Assembly (NCBI GenBank): GCA_017656255.1
Contig: JACDOE010000001.1
Coordinates: forward strand, 623,205-687,204
DNA length: 64,000 bases
Direction of reading: 5' to 3'
Source of the DNA: Bacillaceae bacterium
Lineage (GTDB): Bacteria; Bacillota; Bacilli; JACDOE01
The notes beneath the pieces are model-generated. The model did not search any database. It saw only the letters and a list, made by a program, of their open reading frames with translations, and was not told where the DNA came from. Below, one piece after another: positions 1 through 64,000 of the stretch. The position numbers and the translations under genes were made by a program. Numbering within the stretch: position 1 is the first letter of the stretch; each line of letters starts with the position of its first letter.

Positions 1-641
1 CCGACAGGCTGAAGCATGCTGTTTGCCTTAATCTCAGCTTCAGCAGTCTGTAAGGGCCACGGCTCATGATCGATCTCACATCGATAGATATAATCGGAGT
101 CAAATGTGTACAGGCAGTATCTTTCTGTCAGCCAGTGATCCAGATTCCCCGGCCTGGAAAGATAAACCGGGGAAAGCGGTTGATAAACCGCCGAAAAACG
201 AGCGTTTGCATCTTTTCCTTTTCGACTGCTATCATACACGACGTTTAACCCGGCCACATTTTGAGTAATCGACGCATGATAATAGGGCAGTTTATACATC
301 AATTTGGCAGCCCTGACCGCCGGCAAACTGGCCGCATCCAGACTGAAAAAATAAACCCCCGGTTTATCATCCAGCGTCACATAGGTTCGTACATTAATTT
401 CCGCAAAAGAAGAGGTAAACGGAACAGGAGGCAGAAATCGATACCGGATACCGCTCATATAAAAGGGTACAATACCTACCCAGGCTTTCCCGTCGTACGT
501 ATCCAGTTCAAGCGGATCCGGAATAAACGGTTTGATCCTGTCAGGGGCAACCGGCCAGTGGGCAAACAAAAGCCGGTGCCAGGTCTGTTTCATAATCCAC
601 GGTCTGGCAGGAACCGGCCATGGACGATGTGATTTGGCCAA
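1..641 (-). CDS. yqjF: DUF2071 (YqjF-like) protein, 3' end cut by window edge
   Basis: About 213 residues are readable before the gene runs off the left edge, so the C-terminus is missing. The translation carries the family's N-terminal hallmark RPWIMKQTWH, then LLFAHWPV, followed by NVRTYVT and GVYFFSLDA, which I recognise as DUF2071/YqjF. The biochemical role of this family is unknown; it has an acetoacetate-decarboxylase-like appearance. The start is a TTG placed 8 bases after AGAGGTGA. The next ATG lies inside the conserved motif and has no ribosome site, so TTG is preferred. The function stays open. Confidence 0.85.
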   Translation of the reverse strand, partial: MAKSHRPWPVPARPWIMKQTWHRLLFAHWPVAPDRIKPFIPDPLELDTYDGKAWVGIVPFYMSGIRYRFLPPVPFTSSFAEINVRTYVTLDDKPGVYFFSLDAASLPAVRAAKLMYKLPYYHASITQNVAGLNVVYDSSRKGKDANARFSAVYQPLSPVYLSRPGNLDHWLTERYCLYTFDSDYIYRCEIDHEPWPLQTAEAEIKANSMLQPV

Positions 642-661
642 TTTTCATTCACCTCTTAAAC

Positions 662-1405
662 TCAGTTACCACGGTTCAGTTCCCCTATCCAGCCGATTCC
701 GGAGTCATATGTTGCTTCTTCAAAAGCAGGATCTACACTCCATTTTGCCGCCAGGCGCAATACATCCTCTTCATCCGGATAATCTCCCGGGATATCCAGT
801 TCCTTTTCCGCTTCGGTCACGTCCCCTTTGTCCCAGATCGTTTCACCGCTTTCGCCCAGATAGGCGTAAGCCCGAACAATCTCCCCGTTTTGTACTCTGG
901 CCCACGCATGGTATTCCACGACCCGGTGTGTTGAAAAGTAGTGAACTTCCTCAAATTGGGAACCCAAATCCTGAATCAATGGTGTGATTTCGTCCGGATG
1001 CCCCTCATCACCTGCCGTAGGAAGTGATTGTCCGATGACCAGCACCCATTCATCGAGGACCGGGGATACAAAAACTTCACCATCCATTTCATAGGCGGCT
1101 TCCAGCCCCTGGCTCCAGTTGGCTTCACGAACATTCCCCAGGTTCAGTTTCTGAATCACCTGTTTCGGATCAGAGGTTTTGATGGCAAGCCAGGAACATT
1201 TGTAACCAAAGGGATGCGGCGTTTCCGGTTCCACCTGATTCGATTCCTGGATGTCGAAGGTTTGCTGATGAGTATCTTGATGATCAGGGTCTTGATAACC
1301 GGTAGCTGTTTGATCCGTTCTCCTCCCGAAAGGTGACTGATTCCATTGCCAGACTAACAGAATGATGACGGCTATCAAAATCAATAATAATAGAAAAAAT
1401 AACAT
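662..1405 (-). CDS. Membrane-anchored protein of unknown function
   Basis: A predicted 247-residue protein with one N-terminal hydrophobic helix (about residues 1-20). A polar linker follows, then a soluble domain of about 190 residues beginning near a YKCSWLAIKT segment and ending in GIGWIGEL. I do not recognise the family. The ATG at 1405 sits 10 bases after GGAGG; an in-frame ATG 21 bases upstream lacks any ribosome site. It stands 20 bases upstream of the DUF2071 gene and is probably cotranscribed with it. The soluble domain would face outward if the helix is a signal anchor, but its topology cannot be fixed from sequence alone. Confidence 0.75.
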   Translation of the reverse strand: MLFFLLLLILIAVIILLVWQWNQSPFGRRTDQTATGYQDPDHQDTHQQTFDIQESNQVEPETPHPFGYKCSWLAIKTSDPKQVIQKLNLGNVREANWSQGLEAAYEMDGEVFVSPVLDEWVLVIGQSLPTAGDEGHPDEITPLIQDLGSQFEEVHYFSTHRVVEYHAWARVQNGEIVRAYAYLGESGETIWDKGDVTEAEKELDIPGDYPDEEDVLRLAAKWSVDPAFEEATYDSGIGWIGELNRGN

Positions 1406-1507
1406 AGATCGGATACCTCCATCCATATGGTTCTGTTATATCTTTTCAACACATTTTTACATTTTCCTCTAGTTCAGGTTAAAAAAACATTTTAGATAAA
1501 TAAAAAT

Positions 1508-1527
1508 CGGAGAGTATGAACTCTCCG
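1508..1527 (-). terminator. Intrinsic terminator
   Basis: A perfect 8-bp stem CGGAGAGT/ACTCTCCG with a 4-base loop is followed on the minus strand by ATTTTTATTT. It lies about 55 bases after the stop of the four-helix membrane protein and would end the Xre/membrane-protein operon. Confidence 0.8.
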
Positions 1528-1582
1528 AAGGTGCTTTGTTACAAACATACTCATGGGTATGTTTGTAACAGATTTGATTTAT

Positions 1583-2053
1583 TTAATAAAACCAGCTGGT
1601 CGGGACGAAAAACACCCAGGGAACGGTTACAACTCCCATGGCGATTCCCAGTCTCTTCACTACTTTTTCAGTATAACCGTATTTTCTTCCCAGATAGACA
1701 TTAAATCTGTAGATCATCAGACCGGCTATCAGAACAGCGATGGTATACATGAAAATAGTGAGAGGACTGTTCCATATTGTATATTCACTTAATCTTTCCG
1801 GATCTACAAACAGCATGATTAACAGGAACAGTCCCCCGACGATATCCGCAAAGAATCCAAAAACCCAGGCTCTTAAAACCAGCCCGCCAAATGTCCGGTT
1901 AAAATGAACGGGAACGCCGCTTAACTTTAAAGTTAGATAGATGACCAGACCATCGATTAGAAGATTTGCAGGTAAGACAAAAAACAATACGGGCGGGAAA
2001 AAAATTATCATCCAGAGCGGAAAAATGACGTTATAAAGCCGCATATCTTTCAT
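1583..2053 (-). CDS. Integral membrane protein, unknown
   Basis: A 156-residue, strongly hydrophobic protein with about four transmembrane segments and a short basic C-terminal stretch (GRKYGYTEKVVKR) before the last helix. I do not recognise the family. The ATG is 5-7 bases after GGAGGAA; a TTG 15 bases further upstream overlaps that ribosome site and is rejected. It is the last gene of the cassette led by the Xre regulator and is followed by a clear terminator, so the regulator probably controls it. Confidence 0.75.
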   Translation of the reverse strand: MKDMRLYNVIFPLWMIIFFPPVLFFVLPANLLIDGLVIYLTLKLSGVPVHFNRTFGGLVLRAWVFGFFADIVGGLFLLIMLFVDPERLSEYTIWNSPLTIFMYTIAVLIAGLMIYRFNVYLGRKYGYTEKVVKRLGIAMGVVTVPWVFFVPTSWFY

Positions 2054-2079
2054 TCTTTCTTCCTCCAATTCTACTAAGT

Positions 2080-2379
2080 TTAAATAAACATGCCCGGATC
2101 GATCAAAATCCAGACAATCAAAATAAAATTAAACGCTGTAATCAACAGACTCCTGATGAGTACCCCGGTTACGCGTCTCTGTCGTATGACCAGATACCCT
2201 ATCAGAGGCATGAGATAGATCCATTGATAGAAACCGATGAAAACACGCTGAACCGTAAATACGCCATCATCGATCATTCCGATATGCATCAAGACTTATG
2301 TAAACCCGTAAAGCAAAACAATCAATATAAACGGAAGGATCATTTCTGAGACAACTTTTTTCAGAATCAATCCCCTCAT
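2080..2379 (-). pseudogene. Small membrane protein gene interrupted by an in-frame TAA
   Basis: Translation opens at an ATG overlapping the TGA of the upstream regulator (ATGA overlap, typical of coupled translation). It gives 27 residues beginning MRGLILKK and ending in a hydrophobic run, then meets TAA at 2296-2298. The same frame then continues for 72 more codons, through a hydrophobic protein with about two more helices ending DPGMFI. The downstream part has an ATG at 2289 but no convincing ribosome site. The simplest reading is one gene of about 99 codons broken by a nonsense change. Alternatives are a sequencing error or two tiny genes. Confidence 0.5.
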
Positions 2380-2825
2380 TCATCGAGAAGTGACAGATAC
2401 CGAACGGCCTCATCATAATCAAAGGAACTGTACCAGCGATAGTCTTCGTTATCGAGAATACGGTAATGCTGGCTGATCAAATTTTGCTGAAGACGAAAAT
2501 TTCCCTTCCGCTTCACCTCTTTCCACCACACTTTTCCGCCCATTGTTTTCTTCTTTGGCCTATCAATGCGGTCATGAGCTATCGTTTCTATGATTTCGAT
2601 CGGGTCTCCTCCCAGGGTTGTCTGCAGGAGATCACTGTCTCTGAATAACGCACATGCGGCTACAACAGTTGTCCAGCCGGCCGTTGCCCTTCCTTTCTCG
2701 ATTTGCACCAGTGTTTTTCTGGAAATCCCCAGAATTTGGGCCATCTGATCCTGGGTATATCCCTTTTCGGTTCGGACCAGTTTCAATTTTTGGGATACCA
2801 GCTCGATCAATTGTTCTTTTGTCAT
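2376..2825 (-). CDS. Xre-family helix-turn-helix transcriptional regulator
   Basis: A 149-residue DNA-binding protein. Residues of roughly 5-60 form an Xre/HTH_3 domain (KLKLVRTEKGYTQDQMA, then ISRKTLVQIEKGR), followed by a conserved extension (ACALFRDSDLLQ, GGDPIEII) and a charged C-terminal half. The ATG lies 6 bases after AAAGGAGG. Its stop overlaps the start of a small membrane-protein frame. A palindrome over its own -10 box suggests autorepression, as in other Xre-plus-membrane-protein pairs such as B. subtilis YozG-YoaS. The effector is unknown. Confidence 0.85.
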   Translation of the reverse strand: MTKEQLIELVSQKLKLVRTEKGYTQDQMAQILGISRKTLVQIEKGRATAGWTTVVAACALFRDSDLLQTTLGGDPIEIIETIAHDRIDRPKKKTMGGKVWWKEVKRKGNFRLQQNLISQHYRILDNEDYRWYSSFDYDEAVRYLSLLDE

Positions 2826-2856
2826 GAGTCCTCCTTTAAACGTATTTATTCTCTTT

Positions 2857-2891
2857 ATGTGTATTATTACACATTGAGAATCTTTTTTCAA
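2857..2891 (-). promoter_or_regulatory. Promoter and overlapping operator of the Xre gene
   Basis: On the minus strand, TTGAAA (2891-2886) is followed at normal spacing by a TAATAA-type -10 box. The -10 lies inside a perfect inverted repeat ATGTGTA-N4-TACACAT (2857-2874). A repressor bound there would block RNA polymerase, so autoregulation by the gene's own Xre product is the natural inference. Confidence 0.65.
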
Positions 2892-2949
2892 TACGGTAGG
2901 AGAATGATAGTGGCTTTCCGTTTTTCAATCGTTTTCTATACAAAGAAAA

Positions 2950-2972
2950 ATCTGCGATATCTAATCGCAGAT
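2950..2972 (-). terminator. Intrinsic terminator
   Basis: A 9-bp perfect stem ATCTGCGAT/ATCGCAGAT with a 5-base loop, followed on the minus strand by TTTTCTTTG. It sits just past the stop of the small membrane protein and isolates it from the Xre operon. Confidence 0.8.
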
Positions 2973-2985
2973 CGGTCTACAAAAT

Positions 2986-3339
2986 CTATTTATTTTGGGG
3001 CTTTTTAACACGATTGAGCAAGATAGCACTTAACAGGTATAACAGTGAAACCAGTGCAAACAACTTAAATATTCCCGGAGTCATCAGCATATAGAGGGAC
3101 ATCGGGAGTGACCAGATAAAAGCGAAGACCATCAAGAATACTTTCCGTGTCAGGGCGGCAATCAGGGCGAGAACGGCCGGGGCAAACAGGGTCACCAAGG
3201 TATTCCAAAAAACATCACTTTCGATGGATCCACTGGAATAGGGATTCCAGAATACCAGGACAGCCCACAGTAAAACTGCAATGACAGATGATAATACCCC
3301 TGTCCAGTAAGCCACTGACATCTTTCCAACCGATTTCAT
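2986..3339 (-). CDS. Small integral membrane protein, unknown
   Basis: A 117-residue protein with about four hydrophobic segments and a lysine-rich C-terminus (NRVKKPQNK). No family recognised. The ATG stands 5 bases after AGGGGGAA. The lipoprotein gene ends 20 bases upstream, so the two probably form one transcription unit ended by the hairpin at 2950. The topology suggests a four-helix membrane bundle; no catalytic motif is visible. Confidence 0.75.
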   Translation of the reverse strand: MKSVGKMSVAYWTGVLSSVIAVLLWAVLVFWNPYSSGSIESDVFWNTLVTLFAPAVLALIAALTRKVFLMVFAFIWSLPMSLYMLMTPGIFKLFALVSLLYLLSAILLNRVKKPQNK

Positions 3340-3359
3340 GCTTATTCCCCCTTGCATGG

Positions 3360-3974
3360 TTAATCGTTTCTAGCACTCCGATTACTCCCCTCGCCAACTG
3401 AAATCTTTAACAAAAATGCCCAGTCCGCCTCGTGAGCCTGTTTTTCAGGATTAGCAAAATACACCCTGGTCCCGTTTTTATGGGCAGATAATCCCCAGAT
3501 GATGGCTTCTTCTCCTTCTGCCACGTCAAACGGATTACCCATACGGATTGGACTGTATCCGTAATTTTCATTAAATTTGGGAATAGAAAAGCGAGCTGAT
3601 CCTCCAGGCGTAACGGCTACCGTCACCTTAAACTGATTCTCATCATCAGGTTCTTCTTTCAGGGAAACTGAAACTTCGCCGTCAAGCGGTTTATTGATCG
3701 AGACGGCTAACGAATCCCTCTCCTCGACAACCTTTCCATTTTCCCATAATTCATATTTCGTTTTTAACACTTTGCCGTCCCCTTCATAGGTGACTTTAGC
3801 CGCTCCCCCGTTGATACCCAGATGCGGCTCAAGGATTGCCGCATCCCCGCGAAAAAGCTCGGCAGGTTCAATATGTAAGACCTGATTATCCTTAACGGAA
3901 GATTCCTCACTGCAGGCTCCCATTATCAATGAAAAACCGATGATAAACAGGAAACTGACTCTCCTTAGTATCAT
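3360..3974 (-). CDS. Putative lipoprotein, unknown
   Basis: A 204-residue protein with a type II signal peptide: a basic start, a hydrophobic core and a lipobox ending MGAC near residue 21. It is therefore predicted to be lipid-anchored on the outer face of the membrane. The mature part is rich in Asp, Glu and Lys and looks beta-rich (KVTVAVTPGG); I recognise no family. The ATG follows GGGGGTGAG by 3-4 bases, and the longer in-frame start upstream is rejected because it would bury the signal peptide. It probably works with the membrane protein encoded next. Confidence 0.75.
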   Translation of the reverse strand: MILRRVSFLFIIGFSLIMGACSEESSVKDNQVLHIEPAELFRGDAAILEPHLGINGGAAKVTYEGDGKVLKTKYELWENGKVVEERDSLAVSINKPLDGEVSVSLKEEPDDENQFKVTVAVTPGGSARFSIPKFNENYGYSPIRMGNPFDVAEGEEAIIWGLSAHKNGTRVYFANPEKQAHEADWAFLLKISVGEGSNRSARND

Positions 3975-4032
3975 ATTCTCACCCCCCTCCGACAATACCA
4001 TCATTCCCCTCTCTTATTAAGACGACATGTGA

Positions 4033-5010
4033 TCAACAAAGGTTCCGTTCTTTCTTTCGGTGAACAAGATACGCAGCGCCAATCATGCCGGCACGATTGC
4101 CCAGCCTGGCCGGAACAATCGCGGTAGTCTCCACCAGTTGAGGAAGTGCTGTACGTCGAAACGCTTTTTTTAAAGGATTAAACAGAATGTCGCCGGCATG
4201 GGAAATCCCACCGCCAATCACGATCCGTTCCGGATTAAGGATGTAACAGATCTGAGACAGCGCCCTGCCCAGCGTTTTACCTGTGTCTCCTACAATTTCC
4301 CGGCATGCATCATCACCCTGAAGGGCCAGTTCGATCACTTTGCCTGCTTTGATGTTTCCATCCCGTTCATAAAGTTGTTTTAACAACCCTCCCGATGAAC
4401 GTCTGGCCCGGTCCACAGCAATACGGGCAATGGCAGTTCCGGATGCTTCCGTCTCCAGACATCCCGTTTTTCCACAATTACACCTGATACCGCTCTCCGG
4501 CTGGACCGGGATGTGTCCGATTTCTCCAGCCATGCCTCCTGCACCGTGGTAAATATCGCCTCCAATAATGATTCCGCTTCCGATTCCCGTTCCGATCGTC
4601 AAACAAAGAAAATCGGAAACGCCCTGTCCGGCACCGATCCAACTTTCACCCAGTGCGGCTGCATTGGCATCATTATCCAACTCAATCGGGATTCCCCATC
4701 TTCGATACAATTCCTGTTTGAGGGGAACATGATGCCATCCCAGATTTCCGGCATCTTTGACAATTCCTTTTTGGAAGTCAATAAAGCCGGGGCTGCCCAC
4801 CCCGGCACCGGCCACCTGTTCCCAGGACAGGTCATGCGTATTCAGGATCTCAAGAGCCAGTTGATCAAACCGATTCAGAACCTTATGAAATTCATGTTCT
4901 CGCAAAGGTACTCGCCGGCTTTCCAGAAGGCTTCCGTTCCGATTGACAATACCCATTTTTATCGATGAAGCTCCCAGATCAATACCCATGTAGACGGATC
5001 CGTGATCCAT
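4033..5010 (-). CDS. glcK: ROK-family glucokinase
   Basis: A 325-residue sugar kinase, the usual length for GlcK, phosphorylating glucose to glucose-6-phosphate with ATP in the cytoplasm. Visible features: N-terminal phosphate-binding GIDLGASSIK, catalytic Asp in ELDNDANAAALGE, TIGTGIGSGI, and the ROK zinc signature CNCGKTGCLE near residue 180, with GGGIS further on. The ATG lies 8 bases after GGGAGG. The gene stands alone between the ZIP transporter and the lipoprotein unit. Another hexose or ManNAc as substrate cannot be fully excluded. Confidence 0.88.
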   Translation of the reverse strand: MDHGSVYMGIDLGASSIKMGIVNRNGSLLESRRVPLREHEFHKVLNRFDQLALEILNTHDLSWEQVAGAGVGSPGFIDFQKGIVKDAGNLGWHHVPLKQELYRRWGIPIELDNDANAAALGESWIGAGQGVSDFLCLTIGTGIGSGIIIGGDIYHGAGGMAGEIGHIPVQPESGIRCNCGKTGCLETEASGTAIARIAVDRARRSSGGLLKQLYERDGNIKAGKVIELALQGDDACREIVGDTGKTLGRALSQICYILNPERIVIGGGISHAGDILFNPLKKAFRRTALPQLVETTAIVPARLGNRAGMIGAAYLVHRKKERNLC

Positions 5011-5125
5011 GCCTCTGGCCTCCCGTGTTCAGACCTTATTCCGATTCATCACTGTTTTCATAGTATTACCACACGCAATCAACCCTTAAACACGCGACGT
5101 TTATCCCCTTTTTTTCTAACATAGC

Positions 5126-5941
5126 TTATCCCAGTGCAACATCCAGAATCATCATCACAGTAAATCCGATCATGAGGCTGATGGAAGCCAGGTCATGATT
5201 TCCCTTTTCATGGGCGCCGGGAATCACTTCTTCCGCCACAACAAATATCATGGCGCCCGCTGCAAAACTGAGCGCGTAAGGTAAGAGGGGTTCGATAAAA
5301 TAGACGGCAAACGCACCGAGCATAGCCGCAACCGGTTCCACCATCCCGGACAACTGCCCGTAAAAAAAGCTTTTGCGCCGTGTCATTCCTTCTCTTCGAA
5401 GTGGCATGGAAACGGCGACACCTTCCGGAAAGTTCTGAATCCCAATCCCGATGGCAAGTGCGATCGCCCCGGTCAGAGATGCGGATTCAAAACCGGCTGC
5501 AACTGCTCCGAACGCCACACCGATAGCAAGTCCCTCCGGAATATTATGCATGGTAATGGCGAGAACAAGCAGGGTACTTCGCCGCTGACGCATCGGATGA
5601 AGCCCTTCCGCCTGTTTCATCGGGGCGTTAGGGTGAAGATGAGGTAACAATTTATCGATTCCCAGCAAAAAGATTCCCCCGAGCAGAAATCCAACAGCAG
5701 CTGGAATCCACGCCGGCAATGGATCCTGTTCTGCCATATCAATCGCAGGAGCCAGAAGCGACCAGTAACTTGCGGCAATCATCACCCCACCGGCAAAACC
5801 AAGCATGGCGTCCAGGAACTTCTGGCTGACCTCACGGGTTGTAAAAACAAGTGCCGCCCCCAGAGCTGTCATTCCCCAGGTAAAAAGTGTCCCGATCAAG
5901 GCCTGTAGAACCGGTGGAAGTTCCGCAAACAGTTGCATCAC
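5126..5941 (-). CDS. ZIP-family metal (zinc/iron) transporter
   Basis: A membrane protein of about 271 residues with eight predicted helices that moves divalent metal (probably Zn2+) into the cytoplasm. The family signatures are [14 protein letters not shown] in helix IV and [14 protein letters not shown] in helix V, which form the binuclear metal site. A His-containing loop ([10 protein letters not shown]) lies before helix IV. I favour the GTG at 5941, 9 bases after GGGAGG, or the ATG directly behind it; the longer ATG start at 5989 has no ribosome site. It resembles the GufA/ZupT subgroup. No Zur-type operator was found. Confidence 0.88.
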
Positions 5942-6083
5942 GATTTCAGGCCTCCCTTCCATTGTTTGTGATGTGAAACTATTTTGCATTAAGACAACTT
6001 TTAGGGTATAAAAGATTGTATGTCATCTGCTTCATATTCTATGTCATGAACGCCCATTTGAAATCTTGTGTCACCCAATTTTT

Positions 6084-6848
6084 TCAGAGAGCTCCTACCT
6101 GCACCCAGGGACGATTCTGTGACCAGGTCAGATTGATCGGAACCTGATAGGCTTCAGTGAGATGTTCATCGGTCAACACTTCTTCCTTTTTACCGGCTGC
6201 AAGTATTTGTCCGTCTTTCATCATCAGTACATGGGTAAAAGACGGCAGAATTTCTTCAATATGATGCGTGACATAGATCAAACCGGGCACATCAAGGCTT
6301 TCAACATACTGAAGCAACGATTCTCTGGCATACAAATCCAGGCCGGAACAGGGTTCATCGAGAATCATCAGACGCGGTTCGTTAAATAGGGCTCGGCTGA
6401 TCAACACTTTCTGCTTCTCGCCCTGTGAAATCTGATGATAGCGTTTATCCGACAGGTCAAGGCAATCGAATGAACGCAGAATGTCCTCCGCACGCCGGAT
6501 ATCATCCGGATTCGGTTCTTCAAATAGACGCATGCCGGCCGTTTTGCCGCTGATTACGATGTCAATGACTTTCTGATTGCCCGGCAGTTGCTCGGAAAAG
6601 GATGAGCTCACCCAGCCGATGGATTTGCGTATTTCACGAATATCACACTCCCCGTAACGATGGCCGAACACGTCGATGCTCCCTCTAGTCGGCCACAGGT
6701 AACCGGTAATCATATTGAGAAGGGTGGTTTTGCCGGATCCGTTTAGTCCGATCACGGCCCATTTTTCACCCGTATTGACATGCCAGTTTATCCCGTCAAG
6801 TATCATAAGCTCATCTCTTCGATAACTCAGGTTCTGGATTTTGATCAA
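6084..6848 (-). CDS. ABC transporter ATP-binding protein, YlmA-like
   Basis: A 254-residue stand-alone ABC ATPase. Walker A is GLNGSGKTT (about residue 34), the signature is ISQGEKQK, Walker B is LMILDEP and the switch is THH. There is no membrane-spanning partner nearby, so it either joins a permease encoded elsewhere or acts outside transport. Sequence and length resemble B. subtilis YlmA, whose role is unknown. The gene is monocistronic in appearance, between the ZIP transporter and a metallo-beta-lactamase-fold gene. Confidence 0.85.
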   Translation of the reverse strand: MIKIQNLSYRRDELMILDGINWHVNTGEKWAVIGLNGSGKTTLLNMITGYLWPTRGSIDVFGHRYGECDIREIRKSIGWVSSSFSEQLPGNQKVIDIVISGKTAGMRLFEEPNPDDIRRAEDILRSFDCLDLSDKRYHQISQGEKQKVLISRALFNEPRLMILDEPCSGLDLYARESLLQYVESLDVPGLIYVTHHIEEILPSFTHVLMMKDGQILAAGKKEEVLTDEHLTEAYQVPINLTWSQNRPWVQVGAL

Positions 6849-6919
6849 GTTCTTCCCCTCATTCCCATCATTAAACTTTCTGTTTGATTAAGATTATATC
6901 ACTGACTGAAAGTGTAAAA

Positions 6920-6943
6920 AATCCCCCACAACGGTGAGGGATT
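6920..6943 (-). terminator. Intrinsic terminator
   Basis: A near-perfect 10-bp stem AATCCCTCAC/GTGGGGGATT with loop CGTT, running into TTTTT on the minus strand. It lies about 10 bases past the stop of the metallo-beta-lactamase-fold gene. Confidence 0.8.
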
Positions 6944-6953
6944 ACAGCAGACA

Positions 6954-7943
6954 TCATTTTGCCCCGTGATAATAATAAACGCCGTCTTTTTCTTCAATGC
7001 GTGCTTCTCCCATATCCACAAGCAGATCCAGATGCCCCAGTGTTTCAGACATGGTAAGGGCCAGTTGCTGTTGATAGACCTTGGGGAAAAGGCGGCAGCA
7101 GATGTCAAAACAGGTCATCGATTCACTCTCAATCCAGCTTTTCATCAACTGTGCCCGCTCCATCTGCTTCTGAAGCCGGGTCTCAATCAGATCGTGGACA
7201 CCGGTTACCTCCTCGCCGTGACCGGCCAAAACTTTTGAAATCTCAAAAGTCTGGCATCGTTTCAGAGACTCCCGGTACATGAGAAGAGAAAGCGGTCGCT
7301 CCACATCTCCCATGTTCGGATCCGGGGGCTCTGTCAGGGCATTGGATGAAATATGACCGATGATATGGTCACCGCCGATCATCAGTCCATCCGTTTCCCG
7401 ATACAGGGAAATATGGCTGCGGGCATGCCCCGGAGTCTCAATCACCCGCCATCCCGGCAGACCCGGAACCGTATCCCCTTCTCTCAACTCCAGATCCAGA
7501 GATGTCGAGCAAGAATATCGGAAAATTTGCTGTTTTAGCCTGGGGATGGCATCCAGGTACTTCTCCGGTACGCCCAGGCTGCGATATAATCCCATAAAAA
7601 ATTGCTCATGATGGTCATAAAAAGCTTTGTCCTGACTGATCCACGACTGGTTGCGGGGATGCCCCAGCAGTTTAAAGCTGCTTACCTCTCTCAAATAATC
7701 GAGAAGACCGACGTGGTCCATATGATGGTGCGTCAGGATCACCTGATCGATATCCGACGGCTGGATGCCGAGTTCTTTTAACTGTTGAATCAGACTTTCC
7801 CGTGCTTCGTCGGTTTTAGGGCCGGCATCAATTAACGTTAAGGCATCGCCTTCAATCAGATACAAGTTTACCGGACCGACCATAAACGGGGTCGGAATCA
7901 CCAGCTTATGAATTTCTTTCACGCGTTGTTGACTTAATGCCAC
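6954..7943 (-). CDS. Metallo-beta-lactamase-fold hydrolase
   Basis: A 329-residue cytoplasmic hydrolase. The zinc-binding motif THHHMDH is near residue 72, with LIDAGPKTD before it. Further ligands are in ETPGHARSH and GGDHIIGH, and the C-terminal extension is about 90 residues. Candidates are glyoxalase II-like thioester hydrolysis or a related reaction; the substrate is not predictable. A sigma-A promoter and an inverted repeat lie directly upstream, suggesting TetR-type control. Confidence 0.82.
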   Translation of the reverse strand: MALSQQRVKEIHKLVIPTPFMVGPVNLYLIEGDALTLIDAGPKTDEARESLIQQLKELGIQPSDIDQVILTHHHMDHVGLLDYLREVSSFKLLGHPRNQSWISQDKAFYDHHEQFFMGLYRSLGVPEKYLDAIPRLKQQIFRYSCSTSLDLELREGDTVPGLPGWRVIETPGHARSHISLYRETDGLMIGGDHIIGHISSNALTEPPDPNMGDVERPLSLLMYRESLKRCQTFEISKVLAGHGEEVTGVHDLIETRLQKQMERAQLMKSWIESESMTCFDICCRLFPKVYQQQLALTMSETLGHLDLLVDMGEARIEEKDGVYYYHGAK

Positions 7944-7980
7944 TTATGTTTCCCTCCACTTCCCACGACTCCATCCAGTA

Positions 7981-7996
7981 ATGAATGACCATTCAT
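7981..7996. promoter_or_regulatory. Inverted repeat, candidate TetR-type operator
   Basis: A perfect ATGAATG-N2-CATTCAT palindrome 38 bases upstream of the hydrolase start and just downstream of its -10 box. It resembles TGAATGA/TCATTCA half-sites bound by TetR/FadR-like repressors of lipid metabolism, though the spacing is shorter than the classical FadR site. Function is inferred from position only. Confidence 0.4.
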
Positions 7997-8009
7997 TTAT
8001 TTTATATAT

Positions 8010-8037
8010 GTATTATATCTTATCTGATTTAAGTCAA
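8010..8037 (-). promoter_or_regulatory. Sigma-A promoter of the hydrolase gene
   Basis: Minus-strand TTGACT (8037-8032) and TAATAC (8015-8010) with a 16-base spacer, in an AT-rich stretch about 65 bases before the coding start. The ATGAATG palindrome falls over the expected transcription start. Confidence 0.55.
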
Positions 8038-8153
8038 ATGAGCAAATCTTTGAAATCCCCTTACCTGACGTGAAATGTATGTAAAAAGACAGGATGTATC
8101 ATCCTGTCCTGTCATCTGTTTAATATGATATTTGACAACCTTACCCTTAATCG

Positions 8154-8315
8154 TTATTCCGAATGTACATTCCCATAGTATTTTTGAAACTGGCAGCGGG
8201 GACAGTAAAGGTCTGCGCCGTATTCTTCCTGAAATCTTCGATAAGCTTCTCTAGTCACTTGATAGGTATGACGACATTCCGGGCAGGTAATATCCAGCTT
8301 TTCCTTCTTTCTCAC
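8154..8315 (-). CDS. Small zinc-ribbon protein
   Basis: A 53-residue protein with two Cys pairs, CPEC and CPRC, separated by about 23 residues, a typical structural zinc ribbon, and a basic N-terminus (MRKKEK). The GTG start lies 7 bases after GGGGAG; longer versions to 8378 have no ribosome site. It could bind nucleic acid or a protein partner; no family was recognised. It is transcribed alone, downstream of the hfq terminator. Confidence 0.7.
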   Translation of the reverse strand: MRKKEKLDITCPECRHTYQVTREAYRRFQEEYGADLYCPRCQFQKYYGNVHSE

Positions 8316-8409
8316 CAGCAATCTCCCCTTTCCTGATGCAGCTTTCATTTTATCTTTTGTACGGGAGCAGCGGTTCATACATATTTTATTATAAAATCAA
8401 GATGAATAA

Positions 8410-8438
8410 ACCCGGAATATATGCATCATATTCCGGGT
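8410..8438 (-). terminator. Intrinsic terminator after hfq
   Basis: An 11-bp perfect stem ACCCGGAATAT/ATATTCCGGGT with a 7-base loop. The minus-strand tail is TTATTC, so the T-tract is modest. It ends the miaA-hfq unit. Confidence 0.7.
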
Positions 8439-8450
8439 CCTGGTCTCGGT

Positions 8451-8708
8451 TTATTCTTCATTTTCCGTTTTATTGTTCCCGTTGTCCTGGTTCATTAAAG
8501 AAACCGGCCGCTGGGGAGTAAACGTTGAAATCGCATGTTTATACACCATTTGCTGTTTTCCTTCGCTGTCGATCACAATGGTGAAATTGTCAAAAGCCTT
8601 GATCAGCCCTCTCAATTGAAATCCGTTCACAAGATAAATCGTAACGGGTACATTTTCTTTTCTGAGATGATTCAGAAATGTATCCTGTATATTTATTGTC
8701 TGTTTCAT
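8451..8708 (-). CDS. hfq: RNA chaperone Hfq
   Basis: An 85-residue Sm-like protein that forms hexameric rings and assists pairing of small RNAs with mRNAs. The Sm1 and Sm2 motifs are clear: [23 protein letters not shown], split by the fold, then VYKHAISTF. The tail is short and acidic, as in Gram-positive Hfq. The start ATG follows GGAGG. Placement right after miaA is the conserved order across bacteria. In Bacillales the phenotype of hfq loss is weak, so its importance here is uncertain. Confidence 0.95.
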
Positions 8709-8751
8709 GGGAGAACCTCCTAATCTAGTCTTGTTTGATTATATTCTTCAT

Positions 8752-9696
8752 TCAAAAAAACTTTCCTGCAACAAGCCTTCGAATATTTTCGACAATTCTA
8801 TCCCACTGGCTGCGATCCGTCACATCGAACCATTCCACTTCTTTCATACGCCTGAACCACGAAAGCTGGCGCTTTGCAAACTGGCGGGTACGCTTTTTGA
8901 TCGTTTGAACGGCATCCTCCAAAGGTATTTCACCGTTGATATACGGTACTAATTCTTTATACCCCAATCCCTGCATGGATGTCAATTGGGGACTGTAACC
9001 GGATTCAAGCAATTTTTTGACTTCATCGCCCAGTCCCTGTTCCATCATGATGTCAACCCGCTGATTAATGCGGTGATACAGTTGTTTTCTCTCCATGGTC
9101 AATCCGATCATTAACAGATTGTATGGTGACTCCCTTTCCCTCTCTTGATATTCGGACATGGTTTTTCCCGTCAATTCATAGATCTCGAGAGCCCGTATCA
9201 CACGTTTGACATCATTGGGATGAAGTCTTTCAGCTGTCTGCGGGTCAATTCGGGCCAGTTGTTGATGCAGGACTTCTTTACCATATTCTTCGGCAATCCG
9301 CCTGTATTTGTGACGAATGTTTTCATCCTGCCCGGCACGTGCAAATTTAAATTGATGTGTCACCGCCTCGATATACAGACCGGTCCCCCCGACAATCATG
9401 GGAAGTTTCCCTTTCTGATTCAGTTCCGTGATCAGGGGGATCGCCAGCCGCTGGAAATCCGCTACTGAAAATTCTTCATCGGGGTCACGGATATCGATGA
9501 GATGATGGGGAACCACTGCCCGCTCTTCCGGAGTCGCCTTGGCTGTTCCGATATCCATCCCTCTGTATACCTGCATCGAATCTCCTGAAATAATTTCGGC
9601 ATCAAATTGACGGGCCAGTTCCAGACTGAGAGCCGTTTTCCCCACAGCCGTCGGGCCGATAATAACCATGAGATTTTCTTTTTCTTTCTGGTTCAT
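8752..9696 (-). CDS. miaA: tRNA dimethylallyltransferase MiaA
   Basis: A 314-residue enzyme transferring a dimethylallyl group to N6 of A37 in tRNAs reading UNN codons. The P-loop GPTAVGKTALS is near residue 14; DSMQVYRGMDIGTAKA and GGTGLYI are family signatures. Its product is the substrate of MiaB, encoded about 10 kb away in the same orientation. The ATG at 9696 has its best Shine-Dalgarno (GGGGAGG) 17 bases away, which is distant; a later ATG at 9669 lacks one entirely, so the longer form is kept. Confidence 0.95.
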   Translation of the reverse strand: MNQKEKENLMVIIGPTAVGKTALSLELARQFDAEIISGDSMQVYRGMDIGTAKATPEERAVVPHHLIDIRDPDEEFSVADFQRLAIPLITELNQKGKLPMIVGGTGLYIEAVTHQFKFARAGQDENIRHKYRRIAEEYGKEVLHQQLARIDPQTAERLHPNDVKRVIRALEIYELTGKTMSEYQERERESPYNLLMIGLTMERKQLYHRINQRVDIMMEQGLGDEVKKLLESGYSPQLTSMQGLGYKELVPYINGEIPLEDAVQTIKKRTRQFAKRQLSWFRRMKEVEWFDVTDRSQWDRIVENIRRLVAGKFF

Positions 9697-9726
9697 GTTA
9701 ATCGGTTTTTAAGCCTCCCCTCCTCG

Positions 9727-10506
9727 TCAGAGCCTGATGATTCCATATGTAAAACTGGCATTTGAATCGGCATCCAGGATGTCAAAGCCCAGTCTTTCAA
9801 ATTCACCACTTTTCTTTCGTTCTTTTAATACAACCCGTCGACGGGCAACCCGTCTGGCTTCTTCTATCAGTTCCACCGTCAGCGGTTCCCCTCTGGCCAG
9901 ACTGCGCAGTGGTGCGATGGGAGTTGATTTTTCAACGGTCTCGCGAAACATCGGATCAAAATAAATCACATCGTAGTAATGATCCGGACATTTTTTTAGA
10001 TAAGTCAGGGCATCCGTTTGAATCACCTTGATTCGCCTCATGGCTTCCTGTAAAGGTTTCAATGAATCCTGGTATTCTTGCAGGCCACGGGAAACGACGG
10101 CAGAAAGGATTTGAACCGCTTCGAGCCCGGTTACGGAACCCTCTTCCCCGACTACATGCGCCGCTACGATGGAATCGGCCGCCATGCCGAGGGTGGCGTC
10201 CAGAAACCGATCCCCTTTTTGCAGTTGGCAGGCCTCTATCATTCTGTCATTATCGCCTTTCAACAACCTTTTTATACGAACCTTGGACATGCCGGGATGA
10301 AAAAACAAAGGGGTTCGATTCCCAGGGCCATATGCCTTCAGTCCCTCACTGGTCACGATCAGAAGCGGTTCACCCTCATAATCCTGAAATAACTGGGCCA
10401 GGGTCTTCCGATCCCGATAAATATAAGGGGCGTTCAGGTCCTGCGCCAGATCAGAAGCGGTTTTTTGTATAGGTTCGGGTGCACTGGTTGATGTTGATAC
10501 AATCAT
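9727..10506 (-). CDS. Class I SAM-dependent methyltransferase, RsmJ-like
   Basis: A 259-residue protein with a Rossmann methyltransferase core: motif I DATLGMAADS near residue 103 and motif IV YDVIYFDPMF near residue 178, the DP(M)F being typical of the RsmJ (16S rRNA m2G1516) superfamily. The N-terminal 90 residues differ from E. coli RsmJ, so an rRNA target is only inferred. The ATG lies 7-9 bases after GGAGGTG. It sits 30 bases upstream of miaA and likely forms one operon with miaA and hfq. Confidence 0.75.
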   Translation of the reverse strand: MIVSTSTSAPEPIQKTASDLAQDLNAPYIYRDRKTLAQLFQDYEGEPLLIVTSEGLKAYGPGNRTPLFFHPGMSKVRIKRLLKGDNDRMIEACQLQKGDRFLDATLGMAADSIVAAHVVGEEGSVTGLEAVQILSAVVSRGLQEYQDSLKPLQEAMRRIKVIQTDALTYLKKCPDHYYDVIYFDPMFRETVEKSTPIAPLRSLARGEPLTVELIEEARRVARRRVVLKERKKSGEFERLGFDILDADSNASFTYGIIRL

Positions 10507-10694
10507 CAGCCCTCACCTCCCCATATGAATCTGTAAGATGCTTTAACATTATCATTCCAGTTGTCCCCTTCCGAAAAGAACCGGGTCAAAGTTCCTATTT
10601 TCCTGCGGCTCCGACAAACAAAATGTGACAAAAGCCCAATATACAACATATGGAAATCATGCTATGATTTTAACAAATCAGCAAAGGAGGAGAT

Positions 10695-11171
10695 ATGATG
10701 AAACATACCGGTTTTCGTAAAAAATTCTGGATACTGGGAACGTTATTATTAGTGATCCTTTCCGGATGCTCCTATGACGGAGATAGTACCATCGCCATCC
10801 CGGACGGAAGTCATTCGAACATTCCAGTCACCGGAAAAGTTTGGAACTCTCATGCTGAAGAATACGTCACACTGGAAGGTAACATCCACATCCTTTCTCA
10901 GGATACAGCAAATGGCGAAGAAAAGAAACTGCATGTCAATCTGCAGGGCGTAACAGGAACCGGTGAGCAAACCGGAGAAACATACCGGGTTGTCGGTGCC
11001 GGTAATTCCAGTAATGGTACGTTGACAGTTACATATCCTTTTTATGGTCCCGAATATTCTACAACTTTACGCTGTGTCAGCAAAAATTACAATATTCAAA
11101 CCCCGGTTAATGTTCTTGTTTACGAGGATGAAAATGGGGAACTGATGGTAAAGGTTGAGCCAGCTGAGTAA
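10695..11171 (+). CDS. Putative lipoprotein, unknown
   Basis: A 158-residue protein, among the few plus-strand genes here. It has a basic N-terminus, a hydrophobic core and a lipobox LSGC near residue 25, so it is predicted to be anchored outside the membrane. The mature domain is Thr/Gly-rich and beta-like. Tandem ATG codons follow AAAGGAGG; the second (10698) has slightly better spacing. It is divergent from the methyltransferase operon and ends at a strong terminator. No family recognised. Confidence 0.75.
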   Translation: MMKHTGFRKKFWILGTLLLVILSGCSYDGDSTIAIPDGSHSNIPVTGKVWNSHAEEYVTLEGNIHILSQDTANGEEKKLHVNLQGVTGTGEQTGETYRVVGAGNSSNGTLTVTYPFYGPEYSTTLRCVSKNYNIQTPVNVLVYEDENGELMVKVEPAE

Positions 11172-11211
11172 TGAAAACGTTTTATTAATTGAAAATTTGT
11201 GAGTTTAATAG

Positions 11212-11252
11212 AATCCGATCCTGCCCGATCCCGGGAAGGATCGGATTTTTCT
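11212..11252 (+). terminator. Intrinsic terminator of the lipoprotein gene
   Basis: An 11-bp stem AATCCGATCCT/AGGATCGGATT with a 14-base loop, followed by TTTTT on the plus strand. It separates the lipoprotein gene from the convergent mutL. Confidence 0.85.
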
Positions 11253-11255
11253 GTG

Positions 11256-13184
11256 TTACATCACCCGTTTAAACATCTTTTGAATCTCATAGCTGGAAAA
11301 ATGAATCGTGATCGGCCGTCCGTGGGGACAGGTAAATGGATTGGATGATTCCCTCAATTTATCGAGCAACGCCTCCATTTCAGGTCGTGTCAGATAGCGG
11401 TTTGCTTTGATAGCCGCTTTGCAGGACATGGAAATGGCTGCTTCTTCCCGCAATTGAACCACATTAATTTTTTTGTTTTCCACCAGCATCTGAATCATTT
11501 CCCTGACGACGGCTTCCTCTTCCCCTTCCGGGATCCAGCGGGGAAGTGCACGAACAACATAAGCATTGGATCCGAAAGGTTCAAGATGAACCCCCACCTG
11601 AGACAACAAATCAAGGTTTTCCTGTATCACCTGTGATTCGGCCGCAGTCACCTCAAGGTGAATCGGCACAAGCAGATTCTGACTCTCTATGGTATCCTGT
11701 TTTAAGCGATTTAAAAAGTATTCGTAATAAATTCGCTCCTGTGCGGCGTGTTGATCAATGATGTAAAGTCCGTCCTCGTGCTGTGCCAGGATATACGTGC
11801 CATGCAATTGAGCCAGTGGATCCAGTACCGGAAGCCTGTCCGGTGAATTTTCACCTGCCATACCGGCTTGATCCATTTTATTTTCCGTTTGTTCTTCTCC
11901 GTTCTCAGGGTGTTGATCGGGTACCGGATTTTTAAAATCGGCGTTCCACTCGTTACTCTGACTGTCTTCTTTAATCATCCCTGTCGTTTCCGTTTCTGGT
12001 TCCGGCTGCACCCATTTCTGAAACGTCTCAATTTCCTTCGGCGTGGGTCGATCCTTTGTCCCTTTCACCTGAAAATTAAAAGAGGCACTCTCCGGTCTCG
12101 TTTTACGGGTTAATTCAAGGTCTGTCTGTACCGGTTTCTCTGTTTTAATCGACGTTCGGCCCGCGGCCGATTGCTTTGAGGGTTCCGGGATCAGGGTCTG
12201 TTTTTCAAGGGCGCGTCGAACGGTTCCTTCAACCAGCTCCAGCAGTTCCTGTTCCTTGCTGAAACGGATTTCCAGTTTGGATGGATGCACATTGACATCC
12301 ATTAAAACCGGATCCATATCCAGGTGGAGAACAGAAACCGGATAGCGGTTGATCGGCAACAGCGTGTGATAACCCCGAATGACCGCCTGAATCAGCGGAT
12401 AATTACGTATATAGCGCCCGTTGACAATCGTCGTCACATAGGTGCGATTTGCTCTCGTAATTTCAGGTCGCGCCACATATCCTTTCAATGTAAAATCGAT
12501 CGAATCATTCTCCAGCGGAACCATCATTTTTGCTGTGGACGTTCCATATATGGCGGCGATGACATGAAGCAGGCTTCCGTCTCCCATGGTTTTTAACAAT
12601 ATTTTGTCATTGTGCTTCAGTATAAATGCAATATCCGGATGAGAAAGGGCCAGACGGTTGATCAGGTCGGAAACATGTCCCACTTCGGTATGGATGGTTT
12701 TCATATATTTGAGGCGTGCCGGCGTGTTGTAAAAAAGGTCGCGCACGATGACCTCGGTGCCATCGGGCATCCCGATTTCCTGTTCCTCTTTCAGTTTACC
12801 CCCTTCAATTAAAATTCGGGTGCCGGAATCAGATTCGCGCGTTTTACTTTTAAGTTCCAGCCTGGACACAGCGGCGATACTTGGCAAAGCTTCACCGCGA
12901 AACCCCAGCGTTTGAATGTGAAACAGGTCGCGCTCTTTCTGAATTTTACTGGTAGCATGACGTTCAAAAGCGAGTCTGCATTCATCCCGTTCAATGCCGT
13001 GGCCGTTATCGCTCACTTTGATCGAGGAAAGCCCTCCCTCTTCGATCACGATCTCAATTTTATCTGCGCTGGCATCGATCGCATTTTCCACCAGTTCCTT
13101 CACTACAGAAGAAGGACGTTCCACTACTTCACCGGCAGCGATCATATTGGCTAGACGGTCGTCCAGAATTTTAATTTTACCCAT
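11256..13184 (-). CDS. mutL: DNA mismatch repair protein MutL
   Basis: A 642-residue GHKL ATPase and nicking endonuclease that links MutS recognition to strand removal. N-terminal motifs ENAIDASA, DNGHGI and GFRGEALPSI bind ATP. The C-terminal domain holds DQHAAQERIYYE, the metal-binding endonuclease motif found in bacteria lacking MutH, plus SCKAAIKA and CPHGRP. A variable linker (about residues 335-450) rich in Glu and Pro joins the halves. It starts 15 bases after mutS and is clearly in one operon with it. Confidence 0.97.
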   Translation of the reverse strand: MGKIKILDDRLANMIAAGEVVERPSSVVKELVENAIDASADKIEIVIEEGGLSSIKVSDNGHGIERDECRLAFERHATSKIQKERDLFHIQTLGFRGEALPSIAAVSRLELKSKTRESDSGTRILIEGGKLKEEQEIGMPDGTEVIVRDLFYNTPARLKYMKTIHTEVGHVSDLINRLALSHPDIAFILKHNDKILLKTMGDGSLLHVIAAIYGTSTAKMMVPLENDSIDFTLKGYVARPEITRANRTYVTTIVNGRYIRNYPLIQAVIRGYHTLLPINRYPVSVLHLDMDPVLMDVNVHPSKLEIRFSKEQELLELVEGTVRRALEKQTLIPEPSKQSAAGRTSIKTEKPVQTDLELTRKTRPESASFNFQVKGTKDRPTPKEIETFQKWVQPEPETETTGMIKEDSQSNEWNADFKNPVPDQHPENGEEQTENKMDQAGMAGENSPDRLPVLDPLAQLHGTYILAQHEDGLYIIDQHAAQERIYYEYFLNRLKQDTIESQNLLVPIHLEVTAAESQVIQENLDLLSQVGVHLEPFGSNAYVVRALPRWIPEGEEEAVVREMIQMLVENKKINVVQLREEAAISMSCKAAIKANRYLTRPEMEALLDKLRESSNPFTCPHGRPITIHFSSYEIQKMFKRVM

Positions 13185-13199
13185 CGTCCCCCTCCTTTC

Positions 13200-15839
13200 C
13201 TATTTCAGTAATTTTTTAAGTTCATACAGTTTGTTCATTGCGTCAAGCGGCGTCATATTCAACAGGTCTATTTTTTCCAGTTCCTCAACAATGCGTTGTT
13301 CTTCACGTAAGGTATCCTGCTGTTGTCGAGATTTGGATGGCGTCTCGCCGAATATATCCAATTGAACCGGTTCCGCAGGCGTTTCTTTCACCTCGGAGGT
13401 CGCGGCCGCTTCCGGTAATATCTGATGTTGCCCTTCAAAATATTGCAGAAGTTCCTCGGCGCGCCGCACGATTTTTTCCGGTACCCCTGCGATTTTCGCT
13501 ACATAGATCCCATAACTTTTACTGGCGGCTCCTTCTTTTAACCGTCTGAGAAAAATGACTTCGTCCTCTTTCTCGGTGACGGCCATGCTGACATTTTTCA
13601 ACCGGGGAAGTTGTTGTTCCAGTCCCGCCAGTTCGTGATAATGGGTGGAAACCAGGGCGACACACCCGATATGGTCATGAATATATTCAATGACAGACTG
13701 GGCGATGGCCATTCCATCCGCTGTCGAGGTTCCCCTGCCCAGTTCATCGATGATCACCAGGCTGTTCCGGGTTGCCTGCCGCGTCGTAATCTTGATGTCA
13801 TTCATCTCCACCATAAAAGTACTCTGTCCGCCGGTCAGGTCATCCGCTGCCCCGATCCGGGTGAAGATCCGATCAACGATGGACAGAATCGCTTCTGAAG
13901 CCGGGACAAAACATCCCATCTGTGCCATAATCACCATCAGCGCCACCTGACGCATATAGGTACTTTTACCGGCCATATTGGGTCCGGTAATCAATAAAAT
14001 CTGTTCTTCGTCGCGATGCAGACGGACATCATTGGGAACAAATGATTCATCTCTGAGAACGGCTTCCACGACAGGATGGCGTCCTTCGACAATCTGATAT
14101 GTACCGGAAGATGCATCCCTCATCTGCGGACGTACAAATCCGTTTTCCTGGCTGACCGTCGCCAGAGATTGCAGAACATCCAGCTCGGCAATCTGCTTCG
14201 CCAGCTGCTGAATACGCTCTATCTGTTCCGCAATCTGATCCCTTAATTCCACAAAAAGCTGATATTCCAGTTCTACGGATTTTTCTTCCGCCTCCAGAAT
14301 CAGCGATTCCTTTTCTTTCAGTTCCGGTGTCACAAAACGTTCCGCATTGGCCAGCGTCTGTTTACGAATATACCTGCCCTCCGGAAGAGCGGACAGGTTG
14401 GCTTTCGTCACTTCAATGTAGTAACCGAACACCTTGTTATAACCGACCTTCAATGATTTGATTCCGGTGGCCTGTTTCTCCCGCTGTTCCAGTTCAGCGA
14501 TCCACTTTTTACCTTCCCGTCCCGCTTCCAATAATTGATCCAGATGGTCATGGTACCCGGGGCGAATGATCCCCCCTTCTTTGACAGAAAGAGGCGGATC
14601 ATCCACCAGTGCCCGTCCGATTCGCTCAACGATATCCTGACAATCATCCATTTTTTCGACCATCTTCCGGATGCGATCACTGGATCCGGAAGAACCCAGA
14701 ATTTGTTTGATCTCAGGAACAATGGACAGAGATTTCTTGATCTGGATCAGATCACGGGCATTGGCATTTCCATAAGCGATCCGTCCGGAAAGCCGTTCCA
14801 GGTCATAAACCTGTTTCAATCTGTCCTGAAGTTCTTCGCGAACCATCCACTGTTCGACGAAAAATTGAACGGCTTCCAGTCTCTCCTCAATCGCTTCCCG
14901 ATGAATCAAGGGCTTGTCTATCCACTTTTTCAGCATCCTTCCTCCCATGGCTGTCGAGGTTTTATCCAGCAACCACAGGAGGGATCCTTTCTTACTTTTG
15001 TCACGGACTGTTTCTACCAGTTCCAGGTTACGCCGGGTAAAGGCATCCAGAATCATATATTGCCGCGATTCATAGACATCCAACTGCCTGATGTGGTCGA
15101 GTGTCCGTTTCTGGGTACTTTCCAGATAAACAAGCAGCAGTCCGATCGCCTGCTTATGTATAGCAGTCAAATCCTGTCTGGTTTCAAAATGTGTAACCGC
15201 CCGCTCTTCGAGAGCCGTACGTTCTCTCTCACCCATCTCATCCATCACGGTAATGACGGGTGAAAACTGATGTTTTATCCGATCCTCCACCGCGTCGATA
15301 TCCTGTTTTTGCAAAACAACCACTTCTGAAGGTTGATAATAACTTAATTCATTCAACAGGGGTATATCGCCGTTTTCGAGGAGGGTGGCATAAAATTCAC
15401 CGGTTGTCACGTCACAGGCGGCCAACCCGTATGTCTCCCCCACCCTGGACACAGCGAGGATAAAATTGTTCTCTTTTTCTTCCAGGTATTGACCTTCCAT
15501 GACGGTTCCGGGCGTAATGACCCGGACCACTTCACGTTTAACCACCCCTTTTGCCTGTTTGGGGTCCTCCACCTGTTCGCAGATCGCCACCTTATACCCT
15601 TTATCGATCAATTGTTTGATATAGGACTCGGCCGAATGATGGGGAACCCCGCACATCGGAATCCTTTCGTCGGTTCCCCCATCACGTCCGGTCAGCGTGA
15701 TCTCAAGTTCTCTGGCAGCCCTGACGGCATCTTCAAAAAAGAGTTCATAGAAATCTCCAAGCCGAAAAAATAAAAAGGCATCCGGATAATCAGCCTTAAT
15801 CGACAAATACTGTTCGATCATAGGTGTATATTTTGCCAC
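13200..15839 (-). CDS. mutS: DNA mismatch repair protein MutS
   Basis: An 879-residue mismatch sensor. The N-terminal mismatch-binding Phe-x-Glu lies in FFRLGDFYELFFED. The connector, lever and clamp domains follow, then an ABC-type ATPase with Walker A GPNMAGKST (about residue 615), DELGRGTST and STHYHEL. The C-terminus carries a predicted beta-clamp/tetramer tail (PVQLDIFG). The start is GTG, with CAGGTGAG 5-6 bases upstream. It is the first gene of mutSL, directly after the amidoligase-like gene with which it may be cotranscribed. Confidence 0.97.
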   Translation of the reverse strand: MAKYTPMIEQYLSIKADYPDAFLFFRLGDFYELFFEDAVRAARELEITLTGRDGGTDERIPMCGVPHHSAESYIKQLIDKGYKVAICEQVEDPKQAKGVVKREVVRVITPGTVMEGQYLEEKENNFILAVSRVGETYGLAACDVTTGEFYATLLENGDIPLLNELSYYQPSEVVVLQKQDIDAVEDRIKHQFSPVITVMDEMGERERTALEERAVTHFETRQDLTAIHKQAIGLLLVYLESTQKRTLDHIRQLDVYESRQYMILDAFTRRNLELVETVRDKSKKGSLLWLLDKTSTAMGGRMLKKWIDKPLIHREAIEERLEAVQFFVEQWMVREELQDRLKQVYDLERLSGRIAYGNANARDLIQIKKSLSIVPEIKQILGSSGSSDRIRKMVEKMDDCQDIVERIGRALVDDPPLSVKEGGIIRPGYHDHLDQLLEAGREGKKWIAELEQREKQATGIKSLKVGYNKVFGYYIEVTKANLSALPEGRYIRKQTLANAERFVTPELKEKESLILEAEEKSVELEYQLFVELRDQIAEQIERIQQLAKQIAELDVLQSLATVSQENGFVRPQMRDASSGTYQIVEGRHPVVEAVLRDESFVPNDVRLHRDEEQILLITGPNMAGKSTYMRQVALMVIMAQMGCFVPASEAILSIVDRIFTRIGAADDLTGGQSTFMVEMNDIKITTRQATRNSLVIIDELGRGTSTADGMAIAQSVIEYIHDHIGCVALVSTHYHELAGLEQQLPRLKNVSMAVTEKEDEVIFLRRLKEGAASKSYGIYVAKIAGVPEKIVRRAEELLQYFEGQHQILPEAAATSEVKETPAEPVQLDIFGETPSKSRQQQDTLREEQRIVEELEKIDLLNMTPLDAMNKLYELKKLLK

Positions 15840-15915
15840 TTTTTCTCACCTGCTCTATATATCCAATTACTCCAATTATATCATACCGGGGGCAGGATTC
15901 ATCAATGCCCGTCTT

Positions 15916-17370
15916 TCACAGGCGGCTGGTGAGACGATGATAGGGCGGAAGCTTCCACACCACCCGTATATCCTGATATTCGTCCCATTCCTCCCCGGAA
16001 AGGACATGTTCGCAAAAAGGATCCAGATAGGAAGCAAAACGCGGATAATTTTTCAAATTTTTGACCTGATATAAAAGCTTTGCCACCACCGGTTTCAACG
16101 TTTCTTTATCCCCCTGGTAAAATGCTTCCTGAATATCCGCATGCAAAAGTGGAAAATCGAACAATGACATATATTCCACCGACAATAATTTGGCCATGGC
16201 AATCACCCCTTTGGTCAGCCGGGGAGACATCAACCAGCTCGGAAGGGTCCGATATTCAAACCCTCCGTGAAATTGTTGACGTATATCACCCAGGAATCCG
16301 TATTTTGGCCGTCTTTGGATGGATTCCCGGCTCTCCACCAGAACCAGGGGCAGGGCGAGATAATTGTCCAGACATCGCAGAAACCGGTTGTGAAGCCATA
16401 CCTGGCTGAAATGAATGTGTCCCCCGATCGGGTAGCCTTTCATCGGCATCCCGCCGGCCAACCATTCAATATCCGGTTCATTTATTTTTTTAATTCCCTG
16501 TAACATGGCTTTGTAAATATTAATGACAAGTTGCCGTGGGCTTTGATCCGGACGGGGACGCAATTCAGCAAGCGGCAACTGGTTACGGGTACGGTCTTCC
16601 CGTAACCAGATGGCATCACAACCGACTCGCCCTGTTTTGTTAAAAAAAGTAGAAGCGAGGATAATTTCACCATTCTGGGCGCGTCGTAGCACAAACTCCG
16701 GGTCCGCGCCCAGAATGGCCTGTTCCCGTTTCTGTTCCGACCGATGGTCACTGTATAACGTCACATATTGATTAAACTTTTGTGCCATGTTTCTGGCAAT
16801 GGTTTCATTTAAACGGGGCGCAGGCGTGACATGCAGGATTTTTATTTTCCCGGAAGGGGTGATCCCTGCCAGAACACCACCGAAATCAAGCCCGAGGACA
16901 TAGATGCTTCGTGTCGCATACTTCATTACCCGTTTCAGTTCTCGTTGATTGGACCGTGTACTGATTTCGACATAACGGTCACTGGTAGGAATCGCACCGG
17001 GATGAATCCAGGCCATTTTGGCATTTGAGCGATATAACCCTATAATCTCATGTTCAAACACTAAAACAAAGTACCGTCTGACCATCATCTCTTTCTTTTT
17101 GATCAGAGAGGGAATGCCATTTATGGATAAAATATTTTTCATGATCTCCTGATCAGAACAGTTATGAATCCCTTCTGCACCATTAAGCAGATAAGCCGAT
17201 GTCTCACCCTGATAAATAGTTGGCGTTCCCCATTGAAAAACGGGGGACGGTAAATGATCGGTTATGCGATTGTGAACATTTAATTCTTGCCACGTTCCAT
17301 GACTCATACCTGCGTAAGGAAGCAGAGGTTTTACTTGATCCGGATCGCCATACAAAATGAACCCCGTCAT
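15916..17370 (-). CDS. Putative amidoligase (phiEco32-like COOH-NH2 ligase type 2)
   Basis: A 484-residue protein. Residues 213-400 show the signature set of the phiEco32-type amidoligases in the glutamine-synthetase-like COOH-NH2 ligase superfamily: GADPEF (221-226), ELRP (269-272), GGHIHFS (316-322) and EYRTLPS (372-378). These would form an amide or peptide-like bond using ATP. The N-terminal 200 residues are distinct, with a GLDFGGVLAG stretch that could be an ATP-grasp relic or a targeting domain. The substrate is unknown. It lies between cotE and mutS, so a role in spore coat or envelope peptide modification is inference only. Confidence 0.75.
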   Translation of the reverse strand: MTGFILYGDPDQVKPLLPYAGMSHGTWQELNVHNRITDHLPSPVFQWGTPTIYQGETSAYLLNGAEGIHNCSDQEIMKNILSINGIPSLIKKKEMMVRRYFVLVFEHEIIGLYRSNAKMAWIHPGAIPTSDRYVEISTRSNQRELKRVMKYATRSIYVLGLDFGGVLAGITPSGKIKILHVTPAPRLNETIARNMAQKFNQYVTLYSDHRSEQKREQAILGADPEFVLRRAQNGEIILASTFFNKTGRVGCDAIWLREDRTRNQLPLAELRPRPDQSPRQLVINIYKAMLQGIKKINEPDIEWLAGGMPMKGYPIGGHIHFSQVWLHNRFLRCLDNYLALPLVLVESRESIQRRPKYGFLGDIRQQFHGGFEYRTLPSWLMSPRLTKGVIAMAKLLSVEYMSLFDFPLLHADIQEAFYQGDKETLKPVVAKLLYQVKNLKNYPRFASYLDPFCEHVLSGEEWDEYQDIRVVWKLPPYHRLTSRL

Positions 17371-17441
17371 CCATATCTTCCTTTCTTATCAGGCTTCTAC
17401 ATTGTATGACGATGCCGGTTTCCTGTGAAAAAAACAAAAAA

Positions 17442-17459
17442 GGGAGGTTTTTTCCTCCC
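17442..17459 (-). terminator. Intrinsic terminator after cotE
   Basis: A 6-bp G+C stem GGGAGG/CCTCCC around six A residues (minus strand), then TTTTTTGTTTTTTT. It immediately follows the cotE stop codon and separates it from the amidoligase-like gene. Confidence 0.85.
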
Positions 17460-17464
17460 GCCCT

Positions 17465-18034
17465 TTAATCGAGATCATCGATCATGACTTCGGGGTCCAG
17501 ATCATCAAAATCATCCATTTCATCAAATTCATCGTCAAAATGAACATCTTTGTCTTCCAGGTCATCGCAGTTATCCGTGACCAGGACGCACATTTTTGTC
17601 TCCCCAACTACTTCGACTGCAAATTCTCTCTCAACGCGCACCATAATGGAATCCAGGCTTCCTCCCACTTTGGCTTCAATGCAGTTGGGCTGCTGTGTTT
17701 CGTGAGCCATCACTTCTACTGACCCTCTTACATGACCGTCATAGTAAGACAGGGGAACCTGTTCAACGTAAGAAACCGTTTCTTTACTGACTTCCGTTTT
17801 GGTGTTGTTGTCATAGGAGTACCAGATGTTGACGTCGTAACTTCCTACAACTTCTACGGATTCCCCTGTCTTTTCTGCGCTGTAGGTATGGTTTATGATC
17901 CATGCCCCTAAAATGGTCGACGGTGTGTTAGAGGGGGTGATTGTATGTGTAGCCTGGGAAAACTTGCGACCTCTTCCGATGACAGCTTTGGTTATAATCT
18001 CTCTACTTTGCATGTCTTTCAGAGTACCCGACAT
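17465..18034 (-). CDS. cotE: Outer spore coat morphogenetic protein CotE
   Basis: A 189-residue protein that assembles the outer coat around the forespore in the mother cell. The N-terminus (REIITKAVIGRG, then THTI and AWIINH) is the conserved CotE core. The tail (from about residue 150) is very acidic with repeated Asp/Glu, as in other CotE proteins. The ATG follows GAGGAGG by 7 bases; an upstream extension with Cys-rich sequence is rejected. In B. subtilis cotE is transcribed by sigma-E and sigma-K RNA polymerases, and a weak match lies upstream. Confidence 0.93.
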   Translation of the reverse strand: MSGTLKDMQSREIITKAVIGRGRKFSQATHTITPSNTPSTILGAWIINHTYSAEKTGESVEVVGSYDVNIWYSYDNNTKTEVSKETVSYVEQVPLSYYDGHVRGSVEVMAHETQQPNCIEAKVGGSLDSIMVRVEREFAVEVVGETKMCVLVTDNCDDLEDKDVHFDDEFDEMDDFDDLDPEVMIDDLD

Positions 18035-18067
18035 TTTGAAACCTCCTCGATACAACGTTTCAGTACA

Positions 18068-18096
18068 TTTGTATGCATGACATTCGACTAGGGTGC
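18068..18096 (-). promoter_or_regulatory. Possible sporulation promoter of cotE
   Basis: Minus-strand GCACC (18096-18092) and CATACAAA (18075-18068) are separated by 16 bases. The -10 resembles the CATA-type boxes of sigma-E and sigma-K; the -35 fits the sigma-K AC core. The match is imperfect, so this is a candidate only. Confidence 0.35.
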
Positions 18097-18236
18097 AACA
18101 TAATCTAAAGACACAACAGGACAATGAACATTAATCTGGGCAGTACTGATTCATGATTTACATTATGCAGCATACTGGACTCCTGTCACTATGTAAGCCG
18201 GGATTGTAAAAATTTTAAGGTTTCTTCCAAATCAAA

Positions 18237-18258
18237 AAACCTGCCCATAGGCAGGTTT
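18237..18258 (-). terminator. Intrinsic terminator after ricA
   Basis: A perfect 9-bp stem AAACCTGCC/GGCAGGTTT with a 4-base loop and a minus-strand TTTTTTGAT tail, 33 bases past the ricA stop. It ends the miaB-ricA unit before the separate cotE promoter region. Confidence 0.85.
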
Positions 18259-18290
18259 GATCAATTTTATGTCAGATGTGAACAAGAAGT

Positions 18291-18746
18291 TTAACAACCG
18301 CAACCACATGAGTCGTCACCGGCTTTTGGACCGCCGGTTTCCCCGTAAAGCGGGTCTCCTCCTGTAGAGACGATGATATGATCGGTCACGGTATTGGTGA
18401 TCACATGGGTCACCATCTGCAACAGATCATTTACTTCTACCTGAGATTGCTTGAACTCACGCACAATCGGGATTTCATCCAGTTGATCCTGAAGGGCATC
18501 GATTTCAGCTTCCACTTTTTTAACCAGATCGTGCTTGTTCATGTGCTCCAGCGAAACAGCTTCCTTCTGTTTTTTCTTAATCTGATTAATCAGATTTTGC
18601 ACGCTGGCATTCTGCTTGATTTGCTGTTCAGCACGTTTGAAGAAATCTACTTCGCTTGAATTGGCGATTAACTCCGCCAGTTCCCGTGCCTTATCCAGAA
18701 TTTCTTTCTGATCGACGATATTTTGCTCCTGTTTCATTTCAGACAT
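18291..18746 (-). CDS. ricA: RicA (YmcA), regulator of RNase Y and sporulation/biofilm control
   Basis: A 151-residue helical protein of the YlbF/YmcA family. With RicF (YlbF) and RicT (YaaT) it forms a [4Fe-4S]-bearing complex that redirects RNase Y processing and favours Spo0A activation in B. subtilis. Long coiled-coil-like helices dominate ([12 protein letters not shown]), and the C-terminus carries the Cys cluster SCGCGC that supplies cluster ligands. The start overlaps the end of miaB by 8 bases, pointing to translational coupling. RNase Y itself is encoded 11 kb downstream in this window. Confidence 0.92.
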
Positions 18747-20205
18747 GAGTTTTCACCACCGCTTCCCCTTTTAATGTCCAGGTCTGAGGTTCTGTTATTT
18801 TCACATCGACAAATTGACCAATACATGATTTAGGACCTTTAAAATTGACCAATTTATTGGTCCGTGTTCTTCCCGATAGAACATCCGGGTTATTTTTGCT
18901 CTCGCCTTCTACCAGCACTTCCACCACTTGCCCCTTCAGTGCCTCATTCTTTTTGCGGCTGATTTCATTCTGCAGATCCATCAACCGCTGCAGGCGATCC
19001 TTTTTCTCCTCTTCGCTGACGTTATCCTCCATCTTCGCAGCCGGGGTGCCGTGACGCGGCGAATAAATGAAAGTAAAGGCGGAGTCGTATTGCACTTCTT
19101 CCACCAGACTCAGGGTTTCCTGGAACTGTTCTTCTGTTTCTCCAGGGAAACCCACAATAATATCCGTGGTCAGGGATACGTTCGGAATTGCTTTTTTGAT
19201 CTTTTCAACCAGTTCGAGGTAATGCTCACGGGTGTACTTGCGGGCCATACGTTTCAGCACTTCACTGCTGCCCGACTGAACCGGAAGGTGAATGTGTTCC
19301 ACCAGGTTCCCTCCCTGAGCCAGCACCTCAATCAACCTGTCGTCAAAATCACGGGGATGACTGGTTGTAAACCGCACCCTGGGAATATCGATTTTATGAA
19401 CATCATTCATCAGATCCGCAAAATCATAATGCTGATCCTGAAAATCTTTTCCGTAGGCATTGACGTTTTGACCCAGCAGGGTGACTTCTTTATATCCTTT
19501 GCGTGCCAGTTCCCGGATCTCAGCCAGAACATCGCCGGGCTGGCGGCTTCGTTCCTTACCCCGGGTATAAGGGACAATGCAGTATGTGCAGAACTTGTCA
19601 CATCCGTACATGATATTGACCCAGGCTTTCAGGCCGTCCTGCCGCACTTTAGGCATGTTTTCCACGATGTCGCCCTCTTTGGACCAGACTTCCACCACCA
19701 TCTCTTTACTGTAAAGAGCATCCCGCAAAAGGACCGGAAGCCGGTGAATATTGTGGGTTCCAAAAATCAGATCGACATACTGGAATTTCTGCAGGATTTT
19801 ATTGACGACTGACTCTTCCTGGGACATGCATCCACATACTCCCAGAATCAGATCCGGCTTTTCCCGTTTGAGAGGCTTCATATGCCCCAGTTCACCGAAT
19901 ACCTTGTCTTCGGCATTTTCCCGAATCGCACAGGTGTTGAACAAAATAATATCCGCTTGATGTTCATCTTCAGTGGGACGATACCCCATATTTTCCAGAA
20001 TGCCGGCGATGGTCTCACTGTCATGAACATTCATCTGGCACCCGTATGTTTTAAGCAAGTAAAATTTTCCTTCCCCGATATTTTTCATGTCATCGGGTAT
20101 GGTGTCAAAATCTAAGACCCGGGTTTCTTCTTTGCCCCTTTTTTTGGCTTCTTTCAGATTGGGGGGTTGAAAATATTTGGAGAAATCAACCGTACCCTTG
20201 CCCAT
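18739..20205 (-). CDS. miaB: tRNA ms2i6A methylthiotransferase MiaB
   Basis: A 488-residue radical-SAM enzyme adding a methylthio group at C2 of i6A37 in tRNA, after MiaA. Order: an N-terminal UPF0004 domain with three Cys for the auxiliary cluster (YGCQMN, NTCAIRE, GVCGC), radical [11 protein letters not shown] near residue 205, then a C-terminal TRAM domain ([10 protein letters not shown] onward). An extension of about 60 residues precedes the first domain, as in Bacillus MiaB. It overlaps ricA by 8 bases. Confidence 0.96.
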
Positions 20206-20282
20206 TTTATATCAACCCTTTCTAGGAGCGTTATCCGCGTAAATGTTCCGCATCTACGTTATTATATAGTATTCCAGGATGG

Positions 20283-20312
20283 TTGACAAATCATAATGCA
20301 TATCCCGATAAA
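20283..20312 (+). promoter_or_regulatory. Candidate promoter for the 66-residue gene
   Basis: A consensus TTGACA (20283-20288) is followed 18 bases later by GATAAA. The -10 is poor, so confidence is low. It is the only good -35 box in the divergent interval between miaB and the small plus-strand gene. Confidence 0.35.
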
Positions 20313-20360
20313 ACGGAGGCAACCCTAACATTACCCCCTTTATCAAGGAGGCAAATACAC

Positions 20361-20561
20361 GTGACCAATCATCACGATATTTTTCACAACAAACGGGACT
20401 TTGCCCGGGCCGAATTTGCCACTGAACTGTATAAACCGGCAGGGCGACCGAGGCCCCGCGAAGCGAAATCACAGGATCGGCAGTATGCCCCGGAGCATTT
20501 TGAGGGACACAAAGATAAAAAAGTTCCTTTTCACGCGAAAATCGGTTCTCCCCACAAATAA
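20361..20561 (+). CDS. Small basic hydrophilic protein, unknown
   Basis: A 66-residue protein beginning MTNHHDIFHN, rich in His, Lys, Arg and Pro with no hydrophobic segment. The GTG start lies 9 bases after a strong AAGGAGG, and a textbook terminator begins at the stop codon, so the gene is very likely real. It is monocistronic, divergent from miaB and convergent to kbl. The composition (basic, charged, small) recalls minor sporulation or nucleic-acid-associated proteins, but I recognise no family. Confidence 0.65.
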   Translation: MTNHHDIFHNKRDFARAEFATELYKPAGRPRPREAKSQDRQYAPEHFEGHKDKKVPFHAKIGSPHK

Positions 20562-20600
20562 AACAGCAGCCCGGCAGTCGCCTTCGGCTGCTGTTTTTTT
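20561..20600 (+). terminator. Intrinsic terminator of the small plus-strand gene
   Basis: An 11-bp stem AAACAGCAGCC/GGCTGCTGTTT with a 14-base loop and a run of T. It overlaps the last base of the stop codon and lies between convergent genes. Confidence 0.85.
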
Positions 20601-20620
20601 CATTCATGCTGGAGGGCTGT

Positions 20621-21796
20621 TTATATAATGCCCAGCTCTTTTCCGGCCTTTTCAAAGGCATCAAGTGCCTGCTGTAATTCTTCCCGGGAATGGGTCGCTG
20701 TGACAATCGTGCGGACACGGGACTTATCTGCCGGTACCGTCGGATAACCGATACCCTGGGCAAATACCCCCAGTTCCAGCAGGCGATCGCTTAACTTCAT
20801 CGCCAGGGATCCTTCGCCGACGATAACCGGAGTCACCGGCGTTTCACTTTTCCCCGTGTCAAATCCCATGTCGTTTAATCCCTTTTTGAAAAAACGGGTA
20901 TTGTCCCACAGTTTTTCGATTAATTCCGGTTCCTCCAGTAACACATCAATAGCCGCGGAACATGCCTCTGTCACTGCCGGCGGATGAGACGTACTGAACA
21001 GGAACGGACGGGCCCGATGAATCAAATAGTCAATCAGGACCCGGTCACCGGCGACATAGCCTCCGAGTACGCCAATGGCCTTGGACAGTGTTCCGACCTG
21101 AATATGAACCCTTCCGTTCAAATCAAAGTGATCCACACTTCCCCTGCCGTTTCTGCCCAGAACACCACTGGCATGGGCATCATCAACCATGACCAGCGCA
21201 TTGTATTTTTCACAGAGTTCCACGATTTCGGGCAGCGGCGCAATATCTCCGTCCATACTGAAAACGCCATCCGTCACCACCAGCCGTGTCCGGTAATCCT
21301 GTGTTTCCTCCAGCGCCTTTTTCAAATCATCCATATCAGCATGTTTGTAGATACGGCGGGCTGCTTTAGTCAACCGTATCCCGTCGATAATGGAAGCATG
21401 ATTCAATTCGTCACTGATGACGACATCTTTATCGGTTAAAATGGAACTGATCACGCCGACATTGGCCGTAAATCCGGACTGAAAAACCAGAGCAGCTTCG
21501 GTATGCTTAAATTCCGCCAGTTTTTTTTCAAATGCCTCGTGAATGGTAAAGGTTCCGGCGATGGTCCGGACGGATCCGGTTCCCGCGCCATACTTTTCAA
21601 TCGCTTCCATGGCCGCCCGACGCATCCGGGGATGTGTGGTCAGGCCCAGATAATTGTTGGAGGACAGTTGAATGACTTCTTTTCCGTCGATGACAACCTT
21701 TGAGGACTGTTCACTTTCCAGCTCGGTCAGGGGGCGAAACAATCCCTGTTCTTTCAGTTCATCCAGCTCTTTTTCCAGATATTCAAATCCTTTCAT
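20621..21796 (-). CDS. kbl: Glycine C-acetyltransferase (2-amino-3-ketobutyrate CoA ligase)
   Basis: A 391-residue PLP enzyme that cleaves 2-amino-3-ketobutyrate with CoA into glycine and acetyl-CoA, completing threonine breakdown. Signatures: [11 protein letters not shown], the PLP-stacking region [18 protein letters not shown], and the Schiff-base Lys in [12 protein letters not shown]. It follows tdh by 34 bases, forming the classical tdh-kbl operon. The AON-synthase relatives BioF and HemA are possible confusions, but the tdh partner decides. Confidence 0.95.
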
Positions 21797-21830
21797 TGGT
21801 CATCACTCACCTTTCCGCCTGTTATTATAA

Positions 21831-22859
21831 TTACGGGATCAGGACCACCTTTCCCGATTTGCCGCTTTTCATCAATTCGAAACCTTTTTCAAACTCGTCG
21901 AGGGATAAACGGTGCGTGATCAACGGATTGAGATCGACCTGTCCGGATTGCAATAGTCCCGCTGTCTGACGCCATGTCTCAAACAGAACCCGTCCGGTGA
22001 TCCCGTGGATGGTCGCACCCTTGAACACGATATCATTGGTAATATCCAGTTCCACCGGGGAGGTAGGAAGTCCCAGCATTGAGACTCTGCCTCCGTTGGC
22101 CAGCATCTTGAATCCCTGATTGATGGCAACCGGATGTCCCGACATTTCCAGCACGACTTCTGCCCCATCCCCATCGGTCAGTTCCAGGACCTTCTGGACC
22201 GGGTCCTCTTTGCTTGAATTAATCGTATGGGTGGCCCCCAGACTTTTTGCCAGTTCAATCCGATAATCATTGATGTCGATGGCAATGATTCGGGAGGCCC
22301 CGGTCGCTTTTGCAACAGCTACAGCCATGACGCCAATCGGACCACAGCCGATGACGGCCGTTGTTTTTCCGGCGATCGGACCTGACAGAACCGTGTGAAC
22401 CGCATTGCCCAGCGGTTCCTGAATTGACGCAATGTCAAAGGGGAGCTCCTTTGAATTTTTCCACAGATTCTCAGCGGGCATCGCCACGTATTCGGCAAAA
22501 CAACCCGGTCGATCAACGCCGAGAATCTCGGTCCGTCTGCAGACATGGTTTTTGCCGGTCATGCACTGCGAACATTCATTACAAACAATATGGGTTTCCG
22601 CTGAGACATGATCCCCCACCTGTACATTAGTCACCTGGCTGCCGACCTCTGCGACCACCCCTGAAAATTCGTGTCCGAATATCATCGGCGGACGAATGCG
22701 GCTTGACGCCCAATCATCCCATTCATATATATGTAGATCGGTACCGCAAATTGTGGTCGCTTTGACCTGAATCAGGACCTCATTCTCTTTAATCGAGGGG
22801 ATTTCAACCGTGCGGATTTCTGCACCGGGACCTTCATGATGTTTAACCAGCGCCTTCAT
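21831..22859 (-). CDS. tdh: L-threonine 3-dehydrogenase
   Basis: A 342-residue zinc-containing medium-chain dehydrogenase oxidising L-threonine with NAD+ to 2-amino-3-ketobutyrate. Catalytic zinc ligands are in ICGTDLH and FGHEFSG; structural zinc uses four Cys around CNECSQCMTGKNHVC; the NAD fold carries IGCGPIGVMA. The ATG of MKALVK is taken as the start (GGTGG 5 bases before); an in-frame GTG 21 bases upstream follows AGGAG and is an alternative. It is the first gene of tdh-kbl. Confidence 0.95.
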   Translation of the reverse strand: MKALVKHHEGPGAEIRTVEIPSIKENEVLIQVKATTICGTDLHIYEWDDWASSRIRPPMIFGHEFSGVVAEVGSQVTNVQVGDHVSAETHIVCNECSQCMTGKNHVCRRTEILGVDRPGCFAEYVAMPAENLWKNSKELPFDIASIQEPLGNAVHTVLSGPIAGKTTAVIGCGPIGVMAVAVAKATGASRIIAIDINDYRIELAKSLGATHTINSSKEDPVQKVLELTDGDGAEVVLEMSGHPVAINQGFKMLANGGRVSMLGLPTSPVELDITNDIVFKGATIHGITGRVLFETWRQTAGLLQSGQVDLNPLITHRLSLDEFEKGFELMKSGKSGKVVLIP

Positions 22860-22993
22860 TGTTCCACCCACGGCGCACACTCCTTTCTAAATCCATTAAC
22901 TTATGATAGCGATTACACACATAAACGGTACCATAAACACCCATTTTGAGTCCACGATTTAAAAATGACAATTGTACGCGTATTGTGGACACC

Positions 22994-23557
22994 TCAGCTT
23001 TTTTCCACCGTGATTAAAAAAGGCGGGTAGTGCTCTTTGTTAAGGTATTCATACCGTGTCACCAGAAATTGTCCTGAATCGAGACAGGAAAGCTTTGATT
23101 CCAGATATTCTTTTTCCAGTTTCCCCGTTTCATGTCCCCAGTAAACAACAAGGGTCAGGATTCCCCCTGATTCCAGAAGAGGAAGTGCTTTTTGCACTGC
23201 CAGATATGTGGTTTCGCCATGGGTAGTCACTTTTTTATCGCTCCCGGGCAAATAGCCCAGATTAAACATGACGGCGCGAACCGGTGTTGTTTCAACAAGA
23301 TAGCGGTCCAGGTGTTCATGCCCGTCCAAAATCAGCGTAACCTGTTCCGAACACCCCTGTTCGGACAGACGTCTTTTCGTGTTTTCCAGTGCTCTGGGCT
23401 GAATATCAAATCCGTAAACTTTGCCGGTTTTCCCCACCAGCTGTGCCAGAAACAAGGTGTCATGTCCGTTACCGACGGTGGCGTCCACCACGGAATCTCC
23501 TTCAGAGACCCGTTCTCTGACCAGATCATGTGCCATCTCCGTTATTCTTTTAAACAT
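22994..23557 (-). CDS. mnmM: tRNA mnm5s2U methyltransferase MnmM (YtqB)
   Basis: A 187-residue class I methyltransferase. Motif I is VVDATVGNGHDTLFLA, motif IV is FNLGYLPGSDK and the C-terminal strand pair includes YPPFLITVEK. It matches the YtqB family, shown to methylate 5-aminomethyl-2-thiouridine at tRNA position 34 in B. subtilis and S. aureus. The ATG lies 9 bases after GTGGGG; a GTG 15 bases earlier is less likely. It directly follows the YhfI-like gene, 25 bases apart. It adds a third anticodon-loop modifier to this window. Confidence 0.88.
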   Translation of the reverse strand: MFKRITEMAHDLVRERVSEGDSVVDATVGNGHDTLFLAQLVGKTGKVYGFDIQPRALENTKRRLSEQGCSEQVTLILDGHEHLDRYLVETTPVRAVMFNLGYLPGSDKKVTTHGETTYLAVQKALPLLESGGILTLVVYWGHETGKLEKEYLESKLSCLDSGQFLVTRYEYLNKEHYPPFLITVEKS

Positions 23558-23582
23558 GCTGTTTTTCCCCACTCTCCCATTT

Positions 23583-24320
23583 TTATAATTCTACCTGTAA
23601 ACCGATGTCAGCGATTAAAATTCCTCCCCTAAAATATGGGGCTGCTTCCTGTAAAACCTCATCGTGGCGGTACTCGGGGTAAAGATGGGTAAGCATCAGA
23701 TTTCGGCAATCCAGTTCAGCTGCATAACGGGCTGCCTCTGCCGCCGTCAGATGACCTCTTTTGCCATCCGGCCTATTCCGTTCAAGGTAAGTGGATTCAC
23801 AAATAAACAGATCCGCCTGCCTGGCAAAAGGGTTCCAGGCAGTACCCGGTCCCGAGTCTGCCCCATACACCAGCGTTTTTCCCTTGTATTCCAGTTTCAT
23901 CGCATAGCAGGGAACCCCGTGATCGGTACGCAGAAAAGAAAATTGAATCCCGGCCAGAGAACAATGGATGTCCTCAAAAAGGGGATGGAGGTCTATGTAC
24001 TGTTTATAGGTTAAACGTTTATTTAAATCCCGGGGCTCATCCGGTGCATAGACTTTAAGCGGTTTATTCCTTTTTCCCGAAGCCTCCGCCATCATCATCG
24101 CATACTGCAAAATAGGCATATCCGTGATGTGATCATGATGAAGATGAGACAGGACGACCCCGTCCAGTTCCCAGGGATTCACAAAGTGTCCCAGTTGGCT
24201 GACAACGCCGCTGCCACAATCCAGCAACACTTTTCCCTGATCGGTTTCAACCAGATATCCGGGTGTTGCGCCTCCGGGTCCGGGATAAGGAGATTGATAT
24301 CCCAGTACGGTTAATTTCAT
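23583..24320 (-). CDS. Metallo-beta-lactamase-fold hydrolase, YhfI-like
   Basis: A 245-residue member of the RNase Z-like branch. The motif SHLHHDHITD (near residue 60) binds two metals; further ligands are DHGVPC, GADSGPG and THLYPEYRHD. It lacks the exosite arm of true RNase Z and most resembles B. subtilis YhfI, of unknown substrate, perhaps a cyclic nucleotide or phosphodiester. The ATG follows GGAGGGG by 6 bases. It is likely cotranscribed with mnmM. Confidence 0.82.
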   Translation of the reverse strand: MKLTVLGYQSPYPGPGGATPGYLVETDQGKVLLDCGSGVVSQLGHFVNPWELDGVVLSHLHHDHITDMPILQYAMMMAEASGKRNKPLKVYAPDEPRDLNKRLTYKQYIDLHPLFEDIHCSLAGIQFSFLRTDHGVPCYAMKLEYKGKTLVYGADSGPGTAWNPFARQADLFICESTYLERNRPDGKRGHLTAAEAARYAAELDCRNLMLTHLYPEYRHDEVLQEAAPYFRGGILIADIGLQVEL

Positions 24321-24373
24321 TGGTGCCCCCTCCTTTTTTAGCCCTATCATACCCATTTTGCCAAATAAAATAA

Positions 24374-24397
24374 ACCACCCTTCATACGAAGGGTGGT
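24374..24397 (-). terminator. Intrinsic terminator after korB
   Basis: A perfect 10-bp stem ACCACCCTTC/GAAGGGTGGT with a 4-base loop and a minus-strand TTATTTTATTT tail. It ends the korAB operon. Confidence 0.88.
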
Positions 24398-24413
24398 CAG
24401 TTTGAGAACCGAC

Positions 24414-25280
24414 TTACATAAATTCGGTCATCAATTTTTCAAATTCCTGTTCGCTGATTTTGAGCGACTGTTTGTACAGAGGTTGTTCGCTGAAACCAGG
24501 AATCTGTTGCTGATAGGACGGAAGTTCTTTATTCTGATGAATAATACCGGTTACCAGCCCGTTGTATTCCATCAATGTGCTCATGGCCCGGTTGCGATCA
24601 GAAGGATCATAGCCTTCAATATCATCCAGGCTGACCAGATTTTCTTTAAACCAGTCATAGGTATTGATTTTGTTGAAGGTGACGCAAGGGCTGAACACGT
24701 TGATAAAGGAGAATCCTTTATGCTGAATTCCCTGTTCAATGATGCTGGTTAACCCTTTCAGGTCACTGGAAACACTCTGGGCCACGAAGCTGGCTCCGGC
24801 CGACAGTGCCATCTGCATCGGAGACAGCGGTGATTCGATGGAACCTTTCGGCGTACTCTTGGTAACAAAACCAACTTCGCTTCGGGGTGATGTTTGCCCT
24901 TTGGTCAATCCGTAAATCTGGTTATCCATGACGATATAGGTGATGTCGATGTTACGACGGATAGAGTGAATGGTGTGGCTCATCCCGATCGCGTATCCGT
25001 CACCGTCACCACCGGCAGCAATAACCGTCAATTCATTATTCGCCATTTTCAATCCCTGGGCGATGGGAAGCGCGCGTCCATGAACGCCGTGAAAACCATA
25101 GGCGTTAATATATCCGGAAATACGACCCGAACAACCGATCCCGGCTACAACGGCTACCTGTTCCGGTTCCAGTCCGGCATTCGCACATGCTCTCTGAATG
25201 GCAGCCTGTACGGAAAAATCACCGCAACCCGGGCACCAGTTGGGTTTGATTTGATTTCGAAAATCTTTAAATGTAGCCAT
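24414..25280 (-). CDS. korB: 2-oxoacid:ferredoxin oxidoreductase, beta subunit
   Basis: A 288-residue TPP-binding subunit that oxidatively decarboxylates a 2-oxoacid (probably 2-oxoglutarate) and passes electrons to ferredoxin. The TPP motif GDGDGYAIGM lies near residue 91. Conserved Cys in WCPGCGDFS, GIGCSGR and FSPCVTFN can hold the single [4Fe-4S] cluster of the KorAB type. No separate ferredoxin-like delta gene is adjacent. It follows korA by one base, so expression is coupled. Pyruvate as substrate cannot be excluded by sequence alone. Confidence 0.93.
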   Translation of the reverse strand: MATFKDFRNQIKPNWCPGCGDFSVQAAIQRACANAGLEPEQVAVVAGIGCSGRISGYINAYGFHGVHGRALPIAQGLKMANNELTVIAAGGDGDGYAIGMSHTIHSIRRNIDITYIVMDNQIYGLTKGQTSPRSEVGFVTKSTPKGSIESPLSPMQMALSAGASFVAQSVSSDLKGLTSIIEQGIQHKGFSFINVFSPCVTFNKINTYDWFKENLVSLDDIEGYDPSDRNRAMSTLMEYNGLVTGIIHQNKELPSYQQQIPGFSEQPLYKQSLKISEQEFEKLMTEFM

Positions 25281-25281
25281 G

Positions 25282-27021
25282 TTAAATCAGCCCCTTAGCT
25301 TCGTTATAAATTTCCGAGGGTAAGAACGGATTACCATCATATTTCAGAATACGGCTCATTTTATCGCGGGAAACACCGGTATGAAGCACCACCTGATCGG
25401 CTAACTGACCTGTCGCATTCTGTTCAACCACAATCACCTTTTTGGCTTTATCTATATATGATTTTACCACGTCAGCAGGGAACGGTGCCAGCAGGCGGAT
25501 GTGTGCATGGTTAATTTTCAGACCGTCTGCTTCCAGACGTCCGCGTGCCTCTTCGATCGCACCGCGCGTCGAACCGATACCGATGATCAAGGCATCTGCT
25601 TCATCATGCGGGCAATCGGCATAGACAGGCTGTTCTAGCTTCAGGGTATCCAGCTTTTTCAAACGTTTATCCATCATTTTCTTGCGGTTCTCCGGCGATT
25701 CGGACGGCAGTCCCACTTCATTGTGTTCAACACCGGTTACATAATGGATACCGTTCTTCTGTCCGGGTACGACACGGGGAGAAATACCGTCTTCTGTAAA
25801 CTGGTAACGTTTGAATGTGCCGTCCTCAGAATCAGGTAACTGTTGATCTGCCATGTATTTTCCGCGACGAATCTGAATACGATTATAATCCAGAGGATTA
25901 ACGGATTGCTTACCAAGCGAAAGCTGCAGATCGGACAGCAAAATAACCGGGCACTGGTACTCTTCTGCCAGGTTGAATGCTTCTATAGTGTCATAAAACG
26001 CTTCTTCAGCCGTACTCGGGGCCAGTACAATCTTCGGAATTTCACCGTGTGTACTGTAAATCATGGCATTCATATCGCTCTGTTCCTGCTTGGTCGGAAG
26101 ACCTGTACTCGGACCGCCACGCTGTGTGTCAACAATGACAATCGGTGTTTCAGTCATGCCTGCAAGCCCGATGGCTTCCGTCATCAGGGACAGACCGGGG
26201 CCGGCGGAAGCTGTCATGGAACGTACGCCGCCATAGTTGGCGCCAATGGCCATGGTAACCGCTGCGATTTCGTCTTCAGTCTGAATCACGGTTCCACCGT
26301 ACTGGGACAGTTTTTTGATCAAATATTCCATAATCTCAGATGCCGGCGTAATCGGATAAGCCGCCATCAGACGACAACCGGCAGCAAGCGCTCCCAGTGC
26401 AATGGCATCATTACCGATCATAAACAGGCGTTTGTTGCCGTCCCCTTTTTCCAGCTTGAATTCTTCCAGGGATCCGCCGGCTTCTTTACGAACATATTCG
26501 GCACCCTGAGCGATAGCTTTCATGTTATTGTCAACGACTTTCTGACCCTTGCGTGAAAACATCTCTTCAACCACATTCTGGAAGTAATCCAGTGGAAGGT
26601 CAAGAAGGGCTCCGGTCGCGCCGACCGCTACCATGTTTTTCATCAGGGAAGTACCCAGATCTTCCGCAATTTGCGTAAACGGTACGGAAAAGAGACGAGC
26701 ATTGATTCCTTCCGGCAGTTGCGGGTCAAACTTGGAATCTGCTATAATAACTCCGCCTTCACGTAATTCTTTCCCGTCAATATCAATGGTTTCCTGATCA
26801 AAAGCAACCAGAACATCGAGATCGTCCGAGATGGTACGTACAGGCTGAGTGCTCACACGAATCTTGTTACTTGTATGTCCTCCCTTAATCCGGGAAGAAA
26901 AATGACGATATCCGTACAGGTAATACCCCTGACGATTTAATGCAATGGCAAATATTTCACCGGTACTATCAATTCCTTCTCCTTGTTGTCCTCCTACTTT
27001 CCAGGACAATTGATTAATCAT
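25282..27021 (-). CDS. korA: 2-oxoacid:ferredoxin oxidoreductase, fused gamma-alpha subunit
   Basis: A 579-residue protein in which the gamma domain (about residues 1-185, beginning WKVGGQQGEG) is fused to the alpha domain (pyrimidine-binding, AAYPITPASEIMEYL) and the C-terminal transketolase-like domain. This two-gene KorA-KorB layout is typical of aerobic or facultative bacteria including Bacillus cereus and Mycobacterium. The ATG follows GGGGTGG by 5 bases. The long AT-rich leader upstream contains a Rex-like sequence. Confidence 0.93.
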   Translation of the reverse strand: MINQLSWKVGGQQGEGIDSTGEIFAIALNRQGYYLYGYRHFSSRIKGGHTSNKIRVSTQPVRTISDDLDVLVAFDQETIDIDGKELREGGVIIADSKFDPQLPEGINARLFSVPFTQIAEDLGTSLMKNMVAVGATGALLDLPLDYFQNVVEEMFSRKGQKVVDNNMKAIAQGAEYVRKEAGGSLEEFKLEKGDGNKRLFMIGNDAIALGALAAGCRLMAAYPITPASEIMEYLIKKLSQYGGTVIQTEDEIAAVTMAIGANYGGVRSMTASAGPGLSLMTEAIGLAGMTETPIVIVDTQRGGPSTGLPTKQEQSDMNAMIYSTHGEIPKIVLAPSTAEEAFYDTIEAFNLAEEYQCPVILLSDLQLSLGKQSVNPLDYNRIQIRRGKYMADQQLPDSEDGTFKRYQFTEDGISPRVVPGQKNGIHYVTGVEHNEVGLPSESPENRKKMMDKRLKKLDTLKLEQPVYADCPHDEADALIIGIGSTRGAIEEARGRLEADGLKINHAHIRLLAPFPADVVKSYIDKAKKVIVVEQNATGQLADQVVLHTGVSRDKMSRILKYDGNPFLPSEIYNEAKGLI

Positions 27022-27164
27022 GGACTCCACCCCTTAAACATTACATAAAATGATATAAATCGACAAAAAGTTTTCATGCCAGTTCCTGGTTGTCTGTATG
27101 GTTAACCAGCTTTCAATCTTCTGTCGATAACATTCACCTCTTTATTTATCATTTTGTTAACAAT

Positions 27165-27182
27165 TTGTGAAAAACTTCATTT
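27165..27182. promoter_or_regulatory. Rex-like site upstream of korA
   Basis: TTGTGAA-N4-TTCATTT matches the first half of the redox repressor Rex site (TTGTGAA-N4-TTCACAA) perfectly and the second half in 5 of 7 bases. A nearby TTGTTAACAA palindrome (27154-27163) adds symmetry. The position is about 145 bases before the korA start. The match is partial, so regulation by NADH/NAD state is only a suggestion. Confidence 0.3.
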
Positions 27183-27252
27183 TAAACTTTAACAATTGTA
27201 GACCTATCTGTGTGAAATTTCAAGCCTTTTCCTGTGATTTATCAAAAAAGTA

Positions 27253-28209
27253 TTAAGCGGGCAGGAGTTTCTGATACGTTTCTGCCCAATTGTCGCATAA
27301 AAACCTGCGCACCAGATGTTCGGGATAGTGTTTCAATAAGGCTTCCTGTAAAATATGGTATTCCCCTGAATCCGTCAAATCAATCATCGTATCGGAAATT
27401 CCGTCGAAATCAGACCCGAATCCGATGTGATTTTCTCCACCCAGTGAGCAAATATGTTCAATATGTTTGAGAAGGTCTGTTACGGAAACGTTCTCTTTAT
27501 CGGCAATAAAACCAGGAACAAATGTCATGCCGATGACGCCTCCCAAATGAATTATGGTTTTTATTTGCTCATCTGTCAAATTGCGCGGATGATTGTGAAT
27601 CGACTTGCAATTTGAATGAGAGGCCATGATCGGGATTTGAAAGTTTTCGGCTAGATCCCAGAAGCCTTTTTCCGACAGATGGGAAATGTCCACGATCATG
27701 TTCAGGCGTGCCGCTTCCTGAACCAGCTCCCTGCCGAATTGCGACAGGCCCCCGGGAGAAGGTTCCTCCACCCCATCCGCCGCCTCATTACGATAGTTCC
27801 AGGTCAGACCTATAGAACGTACCCCGGAGCGGTACAGCGTTCTCAGATAGGTCAGGTTTCCCTGGAGCGCGTCGGCCCCTTCAAGACTCAAAATCGCGCC
27901 GGGTTTGTCTTTTTTCTGAAGATGGTGTTTGAGATCATCCGATGTACGAATCAGGCGCATCTGCTTCTGATCCCGTATGATCTTTTCATAAAAGAGGTCC
28001 ACCATCTCCAGGGCTGTGTGAAAGCGATTATGTACAGGTAAGGAAGGCGGCACAAACACGGCAAAAGTCTGGACCAGAATGTCGCTTTTCACCATATTCG
28101 GGTAATGAACATGCAGGTCGTCGTTTTCACAATAAAAGTCAATTTTCCCCTCAGATTCCCAGAGCTTTAACAATACGTCACAATGGGTATCAAACTTCCA
28201 CACGTCCAT
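27253..28209 (-). CDS. Membrane-dipeptidase family (M19) dipeptidase
   Basis: A 318-residue zinc dipeptidase homologue. Predicted metal ligands: His and Asp in FDTHCD, Glu in LSLEGADAL, His in ASHSNC and in HNHPRNL, and Asp in GFGSDFDG. No signal peptide is visible, so a cytoplasmic location is likely. The ATG follows AGGAGG by 3-4 bases. It is close to the spoVS gene but each has its own signals. Related proteins act on dipeptides including D-residue substrates; the precise substrate is unknown. Confidence 0.88.
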   Translation of the reverse strand: MDVWKFDTHCDVLLKLWESEGKIDFYCENDDLHVHYPNMVKSDILVQTFAVFVPPSLPVHNRFHTALEMVDLFYEKIIRDQKQMRLIRTSDDLKHHLQKKDKPGAILSLEGADALQGNLTYLRTLYRSGVRSIGLTWNYRNEAADGVEEPSPGGLSQFGRELVQEAARLNMIVDISHLSEKGFWDLAENFQIPIMASHSNCKSIHNHPRNLTDEQIKTIIHLGGVIGMTFVPGFIADKENVSVTDLLKHIEHICSLGGENHIGFGSDFDGISDTMIDLTDSGEYHILQEALLKHYPEHLVRRFLCDNWAETYQKLLPA

Positions 28210-28296
28210 GATCCTCCTTTTATTATCATAACACGGAACCCGGCCGGGCTAAACATATAAACACAGGCCGTCAAACATGCCCCGTCGCAAAAATAA

Positions 28297-28327
28297 AACC
28301 TGTTTATTCATTAAGAATAAACAGGTT
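28297..28327 (-). terminator. Intrinsic terminator after spoVS
   Basis: A perfect 13-bp stem AACCTGTTTATTC/GAATAAACAGGTT with a 5-base loop, minus-strand tail TTATTTTTG. It ends the monocistronic spoVS unit. Confidence 0.88.
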
Positions 28328-28341
28328 CTTTTATAGCCTTT

Positions 28342-28602
28342 TTATCTGGGTTCCACAATCAACTTGATTGCAGTTCTTTCTTCCCCGTCTATGACAATAT
28401 CAGTGAAAGCAGGAATACAAATCAAATCAACGCCACTCGGAGCTACAAAACCTCTTGCTATGGCTACGGCTTTGACAGCTTGATTCAGTGCACCTGCGCC
28501 AATTGCCTGGATTTCAGCCGCACCACGTTCCCTAAGAACACCAGCCAGGGCACCTGCAACGGAGTTAGGGTTAGATTTTGCTGAAACTTTTAATACTTCC
28601 AT
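28342..28602 (-). CDS. spoVS: Stage V sporulation protein S
   Basis: An 86-residue Alba-fold protein, exactly the family length, needed for coat assembly and heat resistance in B. subtilis. The sequence is nearly invariant: LKVSAKSNPNSVAGALAG, AIGAGALNQAVKA, IARGF and EERTAIKL. The ATG lies 7 bases after AAGGAGG. An excellent sigma-H promoter precedes it and a strong terminator follows, so the gene is transcribed alone at sporulation onset. Confidence 0.97.
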   Translation of the reverse strand: MEVLKVSAKSNPNSVAGALAGVLRERGAAEIQAIGAGALNQAVKAVAIARGFVAPSGVDLICIPAFTDIVIDGEERTAIKLIVEPR

Positions 28603-28651
28603 ACGAGTACCTCCTTGAATCATTGTTATTATAATGATTAGCACTTCTACT

Positions 28652-28681
28652 ATATTCGTTATGAAGATGAATAATTCCTGC
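28652..28681 (-). promoter_or_regulatory. Sigma-H promoter of spoVS
   Basis: Minus-strand GCAGGAATT (28681-28673) and AACGAATAT (28660-28652) with a 12-base spacer fit the sigma-H consensus RnAGGAwww / RnnGAATww at every defined position. spoVS is a known sigma-H target in B. subtilis. Confidence 0.85.
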
Positions 28682-28734
28682 TAATCCTTATAAAAATTCA
28701 TAAAATTCGGACCACATATTTTTACCAGTCTTTT

Positions 28735-29526
28735 TTACATAAAAAGATGATCATCATCGATCCGAATTCGCTTGATTGAGAGGGCTTTTCCCTGTTTATC
28801 ATCAAGTTCCAGCATCACCGCATTTAATTGCGCACGACCTTTTGCGACTTCAAAGCGGACGGGAAGCTGTGTTAAAAATCGTCGCAACACGGCATCCCGA
28901 TCCATGCCCAGTATGCTGTCATAGGGACCAACCATTCCAACATCCGTCAAGTACGCTGTTCCTCCCGGCAATATACGTTCATCCGCTGTCTGAACGTGCG
29001 TATGGGTTCCCAGCACCGCTGACACTTTTCCATCGAGAAACCAGCCCATTGCCTGTTTTTCGGACGTTGCTTCCGCATGAAAATCGACAATAATGAGAGG
29101 CGTAATCGGGCGTACCTCTTCCAGAATGGATTCCATCATACGAAAAGGATCATCCAGTGGAGGGAGGAATGTTCTTCCCATGGCATTGATAAAAGCCAGC
29201 TTCTTTCGGTTTTTTTCAATGATCGTATAACCCCTTCCCGGTGTGTCGTGGGGATAGTTGGCGGGACGGATCAGATTGGGTTCATCATCAATAAAGTCGA
29301 AAATTTCTTTGTTGTCCCAGGTATGGTTGCCCAGTGAAATGGCATCCGCTCCCCATTCAAAGAAATTGTGGGCTATTTTTTTGTTGATCCCCCTTCCTCC
29401 GGCTGCATTTTCTCCATTAACCAGAATGACGTCCGGGTTGTACTTCGATTTGAGCCGCGGCAAATAGGATTTTAACATTTCTCTGCCTGAAGAACCGACC
29501 ACATCTCCAACAAACAAAACTTTCAA
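28735..29526 (-). CDS. ymdB: YmdB metallophosphoesterase (2',3'-cyclic-nucleotide phosphodiesterase)
   Basis: A 263-residue cytoplasmic phosphodiesterase. Metal-binding motifs: FVGDVVGSSG, VNGENAAGG, LGNHTWDNKE, VDFHAEATSEK and LGTHTHVQTAD. In B. subtilis YmdB hydrolyses 2',3'-cAMP and affects biofilm and motility decisions; its gene follows rny there too. The start is TTG, 6 bases after GGAGTG, because the methionine-equivalent residue opens the conserved KVLFVGDVVG strand. Rny and YmdB both act in RNA and cyclic nucleotide turnover. Confidence 0.93.
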   Translation of the reverse strand: MKVLFVGDVVGSSGREMLKSYLPRLKSKYNPDVILVNGENAAGGRGINKKIAHNFFEWGADAISLGNHTWDNKEIFDFIDDEPNLIRPANYPHDTPGRGYTIIEKNRKKLAFINAMGRTFLPPLDDPFRMMESILEEVRPITPLIIVDFHAEATSEKQAMGWFLDGKVSAVLGTHTHVQTADERILPGGTAYLTDVGMVGPYDSILGMDRDAVLRRFLTQLPVRFEVAKGRAQLNAVMLELDDKQGKALSIKRIRIDDDHLFM

Positions 29527-29614
29527 TGTTATCACTCCAATAATTTCAATTCCTGCCATTAATCTATTTTAATCCGGCTGTTGCAGTTCAATACTCTGGT
29601 CTCATTGAAAAAAG

Positions 29615-29636
29615 AAACTTGCCTTACGGCAAGTTT
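29615..29636 (-). terminator. Distal intrinsic terminator after rny
   Basis: A perfect 9-bp stem AAACTTGCC/GGCAAGTTT with a 4-base loop and a minus-strand TTTCTTTTTT tail. It is the strongest of three hairpins in this interval. Confidence 0.8.
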
Positions 29637-29641
29637 CACAC

Positions 29642-29663
29642 ACAGATGTAAGGCTCCATCTGT
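29642..29663 (-). repeat. Middle hairpin in the rny-ymdB interval
   Basis: A 7-bp inverted repeat ACAGATG/CATCTGT with an 8-base loop and no T-tract. It lies between two terminator-like hairpins and might shield the transcript 3' end or simply be a spacer structure. Confidence 0.45.
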
Positions 29664-29693
29664 AACATGTGGATTCCGACAGGTACAAAATAA

Positions 29694-29709
29694 AGTGGCG
29701 TAAGCCACT
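29694..29709 (-). terminator. Proximal hairpin right after the rny stop
   Basis: A 6-bp stem AGTGGC/GCCACT with loop TTAC on the minus strand, followed by TTATTTTG. It abuts the stop codon and is weaker than the distal terminator. Confidence 0.55.
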
Positions 29710-31248
29710 CTATTTTGCATATTCGACTGCTCGAGTCTCCCGTATGACGGTCACTTTGATGTGACCGGGGTAATCCAGTTCATTTTCAATCTTTTTCGTA
29801 ATATCTCTGGCCAGTGTATAAGCTGCCAGGTCATCCACCTGATCCGGTTTAACCATGATACGTATTTCACGTCCTGCCTGGATGGCATACGATTTTTCAA
29901 CACCTTCGAAGGATTCGGAGATCTCTTCCAGCTTCTCCAGTCGTTTGATGTATGTCTCCAGGGTTTCCCGTCTTGCTCCCGGCCTTGCCGCAGACAGGGC
30001 ATCAGCCGCTCCAACGAGCATGGCAATGATGGATTCAGGTTCAACATCCCCGTGATGGGAAGCGATTCCATCGATCACAGCGGGATGCTCATTATATTTT
30101 TTCGCTAATTCAACGCCAATCTGTACATGTGACCCTTCCACTTCATGGTCCAGTGCTTTTCCGATGTCGTGAAGCAGCCCGGCTCTTTTAGCCAGTGTAA
30201 CATCTTCACCCAGTTCTGCAGCCATCAGGCCACATAAATGGGCCACTTCCATAGAATGGGTCAGGACGTTCTGGCCATAACTTGTCCGAAACTTAAGCCG
30301 ACCCAGTGTCTTGATAAGATCCGGGTGAAGCCCGTGAACACCGGTTTCAAATGTGGCCTGTTCCCCATATTCACGGATTCTCTCATCAACTTCACGTCTT
30401 GATTTTTCAACCATTTCTTCAATGCGTGCCGGATGAATACGTCCGTCGGCCACCAGTTTTTCCAGTGATGTCTTGGCAATCTCGCGGCGGACCGGATCAA
30501 ATCCGGACAGAATAACAGCTTCCGGCGTATCGTCAATAATAAGATCAATACCCGTCAATGTTTCAAGGGCACGGATATTTCTTCCTTCACGCCCGATAAT
30601 ACGTCCTTTCATTTCATCATTCGGCAATGTGACGACAGAAACAGTGGTTTCCGCGACATGATCAGCAGCACAGCGCTGGATTGCAGTGGTAATGATCTTG
30701 CGGGCTTTCTTGTCCGCTTCTTCCATCGCCTGCTGTTCAATGTCTTTAATCTTCATGGCCATTTCATGGCGAATTTCACTTTCAACCTGGGAAAGAAGCA
30801 ATTCCTTCGCTTCTTCCGTCGTCAAACCGGATATTCTCTCCAGTTCTTCCACTTGCTTTTTATACTGCTCTTCCACTTTACTTTGCATCTCTGAAACAGC
30901 ACGTTCTTTATCCTGAAGTTCTGTTTCTTTTCTTTCATAAGATTCCAGCTTTCGGTCCAGAGTTTCTTCTTTTTGAAGTAAACGTTGTTCCAAACGTTGT
31001 ATTTCATTTCGCCTTTCGCGAATTTCCTTCTCGGCCTCTGTTCGCAGTTTGTGGACTTCATCTTTGGCTTCCAGCACCTTTTCCTTTTTGAGTGCTTCAA
31101 CATCTTTGCGGGCATTGTCAAGAATCTGTTCAGCTGCCTGTTCCGCACTTGAAATTTTGGCTTCAGCTAAAGATTTGCGAACAAAATAACCGACCCCAGT
31201 TCCGACTGCTGCAGATGCAAGTAAAATGGCAATGGTTTGAGCATCCAT
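29710..31248 (-). CDS. rny: Ribonuclease Y
   Basis: A 512-residue membrane-anchored endoribonuclease that starts decay of many mRNAs in Firmicutes. An N-terminal transmembrane helix (about residues 5-23) precedes a long charged coiled coil (about 30-190), a KH RNA-binding domain ([16 protein letters not shown]) and an HD catalytic domain with [10 protein letters not shown]. Its length is close to B. subtilis Rny (520). The RicA cofactor, a DEAD-box helicase, RNase J and PNPase are encoded in the same window. Confidence 0.97.
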
Positions 31249-31421
31249 ACCCTTTCACCTCCTTGCATCTCAGGTCTGCGGTTCCTTGTTCAATTTTTGT
31301 CAAATTTCGTTGTGTGTTTAATAAAAACCGGTTTCATGCGGTCGTTTCCCTGCTCAAGTCTCTGACAAGCATAACCTTTGAAGATTAGCGAAAAAAATAT
31401 AATAAAAAAATATACATTATC

Positions 31422-31451
31422 ATTTTAGTCTTAGAATGGAAGCATTGTCAA
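31422..31451 (-). promoter_or_regulatory. Sigma-A promoter of rny
   Basis: Minus-strand TTGACA (31451-31446), an 18-base spacer and TAAAAT (31427-31422). It gives an untranslated leader of about 170 bases. The 247-base gap to recX holds this promoter and AT-rich sequence but no other gene that I can see. Confidence 0.6.
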
Positions 31452-31495
31452 GAAAGTTAGAAAATCATGCTTTTTGAAGAAGTTTTCGACAAAGT

Positions 31496-32161
31496 TTAAT
31501 CTTTTTCTGTGCTTTTAGAAATGTAATCGCTTTCCATCTCCCTGAGCACTCTCATAATCAAGGCGTGTTCAAATCCTTTTCGCTGTAAAAAACCGCCTGC
31601 TTTTCTCATAAACTGCCCCCTGTCATCAAACTCCCCCCTGGTATATTTCTTTTCAATCAATTGACGGGCTGCTGTTTCTTCCGCTTCTTCACTCAGCCGG
31701 TGAACGGCGCGTTCAGCGGTATCCGCGTCGATTCCACGCTGAATCAATTCCTGTTTCAACAGATACCGTCCGCGGGGCCTCAGATGCATCCGTTCCCGTA
31801 CCCACTGCTCCGCATATTGCCGGTCATTCACATACCCCTGTTCCTCACACCAGTCAACAGTCTCTTCTGCGATCGACGGCTCAAAGCCCTTCTGAATCAG
31901 GTGCCGGAGCAGTTCCTGGCGGGTTCGCGGTTTAAACCCCAGATACCGGATGGCTTTTTGCCTGGCGCGATTTCGCTCCTCTTCCACGGATATTTCCTCA
32001 ATTTCCGCAGGCGTCATAAGTCTTCCCTTCAACAATCTGTATTTTATCAGAACATCCTCATGAACGGAAAAGGCATACTCATCATTCACATAGATACTGT
32101 ATCGTTTGGGATTTTTCTTCTGTCGTTCAATCAATGTAATAACGGATTCCCTGTCACTCAT
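31496..32161 (-). CDS. recX: Regulatory protein RecX
   Basis: A 221-residue helical-repeat protein that binds and modulates RecA filaments. Three-helix RecX repeats are visible (RYLGFKPRTRQELLRHL, YVNDRQYAEQWVRERM). The ATG is 8 bases after GGAGG. It follows recA, with a terminator in the gap, so it is probably made only by read-through from recA, a common way to keep RecX below RecA. The preceding 18 bases of open frame are rejected. Confidence 0.92.
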   Translation of the reverse strand: MSDRESVITLIERQKKNPKRYSIYVNDEYAFSVHEDVLIKYRLLKGRLMTPAEIEEISVEEERNRARQKAIRYLGFKPRTRQELLRHLIQKGFEPSIAEETVDWCEEQGYVNDRQYAEQWVRERMHLRPRGRYLLKQELIQRGIDADTAERAVHRLSEEAEETAARQLIEKKYTRGEFDDRGQFMRKAGGFLQRKGFEHALIMRVLREMESDYISKSTEKD

Positions 32162-32199
32162 ATCAAGGACCTCCAGCATTCATCTTCTAAAACAAAAAG

Positions 32200-32221
32200 G
32201 GCTTCTGTCAGTTCAGAAGCC
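32200..32221 (-). terminator. Intrinsic terminator between recA and recX
   Basis: A perfect 8-bp stem GGCTTCTG/CAGAAGCC with a 6-base loop and minus-strand CTTTTTGTTTT tail. It lies 33 bases past recA and ahead of recX, likely a partial terminator. Confidence 0.82.
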
Positions 32222-32253
32222 ACAAAATAACCGGCACATCGTAATTGGCAGGA

Positions 32254-33297
32254 TTATTCTTCCTTTTCATCAGCCGCAGCTGCCTGCTGTTCAACAGATA
32301 CATCCGGTGTCTCAAGACCGAAATGTTCACGTATCTTCATTTCAATCGTACGGGTTAGTTCCGGATTTTCCTTCAGGAATTGTTTTGCATTTTCCCGTCC
32401 CTGACCCAGTCGCTCGTCATTAAAGGAATACCAGGCTCCGCTTTTGTTGATGATATCCAGTTCTGCTCCGATATCGAGAATGCTTCCTTCGCGGGAAATC
32501 CCTTCACCATACATAATATCCACTTCACACTGTTTGAAGGGAGGCGCCACCTTGTTTTTGACAACCTTGATCTTGGTACGGCTTCCCACCATGGTATCTC
32601 CCTGCTTGATGGTTTCGGCACGACGAACATCGAGACGGACACTGGAATAAAATTTAAGCGCCCTTCCGCCCGGCGTTGTTTCCGGATTCCCAAACATGAC
32701 GCCCACTTTTTCTCGCAACTGATTAATAAAAATGGCAATGGTCTTCGACTTGTTGATCGCACCGGACAACTTGCGGAGTGCCTGTGACATCAGGCGAGCC
32801 TGCAATCCCACATGGGAGTCTCCCATCTCTCCCTCGATTTCTGCTTTGGGCACCAGAGCCGCCACGGAGTCCACTACGATGATATCAACCGCACCACTGC
32901 GCACCAGTGCCTCTGCGATCTCCAGGGCCTGTTCTCCGGTATCAGGCTGGGACAAAAGCAATTCATCAATATTGACTCCCAGTTTCCCGGCATAGACAGG
33001 ATCCAGAGCATGTTCCGCATCGATGAAAGCAGCCTGTCCGCCCGCTCTTTGAACTTCAGCAATCGCATGCAGGGCAACGGTGGTTTTACCGGAAGATTCC
33101 GGCCCGTATATTTCAACAATCCGTCCGCGCGGATATCCGCCGACACCCAGTGCAACATCCAGTGCCAGTGCACCGCTGGACACGGTGGACACCTGACTGG
33201 TGGCACTCATTTCTCCCAGTTTCATAATGGAACCTTTACCGAACTGCTTTTCAATCTGGCGGAGAGCCATGTCTAAAGCCGCTTTACGATCTGACAC
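32254..33297 (-). CDS. recA: Recombinase RecA
   Basis: A 347-residue ATP-dependent strand-exchange protein that also triggers LexA self-cleavage. Walker [30 protein letters not shown] and the L2 region [22 protein letters not shown] are all present, and the tail is acidic. The start is the GTG of the [12 protein letters not shown]-terminus, 9 bases after AAGGAG; the TTG six bases upstream is too near the ribosome site. Promoter and LexA-like box lie just upstream, and recX follows. Confidence 0.97.
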
Positions 33298-33349
33298 AAA
33301 CAATCGCTCCTTTTTATGTAAAATAAAAGTCTTCTAAGATTCTATAAGT

Positions 33350-33400
33350 ATGATACACTTTTTTATTCAAGTTGCCAACCATTTTGCGAACATTTATTCC
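33350..33400 (-). promoter_or_regulatory. recA promoter with LexA-like box
   Basis: Minus-strand TTGGCA (33378-33373), a 17-base spacer and TATCAT (33355-33350). Immediately upstream, CGAAC-N4-ATTCC (33387-33400, plus strand reading) resembles the Gram-positive LexA box CGAAC-N4-GTTCG with two mismatches. The location suggests SOS control of recA; the imperfect second half-site lowers confidence. Confidence 0.5.
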
Positions 33401-33418
33401 CCTTTTTAAAAGTTAAAA

Positions 33419-33440
33419 AAAGACCGCAACTGCGGTCTTT
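33419..33440 (-). terminator. Intrinsic terminator after the DEAD-box gene
   Basis: A perfect 10-bp stem AAAGACCGCA/TGCGGTCTTT with a 2-base loop in the arm notation and a minus-strand TTTTTTT tail. It closes the cinA-helicase unit upstream of the recA promoter. Confidence 0.88.
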
Positions 33441-33486
33441 ATCGTCATTTTCACTTGAAAAAGCAAACATTTGATCAAAATTTTGG

Positions 33487-35067
33487 CTACCTTTTATTAC
33501 GGGGTTTGGCCGGTTCGAGATTGACACGGGCGCCGTTAATTTTGCTCTGGCGGAGCGCTTCGTATACAAATGGCGCGGCATCTCTGGGTACTTCGAGGAA
33601 TGTAAAACGGTCAAATACATCAATACGACCGATGGACCGTGCTGGAATACCGGCGAGTTCCGATATGTCCTGAACCAGTTTGCGGGGTTCGATATTGACA
33701 TTTTTACCGACGTTCATAAAGAATCGCACCATCCCTTTAGAAGCGCCGGTTTCACCGAAATCATAAACCTCTTCCTCGACGTGATGTGTCTGGCCGAACG
33801 CAAGCTGAAGCGCTGCAGCGGCAACCCTGTCCGTCGGATATTCTTCAGACAGTTCCCTGACGATCTCATAGAAGATTTCCCGGTGGTCTTCGTCCCGTTC
33901 CAGCTGCTGGATGAGCTGTTGTTTCCAGGCCGCCTGCTGGCGTTCCGCCACTTCCTCAAAAGAGGGCAGGTTACGGGCTTCAAGTTTGGTACGGGACACT
34001 TTTTCAATGGTCCGGAGTTGCTTGAGTTCACGAGGCGTGACCAGGGTCATCGCTATTCCCTTTCGTCCCGCTCTTCCCGTCCGGCCGATGCGATGAACAT
34101 AACTTTCCGGATCTTGGGGGATATCATAATTGATCACGTGCGATACATTGCTGACATCAATCCCACGGGCAGCAACGTCGGTTGCGACCAGCAACTCAAT
34201 CGACGCATCACGAAATGCTTTCATCACTTTATCCCGCTGCGACTGAGTGAGATCACCGTGCAGGCCGTCAGCCAGATAACCCCGTTCCTGAAGGGCATCT
34301 GTCAGTTCATCCACACCTCGTTTGGTACGGCAAAAGACGATTCCCAGCTGGATATCCTCACTGTCCAGGATACGGCACAGGCTGTCCAGTTTAGTCCTTT
34401 CAAATACTTTATAATAGACCTGGTCCACAGATGGTGCAGCTACCCGCGTCCGGTTAATCGCCACTTCTTCCGGTTTGTTCATATATTTTGATGCCAGTCG
34501 GCGAATCGGCGGGGGCATGGTCGCAGAGAACAACAACGTCTGACGATCTCGATTGGTGTGCCGGATAATCTGCTCGATGTCATCAATAAAGCCCATATCC
34601 AGCATTTCATCCGCTTCATCGAGGACGAGCATTTTCACATCATCCAGTTTCAATGTTTTCCGTTTCAGATGATCCAGCATCCGTCCCGGCGTTCCGATGA
34701 CAACCTGAACGCCCTGTTTGAGGGCACGGATCTGGTGACTGATGGACTGGCCACCGTAGATCGGAAGTGTCCGAATTTTTTTATGCCTGGCAATCCGGCG
34801 TATTTCACCGGAAACCTGAATGGCCAGTTCCCGGGTCGGCGTCAGTACAATTGCCTGAATCCGATTTTTCGCTTCCACGTTTTCCACAATCGGAATTCCA
34901 AAAGCAGCGGTTTTTCCTGTCCCGGTCTGAGCCTGTCCGATCAAATCTTTCCCCTCCAGAATCAGGGGAATACTGGATTTTTGAATGGGAGACGGTTCTT
35001 CAAACCCCATGTCGTGAATCGCATCCAGTATGTTTTTACTAATGTTAAAATCAGAAAAAGAATTCAT
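33487..35067 (-). CDS. DEAD-box ATP-dependent RNA helicase (CshA/DeaD-like)
   Basis: A 526-residue RNA helicase unwinding short duplexes during ribosome assembly or mRNA decay. Motifs: Q region PSPIQ, I AQTGTGKT, Ia PTRELA, II DEAD, III SAT, and VI HRIGRTGRAGR. From about residue 445 a DbpA/DeaD-type RNA-binding domain follows (GKNVNIEPRKLVQDI, GRIDVFDRFTFLEVP). It starts 9 bases after cinA, so it is cotranscribed. Its place between cinA and recA is unlike the B. subtilis order. CshA in Bacillus contacts RNase Y and PNPase. Confidence 0.9.
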   Translation of the reverse strand: MNSFSDFNISKNILDAIHDMGFEEPSPIQKSSIPLILEGKDLIGQAQTGTGKTAAFGIPIVENVEAKNRIQAIVLTPTRELAIQVSGEIRRIARHKKIRTLPIYGGQSISHQIRALKQGVQVVIGTPGRMLDHLKRKTLKLDDVKMLVLDEADEMLDMGFIDDIEQIIRHTNRDRQTLLFSATMPPPIRRLASKYMNKPEEVAINRTRVAAPSVDQVYYKVFERTKLDSLCRILDSEDIQLGIVFCRTKRGVDELTDALQERGYLADGLHGDLTQSQRDKVMKAFRDASIELLVATDVAARGIDVSNVSHVINYDIPQDPESYVHRIGRTGRAGRKGIAMTLVTPRELKQLRTIEKVSRTKLEARNLPSFEEVAERQQAAWKQQLIQQLERDEDHREIFYEIVRELSEEYPTDRVAAAALQLAFGQTHHVEEEVYDFGETGASKGMVRFFMNVGKNVNIEPRKLVQDISELAGIPARSIGRIDVFDRFTFLEVPRDAAPFVYEALRQSKINGARVNLEPAKPRNKR

Positions 35068-35076
35068 ATTTTCTTT

Positions 35077-36315
35077 TCACCCTTCTTTCATACTTTGCCA
35101 TAAGTAGTATAGTGCATATTTTGCAGCCTGAAGGCGAATCGCATGCCTGTGACCCGCCAGCTTCAATGGAAATACACGGGTATTTTCAGAGTTGGAAAGC
35201 CCGATATAAACGGTCCCCACCTCTTTTTCTTCCTGTCTGTCGGGACCCGCTACTCCCGTAACAGAGACGCCATATTCAGTATCCATTATTCCCCGGATAT
35301 TTTCAGACATAAGTCGTGCGGTCTGCTCACTGACCGCTCCATATTTCCGGATGACCTGTTCCGGTATATGTAGCGCTGTTTGTTTGATACCGTTCGAGTA
35401 AGATACGATACTACCGGGAAATACCTGAGAACTGCCGGCAACCGATGTGATCATCTCAGCTATCATGCCCCCGGTACAGCTTTCCGCAACAGCGACACTT
35501 TTGCCCCGCTCTTTTAACATCCGGACCACGACCTGTTGAAGGGATTCATCATCCTGTCCATAGATAAAACGCCCTGTTCTGTTTCTGATTTCCTGCTCGA
35601 TACCTGAAATCATACGGTTCGCTTCATCACGGGAAGCAGCACGTGCCGTCAGACGGATGGTGACTTCATATTCCTTGGCAAGAGGTGCAATGGTCGGATT
35701 GGACTGGTTTTGAATGAGATCCGAGAGTTTTTCATCAAGTCGGGATTCGCCAATACCGAAGAAACGAAGTGTTCTGGAAAAGACAGTGTATGAATCGGGC
35801 ATAAGGGATTGAAGGTAAGGGCGTACATACTGTTCAAACATGGGTTTTAATTCAGAGGGTGGCCCCGGAAGCAAAACATAATGCCGATTTTCCTCTTCGA
35901 CTGCCATGCCGGGAGCCATACCGTAATCATTGGGGAAAACACGGCTTCCTTCGATCACTTCTGCCTGCTTGCGATTATTGGATGACATGGGAAGCTGCCG
36001 GTGGCGGAAATAAGACTCTATTTTTTCAAGAGCCTGCTGATCAATCACCTGCTTCTTACCCAGTATGTCAGCAACTGTTTCTTTGGTTATATCATCCCGG
36101 GTCGGACCCAGCCCGCCCGTTAAAATGACAAGATCGGAGCGATTTTGGCTTGTCTGGATCGTTTCCCTCAGTCGGCCGGCATTATCGCCGACGACCGTGT
36201 GGAAATAGACATGGATTCCCAGCTCAGCAAGCTGCGTGGAAAGATACTGAGCGTTTGAATTCACAATCTGCCCGAGTAACAATTCCGTACCTACTGCAAT
36301 AATTTCCGCTTTCAT
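35077..36315 (-). CDS. cinA: CinA (competence/damage-inducible protein; NMN deamidase-like)
   Basis: A 412-residue two-domain protein. The N-terminal MoCF/COG1058 domain (TGGLGPTRDDITKE) may act on nucleotides such as ADP-ribose. The C-terminal domain (AVAESCTGGMIAEMITSVAGSS, SVTGVAGPD) is the nicotinamide-mononucleotide deamidase type, recycling pyridine nucleotides. The ATG follows GGGGATGAGG by 2-8 bases. It lies between pgsA and the helicase, in the conserved pgsA-cinA-recA region. Confidence 0.93.
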   Translation of the reverse strand: MKAEIIAVGTELLLGQIVNSNAQYLSTQLAELGIHVYFHTVVGDNAGRLRETIQTSQNRSDLVILTGGLGPTRDDITKETVADILGKKQVIDQQALEKIESYFRHRQLPMSSNNRKQAEVIEGSRVFPNDYGMAPGMAVEEENRHYVLLPGPPSELKPMFEQYVRPYLQSLMPDSYTVFSRTLRFFGIGESRLDEKLSDLIQNQSNPTIAPLAKEYEVTIRLTARAASRDEANRMISGIEQEIRNRTGRFIYGQDDESLQQVVVRMLKERGKSVAVAESCTGGMIAEMITSVAGSSQVFPGSIVSYSNGIKQTALHIPEQVIRKYGAVSEQTARLMSENIRGIMDTEYGVSVTGVAGPDRQEEKEVGTVYIGLSNSENTRVFPLKLAGHRHAIRLQAAKYALYYLWQSMKEG

Positions 36316-36364
36316 AACCTCATCCCCTGTCAAACACTTCCCTGTAACCCAACCGGCTCATGAC

Positions 36365-36943
36365 TTAAGACGATAGATGAATCACACTTTTGTTTTTAAT
36401 GAAATAGTCGACTCCGGACAAAATGGTGATAATGACGGCAGCCCAGACAGCGATGGTGTCAAAAGGAAATCCGACGGTGGCAAACGGAAAATTGTTCAGC
36501 ATCAGGGCAACGATGGCGATAATCTGAACCCATGTTTTCAGTTTACCGAGCTTGCTGGCTGCAATCACGCTTCCATCCGCGGCCGCAATCAGCCGGAGAC
36601 CAGTAACGGCAAATTCCCGGCTGATAATGACAATCGCAATCCACGCGTCAAGCCGGTCCATTTCAACAAGCGAAATAAGAGCAGCCGAGATCAGCAGCTT
36701 GTCTGCCAGCGGATCGAGAAATTTGCCAAGATTGGTGATCAGCTTCTTTTTTCGTGCGATATAGCCATCCAATCCGTCGGTACTGGCTGCCAGAATAAAA
36801 ATCAGCGAAGCGATTAACTCGTTGTAGGTCATGCTGAAATCACCGATCTGAATCGTACCCAGTCTGAACTTTACCAGAAGAAAAAACATGACGATCGGCA
36901 CCAGAAAAATCCGGGCCAGGGTAATTTTATTGGGAAGATTCAA
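36365..36943 (-). CDS. pgsA: CDP-diacylglycerol-glycerol-3-phosphate 3-phosphatidyltransferase
   Basis: A 192-residue membrane enzyme making phosphatidylglycerol phosphate, first step of PG synthesis. The CDP-alcohol phosphotransferase motif is visible: DGLDGYIARKK, then GKFLDPLADKL. About five transmembrane helices. The start is TTG, 9 bases after GGGAGG, giving the conserved NLPNKITLARI opening; the upstream ATG would add a non-conserved stretch. It overlaps the 3' end of rimO by 17 bases. Confidence 0.94.
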   Translation of the reverse strand: MNLPNKITLARIFLVPIVMFFLLVKFRLGTIQIGDFSMTYNELIASLIFILAASTDGLDGYIARKKKLITNLGKFLDPLADKLLISAALISLVEMDRLDAWIAIVIISREFAVTGLRLIAAADGSVIAASKLGKLKTWVQIIAIVALMLNNFPFATVGFPFDTIAVWAAVIITILSGVDYFIKNKSVIHLSS

Positions 36944-38288
36944 TGAGGACAACCTCCCCTGCCAGGTCAAAATCATAGGAATGTGTCACTTTGACTTTCA
37001 AAATTTGACCCAGAGAACCTGAATAATTTTTCACAAAAACCTCCCCGTCGATCTCAGGAGCGTCAAACTGAGAACGCCCGACATACACATCATTTCTTCC
37101 GTCATATTTTTCGATCAGCACATCGATTTCTTGCCCGACAAGCCTTCCGTTTCTCCGTCTTGAAATATCCCGCTGAACCTCCATTAAAATATTCGCCCGT
37201 TTATCTTTCATTTCCTGCGAAACATGATCGGGCAACCGAGATGCCGGGGTTCCTTCTTCATCGGAATAAGTAAAAACACCGAGCCGGTCAAATTCCATCT
37301 CCTTCACAAACTGAAGCAGGTTCTCAAAATCCTGCTCCGTTTCACCCGGGAAGCCGACAATAATCGATGTCCGAATAGCCACATCGGGAATCCGCTTGCG
37401 AATTTTGGAAATCAATTGCCGGATATCGCGTTGTCTGCCCGGTCTGCGCATCTTCTTCAGAATATGATCCTCACTGTGCTGAAGCGGCATATCGATATAT
37501 TTGCACACCTTGGGATTCTCGGCGATCACATCCAGCAATTCGTCGGTAAAATATCCCGGGTACGCATAGTGGAGCCGAATCCATTCAATCCCATCCACGC
37601 TGGAAATTTCCTCTATCAGGCGGGGAAGGGCCTGTTCTCCGTACAGGTCCATACCATAATTGGTCAGATCCTGGGCGATCAGGATGACTTCTTTAACTCC
37701 CTGATCGGCCAGTTCCCGGGCTTCTCTCACGACAGATTCAATGCTTCTGCTGCGAAAAGCACCCCGAAATGAAGGAATGGTACAGAAGGTACAATTATTG
37801 TCACACCCTTCCGCTATTTTAATGTAAGTAGAGTAGGTTCCTTCTTTTACCTTCTTGCGGGTGACATTTTCATAAGAAAATGCCGGATTCCCTACCAGAA
37901 TCGGTTTTTTGCCTGCCAGAGAATCTTCGATGATAGTGTTGATCTGATCAAAATCTCCTGTGCCGACGATGCCGTCAATTTCCGGCATTTCTTTAATCAG
38001 TTCATCTTTATAGCGCTGTGTCAGACAACCTGAGACAATCAGTGACTTGAGATTTCCCGTATTCTTATATTCGGCAATATCCAGGATCGTATTGATTGAC
38101 TCCTCTTTGGCAGCATCGATAAATCCGCACGTATTGACGATCACCACGTCTGCTTCCTCAGGATTTTCCACCAGTTGATATCCTCTATCATCTATGAGAT
38201 GAGACATAATATCGGAGTCCACCAGATTTTTTTCACAACCCAGCGTCACAATCGCTACTTTTTCATGTCCAATTTTTTCAGGATTCAT
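36927..38288 (-). CDS. rimO: Ribosomal protein uS12 methylthiotransferase RimO
   Basis: A 453-residue radical-SAM enzyme adding a methylthio group to Asp of ribosomal protein S12. Auxiliary-cluster Cys lie in TLGCEKNLVDS, NTCGFIDAAKEES and SGCL; radical SAM motif is CDNNCTFC followed by IPSFRG, whose wording separates RimO from MiaB. A TRAM domain closes the protein. The ATG is 7 bases after GGAGG. It overlaps the start of pgsA. Confidence 0.95.
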   Translation of the reverse strand: MNPEKIGHEKVAIVTLGCEKNLVDSDIMSHLIDDRGYQLVENPEEADVVIVNTCGFIDAAKEESINTILDIAEYKNTGNLKSLIVSGCLTQRYKDELIKEMPEIDGIVGTGDFDQINTIIEDSLAGKKPILVGNPAFSYENVTRKKVKEGTYSTYIKIAEGCDNNCTFCTIPSFRGAFRSRSIESVVREARELADQGVKEVILIAQDLTNYGMDLYGEQALPRLIEEISSVDGIEWIRLHYAYPGYFTDELLDVIAENPKVCKYIDMPLQHSEDHILKKMRRPGRQRDIRQLISKIRKRIPDVAIRTSIIVGFPGETEQDFENLLQFVKEMEFDRLGVFTYSDEEGTPASRLPDHVSQEMKDKRANILMEVQRDISRRRNGRLVGQEIDVLIEKYDGRNDVYVGRSQFDAPEIDGEVFVKNYSGSLGQILKVKVTHSYDFDLAGEVVLIESSQ

Positions 38289-38368
38289 TTCCTATCCTCC
38301 AGATGATCACGGTCGCATTTTTATCAGATACTCTAAACAGTATAATATAAGCGCTGAACCAGTGTCAA

Positions 38369-38422
38369 AAAAACCTTGTTCAGGAACATTGTATCAATCA
38401 TCTTCCTGACCAAGGTTTTTTA
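38369..38422 (-). terminator. Intrinsic terminator after rodZ
   Basis: A long imperfect stem: AAAAACCTTG pairs with CAAGGTTTTT, and CAGGAA with TTCCTG inside, closing a loop of about 17 bases. The minus-strand tail is TTTTTTT. Confidence 0.8.
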
Positions 38423-38428
38423 ACCCTT

Positions 38429-39268
38429 TTATTTCAATTGTATGACGAGTTCCTGACGTGACTGTTTCAGTCCGCTGGTGTCGAGGTTGCGGCCACTCAC
38501 CAGAATATCGACTGCGGGACCGTTTCCGGTCACAATCGTCACCTGTTCCTGCAATTGTTGCCAGGATTGGGATTCGCCCTTTTTCATTGTTTTATTAAAC
38601 AATTCCGTTTGCCCGTTACGGACGACCGTCCAGCAGTCTCCCCTGGCGGCGGATATCGAAAGGTCGATCACAGTCGCATTTTCCAGTTCATAGTAATAGG
38701 TATTGCCTTCCTGTTTAACAAAAGATAAAACAGGTTCCGGTTCAGGTTCAGGTGAAGGTTCCGGCTCATCGCTTTCATCCGTTTGATTATCCGTTCCGGA
38801 TCCGACCGACCCACTGACATCGGGAATCACCGGCAGGTTTTCTTCATCCTGCGATTTGTCCTGTCCGTCAGAAGTTAAAAAGTCGGTACTGGTGAAAGCC
38901 ATATAGATCACGAAAAGGATTAACGTGATGAAAGAATATAAAAGAATACGGGATAACCATTTACCAGTACGAAAGGATACAGCAGACGGTTTTGGGTTAC
39001 GCTGTGTTTGTGTGACTTTCTCAACGGTTTGCTGTTCGGGTAATTCTTCTTTATATTCCTCAAACAATTCGTCAGGTGATAATCCGACTGCTTCTGCATA
39101 ACTTTTAATGAATGCTCTCACATAAAAATGGCCGGGTAAGGTGCTGAAGTTCCCTTTTTCAATTGCTTCCAGATAACGGCGCTGAATTTTGGTTACCCGC
39201 TGGATATCATCCAGTGTTAACTTTTTTTCTTCCCGGGTTTGCTTCAATAATTTGCCTAACTCTGACAC
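38429..39268 (-). CDS. rodZ: RodZ-like cytoskeletal HTH membrane protein (YmfM)
   Basis: A 279-residue protein linking MreB filaments to the envelope. The N-terminal Xre-like HTH (LKQTREEKKLTLDDI, VTKIQRRYLEAIEKG) lacks typical DNA-contact context, as in RodZ. One transmembrane helix lies near residues 112-130, then a Pro/Glu/Asp-rich linker (EPEPSPEPEPEP) and a beta-rich DUF4115-type extracellular domain. The start is GTG, 6-7 bases after GGAGGTGAG. It follows ymfK. Confidence 0.92.
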   Translation of the reverse strand: MSELGKLLKQTREEKKLTLDDIQRVTKIQRRYLEAIEKGNFSTLPGHFYVRAFIKSYAEAVGLSPDELFEEYKEELPEQQTVEKVTQTQRNPKPSAVSFRTGKWLSRILLYSFITLILFVIYMAFTSTDFLTSDGQDKSQDEENLPVIPDVSGSVGSGTDNQTDESDEPEPSPEPEPEPVLSFVKQEGNTYYYELENATVIDLSISAARGDCWTVVRNGQTELFNKTMKKGESQSWQQLQEQVTIVTGNGPAVDILVSGRNLDTSGLKQSRQELVIQLK

Positions 39269-39302
39269 CTTCTCACCTCCATACGTTGATCCGCACCTGA
39301 TA

Positions 39303-40076
39303 TCAGGGCATCTCCAAGCCTCCCCATCCTTCTTCCACCGCTTCATAAGTAATCTCTTCATCGGGATGACGGCGGAGTTCGATAATACATTTAAAATCAT
39401 CCAGGGTATATTCTGTTTCTTTTACAAAAAAATCAGGATGTTCGATCACCTTGGTTGCCGGAAGACGAAGAATCTCGTGCATCAGCATGTGATGTTTTTC
39501 AGTTGAGCGAACGGTGGATACAACACCATCAATCAGGTAAACATTATCCGGTGACATTTCATCATCTGCCAGCTGGCTGCGGATCGTTTGTCTCAATAAT
39601 GTTGAGGAGATAAACGTCCATTTCTTATTAGCGGAAACACTGGCCGCAACCACCGATTCCGTTTTTCCCACCCTCGGCATTCCACGTATTCCGATGAGCT
39701 GGTGTCCTTCCCGTTTAAACAATTCCGCCATGAAATCAACCAGAAGTCCCAGTTCATCCCTTGTAAAACGAAATGTCTTCTTATCTTCCACATCCCGTTC
39801 AATGTATCTTCCGTGTCTGACAGCCAGGCGATCCACCAGTTTGGGAGGTCTCAGGTGCGTGATGGTAATGCTGCTAACCTTCTTTAACATATTTCGCAGA
39901 ATTTCTATTTTTTCGTCGTCATCTGATTGAAGAAGCATCCCTCGACTTGAATCTTCTACCCCGTTAATTGTAATGATATTAATCCCGAGCATCCCAAGAA
40001 TAGAGGCAATATCACCAAGTAACCCGGGACGATTATGATGTATTTTATATTCCAGATACCAGTCTTTGTATTCCAT
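39303..40076 (-). CDS. ymfK: YmfK (DUF3388) protein with ACT domain and P-loop
   Basis: A 257-residue protein of unknown function conserved in Bacillales beside rodZ. Residues 1-75 look like an ACT small-molecule-binding domain (HHNRPGLLGDIASILG, INIITING). Residues 132-141 form a Walker A P-loop, GMPRVGKTES, followed by a plausible NTPase segment (VYLIDGVVSTV). This pairing suggests a ligand-gated nucleotide-binding switch, but no activity is known to me. The ATG follows GGGGAGAGG. Confidence 0.9.
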   Translation of the reverse strand: MEYKDWYLEYKIHHNRPGLLGDIASILGMLGINIITINGVEDSSRGMLLQSDDDEKIEILRNMLKKVSSITITHLRPPKLVDRLAVRHGRYIERDVEDKKTFRFTRDELGLLVDFMAELFKREGHQLIGIRGMPRVGKTESVVAASVSANKKWTFISSTLLRQTIRSQLADDEMSPDNVYLIDGVVSTVRSTEKHHMLMHEILRLPATKVIEHPDFFVKETEYTLDDFKCIIELRRHPDEEITYEAVEEGWGGLEMP

Positions 40077-40158
40077 GCGTACCTCTCCCCTCGGACAGAT
40101 ATTCTACAAATATGTAAAAGTTCCTTCTTTAATTTTCGCATTTAAAAAGGGAATAGTT

Positions 40159-40184
40159 AAGGAACCCTTTTGCAAGGGTTCCTT
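40159..40184 (-). terminator. Strong hairpin after ymfJ
   Basis: A perfect 11-bp stem AAGGAACCCTT/AAGGGTTCCTT with a 4-base loop. T-tracts on either strand are poor (minus strand continues AACTATTCCCTTTTT), so it may stabilise the ymfJ transcript end or terminate weakly. Confidence 0.5.
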
Positions 40185-40201
40185 GACGGGTTTGTTTAAG
40201 A

Positions 40202-40474
40202 TTATTGAAGATTTTGCTGCTCTTTTTGTTCCTGTTCCACCAGTTTGATCATAAGATTGGCTATCGTGTGGCGTTCTTCTTCGGACCCCATTTTCCACAT
40301 CTGTTGCAACAATCTCTCCTGAGAATTTTTGGGATCGACATGTTCTGCCAGATATCCCCCGATCTGATAGGCGAGATCAGAGATCGTGTTCTGTCCCATT
40401 CCTTCCTGTTCTGCGTGCTGGAGCCGTTCGCCGAGAAAAGACTTCCACTGTTCAAAGTTGTCAAGAACGGACAT
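40202..40474 (-). CDS. ymfJ: YmfJ (DUF3243) small protein
   Basis: A 90-residue acidic helical protein with the DUF3243 pattern (LDNFEQWKSFLGERL, LAYQIGGYLAEHVDP, ANLMIKLVEQEQ). Function unknown. The ATG lies 7 bases after GGAGG. A strong match to the forespore sigma-G promoter precedes it, so it is probably expressed late in the forespore. It stands between ymfI and ymfK as in B. subtilis. Confidence 0.92.
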   Translation of the reverse strand: MSVLDNFEQWKSFLGERLQHAEQEGMGQNTISDLAYQIGGYLAEHVDPKNSQERLLQQMWKMGSEEERHTIANLMIKLVEQEQKEQQNLQ

Positions 40475-40525
40475 TGATTTACACCCTCCTTCAATTCGAT
40501 TAGGACATTCATGTCCGTATATTTG

Positions 40526-40556
40526 TAATATGAGTCTAAGAACGGCCCAATATACA
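40526..40556 (-). promoter_or_regulatory. Sigma-G-like promoter of ymfJ
   Basis: Minus-strand TGTATA (40556-40551), an 18-base spacer and CATATTA (40532-40526) match the forespore sigma-G pattern TGnATR / CATnnTA. A 14-base palindrome GGACAT-N2-ATGTCC (40503-40516) lies near the expected start of transcription. Confidence 0.6.
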
Positions 40557-40597
40557 CTTTTTTCAAAAGACAGAGGCTGGTAACGTATGGGGTTTGG

Positions 40598-41344
40598 TTA
40601 CAACCATCCACCGTTACAATGGATGACCTGTCCATTGATATAAGAGGCCTGATCCGATAACAAAAAGCTGATGACTCCGGCGATTTCCCGCGGTTCCCCC
40701 AGTCTTCCGAGTGGAATTTCGCGGACAACTTCATCGAGATCTTCATCGGCAATTTCCTCGCTGACCATCTCCGTTTTAACAGCTCCCGGCGCCACCGCAT
40801 TGACGGTGATCCCATTCAGACCGGCTTCACGGGCGAGAGAACGGGTAAAAGCGTCAAGCGCTCCTTTGGTGGTGGCATACAGCACTTCCATGGCAGCACC
40901 TCTGGATCCCCAGATTGAGGATACATTCACGATTCTACCGAACCTTTCCCGAATCATAAAAGGGAGAATCTCCCTGCTGATCCAGAGCGGTGCTTCAACG
41001 TTGACTTTTAACAAACGATTCCAGTCTTGCCGCTGGCTTTCGGTAAACAAACGATACTGCGCTAAGCCGGCATTATGCACGAGATAATGGGGCCTGCAGG
41101 GAAGCCGGTTCAGGAGTTGTTTGACACCATCATCCCGCGTGAAATCCGCCTGGATGGTCCAGGCTTCGACACCCAGTTCACGACATGCGGCAACGACTTC
41201 CCGTGCCTGTGCTTCCGAACGGTTGTAATGAACCAGCAGATTGATTCCCTGTTCAGCCAGCAACAAAGCGGTCGCCGCCCCAATTCCTCCGCTTCCCCCG
41301 GTAATGAGAGCCCATTTCCCCTGATATGTCCAGTTATACTTCAT
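40598..41344 (-). CDS. ymfI: Short-chain dehydrogenase YmfI (FabG-like)
   Basis: A 248-residue SDR oxidoreductase. The NAD(P)-binding TGGSGGIGAATA is near residue 14; NAG is in VHNAGLAQ; catalytic Ser, Tyr and Lys lie in NVSSIWG and YATTKGA. It resembles 3-oxoacyl-ACP reductase but is encoded away from fatty-acid genes; the B. subtilis orthologue sits in the same ymf cluster. The ATG follows GAGGAG by 9 bases; a longer N-terminal extension is rejected. Confidence 0.88.
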   Translation of the reverse strand: MKYNWTYQGKWALITGGSGGIGAATALLLAEQGINLLVHYNRSEAQAREVVAACRELGVEAWTIQADFTRDDGVKQLLNRLPCRPHYLVHNAGLAQYRLFTESQRQDWNRLLKVNVEAPLWISREILPFMIRERFGRIVNVSSIWGSRGAAMEVLYATTKGALDAFTRSLAREAGLNGITVNAVAPGAVKTEMVSEEIADEDLDEVVREIPLGRLGEPREIAGVISFLLSDQASYINGQVIHCNGGWL

Positions 41345-41378
41345 ACGGAATATCTCCTCTTCACATGACAACTCTGTC

Positions 41379-42671
41379 TTATGCTTCTGTTTTGCCCGGT
41401 TTGACCACGGATGCTGAAAATCGCCCAACATCAACATGTTCTTTCAGCCTCCGGTTCATCTCATCCAGCGTCAGGTTTTCAAGGGTCGGGACAATGTCAA
41501 ACAGATCGGAATCACCGAAGCGATAACGGGTAAACTGATTGGCAATAAACTCAACGGAATTTAAGGAACGGAGGAACCGGCCGATTCTTTTCTTACGGCT
41601 TCTTTCAAACGCTTCCTCATCCAGCCCTTTTTCTGTTGCCTCGAGAAATCCTTCTTTAACCAGGGCGATTAATTTGTCAGGATCCGGTGTATCTCCCCCG
41701 ATAACGGAAAAAGCAAATTCCTCCTCGGCCGTATAATCAAACCCGAAACTGTCATCAATCAGGCCCTGCTCATATAACTTCCGGTAAAGATCGGAACTTG
41801 GACCCACCAGCATATCCAAAAGAAGCCCGGTTGCCAGTTCACGTGTCAACAATTCCTGTCCGCTAATCTTTGCAGGCTTTTCTTTAAATCCCATCAAGCA
41901 TTTCGACTGGCCCACCTGAAGTTCAATGTCAAGCCGTTCCCGTTTAACCCGATCCGGTTCATCCGGATAAAAACGTTCAATGGAACGTGGCGGTTCAAAT
42001 TGCTTTTGATTCTGATTCTGTTTGACCAGTTGATACACTTCCCCGGGATCAACCGGTCCCACCACAAACAGCAACATATTGCTCGGATGATAGAATGTAT
42101 GGTAACACTGATAAAGGGTTTCCTTATCGATTCTGGCAATTGATTCGATCGTACCGGCGATATCAATCTGAACGGGATGATCGACAAAAAGAGATTCAAT
42201 TAAACCGAAGTATGCGCGCCAGTCCGGATTATCCTGATACATGCGGATTTCCTGTCCGATGATCCCCTTTTCCTTTTCCACACTTTCATCCGTAAAATAT
42301 GGATCCTGCACAAAATCAATCAAGGTTTCCAGATTTTCATACACTTGATTCGTACTGGAAAACAGGTAGCTGGTCCGGGTAAAACTGGTAAAGGCGTTGG
42401 CTGATGCACCCTGATTGGAGAAGCGGGTAAACACATCCCCCTCTTGTTTCTCAAACATTTTGTGCTCCAGAAAATGGGCAATCCCGTCCGGAACCTGAAT
42501 GTCTTCTTGCCCCGACAACCTGAAATGGTTGTCAATGGAACCGTATTTGGTTGTGAATGTGGCGTAGGTTTTGCTGAAACCGGGTTTGGGAAGGATATAG
42601 ACGGATAAGCCGTTATCAAGCCGATCCCGATATAATGTTTCTTTTAATTGATCATAATAAATCTCTTCCAT
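41379..42671 (-). CDS. ymfH: M16-family zinc peptidase YmfH
   Basis: A 430-residue member of the pitrilysin/insulinase clan. The inverted zinc motif HFLEH (in GIAHFLEHKMFEK) near residue 65 and the downstream Glu (GIIGQEIRMYQDNP) indicate an active half. It is encoded immediately after YmfF, 2 bases apart, and the pair likely forms a heterodimeric chamber degrading peptides in the cytoplasm. Its exact substrates are unknown. Confidence 0.92.
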   Translation of the reverse strand: MEEIYYDQLKETLYRDRLDNGLSVYILPKPGFSKTYATFTTKYGSIDNHFRLSGQEDIQVPDGIAHFLEHKMFEKQEGDVFTRFSNQGASANAFTSFTRTSYLFSSTNQVYENLETLIDFVQDPYFTDESVEKEKGIIGQEIRMYQDNPDWRAYFGLIESLFVDHPVQIDIAGTIESIARIDKETLYQCYHTFYHPSNMLLFVVGPVDPGEVYQLVKQNQNQKQFEPPRSIERFYPDEPDRVKRERLDIELQVGQSKCLMGFKEKPAKISGQELLTRELATGLLLDMLVGPSSDLYRKLYEQGLIDDSFGFDYTAEEEFAFSVIGGDTPDPDKLIALVKEGFLEATEKGLDEEAFERSRKKRIGRFLRSLNSVEFIANQFTRYRFGDSDLFDIVPTLENLTLDEMNRRLKEHVDVGRFSASVVKPGKTEA

Positions 42672-42673
42672 TT

Positions 42674-43957
42674 TTACTGACCCTCCCTGTCACGAAGGAA
42701 ATAAATCGTGTCGAGGTGGATTTTCCGGGCAATTTTTTGAATATCCTCGATCTTCGTGTTTTTAATGTCCTGAAGAATGTCCTCGAGTGTTCTGTTCCTT
42801 CCGCTGATCCGCCCGTTATAAGCGAAGTCGATCATCGTCCGCGCATTGTCCAGCGTTTCTCTAAGCTGATTGGTCAACATGGCTTTTGTCTGGTTCAATT
42901 CCTGTTCGGTGATGGTGCCATTTTTCATCAATTGCAGCTGTTCCTTAATAATGTCCACCGCTTTACCATAGTTGCTGATTTCAATGCCTGACATGATCAT
43001 CAGAATCCCTTTATGGCTTTCAAGACGCGAAGCAGCGTAATAGGCGAGACTGGCTTTTTCCCTCACATTGATGAACAATTTGGAATGGGGAAATCCTCCG
43101 AGAATGCCGTTATACATCAAAAGGTGAATATAGTCGTCATCCCCGTAACTGGTTCCGGTACGGCATCCCATGTTTAATTTTCCCTGGGTGACATTTAAGC
43201 GGTCTGTTACCACTTTGACCTCGTCAACCGGAACTTGAACCAGAGTCGGTGACAGAGCTACCGGTTCACCACGCTCCGGTGTCAGGTGACGGTCGATTTC
43301 TCGTTTTACAGCATCCGGGTCGACATCTCCCACAACGTAGATATCAACAGGATTCTGAGCCAGTAGCTCCCGATAATAGGAATAAAGTTCTTCGGGAGTA
43401 ATGGCATCCACCTTTTCTTTTTGACCGTATGCCATAAGACGGTAAGGCTCATCCTGACACATTTCCTCAGTAGCCCGCTGATTGGCGTAACGAATCTTGT
43501 CATCAATCAGGCTGTCCAGTTTCTTCTTCAATGTCTCTTTCTCCATGTCCACCACTTTGCTGGAGAATGCATTTCCGTCAACCAGCGGACTGGTCAGCAC
43601 GTCGCCCAGAAATTCAATCCCCCTGGCAAATAAAGGTGTCTGATCAGCCAGAAATTGTTCATTGGCCACTTCCAGATAAAATTGAATAATCTGGCGTTCT
43701 CCTTTTTTAATCACATCGGTTTCGAAAACCGTGCCGTACAGGCTATCCAGATATCTTCTCATCGCCTGCGAGGTCGGATATTTTTCTGATGCACGTTTCA
43801 GTACCAGGGAAAGAAGCGCAGCTTTTGTTGCCGTTTCCTCCCGCAGATCCTGCTGGATATTCATAACTACTGTAATTGTTTTAAATTTCGGGGTCGGCAA
43901 AACATGGATATCCAGTTGCCTCACACGATCCGTTTCAAATGTTAAAGATGTGGTCAC
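42674..43957 (-). CDS. ymfF: M16-family peptidase-like YmfF, catalytically inactive partner
   Basis: A 427-residue M16 homologue in which the segment equivalent to the zinc motif is ALLSLVLKRASEK, so HxxEH is absent and the subunit is presumably non-catalytic. It pairs with YmfH. The start is GTG, 9 bases after AAGGAGAG; the upstream frame to 44020 lacks a ribosome site. Arg/Tyr substrate-binding residues are suggested in the C-terminal half (REKASLAYYAAS). Confidence 0.9.
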   Translation of the reverse strand: MTTSLTFETDRVRQLDIHVLPTPKFKTITVVMNIQQDLREETATKAALLSLVLKRASEKYPTSQAMRRYLDSLYGTVFETDVIKKGERQIIQFYLEVANEQFLADQTPLFARGIEFLGDVLTSPLVDGNAFSSKVVDMEKETLKKKLDSLIDDKIRYANQRATEEMCQDEPYRLMAYGQKEKVDAITPEELYSYYRELLAQNPVDIYVVGDVDPDAVKREIDRHLTPERGEPVALSPTLVQVPVDEVKVVTDRLNVTQGKLNMGCRTGTSYGDDDYIHLLMYNGILGGFPHSKLFINVREKASLAYYAASRLESHKGILMIMSGIEISNYGKAVDIIKEQLQLMKNGTITEQELNQTKAMLTNQLRETLDNARTMIDFAYNGRISGRNRTLEDILQDIKNTKIEDIQKIARKIHLDTIYFLRDREGQ

Positions 43958-44029
43958 GTCTGGATCTCTCCTTAATGTGTTTGTTGCTTCCATTATAAAC
44001 CATACCGAAAGATCCGGCATCCTGCCAAA

Positions 44030-44191
44030 TCATAAATCACTGTAAAAATGCCGGATTTCTTCACTTTCCAGCCGTTGTTCATCCAGTTGATCAAATCGTC
44101 CGCAATCGGGGTGAAGGCATAAAATCCCTTTTAAATTGCGATCTTCGTACATCATTCCTGAGGAACTGCCGCAGTATGGACAGGTCCACAT
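44030..44191 (-). CDS. Small zinc-ribbon protein
   Basis: A 53-residue protein with CPYC and CLHPDC, a likely zinc-binding ribbon, plus an acidic C-terminus (DEQRLESEEIRHF). The ATG lies 6 bases after AAGGTG; longer forms would overlap the upstream gene. It lies between an unknown gene (44223) and ymfF, all tightly spaced and probably one operon. No family recognised. Confidence 0.65.
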   Translation of the reverse strand: MWTCPYCGSSSGMMYEDRNLKGILCLHPDCGRFDQLDEQRLESEEIRHFYSDL

Positions 44192-44222
44192 CGGCATCAC
44201 CTTCCTTATCATCCGATTGTTC

Positions 44223-44867
44223 TTACATGGAAATTTCCACATGACGGGCAATGTCCAGCACAGCATCTTTTCCGATCGCCTGGACAGCGACAGCTTCCGC
44301 CACACCCGCACCTTCAGGATCAAAATACATTTTAATTTCAATCACGTCCGCATCATCATCGAGGGGAGTAAAATGAAAACGGCCCATTTTCCCTCCATCT
44401 TTCTGTTCGGCACGGGCCCGAATTAAATAGCCCATAAACCGATTGACCGAGATTCCTTCACCGGTTTGCCTTTCAAACTGAACATGAAGCAGGTCTTCAC
44501 CCATTCTTTCCTGTATAATTTCCATCAACTCTTCCGGGTCTTCTATTTCGAGACGAATACCGGAATGATGGGCGTATTCCAGTAATTCCTGACTCCATAA
44601 CAACCAGTCCAGATAAAAGGAGGCTTCTTCATGTTCAAGGGGAGACACATCCCGAACCGGATACATGTAAACATGTTCCGGGGTCAGCGTCACTTGAAAC
44701 ACTGCTTCACCTTCTCGCATCAATGTCAGTTCCAGTTTTCCCCACTGGCTGTTACGAACTCTGTAGTCGTAACGGGTTAAATCCAGATAAGGCTGTTGCA
44801 TATTGTCTCGAATTAAAGCATAGGGAAGATAATCATGCTTGATAGCTCGCTGTGTGTCTTTGTGCAA
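44223..44867 (-). CDS. Cytoplasmic protein of unknown function
   Basis: A 214-residue soluble protein, acidic, with a YLPYALIRDN segment near the start and AVAVQAIGKDAVLDIARH at the end. No domain or motif recognised. The start is TTG, 9 bases after GGAGG; the ATG-led extension upstream overlaps a terminator-tail sequence and is unlikely. It is divergent from niaR and is first in the tight unit with the zinc-ribbon gene, ymfF and ymfH. Confidence 0.7.
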   Translation of the reverse strand: MHKDTQRAIKHDYLPYALIRDNMQQPYLDLTRYDYRVRNSQWGKLELTLMREGEAVFQVTLTPEHVYMYPVRDVSPLEHEEASFYLDWLLWSQELLEYAHHSGIRLEIEDPEELMEIIQERMGEDLLHVQFERQTGEGISVNRFMGYLIRARAEQKDGGKMGRFHFTPLDDDADVIEIKMYFDPEGAGVAEAVAVQAIGKDAVLDIARHVEISM

Positions 44868-44927
44868 AATGCAGGTCCTCCTTCCATGAGATTCATTTAC
44901 TTTTATTGTGTCCGTAAAAATAAAAAA

Positions 44928-44948
44928 CACCCCGGAAAAAGCGGGGTG
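44928..44948 (-). terminator. Terminator-like hairpin upstream of the unknown gene
   Basis: A 7-bp stem CACCCCG/CGGGGTG around GAAAAAG. On the minus strand it is followed by TTTTTTATTTTT, a textbook intrinsic terminator. It lies 60 bases upstream of a minus-strand gene in a divergent interval, so it terminates no visible gene; it could be an attenuator or block leftward read-through. Confidence 0.7.
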
Positions 44949-44968
44949 CTCAATTTTGGGCTTGTTTT

Positions 44969-44977
44969 TGGTAAAAT
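44969..44977 (+). promoter_or_regulatory. Extended -10 promoter of niaR
   Basis: TGGTAAAAT is an extended -10 element 44 bases upstream of the niaR start. No good -35 box is present, which extended -10 promoters tolerate. Confidence 0.4.
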
Positions 44978-45020
44978 AAAAGAAATGCCCATTTCCTGAA
45001 AGATGCTGGAGGAGAATTGA

Positions 45021-45563
45021 ATGACACAGGATAAAAAATTGACGGGAGAACTAAGAAGACAGCGGATTCTCGATATTTTAAAAAAGTCTGCCGAGCCTCT
45101 GACCGGTACGATGCTGGCCAGAGAAACCGGTGTGAGTCGCCAGGCGATCGTCCAGGATATCGCCCTGTTAAAAGCGCGAAACGAGCCGATTATGGCAACG
45201 CCCCAGGGATATCTCTATTTTCGCACCCCTGCAACCAGGCTTCCGAGACGGGTGATTGCCTGCCGCCACAACTTCGAGGACACAGAGAAAGAACTGAATA
45301 TCCTGGTAGACAACGGGGTGAAAGTACTGGATGTCATTGTTGAACATCCCATTTATGGTGAGATTAACGGCTCTTTAATGATTGAAACACGCCTCGATGT
45401 GAAACGTTTCATGAACAAAGTTCATAAAGATAAAGCGAATCTTCTTTCATCTCTGACAGGCGGTGTTCACCTTCATACCGTTGAAGCTGAAAACGATGAT
45501 CAACTGGATGCCGCCTGCCGGGAACTAGAAAAAGAAGGAATTTTGCTTAATCAGGACGTATAA
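45021..45563 (+). CDS. niaR: NiaR (YrxA) niacin-responsive transcriptional repressor
   Basis: A 180-residue regulator. Residues 10-65 form a winged HTH_11 domain (RRQRILDILKKSAEPLTG, TGVSRQAIVQDI). Residues 80-175 form a 3H domain with conserved His in RHNFED, VEHPIYGEI and VHLHT, which binds nicotinate and metal. NiaR represses NAD biosynthesis and niacin uptake genes. None of these is nearby, so its targets are elsewhere. The ATG follows GGAGGA. It is divergent from a conserved unknown gene. Confidence 0.93.
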   Translation: MTQDKKLTGELRRQRILDILKKSAEPLTGTMLARETGVSRQAIVQDIALLKARNEPIMATPQGYLYFRTPATRLPRRVIACRHNFEDTEKELNILVDNGVKVLDVIVEHPIYGEINGSLMIETRLDVKRFMNKVHKDKANLLSSLTGGVHLHTVEAENDDQLDAACRELEKEGILLNQDV

Positions 45564-45583
45564 TACCAGTTATTGTCGAAGGT

Positions 45584-45608
45584 GCCCCTGTTTTTCAGGG
45601 GCTTTTTT
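45584..45608 (+). terminator. Intrinsic terminator of niaR
   Basis: A perfect 7-bp stem GCCCCTG/CAGGGGC with a 5-T loop and TTTTTT tail, 20 bases after the stop codon. Confidence 0.9.
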
Positions 45609-45646
45609 GGCGAATGCTGCGCTTGCCCGGGTAATAATATCTTTCC

Positions 45647-45958
45647 TTATCCGGAAATCCACCTTCCGATAATCGGATAGTGAAATTCCTTTTCTTTAGC
45701 TGCGTACAGGATGCCTTTGATCGGATAGACCAGATAAACAATACCAAACAGAATTAAAAAGGGAATGCCGATGAGTAAAAACGATAAAATAGCTGAGACC
45801 GTCAGTAAAGCGCTAAGAATCAAGTGAAACAAAAGCGCTTCGATGGCCAGATACTTCTGTTCAGATCGGTCACTGATAAATACCATGATAACCGGAATCA
45901 AGATCGGGGCAAAAAAGGCACTGGCGTGAATTAAAATATTCATGACTTTTTGGTCCAT
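45647..45958 (-). CDS. DUF4870 (Tic20-like) membrane protein
   Basis: A 103-residue membrane protein with three hydrophobic helices (LIHASAFFAPILIPVIM, LLFHLILSALL, IPFLILFGIVYLVYPI) and the DUF4870 closing motif YPIIGRWI. The function of these widespread proteins is unknown. It stands alone between spoIIIE and niaR. Confidence 0.85.
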   Translation of the reverse strand: MDQKVMNILIHASAFFAPILIPVIMVFISDRSEQKYLAIEALLFHLILSALLTVSAILSFLLIGIPFLILFGIVYLVYPIKGILYAAKEKEFHYPIIGRWISG

Positions 45959-46027
45959 GCTTATCCTCCTTTCTTCTCTTCTATTCCTTACGATAAATGA
46001 TATGCAAAAGTTTCACCGGAAAACAAA

Positions 46028-46082
46028 AAACATTCGGCCTGAATCCTGCTTGCCAAATGTCTTAAAGAAGCAGGCCGAATGT
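46028..46082 (-). terminator. Intrinsic terminator after spoIIIE
   Basis: A perfect 13-bp stem AACATTCGGCCTG/CAGGCCGAATGTT with a 29-base loop and minus-strand TTTTTTGTTTT tail. The loop also contains CCTGCTT/AAGCAGG that could form a smaller alternative stem. Confidence 0.85.
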
Positions 46083-46093
46083 TGATGATCTGT

Positions 46094-48460
46094 TTAGCTT
46101 GATATCTGGGAATCGTTTCTGGGAACCAGGACTTCCCGCGGTTTACTTCCTTCATAGGGACCAACGATCCCGCGGGCTTCCATAGCATCGATTAAACGAG
46201 CGGCTCTGGTATAACCGATTCGAAAACGACGCTGAAGCATGGAGACTGAGGCGGTCTGGGCCTCGACAACCGTCTGAACCGCTCTGTCAAACAGCTCATC
46301 TTCCACTTCCGTTTCATCCGCACTATCTTCCTGTTCATCCGGAATCATGTCTTCCTGATAATGGGCTTCCTGCTGCCCTTTCACAAACTCGACGATTTTT
46401 TCAACTTCCGAATCGGAAACAAAGGTTCCCTGGATACGGACCGGCTTGTTGGCTCCCACCGGGTGGAACAGCATATCTCCCCTCCCCAGCAGTTTTTCCG
46501 CACCTCCCATATCCAGAATGGTACGGGAATCTGCCTGGGAGGAGACACCAAACGCAATCCGGGAAGGAATGTTAGCTTTGATGACACCCGTAATAACATC
46601 TACAGACGGCCGCTGGGTCGCAATAATCAGATGAATGCCCGCCGCTCTGGCCATTTGCGCCAGTCGGCAAATCGCATCTTCTACATCAGCCGGGGCGACC
46701 ATCATCAGATCGGCCAATTCATCGACAATCACGACAATATAGGGAAGCGCCGGAGACAGTTCTTTCTCCGAATCGCCGGCTTCGGCCGCCATCATCTGAT
46801 TGTAGCGGTCAATATCCCGAGTTCCCGCCTTTGCAAACAGTTCATATCTTCTTTCCATTTCAGCCAGCACTTTTTTGAGTGCCACCGCAGCCCGTCTCGG
46901 ATTGGTCACAACCGGTGCCAGCAGATGAGGCACCCCATTATACACATTTAACTCCACCATCTTGGGATCGATCATCATCAGTTTGACTTCCTGCGGTTTG
47001 GCTTTGTACAGGATGCTGGTCACAATACTGTTAATACAGACACTTTTACCACTACCTGTTGCTCCTGCGACAAGAAGGTGAGGCATTTTAGCCAGGTTGG
47101 CTACAATGGGTTCGCCGGATATGTCTCTTCCCAGCGCCACACTCAACTTGGACTCCGCTTCCCTGAAAGCCGAGCTCTCCAGTACCTCTCGCAGGGATAC
47201 CATGGCGACTTCATTATTCGGCACTTCAATTCCGATCGCCGGTTTCCCCGGAATCGGAGCCTCCATCCGGATATCTTTGGCCGCCAGGGCCAGGGCGATG
47301 TCATCCGTTAAATTAACAATTCGGCTGACCTTGACCCCGACGGCAGGCTGTACTTCATATCGCGTTACGGCCGGACCACGGTGAATACGGGTCACTTTCG
47401 CCTTGACCCCGAAACTTTCCAGGGTTCGTTCCAGTTTTCGTGCATTCTGCTGAATATCTTTATAAGACATCTGGCCCGGTTGATGGTTTGTCATCTTTTC
47501 CAGCAAATCCAGAGACGGCAGCGTATAATCCGACATACCCCTGTCGTGGTGAATCTCTTTTTGAAAACCGTCTTCGATCGTTTCATCCGGTTCGATCACA
47601 TCTTCGTTTTTTGGATGATTGGGACGAATGGTAATCGTCGCCTTTTCCTTATTGGTTTCATTCTGATACTGCTGCTGATGAAGTGAATCAGCAAAATCAT
47701 GAATAACCGGCGACTCTTCCGTCACTGTTTCCATTGGTTCATCGGTCTGAATAACCATGTCATCATCGGCTTCGTCTTGAAAATCATCCTCCTGACGCCG
47801 GCGTTCCCTTTTTTCTGATAGAAGTTCGAGGGACTCATTTACTTTCCGATTGCCTTTCTGAAAGATGTGAACGGTTTGATCCTTTACTTTTTTGAACAAC
47901 GTGACAAACGAGATCCGAAATAACAGGATTACCCCGATCAACGTCATGAAAAATACCATGATCCGGGTTCCGACCGACCCGAACAAATACGAAAAGACGA
48001 CCAGCCCCAGAGCGCCAATCATGCCGCCCCCGATATCCGTCGTGGAAGCCTCACCCTGTGCCAGTTGCTCCCGTTCCTGGAAAAAGTGATCCCACGTCAC
48101 CTGCATCACGTTTTGATCCTGCTGGGAATCCGCCGTGATCAACTGATAAAAGGAAAGATGATTCCAGATCAGAATGGCAAAAATGACAAGGAGATAGCCT
48201 GTCCATCTGCCTGACAAAACAGAAGGCCATTCTCTCTTTGCCATGATGTAGACGGCGATCGCCATACCTGTAACAGGGAAAACAAAATCCCACGTACCTG
48301 CAAAAAATCTGAAAATACCGGATATGATACTGCCGATCCACCCGTATCGGGTCATGGCAATCAAACTCACCGCTATAATCAATAATCCGTAAATTTCAAA
48401 TTTAAGAGCGTTCTGAATTACCTTCGATTTTCTTCTTCTTCGTTTTTTCCTACTCGCCAT
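46094..48460 (-). CDS. spoIIIE: DNA translocase FtsK/SpoIIIE
   Basis: A 788-residue membrane-anchored DNA pump, essentially the length of B. subtilis SpoIIIE (789 by memory), moving chromosome through the septum. Four to five N-terminal transmembrane segments, a charged linker (about residues 195-310), then the RecA-like motor with Walker [19 protein letters not shown] and [20 protein letters not shown]-terminal gamma domain ([16 protein letters not shown]) reads DNA polarity. It lies in the ymf-tepA neighbourhood as in B. subtilis. A purely vegetative FtsK role is also possible. Confidence 0.93.
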
Positions 48461-48564
48461 TTCATCACCGCCTGCCTAAAAGGACATGGTTTAATACGGT
48501 TAACTTTCCAATTACATCAATTATAACACAGCCTTTCCTGTAGCTCTATAAACAGGCCTGCCAG

Positions 48565-48999
48565 TTATTTATTCGACCTGATCAGTATTTTTTCGACTTG
48601 ATCCAAAACTTTTTTCATATTTTTTGTAACATATTGATCTTTGACGTGGTATGGGATATACCGATAAGCGTCGACTTCGGGGAGGGTTTTCTTCGTGTAG
48701 GGATGTACAAAAGTGGAACGGCATTCCATTTCCTCGAGAGATGGTAACTGATCGGTATGCATTAAAAACAGGTGCAAAATTTTTTGCGGTGTATAAGCAA
48801 ATTCACCAAGGTCGATTAAATCTTCTTCAACAATTACCAGACCTGTTTCTTCCCGTGTTTCCCGAATACAAGCCTGAGCAGGTCTCTCGCCGTCTGCAAT
48901 CTCTCCTTTCGGTAAATCATAAAAAGAATTTCCGGTGGAATGACACCCCAGAAAAACAGTTCCGTCAGTCAACACAAGAGCTGCCGATATTTTAATCAT
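48565..48999 (-). CDS. Nudix hydrolase
   Basis: A 144-residue hydrolase of nucleoside diphosphates linked to other moieties. The Nudix box spans GEIADGERPAQAC followed by IRETREETGL, with all canonical Glu residues. Substrate unknown. It is divergent from the membrane-anchored HTH gene and precedes spoIIIE. Confidence 0.88.
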   Translation of the reverse strand: MIKISAALVLTDGTVFLGCHSTGNSFYDLPKGEIADGERPAQACIRETREETGLVIVEEDLIDLGEFAYTPQKILHLFLMHTDQLPSLEEMECRSTFVHPYTKKTLPEVDAYRYIPYHVKDQYVTKNMKKVLDQVEKILIRSNK

Positions 49000-49077
49000 C
49001 TGTTTTCACCTTTCCTGTATTCTAATATAATGGAGAGTATGACAACAGACTGCCACATCAAAAAAGGAGGTAGACCG

Positions 49078-49464
49078 ATGAATTCCGACCATAAAATCAT
49101 GGCAGCCATTCTGGGTATTTCTATTATAGCAGCTGCATTTATGATCATGAATGGACTGGAAAAGATACGTCTGGACCCACAGGTTAACGCGGATCTTGAT
49201 ACGGGAAGAATCAGCTATGCGATTGAAAAACTTGCCAGGGCCCAGGGAGAAATAAAGCAGGAACAGGAATCGGATGACGTCCTTTATTTAAGTGAAGCTG
49301 CGGACTACCTGGGTATATCCGGCGACGTTCTCAGACAATTAATACAGGAAGAAAATGCCGACATTCCTTATGTGTTGATTAATGAACGGCTTTATTTATT
49401 TCATAAAGAAGCATTAAAAAATTGGCTGTCAGAAGGTCAGAAAAAGTATAACCTCAACGATTAA
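49078..49464 (+). CDS. Membrane-anchored helix-turn-helix protein
   Basis: A 128-residue protein with one N-terminal transmembrane helix (IMAAILGISIIAAAFMIM) and, from about residue 70, an excisionase/MerR-like helix-turn-helix (LYLSEAADYLGISGDVLRQLI) ending in LKNWLSEGQK. The DNA-binding domain would face the cytoplasm, an unusual arrangement for this fold. The ATG follows AAAAGGAGG by 7 bases. No family recognised beyond the fold. Confidence 0.7.
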   Translation: MNSDHKIMAAILGISIIAAAFMIMNGLEKIRLDPQVNADLDTGRISYAIEKLARAQGEIKQEQESDDVLYLSEAADYLGISGDVLRQLIQEENADIPYVLINERLYLFHKEALKNWLSEGQKKYNLND

Positions 49465-49476
49465 GGTCATAAGAAA

Positions 49477-49511
49477 AGACCGAAGTGAACGTGCACGACT
49501 CACTTCGGTCT
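49477..49511. terminator. Shared hairpin between convergent genes
   Basis: A perfect 12-bp stem AGACCGAAGTGA/TCACTTCGGTCT with an 11-base loop between the convergent HTH and YndM genes. The minus-strand side runs into TTTTCTTATG; the plus side has a weaker CCCGGGTTTT tail. Confidence 0.7.
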
Positions 49512-49544
49512 CCCGGGTTTTACGTTTAGTGCAGGGGCAAAGGG

Positions 49545-49889
49545 CTATGAGGCTTGTTCCTCCGCATCAGCTTCACCCAGTTGACGGTGATAAATAAATT
49601 CAACCACGCCCAGTACGAGTGAAATCAGAAAAATTTCACCAAATGTCAAGTTCCAGTTTAACCAATCAGCAACAACCCACAAATAAACAAATGCCAGTAC
49701 ACCATCTGTCAGGGTTGCAACCAGGTTGTTGCTTCGCCGAAGAACCAGCTGGTCTCCAACAATATAGGCGATTCCACTTAATACCAGTGCTGCGATCAGG
49801 CTGGTCAAGAAAGTAGCTTCAGAAAACCATATCAGTAACGGTACTAAAACAATCCCATTCATCAAAATCTTTCTTAAAAGACGATTCAT
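49545..49889 (-). CDS. DUF2512 (YndM-like) membrane protein
   Basis: A 114-residue membrane protein with four helices (LFVYLWVVADWLNW region and neighbours) matching DUF2512/YndM. Function unknown; often found in spore formers. The ATG follows GGGAG by 7 bases; the TTG codon before it is too close to the ribosome site. It lies downstream of ylzJ and next to a convergent gene. Confidence 0.85.
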   Translation of the reverse strand: MNRLLRKILMNGIVLVPLLIWFSEATFLTSLIAALVLSGIAYIVGDQLVLRRSNNLVATLTDGVLAFVYLWVVADWLNWNLTFGEIFLISLVLGVVEFIYHRQLGEADAEEQAS

Positions 49890-49939
49890 CAATTCACTCC
49901 CTTTTCATTCTTTTAACATGAAATTTACAAACAAAGAAA

Positions 49940-50161
49940 CTAAAACCCGGGACGGAAGAAGATCTTGTTTCCCGGTGTATATTTCGGGTTTAAGTAATCC
50001 TGGGGATTCGGACTGAGCAGGCGTACAATTTTCCCTTCCATGGCGTTTACCGGTTCAACCAGCATGGTTAATCCATCAACCTGTACCTCCTGGTACTCAG
50101 GCTGATACCGATCCATTCCATCAAAAATTTGTTCAACCGGCATGGCGGAATAAACAATCAT
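49940..50161 (-). CDS. ylzJ: YlzJ-like protein
   Basis: A 73-residue protein of the YlzJ family ([32 protein letters not shown]). Function unknown. Its start overlaps the tepA stop by 4 bases, the same tepA-ylzJ arrangement as in B. subtilis, so it is translated with tepA. Confidence 0.88.
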
Positions 50162-50964
50162 TGGACCACCATCTCCCCGTTTCTGATTTTATGTTCTTCA
50201 ATCAGGGATTCCAATTTTTGCAAAGCGCTCCCCAGTCCGCCTACCTCATCAATCAATCCCACTTTAACGGCATCACTGCCAATCACATTGGTCCCGATAT
50301 CCCTGGTTAACTCACCTGTCGTAAACATGAGATCCTTGAATTTCTCCTCGGTAATGTTGGAGTGTCGGGTGACAAAGCTGACCACTCTATCCTGCATTTT
50401 GTCCAGATATTCAAATGTCTGGGGAACACCGATAACCAGACCGGTAAGACGAACCGGATGAATGGTCATGGTTGCCGTTTCGGCGATAAACGAATAGTCC
50501 GAGGCCACGGCAATCGGTACGCCGATACTATGTCCACCCCCCAATACCAGTGTCACCGTCGGTTTGGAAAGTGAGGCGATCATTTCAGCGATGGCCAGCC
50601 CTGCTTCCACATCTCCTCCAACCGTGTTTAAGATAATGATCATTCCCTCAATTTTGGGATTCTGTTCTGCAGCCACAAGCTGAGGGATAATATGTTCGTA
50701 TTTCGTTGTTTTATTTTGCGGAGGGAGAACTAAATGTCCTTCAATCTGCCCAATAATGGACAACGTAAAAATGTTGGACTCCGGGACGGGTGATGGAACC
50801 GTGGCCTGTCCCAGCTGCTGAATACTTTCCAGTATTCCTTTTTTCTTACCCGGCTCATCTTCCGGTGGTTTTGCAGGTGGTTGCCCCGGCGGCGTTCCGG
50901 GTGTTCCCGGCGCATCCGGAGTTCCTGGATTTCCCGGCACAGCCTGATTGTTGTTTTTATCCAT
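50158..50964 (-). CDS. tepA: ClpP-like protease TepA (translocation-enhancing protein)
   Basis: A 268-residue ClpP-fold Ser protease without an ATPase partner. After a Pro/Gly-rich N-terminal stretch of about 40 residues, the catalytic region shows [14 protein letters not shown], nucleophile Ser in GGGHSIGVP and His in TIHPVRLTG. TepA of B. subtilis affects protein export and germination. The ATG follows AGGAGG by 9 bases. It is cotranscribed with ylzJ, behind rnjB. Confidence 0.9.
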
Positions 50965-51037
50965 CCACACATTCCTCCTTCTCTTCTCCCCTAGTATTTG
51001 AAAGAGCGAGGAAAAGCATGCACGACAAAAACAAAAA

Positions 51038-51061
51038 ACGACCCTTCCGCAAAAGGGTCGT
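51038..51061 (-). terminator. Intrinsic terminator after rnjB
   Basis: A 9-bp stem ACGACCCTT/AAGGGTCGT and minus-strand TTTTTTGTTTTTG tail, 24 bases past the rnjB stop, ahead of tepA. Confidence 0.88.
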
Positions 51062-51084
51062 GAGTGACAGGGATTGATTGTTTT

Positions 51085-52749
51085 TTAAACTTCCATAATG
51101 ATCGGCAGGATCATGGGACGTCTTCTCGTTTGTTCAAACAGGAACCGTCCCAGAGCATCCCGAACACTTGTCTTCAGACTGGACCATTCATTGATATTCT
51201 CTTCCATACATTTATTCAATGTATTGGTGACAATTCGGTTCGCTTCTTCAAGCAGTTCTTCCGACTCACGCACATAGACGAAACCGCGTGAAATAATGTC
51301 TGGTCCGGACAAAATGGTATTGTTTTGTTTACTTAGTGTAACTACAACTACAAGAATTCCATCCTGTGATAACAATTTTCGATCGCGTAAAACAATGTTT
51401 CCGACATCCCCCACACCCAGTCCGTCAATCAGGACATTTCCGGCATGTACCTTCGGTCCGAAACGGGCATGGTCCCGGCTGATTTCCACAGTATCACCGT
51501 TATCAACCAGGAAAATATTTTCAGGTTTGACTCCTACAGATTCGGCTAACAGGGCGTGTTGTCGTAACATGCGGTACTCTCCGTGGATCGGAATCAAATA
51601 TTTGGGTTTCATGAAATTCAACATTAACTTCAATTCTTCCTGGCTACCGTGACCGGAAACATGAATATCCGATCCATAAACCACTTCGGCACCGATGCGA
51701 TAAAGCTGATCCACCGTACGTGCCACATATTTTTCATTACCGGGTATGGGAGTGGCGGCAATGACAACGGTATCGCCGGGCAGGATATCAACCTGGCGGT
51801 GAGATGATCTGGCCATACGGGTCAGTGCCGCCATCGGTTCTCCCTGGCTTCCGGTGGACAGAATCACCACTTTTTCAGCAGGAAGTTTGTTAATTTCTTC
51901 CGGTTCGATCAACAGACCGTCCGGTGCCTGTAAATAACCGAGATTCATCGCAATGTTGACCACATTCAGCATGCTGCGCCCGATGACGGACACTCTGCGA
52001 TTGTATTTAACCGCTGCATCAAATACCTGCTGAATCCGATGTATATTGGATGCAAATGTGGCAACCACGATCCTTCCCGGTGCTTTATGAAAAACTTCGG
52101 CAATGGCTTCTCCTACATTACGTTCGGACCCGGTAAAGCCAGGACGCTCGGCATTGGTACTGTCAGACAGTAAACAAAGTACTCCGCGTGCCCCGATTTC
52201 CGCCATTTTGGCAAAATCGGCTTTCTGATTGTTGACCGGAGTCTGGTCAATTTTAAAGTCTCCGGTATGAACCACAAGACCTTCCGGCGTGTCGAGGCAA
52301 ATCCCGACTGCATCCGGGATACTGTGATTGACCCGGAAAAAAGAAGCGGTAAACGCCCCAAGTTTAACCTCGGAATTGTTATCGATGAGTACAAGTTTAC
52401 TGTCTCTCAATATACCGGCTTCCTTCAGCTTTCCTTCAACCAGACCCAGCGTCAATTTCGTACCGTACACCGGGACATTGACATGGCGCAATACATAAGA
52501 AAGTGCGCCAATATGGTCTTCGTGCCCGTGTGTGAGAAGAATACCGCGAACTTTGTCCTTGTTCTCCTCAAGATAACTGATGTCAGGAATCACAATGTCG
52601 ATTCCGAGCATGTCTTCTTCAGGAAATTTAAGTCCCGCATCAATAACGACAATGTCATTTCCATATTGAACGACATACATGTTCTTGCCAATTTCGCCCA
52701 CGCCGCCCAAAGCGAAAATGGTCAAGCCTTTGTTGTGTTTGTTTGCCAA
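51085..52749 (-). CDS. rnjB: Ribonuclease J (RnjB position)
   Basis: A 554-residue metallo-beta-lactamase/beta-CASP ribonuclease with 5'-to-3' exo and endo activity. Signature THGHEDHIGAL near residue 74; VHTGDFKIDQTP, STGSQGEPMAALTRM and HVSGHGSQEELK complete the active site. RnjA and RnjB are similar; I call RnjB because the gene lies between dapA and tepA as in B. subtilis. The start is TTG, 7 bases after AGGAGG. Confidence 0.88.
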   Translation of the reverse strand: MANKHNKGLTIFALGGVGEIGKNMYVVQYGNDIVVIDAGLKFPEEDMLGIDIVIPDISYLEENKDKVRGILLTHGHEDHIGALSYVLRHVNVPVYGTKLTLGLVEGKLKEAGILRDSKLVLIDNNSEVKLGAFTASFFRVNHSIPDAVGICLDTPEGLVVHTGDFKIDQTPVNNQKADFAKMAEIGARGVLCLLSDSTNAERPGFTGSERNVGEAIAEVFHKAPGRIVVATFASNIHRIQQVFDAAVKYNRRVSVIGRSMLNVVNIAMNLGYLQAPDGLLIEPEEINKLPAEKVVILSTGSQGEPMAALTRMARSSHRQVDILPGDTVVIAATPIPGNEKYVARTVDQLYRIGAEVVYGSDIHVSGHGSQEELKLMLNFMKPKYLIPIHGEYRMLRQHALLAESVGVKPENIFLVDNGDTVEISRDHARFGPKVHAGNVLIDGLGVGDVGNIVLRDRKLLSQDGILVVVVTLSKQNNTILSGPDIISRGFVYVRESEELLEEANRIVTNTLNKCMEENINEWSSLKTSVRDALGRFLFEQTRRRPMILPIIMEV

Positions 52750-52976
52750 ATGAATACCTCCTATATTCAGTTGTAGATACACTAATTCGCCGCACCCAGT
52801 CACTTAAAGTCATTATACATGATGTGAAACATCATTTACAAGTCGGTGCAAGGGTTTTGTTGAACGAGCCCAAAAACCCCGGCAAATCAACCGATAATTG
52901 GAGGGGGAATAATGGCATGGCTGAAATTAAAATCTCTGGTTAGCCACAGGTAATCAAAAAAATATTGCACAAAAAA

Positions 52977-52998
52977 AGCGCCACCGGCTGGTGACGCT
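52977..52998 (-). terminator. Intrinsic terminator after dapA
   Basis: A 9-bp stem AGCGTCACC/GGTGGCGCT (one G-T pair) overlapping the dapA stop codon, with minus-strand TTTTTTT tail. Confidence 0.85.
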
Positions 52999-53879
52999 TA
53001 AAGACCAAGGGAAGAAAGCACGTTTCTCAACCTTTGTTCTTCCTGTTCATTCAATGGAATCATCGGCAACCGAACCGTTCCGACTGAAACACCGGTCAAA
53101 TTGAGTGCCGTTTTGACCGGAACCGGACTCGGTGCTCTAAACAACTCCTCAAAAAACGGTAACAGTTTGCGGTGAATGGATGCAGCCTCCGTTATATTTC
53201 CGGTAACAAAGGCCTCGATCATCCGCTTCATTTCCCTGCCGACAATATGGCTGGCTACACTGACCACGCCATCTCCCCCGATGGCCAGAACGTGAATCGT
53301 AAATTTGTCATCTCCGCTGTATAACAAAAAATCCTCGGGGGTATGTTCAATGATTTGTGCCATCTGAGTCAGGTCTCCGCTGGCTTCTTTTACTGATTTG
53401 ATATTGGAAACATCTTCTGCCAGACGTAAGATGGTTTCAGAGGTCGCATTTACTGCCGTACGTCCGGGAATATTGTATAGCATGACCGGAAGCGATGTCT
53501 CTTCAGCAATCGCCTTGAAATGTTGATATAAACCTTCCTGAGAAGGTTTGTTGTAATAGGGGTTGACCAGCATGACTCCGTCAACTCCCGCTTTTTCAGC
53601 TTCCCGTGTTAATGCCATGGAATAACGGGTATTATTGGTTCCCGTTCCGGCAATCACTTTTCCCCGCCCATTCACCTTTTCCACCACGAACTGAAACAAA
53701 GCGATTTTTTCTTCTTTCGACAGTGTCGGAGATTCCCCTGTTGTGCCTGCAACAACAATGGTTTCGGTACCGGTATCAAGCAGGTGCTCAACCAATTTTT
53801 CAACGTGTTCAAAATCGATCTCTCCACTATCGTTAAAGGGAGTCACCATGGCCGTCATTAACCTTCCAAACTCACGCAC
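52998..53879 (-). CDS. dapA: 4-hydroxy-tetrahydrodipicolinate synthase
   Basis: A 293-residue TIM-barrel aldolase condensing pyruvate with aspartate semialdehyde, feeding lysine, cell-wall diaminopimelate and spore dipicolinate. Schiff-base Lys in SVKEASGD; Tyr in LYNIPGRTA; GTTGESPTL binds substrate. It follows dapG and asd in a single pathway-ordered operon. Confidence 0.97.
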   Translation of the reverse strand: MREFGRLMTAMVTPFNDSGEIDFEHVEKLVEHLLDTGTETIVVAGTTGESPTLSKEEKIALFQFVVEKVNGRGKVIAGTGTNNTRYSMALTREAEKAGVDGVMLVNPYYNKPSQEGLYQHFKAIAEETSLPVMLYNIPGRTAVNATSETILRLAEDVSNIKSVKEASGDLTQMAQIIEHTPEDFLLYSGDDKFTIHVLAIGGDGVVSVASHIVGREMKRMIEAFVTGNITEAASIHRKLLPFFEELFRAPSPVPVKTALNLTGVSVGTVRLPMIPLNEQEEQRLRNVLSSLGL

Positions 53880-53924
53880 TTTTTCTCCTTCCTTCCGGAT
53901 AGTTTCTGAAAATATTGCCCCGCA

Positions 53925-55148
53925 CTAAATCTTATGCAGATCAAAGGTGCGATGTAATACACGGACAGCCTTATTCATATCTTCATTTTTTACCAGTACC
54001 CAGATGGTTGTATGTGAATCGGCGGATTGGAGGATCTGAATGTTTTCAGAACTCAGAGCTTCCACAATCTTCGCCATGACCCCGGGTACTCCAGCCATTC
54101 CGGCTCCAATTGCCGACACTTTGGCACAATCCGGCTGCATCCGGGGTTCGTAGCCCAGATCCATCAGAATGGATCTCGCCTGCTCCGCATGTTCATCGCT
54201 GACAGTAAAAGCGACACCGTCCAGGCTAACATTAATGAAATCAACGCTGATACCGCCATCAGCCATCGCTTTAAACACTTTCGCCTGCAAGTCATAGGGA
54301 TTATCCTGTGCCGCTACTCTGATCTGGGTGATACGGGACACCTGGGCGATTCCCGTTATCAAGCGGTCTTTAATTTCACTGGCAACACGCTCTGTATCCG
54401 TCACATGGGTGACCAGCGTCCCTTTGTCATCCCTGTCGAAAGTAGATCTGACCCGAATCGGCACATTGGCCTGCATGGCGATTTCAACCGCACGCGGATG
54501 AATCACTTTGGCACCCTGATAAGCCATGTTGCAAATTTCGGTATACGTCACCTGATTAAGCTGACGCGCATCCTCAACAATACGCGGATCCGCCGTCATG
54601 ATGCCGCTGACATCGGTAAAAATCTCCACAACGTCGGCCTGAAGGGCGGCACCCAGTACAGTCGCGGAGGTATCACTTCCTCCGCGCCCGAGTGTCGTGG
54701 TTTCACCATCCGTGGTTTTACCCTGAAATCCGGTCACGATCACGACTTTACCCTGCTCAAATTCTTGAAAAATACGTTTGGGGTTAACGGTTAAAATCTG
54801 AGCGTTTCGGTGATCATCATTGGTGATAATTCCAGCCTGTCCCCCTGTAAGAACAACAGCATCAATCCCTCTGCTCTTCAACATACTCGCCATGACATTG
54901 GCAGAAATGATCTCGCCGCAGCTCAGTAGCATATCCCACTCTCTGGCGGATAAATGATTACCGTTTGAGCCGATCAGATCGATCAGCGTATCCGTCGCAT
55001 ACGGGTCTCCTTTTCTCCCCATTGCGGAAACGACTACACACACATGCTCATAATCCTTGATTGCCGTTCCAATATGCTGGATGGCCTGTTCTCTCTTTTC
55101 TTCATTGGTCAGAGAAGAACCGCCGAATTTTTGTACAATAATCCCCAT
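53925..55148 (-). CDS. dapG: Aspartate kinase (DapG type)
   Basis: A 407-residue kinase phosphorylating L-aspartate. QKFGGSSL and TLGRGGSDTSA bind substrate and ATP; two C-terminal ACT domains (RVAAQDNPYDLQAKV, AIGAGMAGVPGVMAKI) sense an end product, diaminopimelate in the DapG isozyme. The intragenic start for a separate beta chain, as in LysC, was not identified. It is downstream of asd. Confidence 0.93.
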   Translation of the reverse strand: MGIIVQKFGGSSLTNEEKREQAIQHIGTAIKDYEHVCVVVSAMGRKGDPYATDTLIDLIGSNGNHLSAREWDMLLSCGEIISANVMASMLKSRGIDAVVLTGGQAGIITNDDHRNAQILTVNPKRIFQEFEQGKVVIVTGFQGKTTDGETTTLGRGGSDTSATVLGAALQADVVEIFTDVSGIMTADPRIVEDARQLNQVTYTEICNMAYQGAKVIHPRAVEIAMQANVPIRVRSTFDRDDKGTLVTHVTDTERVASEIKDRLITGIAQVSRITQIRVAAQDNPYDLQAKVFKAMADGGISVDFINVSLDGVAFTVSDEHAEQARSILMDLGYEPRMQPDCAKVSAIGAGMAGVPGVMAKIVEALSSENIQILQSADSHTTIWVLVKNEDMNKAVRVLHRTFDLHKI

Positions 55149-55198
55149 GTATTCTCCTTCACCCTTTTTAGATCATAAATTGTATTTAATCACAGTTG

Positions 55199-56236
55199 CT
55201 ACATTTTGGTAATGAGGTGTTCTGCGATCTGTACGGTGTTCCAGGCTGCCCCTTTCAGAAGGTTGTCAGAAACCACCCAGAGGTGCAGTCCTCTCGGATT
55301 TTCGACATCGCGGCGAATACGTCCCACGAAAACATCCAGTTTACCGGCAGCATCGGTAGCCAGCGGATATTCCTGTTCAGCCGGATTATCCTGGACGACA
55401 ATTCCGGGAGCTTCACGGAGAAGGTTTCGAACATCATTCACATCAAAATCCTCATCTGTTTCAACATACACCGCTTCCGAATGTCCGGTAATCACCGGGA
55501 GACGAACGCAGGTTGCCGATACTTTAATATTCTGGTCATCAAAAATTTTCTTGGTTTCATTAACCATTTTCATTTCTTCACGGGTAAAATCATTCTCTTC
55601 AAAGACATCGATCTGCGGGACCGCATTAAACGCAATCTGATGCTTGCGGGGCAGGGATCCGACCGGCAAAATATCGGGATTCACCGGTTCATTATCCAGG
55701 ACAGCACGGGTCTGACGCAGACATTCTTCCATGGCTTCATAACCGGCTCCTGAAACAGCCTGATAGGTTGACACAATAATCCGGTTGATGCCATATCGAT
55801 CTTTGATCGGTTTTAACGCTGCAACCATTTGAATCGTTGAACAATTGGGGTTGGCAATGAGCCCTTCATGTTCAAAAATTTTGTCAGCATTTACTTCCGG
55901 TACAACCAGTGGTACATCCGGTTCCATACGAAAAGCATTGGTATTATCAACACAGACGGCTCCGCGTTTGACTGCTTCAGGCACCAGTTTTTTGCTGACA
56001 CTGCCACCGGCACTGAATAATGCAATATCCACACCTTTGAAAGCATCAGGCGTTGCTTCTTCCACAACATATTTCTTTCCCTGAAACTGAACGGTTTTTC
56101 CTGCGGATCTTGCTGAAGCAAGAGGTTTTAACTGTCTGACTGGAAAATTCCGATCTTCCAGAACTTTTAGAATTTGTTGTCCTACCGCTCCAGTAGCTCC
56201 CACTACTGCCACATTAAATGATTTTTCCATTGTCAT
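55199..56236 (-). CDS. asd: Aspartate-semialdehyde dehydrogenase
   Basis: A 345-residue NADPH enzyme reducing aspartyl phosphate to the semialdehyde. Nucleotide-binding VVGATGAVGQQIL near residue 10, catalytic Cys in IANPNCSTIQM, and His in GHSEAVYVE. The ATG follows GGAGGAG by about 6 bases. It joins dipicolinate and lysine genes into one run. Confidence 0.96.
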   Translation of the reverse strand: MTMEKSFNVAVVGATGAVGQQILKVLEDRNFPVRQLKPLASARSAGKTVQFQGKKYVVEEATPDAFKGVDIALFSAGGSVSKKLVPEAVKRGAVCVDNTNAFRMEPDVPLVVPEVNADKIFEHEGLIANPNCSTIQMVAALKPIKDRYGINRIIVSTYQAVSGAGYEAMEECLRQTRAVLDNEPVNPDILPVGSLPRKHQIAFNAVPQIDVFEENDFTREEMKMVNETKKIFDDQNIKVSATCVRLPVITGHSEAVYVETDEDFDVNDVRNLLREAPGIVVQDNPAEQEYPLATDAAGKLDVFVGRIRRDVENPRGLHLWVVSDNLLKGAAWNTVQIAEHLITKM

Positions 56237-56313
56237 ACCAGACTCTCCTCCTACAAATTGTTTGTTCATTAAGATATCTATTTTAACAATGAATAAGCAA
56301 GAATAAAAAATGT

Positions 56314-56327
56314 CCGGTTCATTCCGG
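56314..56327 (-). terminator. Weak hairpin after spoVFB
   Basis: CCGG-N6-CCGG followed by a TTTTTT run on the minus strand. The stem is only 4 bp, so termination is doubtful; it may permit partial read-through from spoVFAB into asd. Confidence 0.35.
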
Positions 56328-56358
56328 TGTTTTCATTATCATAACATATGATCGAACC

Positions 56359-56964
56359 TTACGAATACTTATATTTCTCAATAATCACAGGCTGGAGTTG
56401 TTTGCCTTCCAGCGCTGCTTCAACCGTTTCTTTGATCAGATCCATGTGGGATACGAGCGAGTTTTGTTTTTTCTCCGGATTGTCCTGGCCGAACGGTACC
56501 ATGTAAATATTTTTGGCAGCCATCAATTTGGCGATATTAGCCATATTTAATCCGAGTCCATCATTGGTCGAGATGGCGACTACCACCGGCCTTTGATTTC
56601 TCATGGTGGCCTTGGCAGCCATCAATACCGGATTATCCGTAATCGCATTGGCCAGTTTGCTTGTCGAAGCTCCGGTAGAAGGCGCAATCACCATACAATC
56701 CAGAGGATGTTTCGGACCGAGTGGTTCTGCTTCGGGAATACTCGCGATGATCTGGTCCGTACCTGCGGCTTCTTTTATTGCTTCAAGCCATTTCCGGGCC
56801 TCTCCGAACTTGGAATCAACACGGGCAACTGTATAGGTAACGACCGGAACCACTTCAGCACCCGATTCTCTGAGTTTTCGTATCTGTGGAATCACCTCTT
56901 CATAGGTGCAGTGGGAACCTGTTAATCCAAACCCAATTCTCTTGCCGTACACGTCCACCTTCAT
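56359..56964 (-). CDS. spoVFB: Dipicolinate synthase subunit B
   Basis: A 201-residue flavoprotein-like subunit of the enzyme forming dipicolinic acid in the mother cell. The N-terminal GFGLTGSHCTYEEVIPQI and PLDCMVIAPSTGASTSKLANAITD are typical of the Dfp/UbiX-like DpaB family. Its ATG overlaps the stop of spoVFA (ATGA), showing coupled translation. Confidence 0.96.
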   Translation of the reverse strand: MKVDVYGKRIGFGLTGSHCTYEEVIPQIRKLRESGAEVVPVVTYTVARVDSKFGEARKWLEAIKEAAGTDQIIASIPEAEPLGPKHPLDCMVIAPSTGASTSKLANAITDNPVLMAAKATMRNQRPVVVAISTNDGLGLNMANIAKLMAAKNIYMVPFGQDNPEKKQNSLVSHMDLIKETVEAALEGKQLQPVIIEKYKYS

Positions 56965-57854
56965 TCCTCCTGATTTCCCTTTTGTTCCAAAACAAGCCGG
57001 GATAATGTATCCGCCATGATTTTTCCCGCTGTTTTGGGGGCGACGATACCGGGTAAACCAGGTGCAAGCAGCGCTTTGATTCCCATTTTTTCGGCGTATT
57101 GAAAATCAGTTCCTCCGGGGCTTGATGCCAGATCAATGATGACAGCAGACTTCGGCATACTGTCAAGTACTTCCCGGGTTACGATTCTCGTGGGGATGGT
57201 ATTGAAAAGGAGGTCAATATCATGGACACAGGAGCGAAGTTCATTTGTATGAAAAGGTATAAATCCCATTTCGTAAATTCTTGCCAGATGATCCTCTCTA
57301 CGGGCTCCTACTTTAACACGGGCCCCCAGGTTCTTCAACGTACGGGCCATGGTCATTCCCGTACGGCCGAATCCCAGAACAGCACAGGTTGAACCGTGTA
57401 TGGTAATGTCCGTATTTTCAATCGCCATCATTAAGGCGCCTTCAGCTGTAGGAATGGAATTATAAATGGCCACATCATTGCGTCCAAGTAACTGAACCAG
57501 TTTGATGGAATGTTTTGTTGCAAGACGTTCCAGGTAATCCCTGGCCATGCCGGTATAGATGACCGCATGTTGATTCAGGCACGCCAGATGCTGATCAAGA
57601 AGGCGGATGGGTCTCGAACTGAAAATACTTTCCACATATCCCTGATCATCCGTCCCTACCACAGGAAGGACCACAACATCCGCTTTTCTCAGAGTCTCCT
57701 CATCCAGTGGTTTTTTCTCGACAGAAGGCATTTCCTCGTTCAGATCCTCAAAACCGACCAGCGTCACGGTCGCCTTCAGATCAGAAAATTTCTTGATCAC
57801 TTCCAATTGCCGGGCATCCCCACCAATAACGACCACATGGATTCCTCTCAGCAT
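56961..57854 (-). CDS. spoVFA: Dipicolinate synthase subunit A
   Basis: A 297-residue NAD(P)-binding subunit. A first Rossmann-like part (VVVIGGDARQLEVIK) and a second (CAVLGFGRTGMTMARTLK) are visible. The length agrees with B. subtilis DpaA. The ATG at 57854 stands 10 bases after AAAGGAG; a longer N-terminal reading is rejected. In B. subtilis the pair is under mother-cell sigma-K; I could not find a convincing sigma-K box here. Confidence 0.96.
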   Translation of the reverse strand: MLRGIHVVVIGGDARQLEVIKKFSDLKATVTLVGFEDLNEEMPSVEKKPLDEETLRKADVVVLPVVGTDDQGYVESIFSSRPIRLLDQHLACLNQHAVIYTGMARDYLERLATKHSIKLVQLLGRNDVAIYNSIPTAEGALMMAIENTDITIHGSTCAVLGFGRTGMTMARTLKNLGARVKVGARREDHLARIYEMGFIPFHTNELRSCVHDIDLLFNTIPTRIVTREVLDSMPKSAVIIDLASSPGGTDFQYAEKMGIKALLAPGLPGIVAPKTAGKIMADTLSRLVLEQKGNQEE

Positions 57855-57993
57855 CCTCAGAGTACTCCTTTCAAAATATTGTACTGTAAATCGGGAGTTG
57901 GGTAAAGGTACGCCTGCTTTCCAGACACAACCCGGTATCGTCGTCACATATTTATCCTATTCGCCTTCATTTTTGTTGTTACAATAACAAAAA

Positions 57994-58023
57994 GCCCTGT
58001 GACCTTATGCAGGGTCACAGGGC
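57994..58023 (-). terminator. Intrinsic terminator after ymxH
   Basis: A perfect 11-bp stem GCCCTGTGACC/GGTCACAGGGC with an 8-base loop and minus-strand TTTTTGTTATT tail. Confidence 0.88.
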
Positions 58024-58038
58024 ACACCGGAAAGGGTC

Positions 58039-58293
58039 CTATTCTCTTGCCAATCCCCTTTGTTTTAATTCGACGATGATCATCTCCGGTCCGATTTTAC
58101 GTATGGCTTTCCAGGGGATAACGACATCATCCCTTTTCCTGCCCAGTCCCAGAAAACCTGTACCCGGCAGGATAATAGATTCAATTTCCCCGCTTTCAGG
58201 ATGAACTTCAAGATCAGACTGGGAGACGACTCCCACTCTTTCACCATTGTCAAGATTGACGATTTCCTTACCACTGAATTCAGAGAAACGCAT
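58039..58293 (-). CDS. ymxH: YlmC/YmxH family sporulation protein (PRC-barrel)
   Basis: An 84-residue PRC-barrel protein (RFSEFSGKEIVNLDNGERVG, IPWKAIRKIG). In B. subtilis it is encoded beside the M16 peptidase gene and spoVF. Function unclear. The second ATG (after GAGGAGGG by 6 bases) is taken as start; the first overlaps the ribosome site. Confidence 0.9.
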   Translation of the reverse strand: MRFSEFSGKEIVNLDNGERVGVVSQSDLEVHPESGEIESIILPGTGFLGLGRKRDDVVIPWKAIRKIGPEMIIVELKQRGLARE

Positions 58294-58380
58294 GCCCATC
58301 CCTCCTCATTATTACAAATTATGCTGAACATCCTCACAAAAGCACTTGAAATTACGTCCAATTAGATTTGCATAAAAAAA

Positions 58381-58420
58381 GATCGGGCGTTGCCGCTCAA
58401 TTGCCTGTTAAAGCCCGATC
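58381..58420 (-). terminator. Intrinsic terminator after dut
   Basis: An 8-bp stem GATCGGGC/GCCCGATC with a 24-base loop and a minus-strand TTTTTTT tail. Confidence 0.8.
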
Positions 58421-58434
58421 GATGTTTTCGTTAT

Positions 58435-58887
58435 TTATACACCTGTATGTCCAAAACCGCCGGAACCTCGAAGGGAATCCGGTAAATCATCCGCTTCTTC
58501 GAGTCGAACAGCCGGAACATATTGAAAAACCATCTGGGCGATTCGATCGCCTCTGTTTATATCAAACGATTCTTCGCCGTGATTAATCAGGATCACACCG
58601 ACCTCACCACGATAATCGGCATCAACAGTTCCCGGTGAATTCAGGCAGGTGATCCCTTTTTTCAGGGCCAGTCCACTTCTGGGACGGATTTGTGCTTCCA
58701 GCCGGGCCGGCATGGCAAGACTGAAACCGGCAGGTATCAGTTTTCGCTCGCCGGGCTTAAGCGTAACGGTTTCCTTCACCGCCGCAAACAAGTCAAAGCC
58801 GCTGGCCAGCTCAGACATTTGAGTGGGAAGTGGAATATCTTCATTTCCGGGTAATTTCTTAATTAGAACTTGAACAGGTTCAGACAA
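58435..58887 (-). CDS. dut: dUTP diphosphatase
   Basis: A 150-residue trimeric dUTPase preventing uracil incorporation and providing dUMP. Motifs: SGFDLFAA, RPRSGLALK, SPGTVDADYRGEV and the glycine-rich RGSGGFGHTG at the C-terminus. The TTG start is 6 bases after GAGGAGTG; it overlaps the end of the M16 peptidase gene by 8 bases. Confidence 0.94.
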   Translation of the reverse strand: MSEPVQVLIKKLPGNEDIPLPTQMSELASGFDLFAAVKETVTLKPGERKLIPAGFSLAMPARLEAQIRPRSGLALKKGITCLNSPGTVDADYRGEVGVILINHGEESFDINRGDRIAQMVFQYVPAVRLEEADDLPDSLRGSGGFGHTGV

Positions 58888-60136
58888 GGATATCACTCCT
58901 CAATTTTTCTGGAATTCCGGCATGGGGGCTGACCAGTGCCAGAGAAGCTTCCCCAGTCAGGACATCTTCCGTGACCTTTTTTACGGAGGACATGGAAACA
59001 GCATCCACCCGCTCGATCACGTCATCAAGGTTCAGGTGACGACCGAGAAGCAGTTCATTTTTACCCAGTCGGCTCATTCTGCTGCTGGTGCTCTCCAGAC
59101 TGAGCATGAGGCTGCCTTTTAATTGCTGCTTTCCTTTTTCCAGTTCCTCTTCTGAAATCCCTCGATCACGAATCTCCTGCAGAATATCAAATACAACCTG
59201 GTGGACCTGCTCCAGCTGGTTATGGGCTGTCCCCGCATAGATGGTAAACATGCCACTGTCTTTAAAGCTGGAGTGATAGGAAAAGACAGAATAAGCCAGT
59301 CCCCGTTCTTCCCGTACCTCCTGAAAAAGCCGGGAACTCATGCTTCCGCCGAGAACATTGTTAAGTAATATCAGCGAATACAGATTTTCGTGGTCGATGG
59401 CATAACCGGGAAACGAGATACAGAGATGAGACTGTTCCGTTTCCTTTTTTTGATGGATGGCCCCCCTTGTAAAAACAGGGGGATTTAAAGTCACTTCAGA
59501 CGATCCTTTGTTTTGATATTGTGCAAAATGGGTCTCAATCTGTTCCAGCAGCTCATCTGTGACATTTCCCGCCACCGCAATAACTGTATTTTCCGGGGTG
59601 TAACGGTCTTCTATGTACTTAAACAGATCATCACGCGATAAACTTTTTAAAACTTGTTCGCTCCCCAGAATGCTGTAACCGAGAGGATGGTCCCGGTAGC
59701 AGACCCTGGAGATCAGGTCATGAACCAGGTCATCCGGGGTGTCGTCATACATGCGAATTTCTTCAATGACCACATTGACTTCTTTTTTTAACTCATCCGG
59801 ATCAAAGACGGAATTAAAGTACATATCTGCCAGAATATCCAGGGCATAGACAGCGTGTTCATCCAATATTCGTGCATAGTAACAGGTGTATTCCTTCGAT
59901 GTAAACGCATTAACGTTTCCGCCGATCTGATCAAAAGCCTCCGCTATTTCGCGCGCGGAACGGGTCCGGGTTCCTTTAAACATCATATGTTCAATAAAAT
60001 GAGAAATCCCGTTATTCAAAGGTGTTTCATATTTTGAGCCCGTTCCCACCCAGATCCCGATGGCGACGGACCGTACGGATGGGATTCGTTCGACAACCAC
60101 GCGAACCCCATTGGAAAGTTTCAATTTTTCAATCAC
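58880..60136 (-). CDS. mlpA: M16-family zinc peptidase (MlpA/YmxG)
   Basis: A 418-residue processing-peptidase homologue. Zinc motif HFIEH (in GISHFIEHMMFKG) near residue 46 and the distal Glu in VVIEEIRMYDDTP are intact, so it is active. Its start is GTG, 6 bases after GGAGG. In B. subtilis the homologue lies between ylxY and ymxH, as here with dut inserted. It is a third M16 protein in this window, apart from the YmfF/YmfH pair. Confidence 0.93.
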   Translation of the reverse strand: MIEKLKLSNGVRVVVERIPSVRSVAIGIWVGTGSKYETPLNNGISHFIEHMMFKGTRTRSAREIAEAFDQIGGNVNAFTSKEYTCYYARILDEHAVYALDILADMYFNSVFDPDELKKEVNVVIEEIRMYDDTPDDLVHDLISRVCYRDHPLGYSILGSEQVLKSLSRDDLFKYIEDRYTPENTVIAVAGNVTDELLEQIETHFAQYQNKGSSEVTLNPPVFTRGAIHQKKETEQSHLCISFPGYAIDHENLYSLILLNNVLGGSMSSRLFQEVREERGLAYSVFSYHSSFKDSGMFTIYAGTAHNQLEQVHQVVFDILQEIRDRGISEEELEKGKQQLKGSLMLSLESTSSRMSRLGKNELLLGRHLNLDDVIERVDAVSMSSVKKVTEDVLTGEASLALVSPHAGIPEKLRSDILV

Positions 60137-60199
60137 AGAGATCCTCCTCAAAATTTCTGTCTTTAGTCTACCTAATTGATAATAGCAAAAATACCCTGT

Positions 60200-61177
60200 T
60201 CACTCAACAACATCCATCCTTTCAGGAGATAAGACGTCACTTACCGTACCTGGTATCAGCCCTTTTTTTTCAGCTGCTTCGATCAGAGATGGGAGGGCCC
60301 GGGTACTGGATGATGTCGGATGCATCAGAATCAGTGAACCATGATCCAGCTTCGGTGAAAGGCGATTCAGAATTTGCTGCGGGTCCGGTTTTTTCCAGTC
60401 TATTGTATCCAGGGTCCACAGGATGGTTTTCATGCCGAGACGGTCAGCAATCACCACAACCCTTTGATTGTAATCGCCTGACGGAGGAGCAAACAGAGTC
60501 GGTTTCACTTCCAGTACCTCTTCAATCACCTTATTCGTCTGTACGATTTCCCCGGTTATTTTTTCAGATGATAGACGGCTCATATCAGGATGGGAATAGG
60601 CATGATTGCCAATTTCATGGCCGGCTTCCGCGATCTGACGTCCCAGTTCCGGATTTTTCTTGAGCCACTTGCCTTCCAGAAAAAAGGTGGTCTTGACCTG
60701 GTAGCGATCCAGAATTTCCAGGATTTCCGGAATATATTCATTTCCCCACGCCACATTAATCATAAATGAGACCATCGGTTTGTGGGGATTTCCTCTATAC
60801 ACGGGAGAAGGTTCCAGATCCTCCAGTTGAACAGAGGGAGAAATCTGCCGATATACCAGGTCCTCTTCGGAAACATCACGTTTTCCCCTGAGGTTTCTCA
60901 GCGTCGCTTCGATATCCACCTCTTTGCCGTTATACCCGGGAATCGCTTTCCAGACCGGATCGATTCGCGCATTATCCGGCGGAACAAACTGTTTTTCAGC
61001 CATTTCTTTCACTTTCTGTTCCAGCGCTTGATTCTGTCGAGACCTGGTTTCAATGACATCTTCGTTATTTTTTATAGTAGCCATGTATTGATTAACGGGT
61101 TCGGAATTGATTACAGCCACTGAGGCGAGGATAAAAGCAGCCAGCACCAAAAACGGGATCACAGGTTTTTGATTCAT
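60200..61177 (-). CDS. ylxY: YlxY-type polysaccharide deacetylase homologue
   Basis: A 325-residue protein with an N-terminal signal anchor (residues 6-24), a coiled/acidic region, then a NodB-like domain from about residue 133. The zinc pair H192/H196 is kept (GNHAYSHPDMS), but the segment that normally reads TFDDG is INVAWGNEY (140-148), so the catalytic Asp pair is missing. It is probably exported, facing the wall. The ATG follows GGAGG. Confidence 0.92.
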   Translation of the reverse strand: MNQKPVIPFLVLAAFILASVAVINSEPVNQYMATIKNNEDVIETRSRQNQALEQKVKEMAEKQFVPPDNARIDPVWKAIPGYNGKEVDIEATLRNLRGKRDVSEEDLVYRQISPSVQLEDLEPSPVYRGNPHKPMVSFMINVAWGNEYIPEILEILDRYQVKTTFFLEGKWLKKNPELGRQIAEAGHEIGNHAYSHPDMSRLSSEKITGEIVQTNKVIEEVLEVKPTLFAPPSGDYNQRVVVIADRLGMKTILWTLDTIDWKKPDPQQILNRLSPKLDHGSLILMHPTSSSTRALPSLIEAAEKKGLIPGTVSDVLSPERMDVVE

Positions 61178-61260
61178 AAAAAAACCTCCATTTCATTAAA
61201 ACCCATCCTTTCATGAACAAGGTATGCAAAATGAAACGGAGTTATTATACAGGCATAAGA

Positions 61261-61288
61261 AAAAAGCTTCCTTTCGAGAAGCTTTTTT
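61261..61288. terminator. Terminator after pnp
   Basis: A perfect 10-bp stem AAAAAGCTTC/GAAGCTTTTT with a 7-base loop and T-tracts on both sides, so it can work in either direction; on the minus strand it closes pnp. Confidence 0.85.
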
Positions 61289-61295
61289 TCGGGTT

Positions 61296-63410
61296 TTATT
61301 TAATGGTTTCTTTTCCTTTGGCTTCCTTGGACTCTTTCAAGACGACTTTACGTGAAAGATTGATCCGTCCCTGGTTATCAATTTCCACAACTTTGACCAT
61401 AATGGTGTCTCCGACCGATACCACATCATCTGTACTCTTGACCCTTTCTTCCGCCAGTTGTGAAATGTGTACCAGACCTTCTTTTCCGGCGAACAATTCA
61501 ACGAACGCCCCATATTTTTCAACACGGGTTACTTTTCCGAGATACACCTGACCGACTTCCACTTCACGAGTCAGATCTTCGATGATTTTTCGGGCCTTTT
61601 CGTTCATTTCACTGTCTACAGATGCGATGTAAATGCGTCCATCCTGTTCAATATCAATCTTGACTCCGGTTTCTTCGATAATCTTGTTGATAATCCGTCC
61701 GCTCGGACCGATGACATCGCGAATCTTGTCCGCATCAATCCGCAGCGTGGTAATTTTGGGAGCAAATGGTGAAAGCTCTTTTCTGGGTTCGGAGATGGCA
61801 TCCGTCATTTTACCCAGGATAAACAGCCGCCCTTCTCTCGCCTGTTTCAAAGCCTGCTCCAGGATATTGCGGTCAATCCCTTCAATTTTGATGTCCATCT
61901 GCAGCGCAGTAACCCCGTTTGACGTTCCGGCCACTTTAAAGTCCATGTCTCCAAGGTGATCTTCCATTCCCTGAATATCAGACAGGACGGTGACGTTATC
62001 GCCTTCTTTGACTAACCCCATCGCAATTCCGGCGACCGGTGCCTTAATCGGTACCCCTGCATCCATCAGAGCCAGCGTACTGGCGCAGATACTGGCCTGA
62101 GACGTGGATCCGTTAGATTCGAGAACTTCCGATACGAGACGAATTGTATAGGGGAATTCATCTTCTGAAGGAATGACCGGTTCCAGGGCTCTTTCACCCA
62201 GAGCTCCGTGTCCGATTTCACGTCTTCCTGGCGGTCTGAGAGGTCTCGCTTCCCCGACACTGTATGGCGGGAAATTATAATGGTGCATAAATCGTTTGGA
62301 TTCTTCAAGCCCCAGCCCGTCGAGAATCTGTACATCTCCTAGAGCACCCAGTGTACAGACGGACAACGCCTGGGTCTGACCTCTTGTAAACAATCCGGAA
62401 CCGTGCGTCCGATGAAGCAGTCCGACTTCACAGGAAATCGGTCTGATTTCATCCACTTTACGGCCATCCGGACGAACCTTGTCTTCCAGAATAAGCCGGC
62501 GAACTTCTTTTTTCAGGATGTTATCCAGTACTTCCTGTACCTGTGACAACTGATCTTCTTCATAGATTTCTTCAAAATGCTTAAGCGTTTCTTCATTCAC
62601 ACGGTCAATGGCATCCTGTCGCGCCTGTTTTTCTTCAACCTGGATCGCCTGAAGCATTTTATCAGTGGCAAATTCACGAACGGCCCGGTCGATATCCTCA
62701 TCCACTTTATGTAATTCAACTTCCATTTTGGGCTGACCGATTTCTTTCACGATTTTTTCCTGAAAGGCAACCAGTTCCTGAATTTTTTTATGCCCCACCA
62801 TGATGGCTTCAAGCATGATTTCTTCCGGCACTTCATCCGCCCCGGCTTCCACCATGTTAATGGCACTGGCGGTACCGGCCACGACCAGATGAATATCACT
62901 TTTTTCAGCCTGTTCCACGTTCGGATTAATCACGAACTCTCCGTCGATTCTTCCGACATTGACCCCGGCGATCGGTCCGTTAAAAGGTACATTGGAGATC
63001 GATAAAGCGGCAGAGGTTCCAATCATTGCGGCAAATTCCGGTGAGCAATCCTGATCAACCGAAAGTACCGTGTTGACAACCTGCACCTCATTTCGAAAAC
63101 CGTCCGGAAATAACGGGCGGATCGGCCGATCAATCAAACGGGCTGCCAGCGTTGCTTTTTCGCTGGGACGGCCTTCCCGTTTTATAAAACCTCCCGGGAT
63201 TTTACCTACGGCATATAACCGTTCTTCATAGTTGACAGTCAACGGAAAGAAGTCAAGATCTGAGGGTTTATCCGAAGCAGTCACCGTGGATAAAACGGCG
63301 GTATCTCCATATCGGACTAAGACCGCAGCATTTGCTTGTTTGGCCAACTTTCCGTATTCAATGGATAGCTTTCGTCCTGCCACATCCATTTCGTAAGTCT
63401 TAACTTCCAT
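61296..63410 (-). CDS. pnp: Polyribonucleotide nucleotidyltransferase (PNPase)
   Basis: A 704-residue trimeric 3'-to-5' phosphorolytic exonuclease. Two RNase PH domains ([40 protein letters not shown]), then KH ([12 protein letters not shown]) and S1 ([17 protein letters not shown], then [10 protein letters not shown]). The length is normal. It follows rpsO and forms the conserved rpsO-pnp pair. Confidence 0.97.
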
Positions 63411-63511
63411 GAAAGCATAATCCTCCTCTCATTAATCATATATACAATTCTTCATCATCTTATTATTTCCTTCTATCAACGGAATAAAAACAAATACCAT
63501 CTTTGTTAAAA

Positions 63512-63545
63512 AAAATCTTTCCACCCGTGAAGATGGAAAGATTTT
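63512..63545 (-). terminator. Intrinsic terminator between rpsO and pnp
   Basis: A perfect 12-bp stem AAAATCTTTCCA/TGGAAAGATTTT with a 10-base loop and minus-strand TTTTTTTT. Read-through or an internal promoter would be needed for pnp. Confidence 0.88.
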
Positions 63546-63555
63546 GCAACACATC

Positions 63556-63825
63556 TTATCGACGTAATCCGAGCTTCTGGATCAGGTTACGATACCGGTT
63601 AATATCATTTTCCTTCAGGTAGTTAAGCAGATTACGCCGTTTACCGACCATTTTCAAGAGACCGCGGCGTGAATGATGATCCTTCTTGTGTTCACGCAGG
63701 TGCTCGTTTAAGTAATTGATCTTCTCCGTCAGGATAGCAATTTGTACTTCAGGCGAACCTGTATCGGATTCGTGTGTACGGAATTCTTCAATAATCTGCT
63801 GCTTTCTTTCCTGGGTCAGTGCCAT
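63556..63825 (-). CDS. rpsO: 30S ribosomal protein S15 (uS15)
   Basis: An 89-residue ribosomal protein that binds the 16S rRNA central junction early in assembly. [39 protein letters not shown] and the C-terminal [10 protein letters not shown] are invariant. The start ATG has AAGGAGGTGA at ideal distance. A structured 5' leader suggests autoregulation. Confidence 0.97.
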
Positions 63826-63962
63826 CCTTATTCACCTCCTTATATTGTCATCCCCTATAGCCCAGAGTATCGACGGTGACCCGATATTCCACGCTATGGT
63901 TAAAGCCTGTTAAAGGCATTGGCAGGATCGTCCAACCGACTGGTTGTGATCCTTCTTACAGG
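63826..63962 (-). promoter_or_regulatory. Structured 5' leader of rpsO (candidate S15 autoregulatory element)
   Basis: About 135 bases between promoter and rpsO. On the minus strand, GGATC...GATCC encloses AACC/GGTT, then a GCCT/AGGC hairpin, then a long hairpin with ATAGC/GCTAT and TATCG/CGATA (63857-63897) ending just before the ribosome site. S15 is known to bind leader RNAs of its own gene in several bacteria; the sequence does not match a named class I can verify. Confidence 0.5.
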
Positions 63963-63967
63963 GAATT

Positions 63968-63997
63968 AGTATAGCATAAATGCAGTAGGAAAGTAAA
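63968..63997 (-). promoter_or_regulatory. Sigma-A promoter of rpsO
   Basis: Minus-strand TTTACT (63997-63992), an 18-base spacer and TATACT (63973-63968). It drives the structured rpsO leader. Confidence 0.6.
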
Positions 63998-64000
63998 TGT

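Follow-up and report, generated by a model that had tools for sequence, protein, structure and literature searches.

Two ligase families frame the gene described here. The COOH-NH2 ligases of Pfam family PF14395 (phage phiEco32-like COOH.NH2 ligase type 2) were reportedly predicted by Iyer et al. in 2009 to be linked with CotE and YheC/D in firmicutes, and the text of the Pfam entry reportedly states the same predicted link. In the open-access literature we found no paper on a sporulation role of PF14395 and no experimental study. PafA and Dop, as well as RimK and LysX, act on proteins, and all four have folds that recur in the protein examined below.

The YheC/YheD proteins (PF14398) are clustered or fused with the amidoligase in other genomes. 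The B. subtilis genes yheC and yheD are members of the sigma-E regulon and are activated by SpoIIID (PMC517825), and in that species YheD is coat-localised, forming a self-interacting shell on the spore with a function that is unknown (PMC7911427). YheC/YheD have a different catalytic fold from the amidoligase, and their PF14398 domain is complete; the ATP-grasp domain of the amidoligase is truncated.

Domain composition of the amidoligase

The amidoligase gene lies in a 64-kb stretch of DNA (the window), with AAAGGAAG as the ribosome-binding site of its open reading frame. The gene, its domains and its motifs are as follows.

15916-17370, minus strand: amidoligase coding sequence, 484 aa, ATG start, PF14395 profile match
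16756-17370, minus strand: residues 1-205, truncated RimK-type ATP-grasp domain (fold match; catalytic metal ligands lost)
15949-16731, minus strand: residues 214-474, COOH-NH2 ligase domain (PF14395 and GCS/YbdK/PafA-Dop fold)
16693-16710, minus strand: motif GADPEF, residues 221-226, with D223 and E225 invariant
16555-16566, minus strand: motif ELRP, residues 269-272, with E269 and R271 invariant
16405-16425, minus strand: motif GGHIHFS, residues 316-322, with H318 and H320 invariant
16237-16257, minus strand: motif EYRTLPS, residues 372-378, with E372 and R374 invariant

A first-pass annotation made from the sequence had recognized a full set of phiEco32-type motifs in the C-terminal half, and profile and fold searches agree with it. 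PF14395 matches residues 220-474 over its whole length (profile positions 1-254 of 254) at an E-value of 1.1e-93 and 313.6 bits, against a curated cut-off of 25. All four motifs are held in common with the family, and nothing excludes membership. D223, E225, E269, R271, H318, H320, E372, and R374 are identical in an alignment of 51 of 51 homologues, so the putative ATP- and metal-binding positions show no sign of loss. This pattern of acid-x-acid, E, H, and E-x-R resembles that of the residues with which gamma-glutamylcysteine synthetase binds metal and ATP.

Searches of PDB sequences with the whole protein and with a C-terminal profile gave only chance hits, so a fold search was needed. A full-length structure model built on the 51 homologues (pLDDT 92.6, pTM 0.93) places residues 214-473 with YbdK (Z 16.2), Dop (16.0), PafA (15.7), and plant glutamate-cysteine ligase (15.3), that is, with a common fold at Z 15-16. 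The amidoligase differs from these relatives in its N-terminal RimK-like extension and in lacking a sequence match to GCS2. The latter (PF04107) is absent among its Pfam matches at E-values up to 1, where PF14395 is listed. A profile search of the gene's own genome gave no GCS2 match either, none of the GCS2 relatives in 61 related genomes was usable for a residue-level active-site alignment, and an NCBIfam search of the amidoligase returned no match. The amidoligase is a well-defined member of the predicted system, and family and fold together predict that its C-terminal domain catalyzes ATP-dependent amide-bond formation.

The N-terminal domain of about 200 residues, which had been left unnamed, is a genuine domain that is predicted with high confidence even when modelled by itself (pLDDT 89.5), and it can now be assigned a RimK-type ATP-grasp fold. 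Residues 1-205 match RimK, LysX, and ArgX at Z 16-17, whether taken from the full-length model or from a model of this domain by itself. The best RimK fold match has a Z of 17.5 and an rmsd of 2.8 with 196 residues aligned, and the matches cover 194-197 of the approximately 292 RimK residues overall. A profile search aligns it with RimK in two short co-linear segments at an E-value of 0.13, which is weak alone but co-linear with the fold match. These segments are spaced by about 60 residues here versus about 115 in RimK, and the ATP-binding region is incomplete, with the domain at about 205 residues versus 290 in RimK, or about 90-100 shorter.

D248, E260, and N262 of RimK form a metal-binding Asp/Glu/Asn triad. 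Their counterparts here, in a sequence alignment that is weak (E 0.13), are L167, H180, and T182. All three alignment columns are highly variable across the family, and Asp is not one of the residues most often seen where RimK has D248. Since the domain is shortened and its metal-ligand positions are replaced and variable, it is probably non-catalytic, by sequence an inactive ATP-grasp that would likely serve in docking.

Gene order and YheC/D partners

The amidoligase is flanked in the window by two conserved neighbours, and a terminator-like element lies on its upstream side.

13200-15839, minus strand: mutS, conserved downstream neighbour, for which we infer no functional link to the amidoligase
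17465-18034, minus strand: cotE, encoding the outer spore coat morphogenetic protein (PF10628, E 3.2e-74), conserved upstream neighbour
17459-17442, minus strand: terminator-like hairpin with T-run, 3' of cotE, from a pattern search of the stretch

The gene directly precedes mutS, as had been noted, with a gap of 76 bp. It had also been described as set apart from cotE by a terminator. The hairpin and T-run are there. The pattern occurs once in the stretch searched versus 2.0 expected from shuffles, which is not above chance, but its position immediately behind the cotE stop is that of a terminator. Elsewhere in the window, a polysaccharide-deacetylase-like protein is encoded beside pnp (60200-61177, minus strand) and by eye resembles the sporulation-associated YlxY of Bacillus.

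Comparison with other genomes shifts the emphasis: rather than an oddity lodged between cotE and mutS, the gene is part of a widely conserved order, and cotE commonly lies directly before mutS where the amidoligase is absent. In 80 named relatives, the best 80 of 458 by similarity and hence a set biased to near ones (Ammoniphilus, Aneurinibacillus, Thermoactinomycetaceae, Brevibacillus, Paenibacillus, and others), the upstream gene is cotE in 80/80 and the downstream gene mutS in 79/80, the remaining locus ending at a contig edge. Other lineages keep cotE and YheC/D at the locus but have no mutS there. A lineage-diverse set of 60 homologues contained 5 fused to a YheC/D ATP-grasp and 55 unfused. 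A same-strand YheC/D gene lies within 300 bp of 36 of these 55, and cotE within 6 kb of 42. The typical cluster is cotE-YheC/D-YheC/D-amidoligase-YheC/D, found also in lineages outside the class Bacilli, and Pfam confirmed PF14398 in all 8 of the YheC/D genes tested. In the deeper lineages, some of them outside Bacilli, the amidoligase is thus embedded in a cotE-(YheC/D)n-amidoligase cluster.

The window's own genome has eight PF14398 genes, four of them in tandem on another contig (locus L133, 8045-13807) and followed by a GNAT acetyltransferase. These tandem ligases are likely the partners of the window's amidoligase.

Some Brevibacillus- and Aneurinibacillus-like genomes contain a second copy of 872-905 aa that is fused to a YheC/D ATP-grasp, at the following loci.

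L129, 7011-11105: region with the fused second copy
L130, 6548-14949: region with the fused second copy
L131, 4601-13015: region with the fused second copy
L132, 6647-9265: region with the fused second copy

A Mur-ligase-like gene follows the fused copy in L129, L130, and L131. In L131 it is succeeded by genes for a PEP mutase, a TPP enzyme, a cytidylyltransferase-aminotransferase, and a NUDIX protein, a set partly shared with L130 that looks like an aminoethylphosphonate pathway. Outside the class Bacilli, CotE-like proteins adjoin the ligase cluster at L146, L147, L148, L173, L178, L180, and L188; a 2012 survey reported no CotE in clostridia (PMC3533761).

Distribution among spore formers and a sigma-K-type promoter motif

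We used the spore-coat ATPase SpoIVA as a marker of spore formers. A profile search found PF14395 in 160 of 299 Bacilli genomes, and SpoIVA is present in every one of these carriers, a result opposite to the co-occurrence only with non-spore-formers that would have spoken against a role in the spore. None of the 90 SpoIVA-negative Bacilli genomes has the amidoligase (Fisher p 8e-41, a value that ignores phylogeny and overstates independence). Presence is all-or-none at the family level, and the 49 SpoIVA-positive Bacilli genomes without the gene fall in whole families. In a phylum sample of 199 genomes all 26 carriers are SpoIVA-positive, although with only 26 SpoIVA-negatives this sample alone is weak. 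B. subtilis lacks a PF14395 amidoligase, as do many other spore formers, so the gene is dispensable for sporulation as such.

Upstream of the amidoligase start lies a motif of the kind expected for late mother-cell expression.

17427-17400, minus strand: sigma-K-type promoter motif CACA-15-CATACAATG, its -10 element beginning 38 bp upstream of the amidoligase ATG

This motif also matches the sigma-70 consensus at 10/12. Against a background of the 64-kb window and shuffles, the form [AC]ACN-15/16-CATAnnnT[AG] occurs upstream of the amidoligase in 19 of the 80 relatives (best 80 of 458) versus 0.17 in shuffles, and in the same comparison it was found 0 times before mutS, mutL, ylbF/ymcA, and miaB. 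It is clearest in the Thermoactinomycetaceae (TAACC-16-CATAACATA), and at most Paenibacillus loci the search did not find it. It precedes cotE in 15 of 44 lineage-diverse loci, many of them clustered, and stands at -65 before the YheC/D tandem of the window's own genome. The window has four matches, and only the one at 17427-17400 is intergenic; the other three are inside coding sequences and were taken as chance. A sigma-E promoter was also considered, but a perfect -10 match, CATACANT, occurs in only 2/95, which is not significant, while the sigma-K form is. The presence of the motif leads us to predict that the amidoligase is expressed as part of the sigma-K regulon. As this sporulation-type motif lies just downstream of the terminator, the terminator is no argument against a spore role. 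The link to the spore envelope, at first only hinted at by the neighbouring cotE, is strongly supported by the SpoIVA co-occurrence, the cotE linkage, and the promoter motif.

Possible roles and substrates

We consider it reasonably probable that the amidoligase is a sporulation-specific amide ligase of the late mother cell that works with YheC/D on a component of the spore coat. Its own sigma-K-type promoter would drive expression in the mother cell at a late stage of spore formation. In the C-terminal GCS/PafA-like domain a carboxylate would be activated with the help of ATP and metal ions and then coupled to an amine, and the N-terminal RimK-type ATP-grasp, with its ATP region partly lost and its metal ligands gone, would most likely be a docking site for the substrate or for a partner. 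The amidoligase and the YheC/D ATP-grasp ligases, clustered or fused elsewhere, would constitute one pathway, probably adding amino acids or peptides to, or cross-linking, a coat component that is laid down with CotE.

The matches to the protein-acting PafA/Dop and RimK/LysX favour a modified coat protein. A narrower form of this proposal, for which we have only a tentative and rather low expectation, is a coat protein-tagging system, analogous to pupylation or RimK glutamylation, in which the amidoligase and YheC/D would add residues to or cross-link the CotE tail or another coat protein. The acidic CotE tail is one plausible acceptor. As a substrate signature, however, its acidity is unsupported, since it does not track the gene: CotE tails are 47% acidic with the amidoligase gene versus 45% without it, and no terminal motif common to CotE across lineages was found. 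Because the tails are equally acidic in both cases, the idea of CotE as the target gains nothing from them.

The amidoligase and YheC/D could instead make a small peptide or polyamide that is stored in or on the spore, with no modification of coat proteins. Such a product is allowed by the matches to glutamate-cysteine ligase and YbdK, which act on small molecules, and by the Mur-ligase genes beside the fused paralogues; the apparent aminoethylphosphonate set at two loci and the resemblance of clusters of 2-5 ligases to peptide-building pathways point the same way. The closest matches of the N-terminal domain, RimK and LysX/ArgX, have protein carriers as their substrates, however, and YheD is localised to the coat in B. 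subtilis (PMC7911427). We rate a small product as the less likely outcome. It is improbable that the amidoligase is mainly a structural protein of the coat shell, of enzyme descent but without catalysis: YheD, which forms a self-interacting shell in B. subtilis (PMC7911427), could be such a protein and the N-terminal ATP-grasp domain of the amidoligase is degenerate, but the invariance of the C-terminal motif residues over 51 diverged homologues is unexpected for a dead enzyme.

Very little speaks for a phage-derived or mutS-linked accessory gene that lies near cotE by chance and has no spore role, although the Pfam family takes its name from phage phiEco32 and the nearer relatives always have mutS next to the gene. 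There is a distant PHROG match (E 4.8e-6), but none of 50,697 phage records was matched by tblastn, and of plasmid records only one, from Paenibacillus, and a recent phage origin was rejected. The strict co-occurrence with SpoIVA, the loci of other lineages from which mutS has gone while cotE and YheC/D stay, and the sporulation-type promoter motif upstream of the gene likewise make this explanation highly unlikely.

Beyond the predicted link itself, the present analysis identifies the N-terminal domain and its degeneracy, describes the promoter motif, puts numbers on the co-occurrence with SpoIVA, and distinguishes two forms of gene cluster. The YheC/D family has as its steady genomic partner a ligase of another kind, in which the motif residues are conserved and whose gene is preceded by a sporulation-type promoter motif. 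Because B. subtilis lacks this ligase, surveys based on the gene set of that organism (such as PMC3533761) can easily overlook it. If the amidoligase does act with YheC/D on the coat, enzymatic amide modification would be common to many spore formers and would have been overlooked, with B. subtilis having only the YheC/D half of the system. The genomic partnership turns an orphan into a pathway open to testing, a proposed amide-bond chemistry that would accompany assembly of the coat in genera such as Paenibacillus, Brevibacillus, and Thermoactinomyces as well as in deeper lineages.
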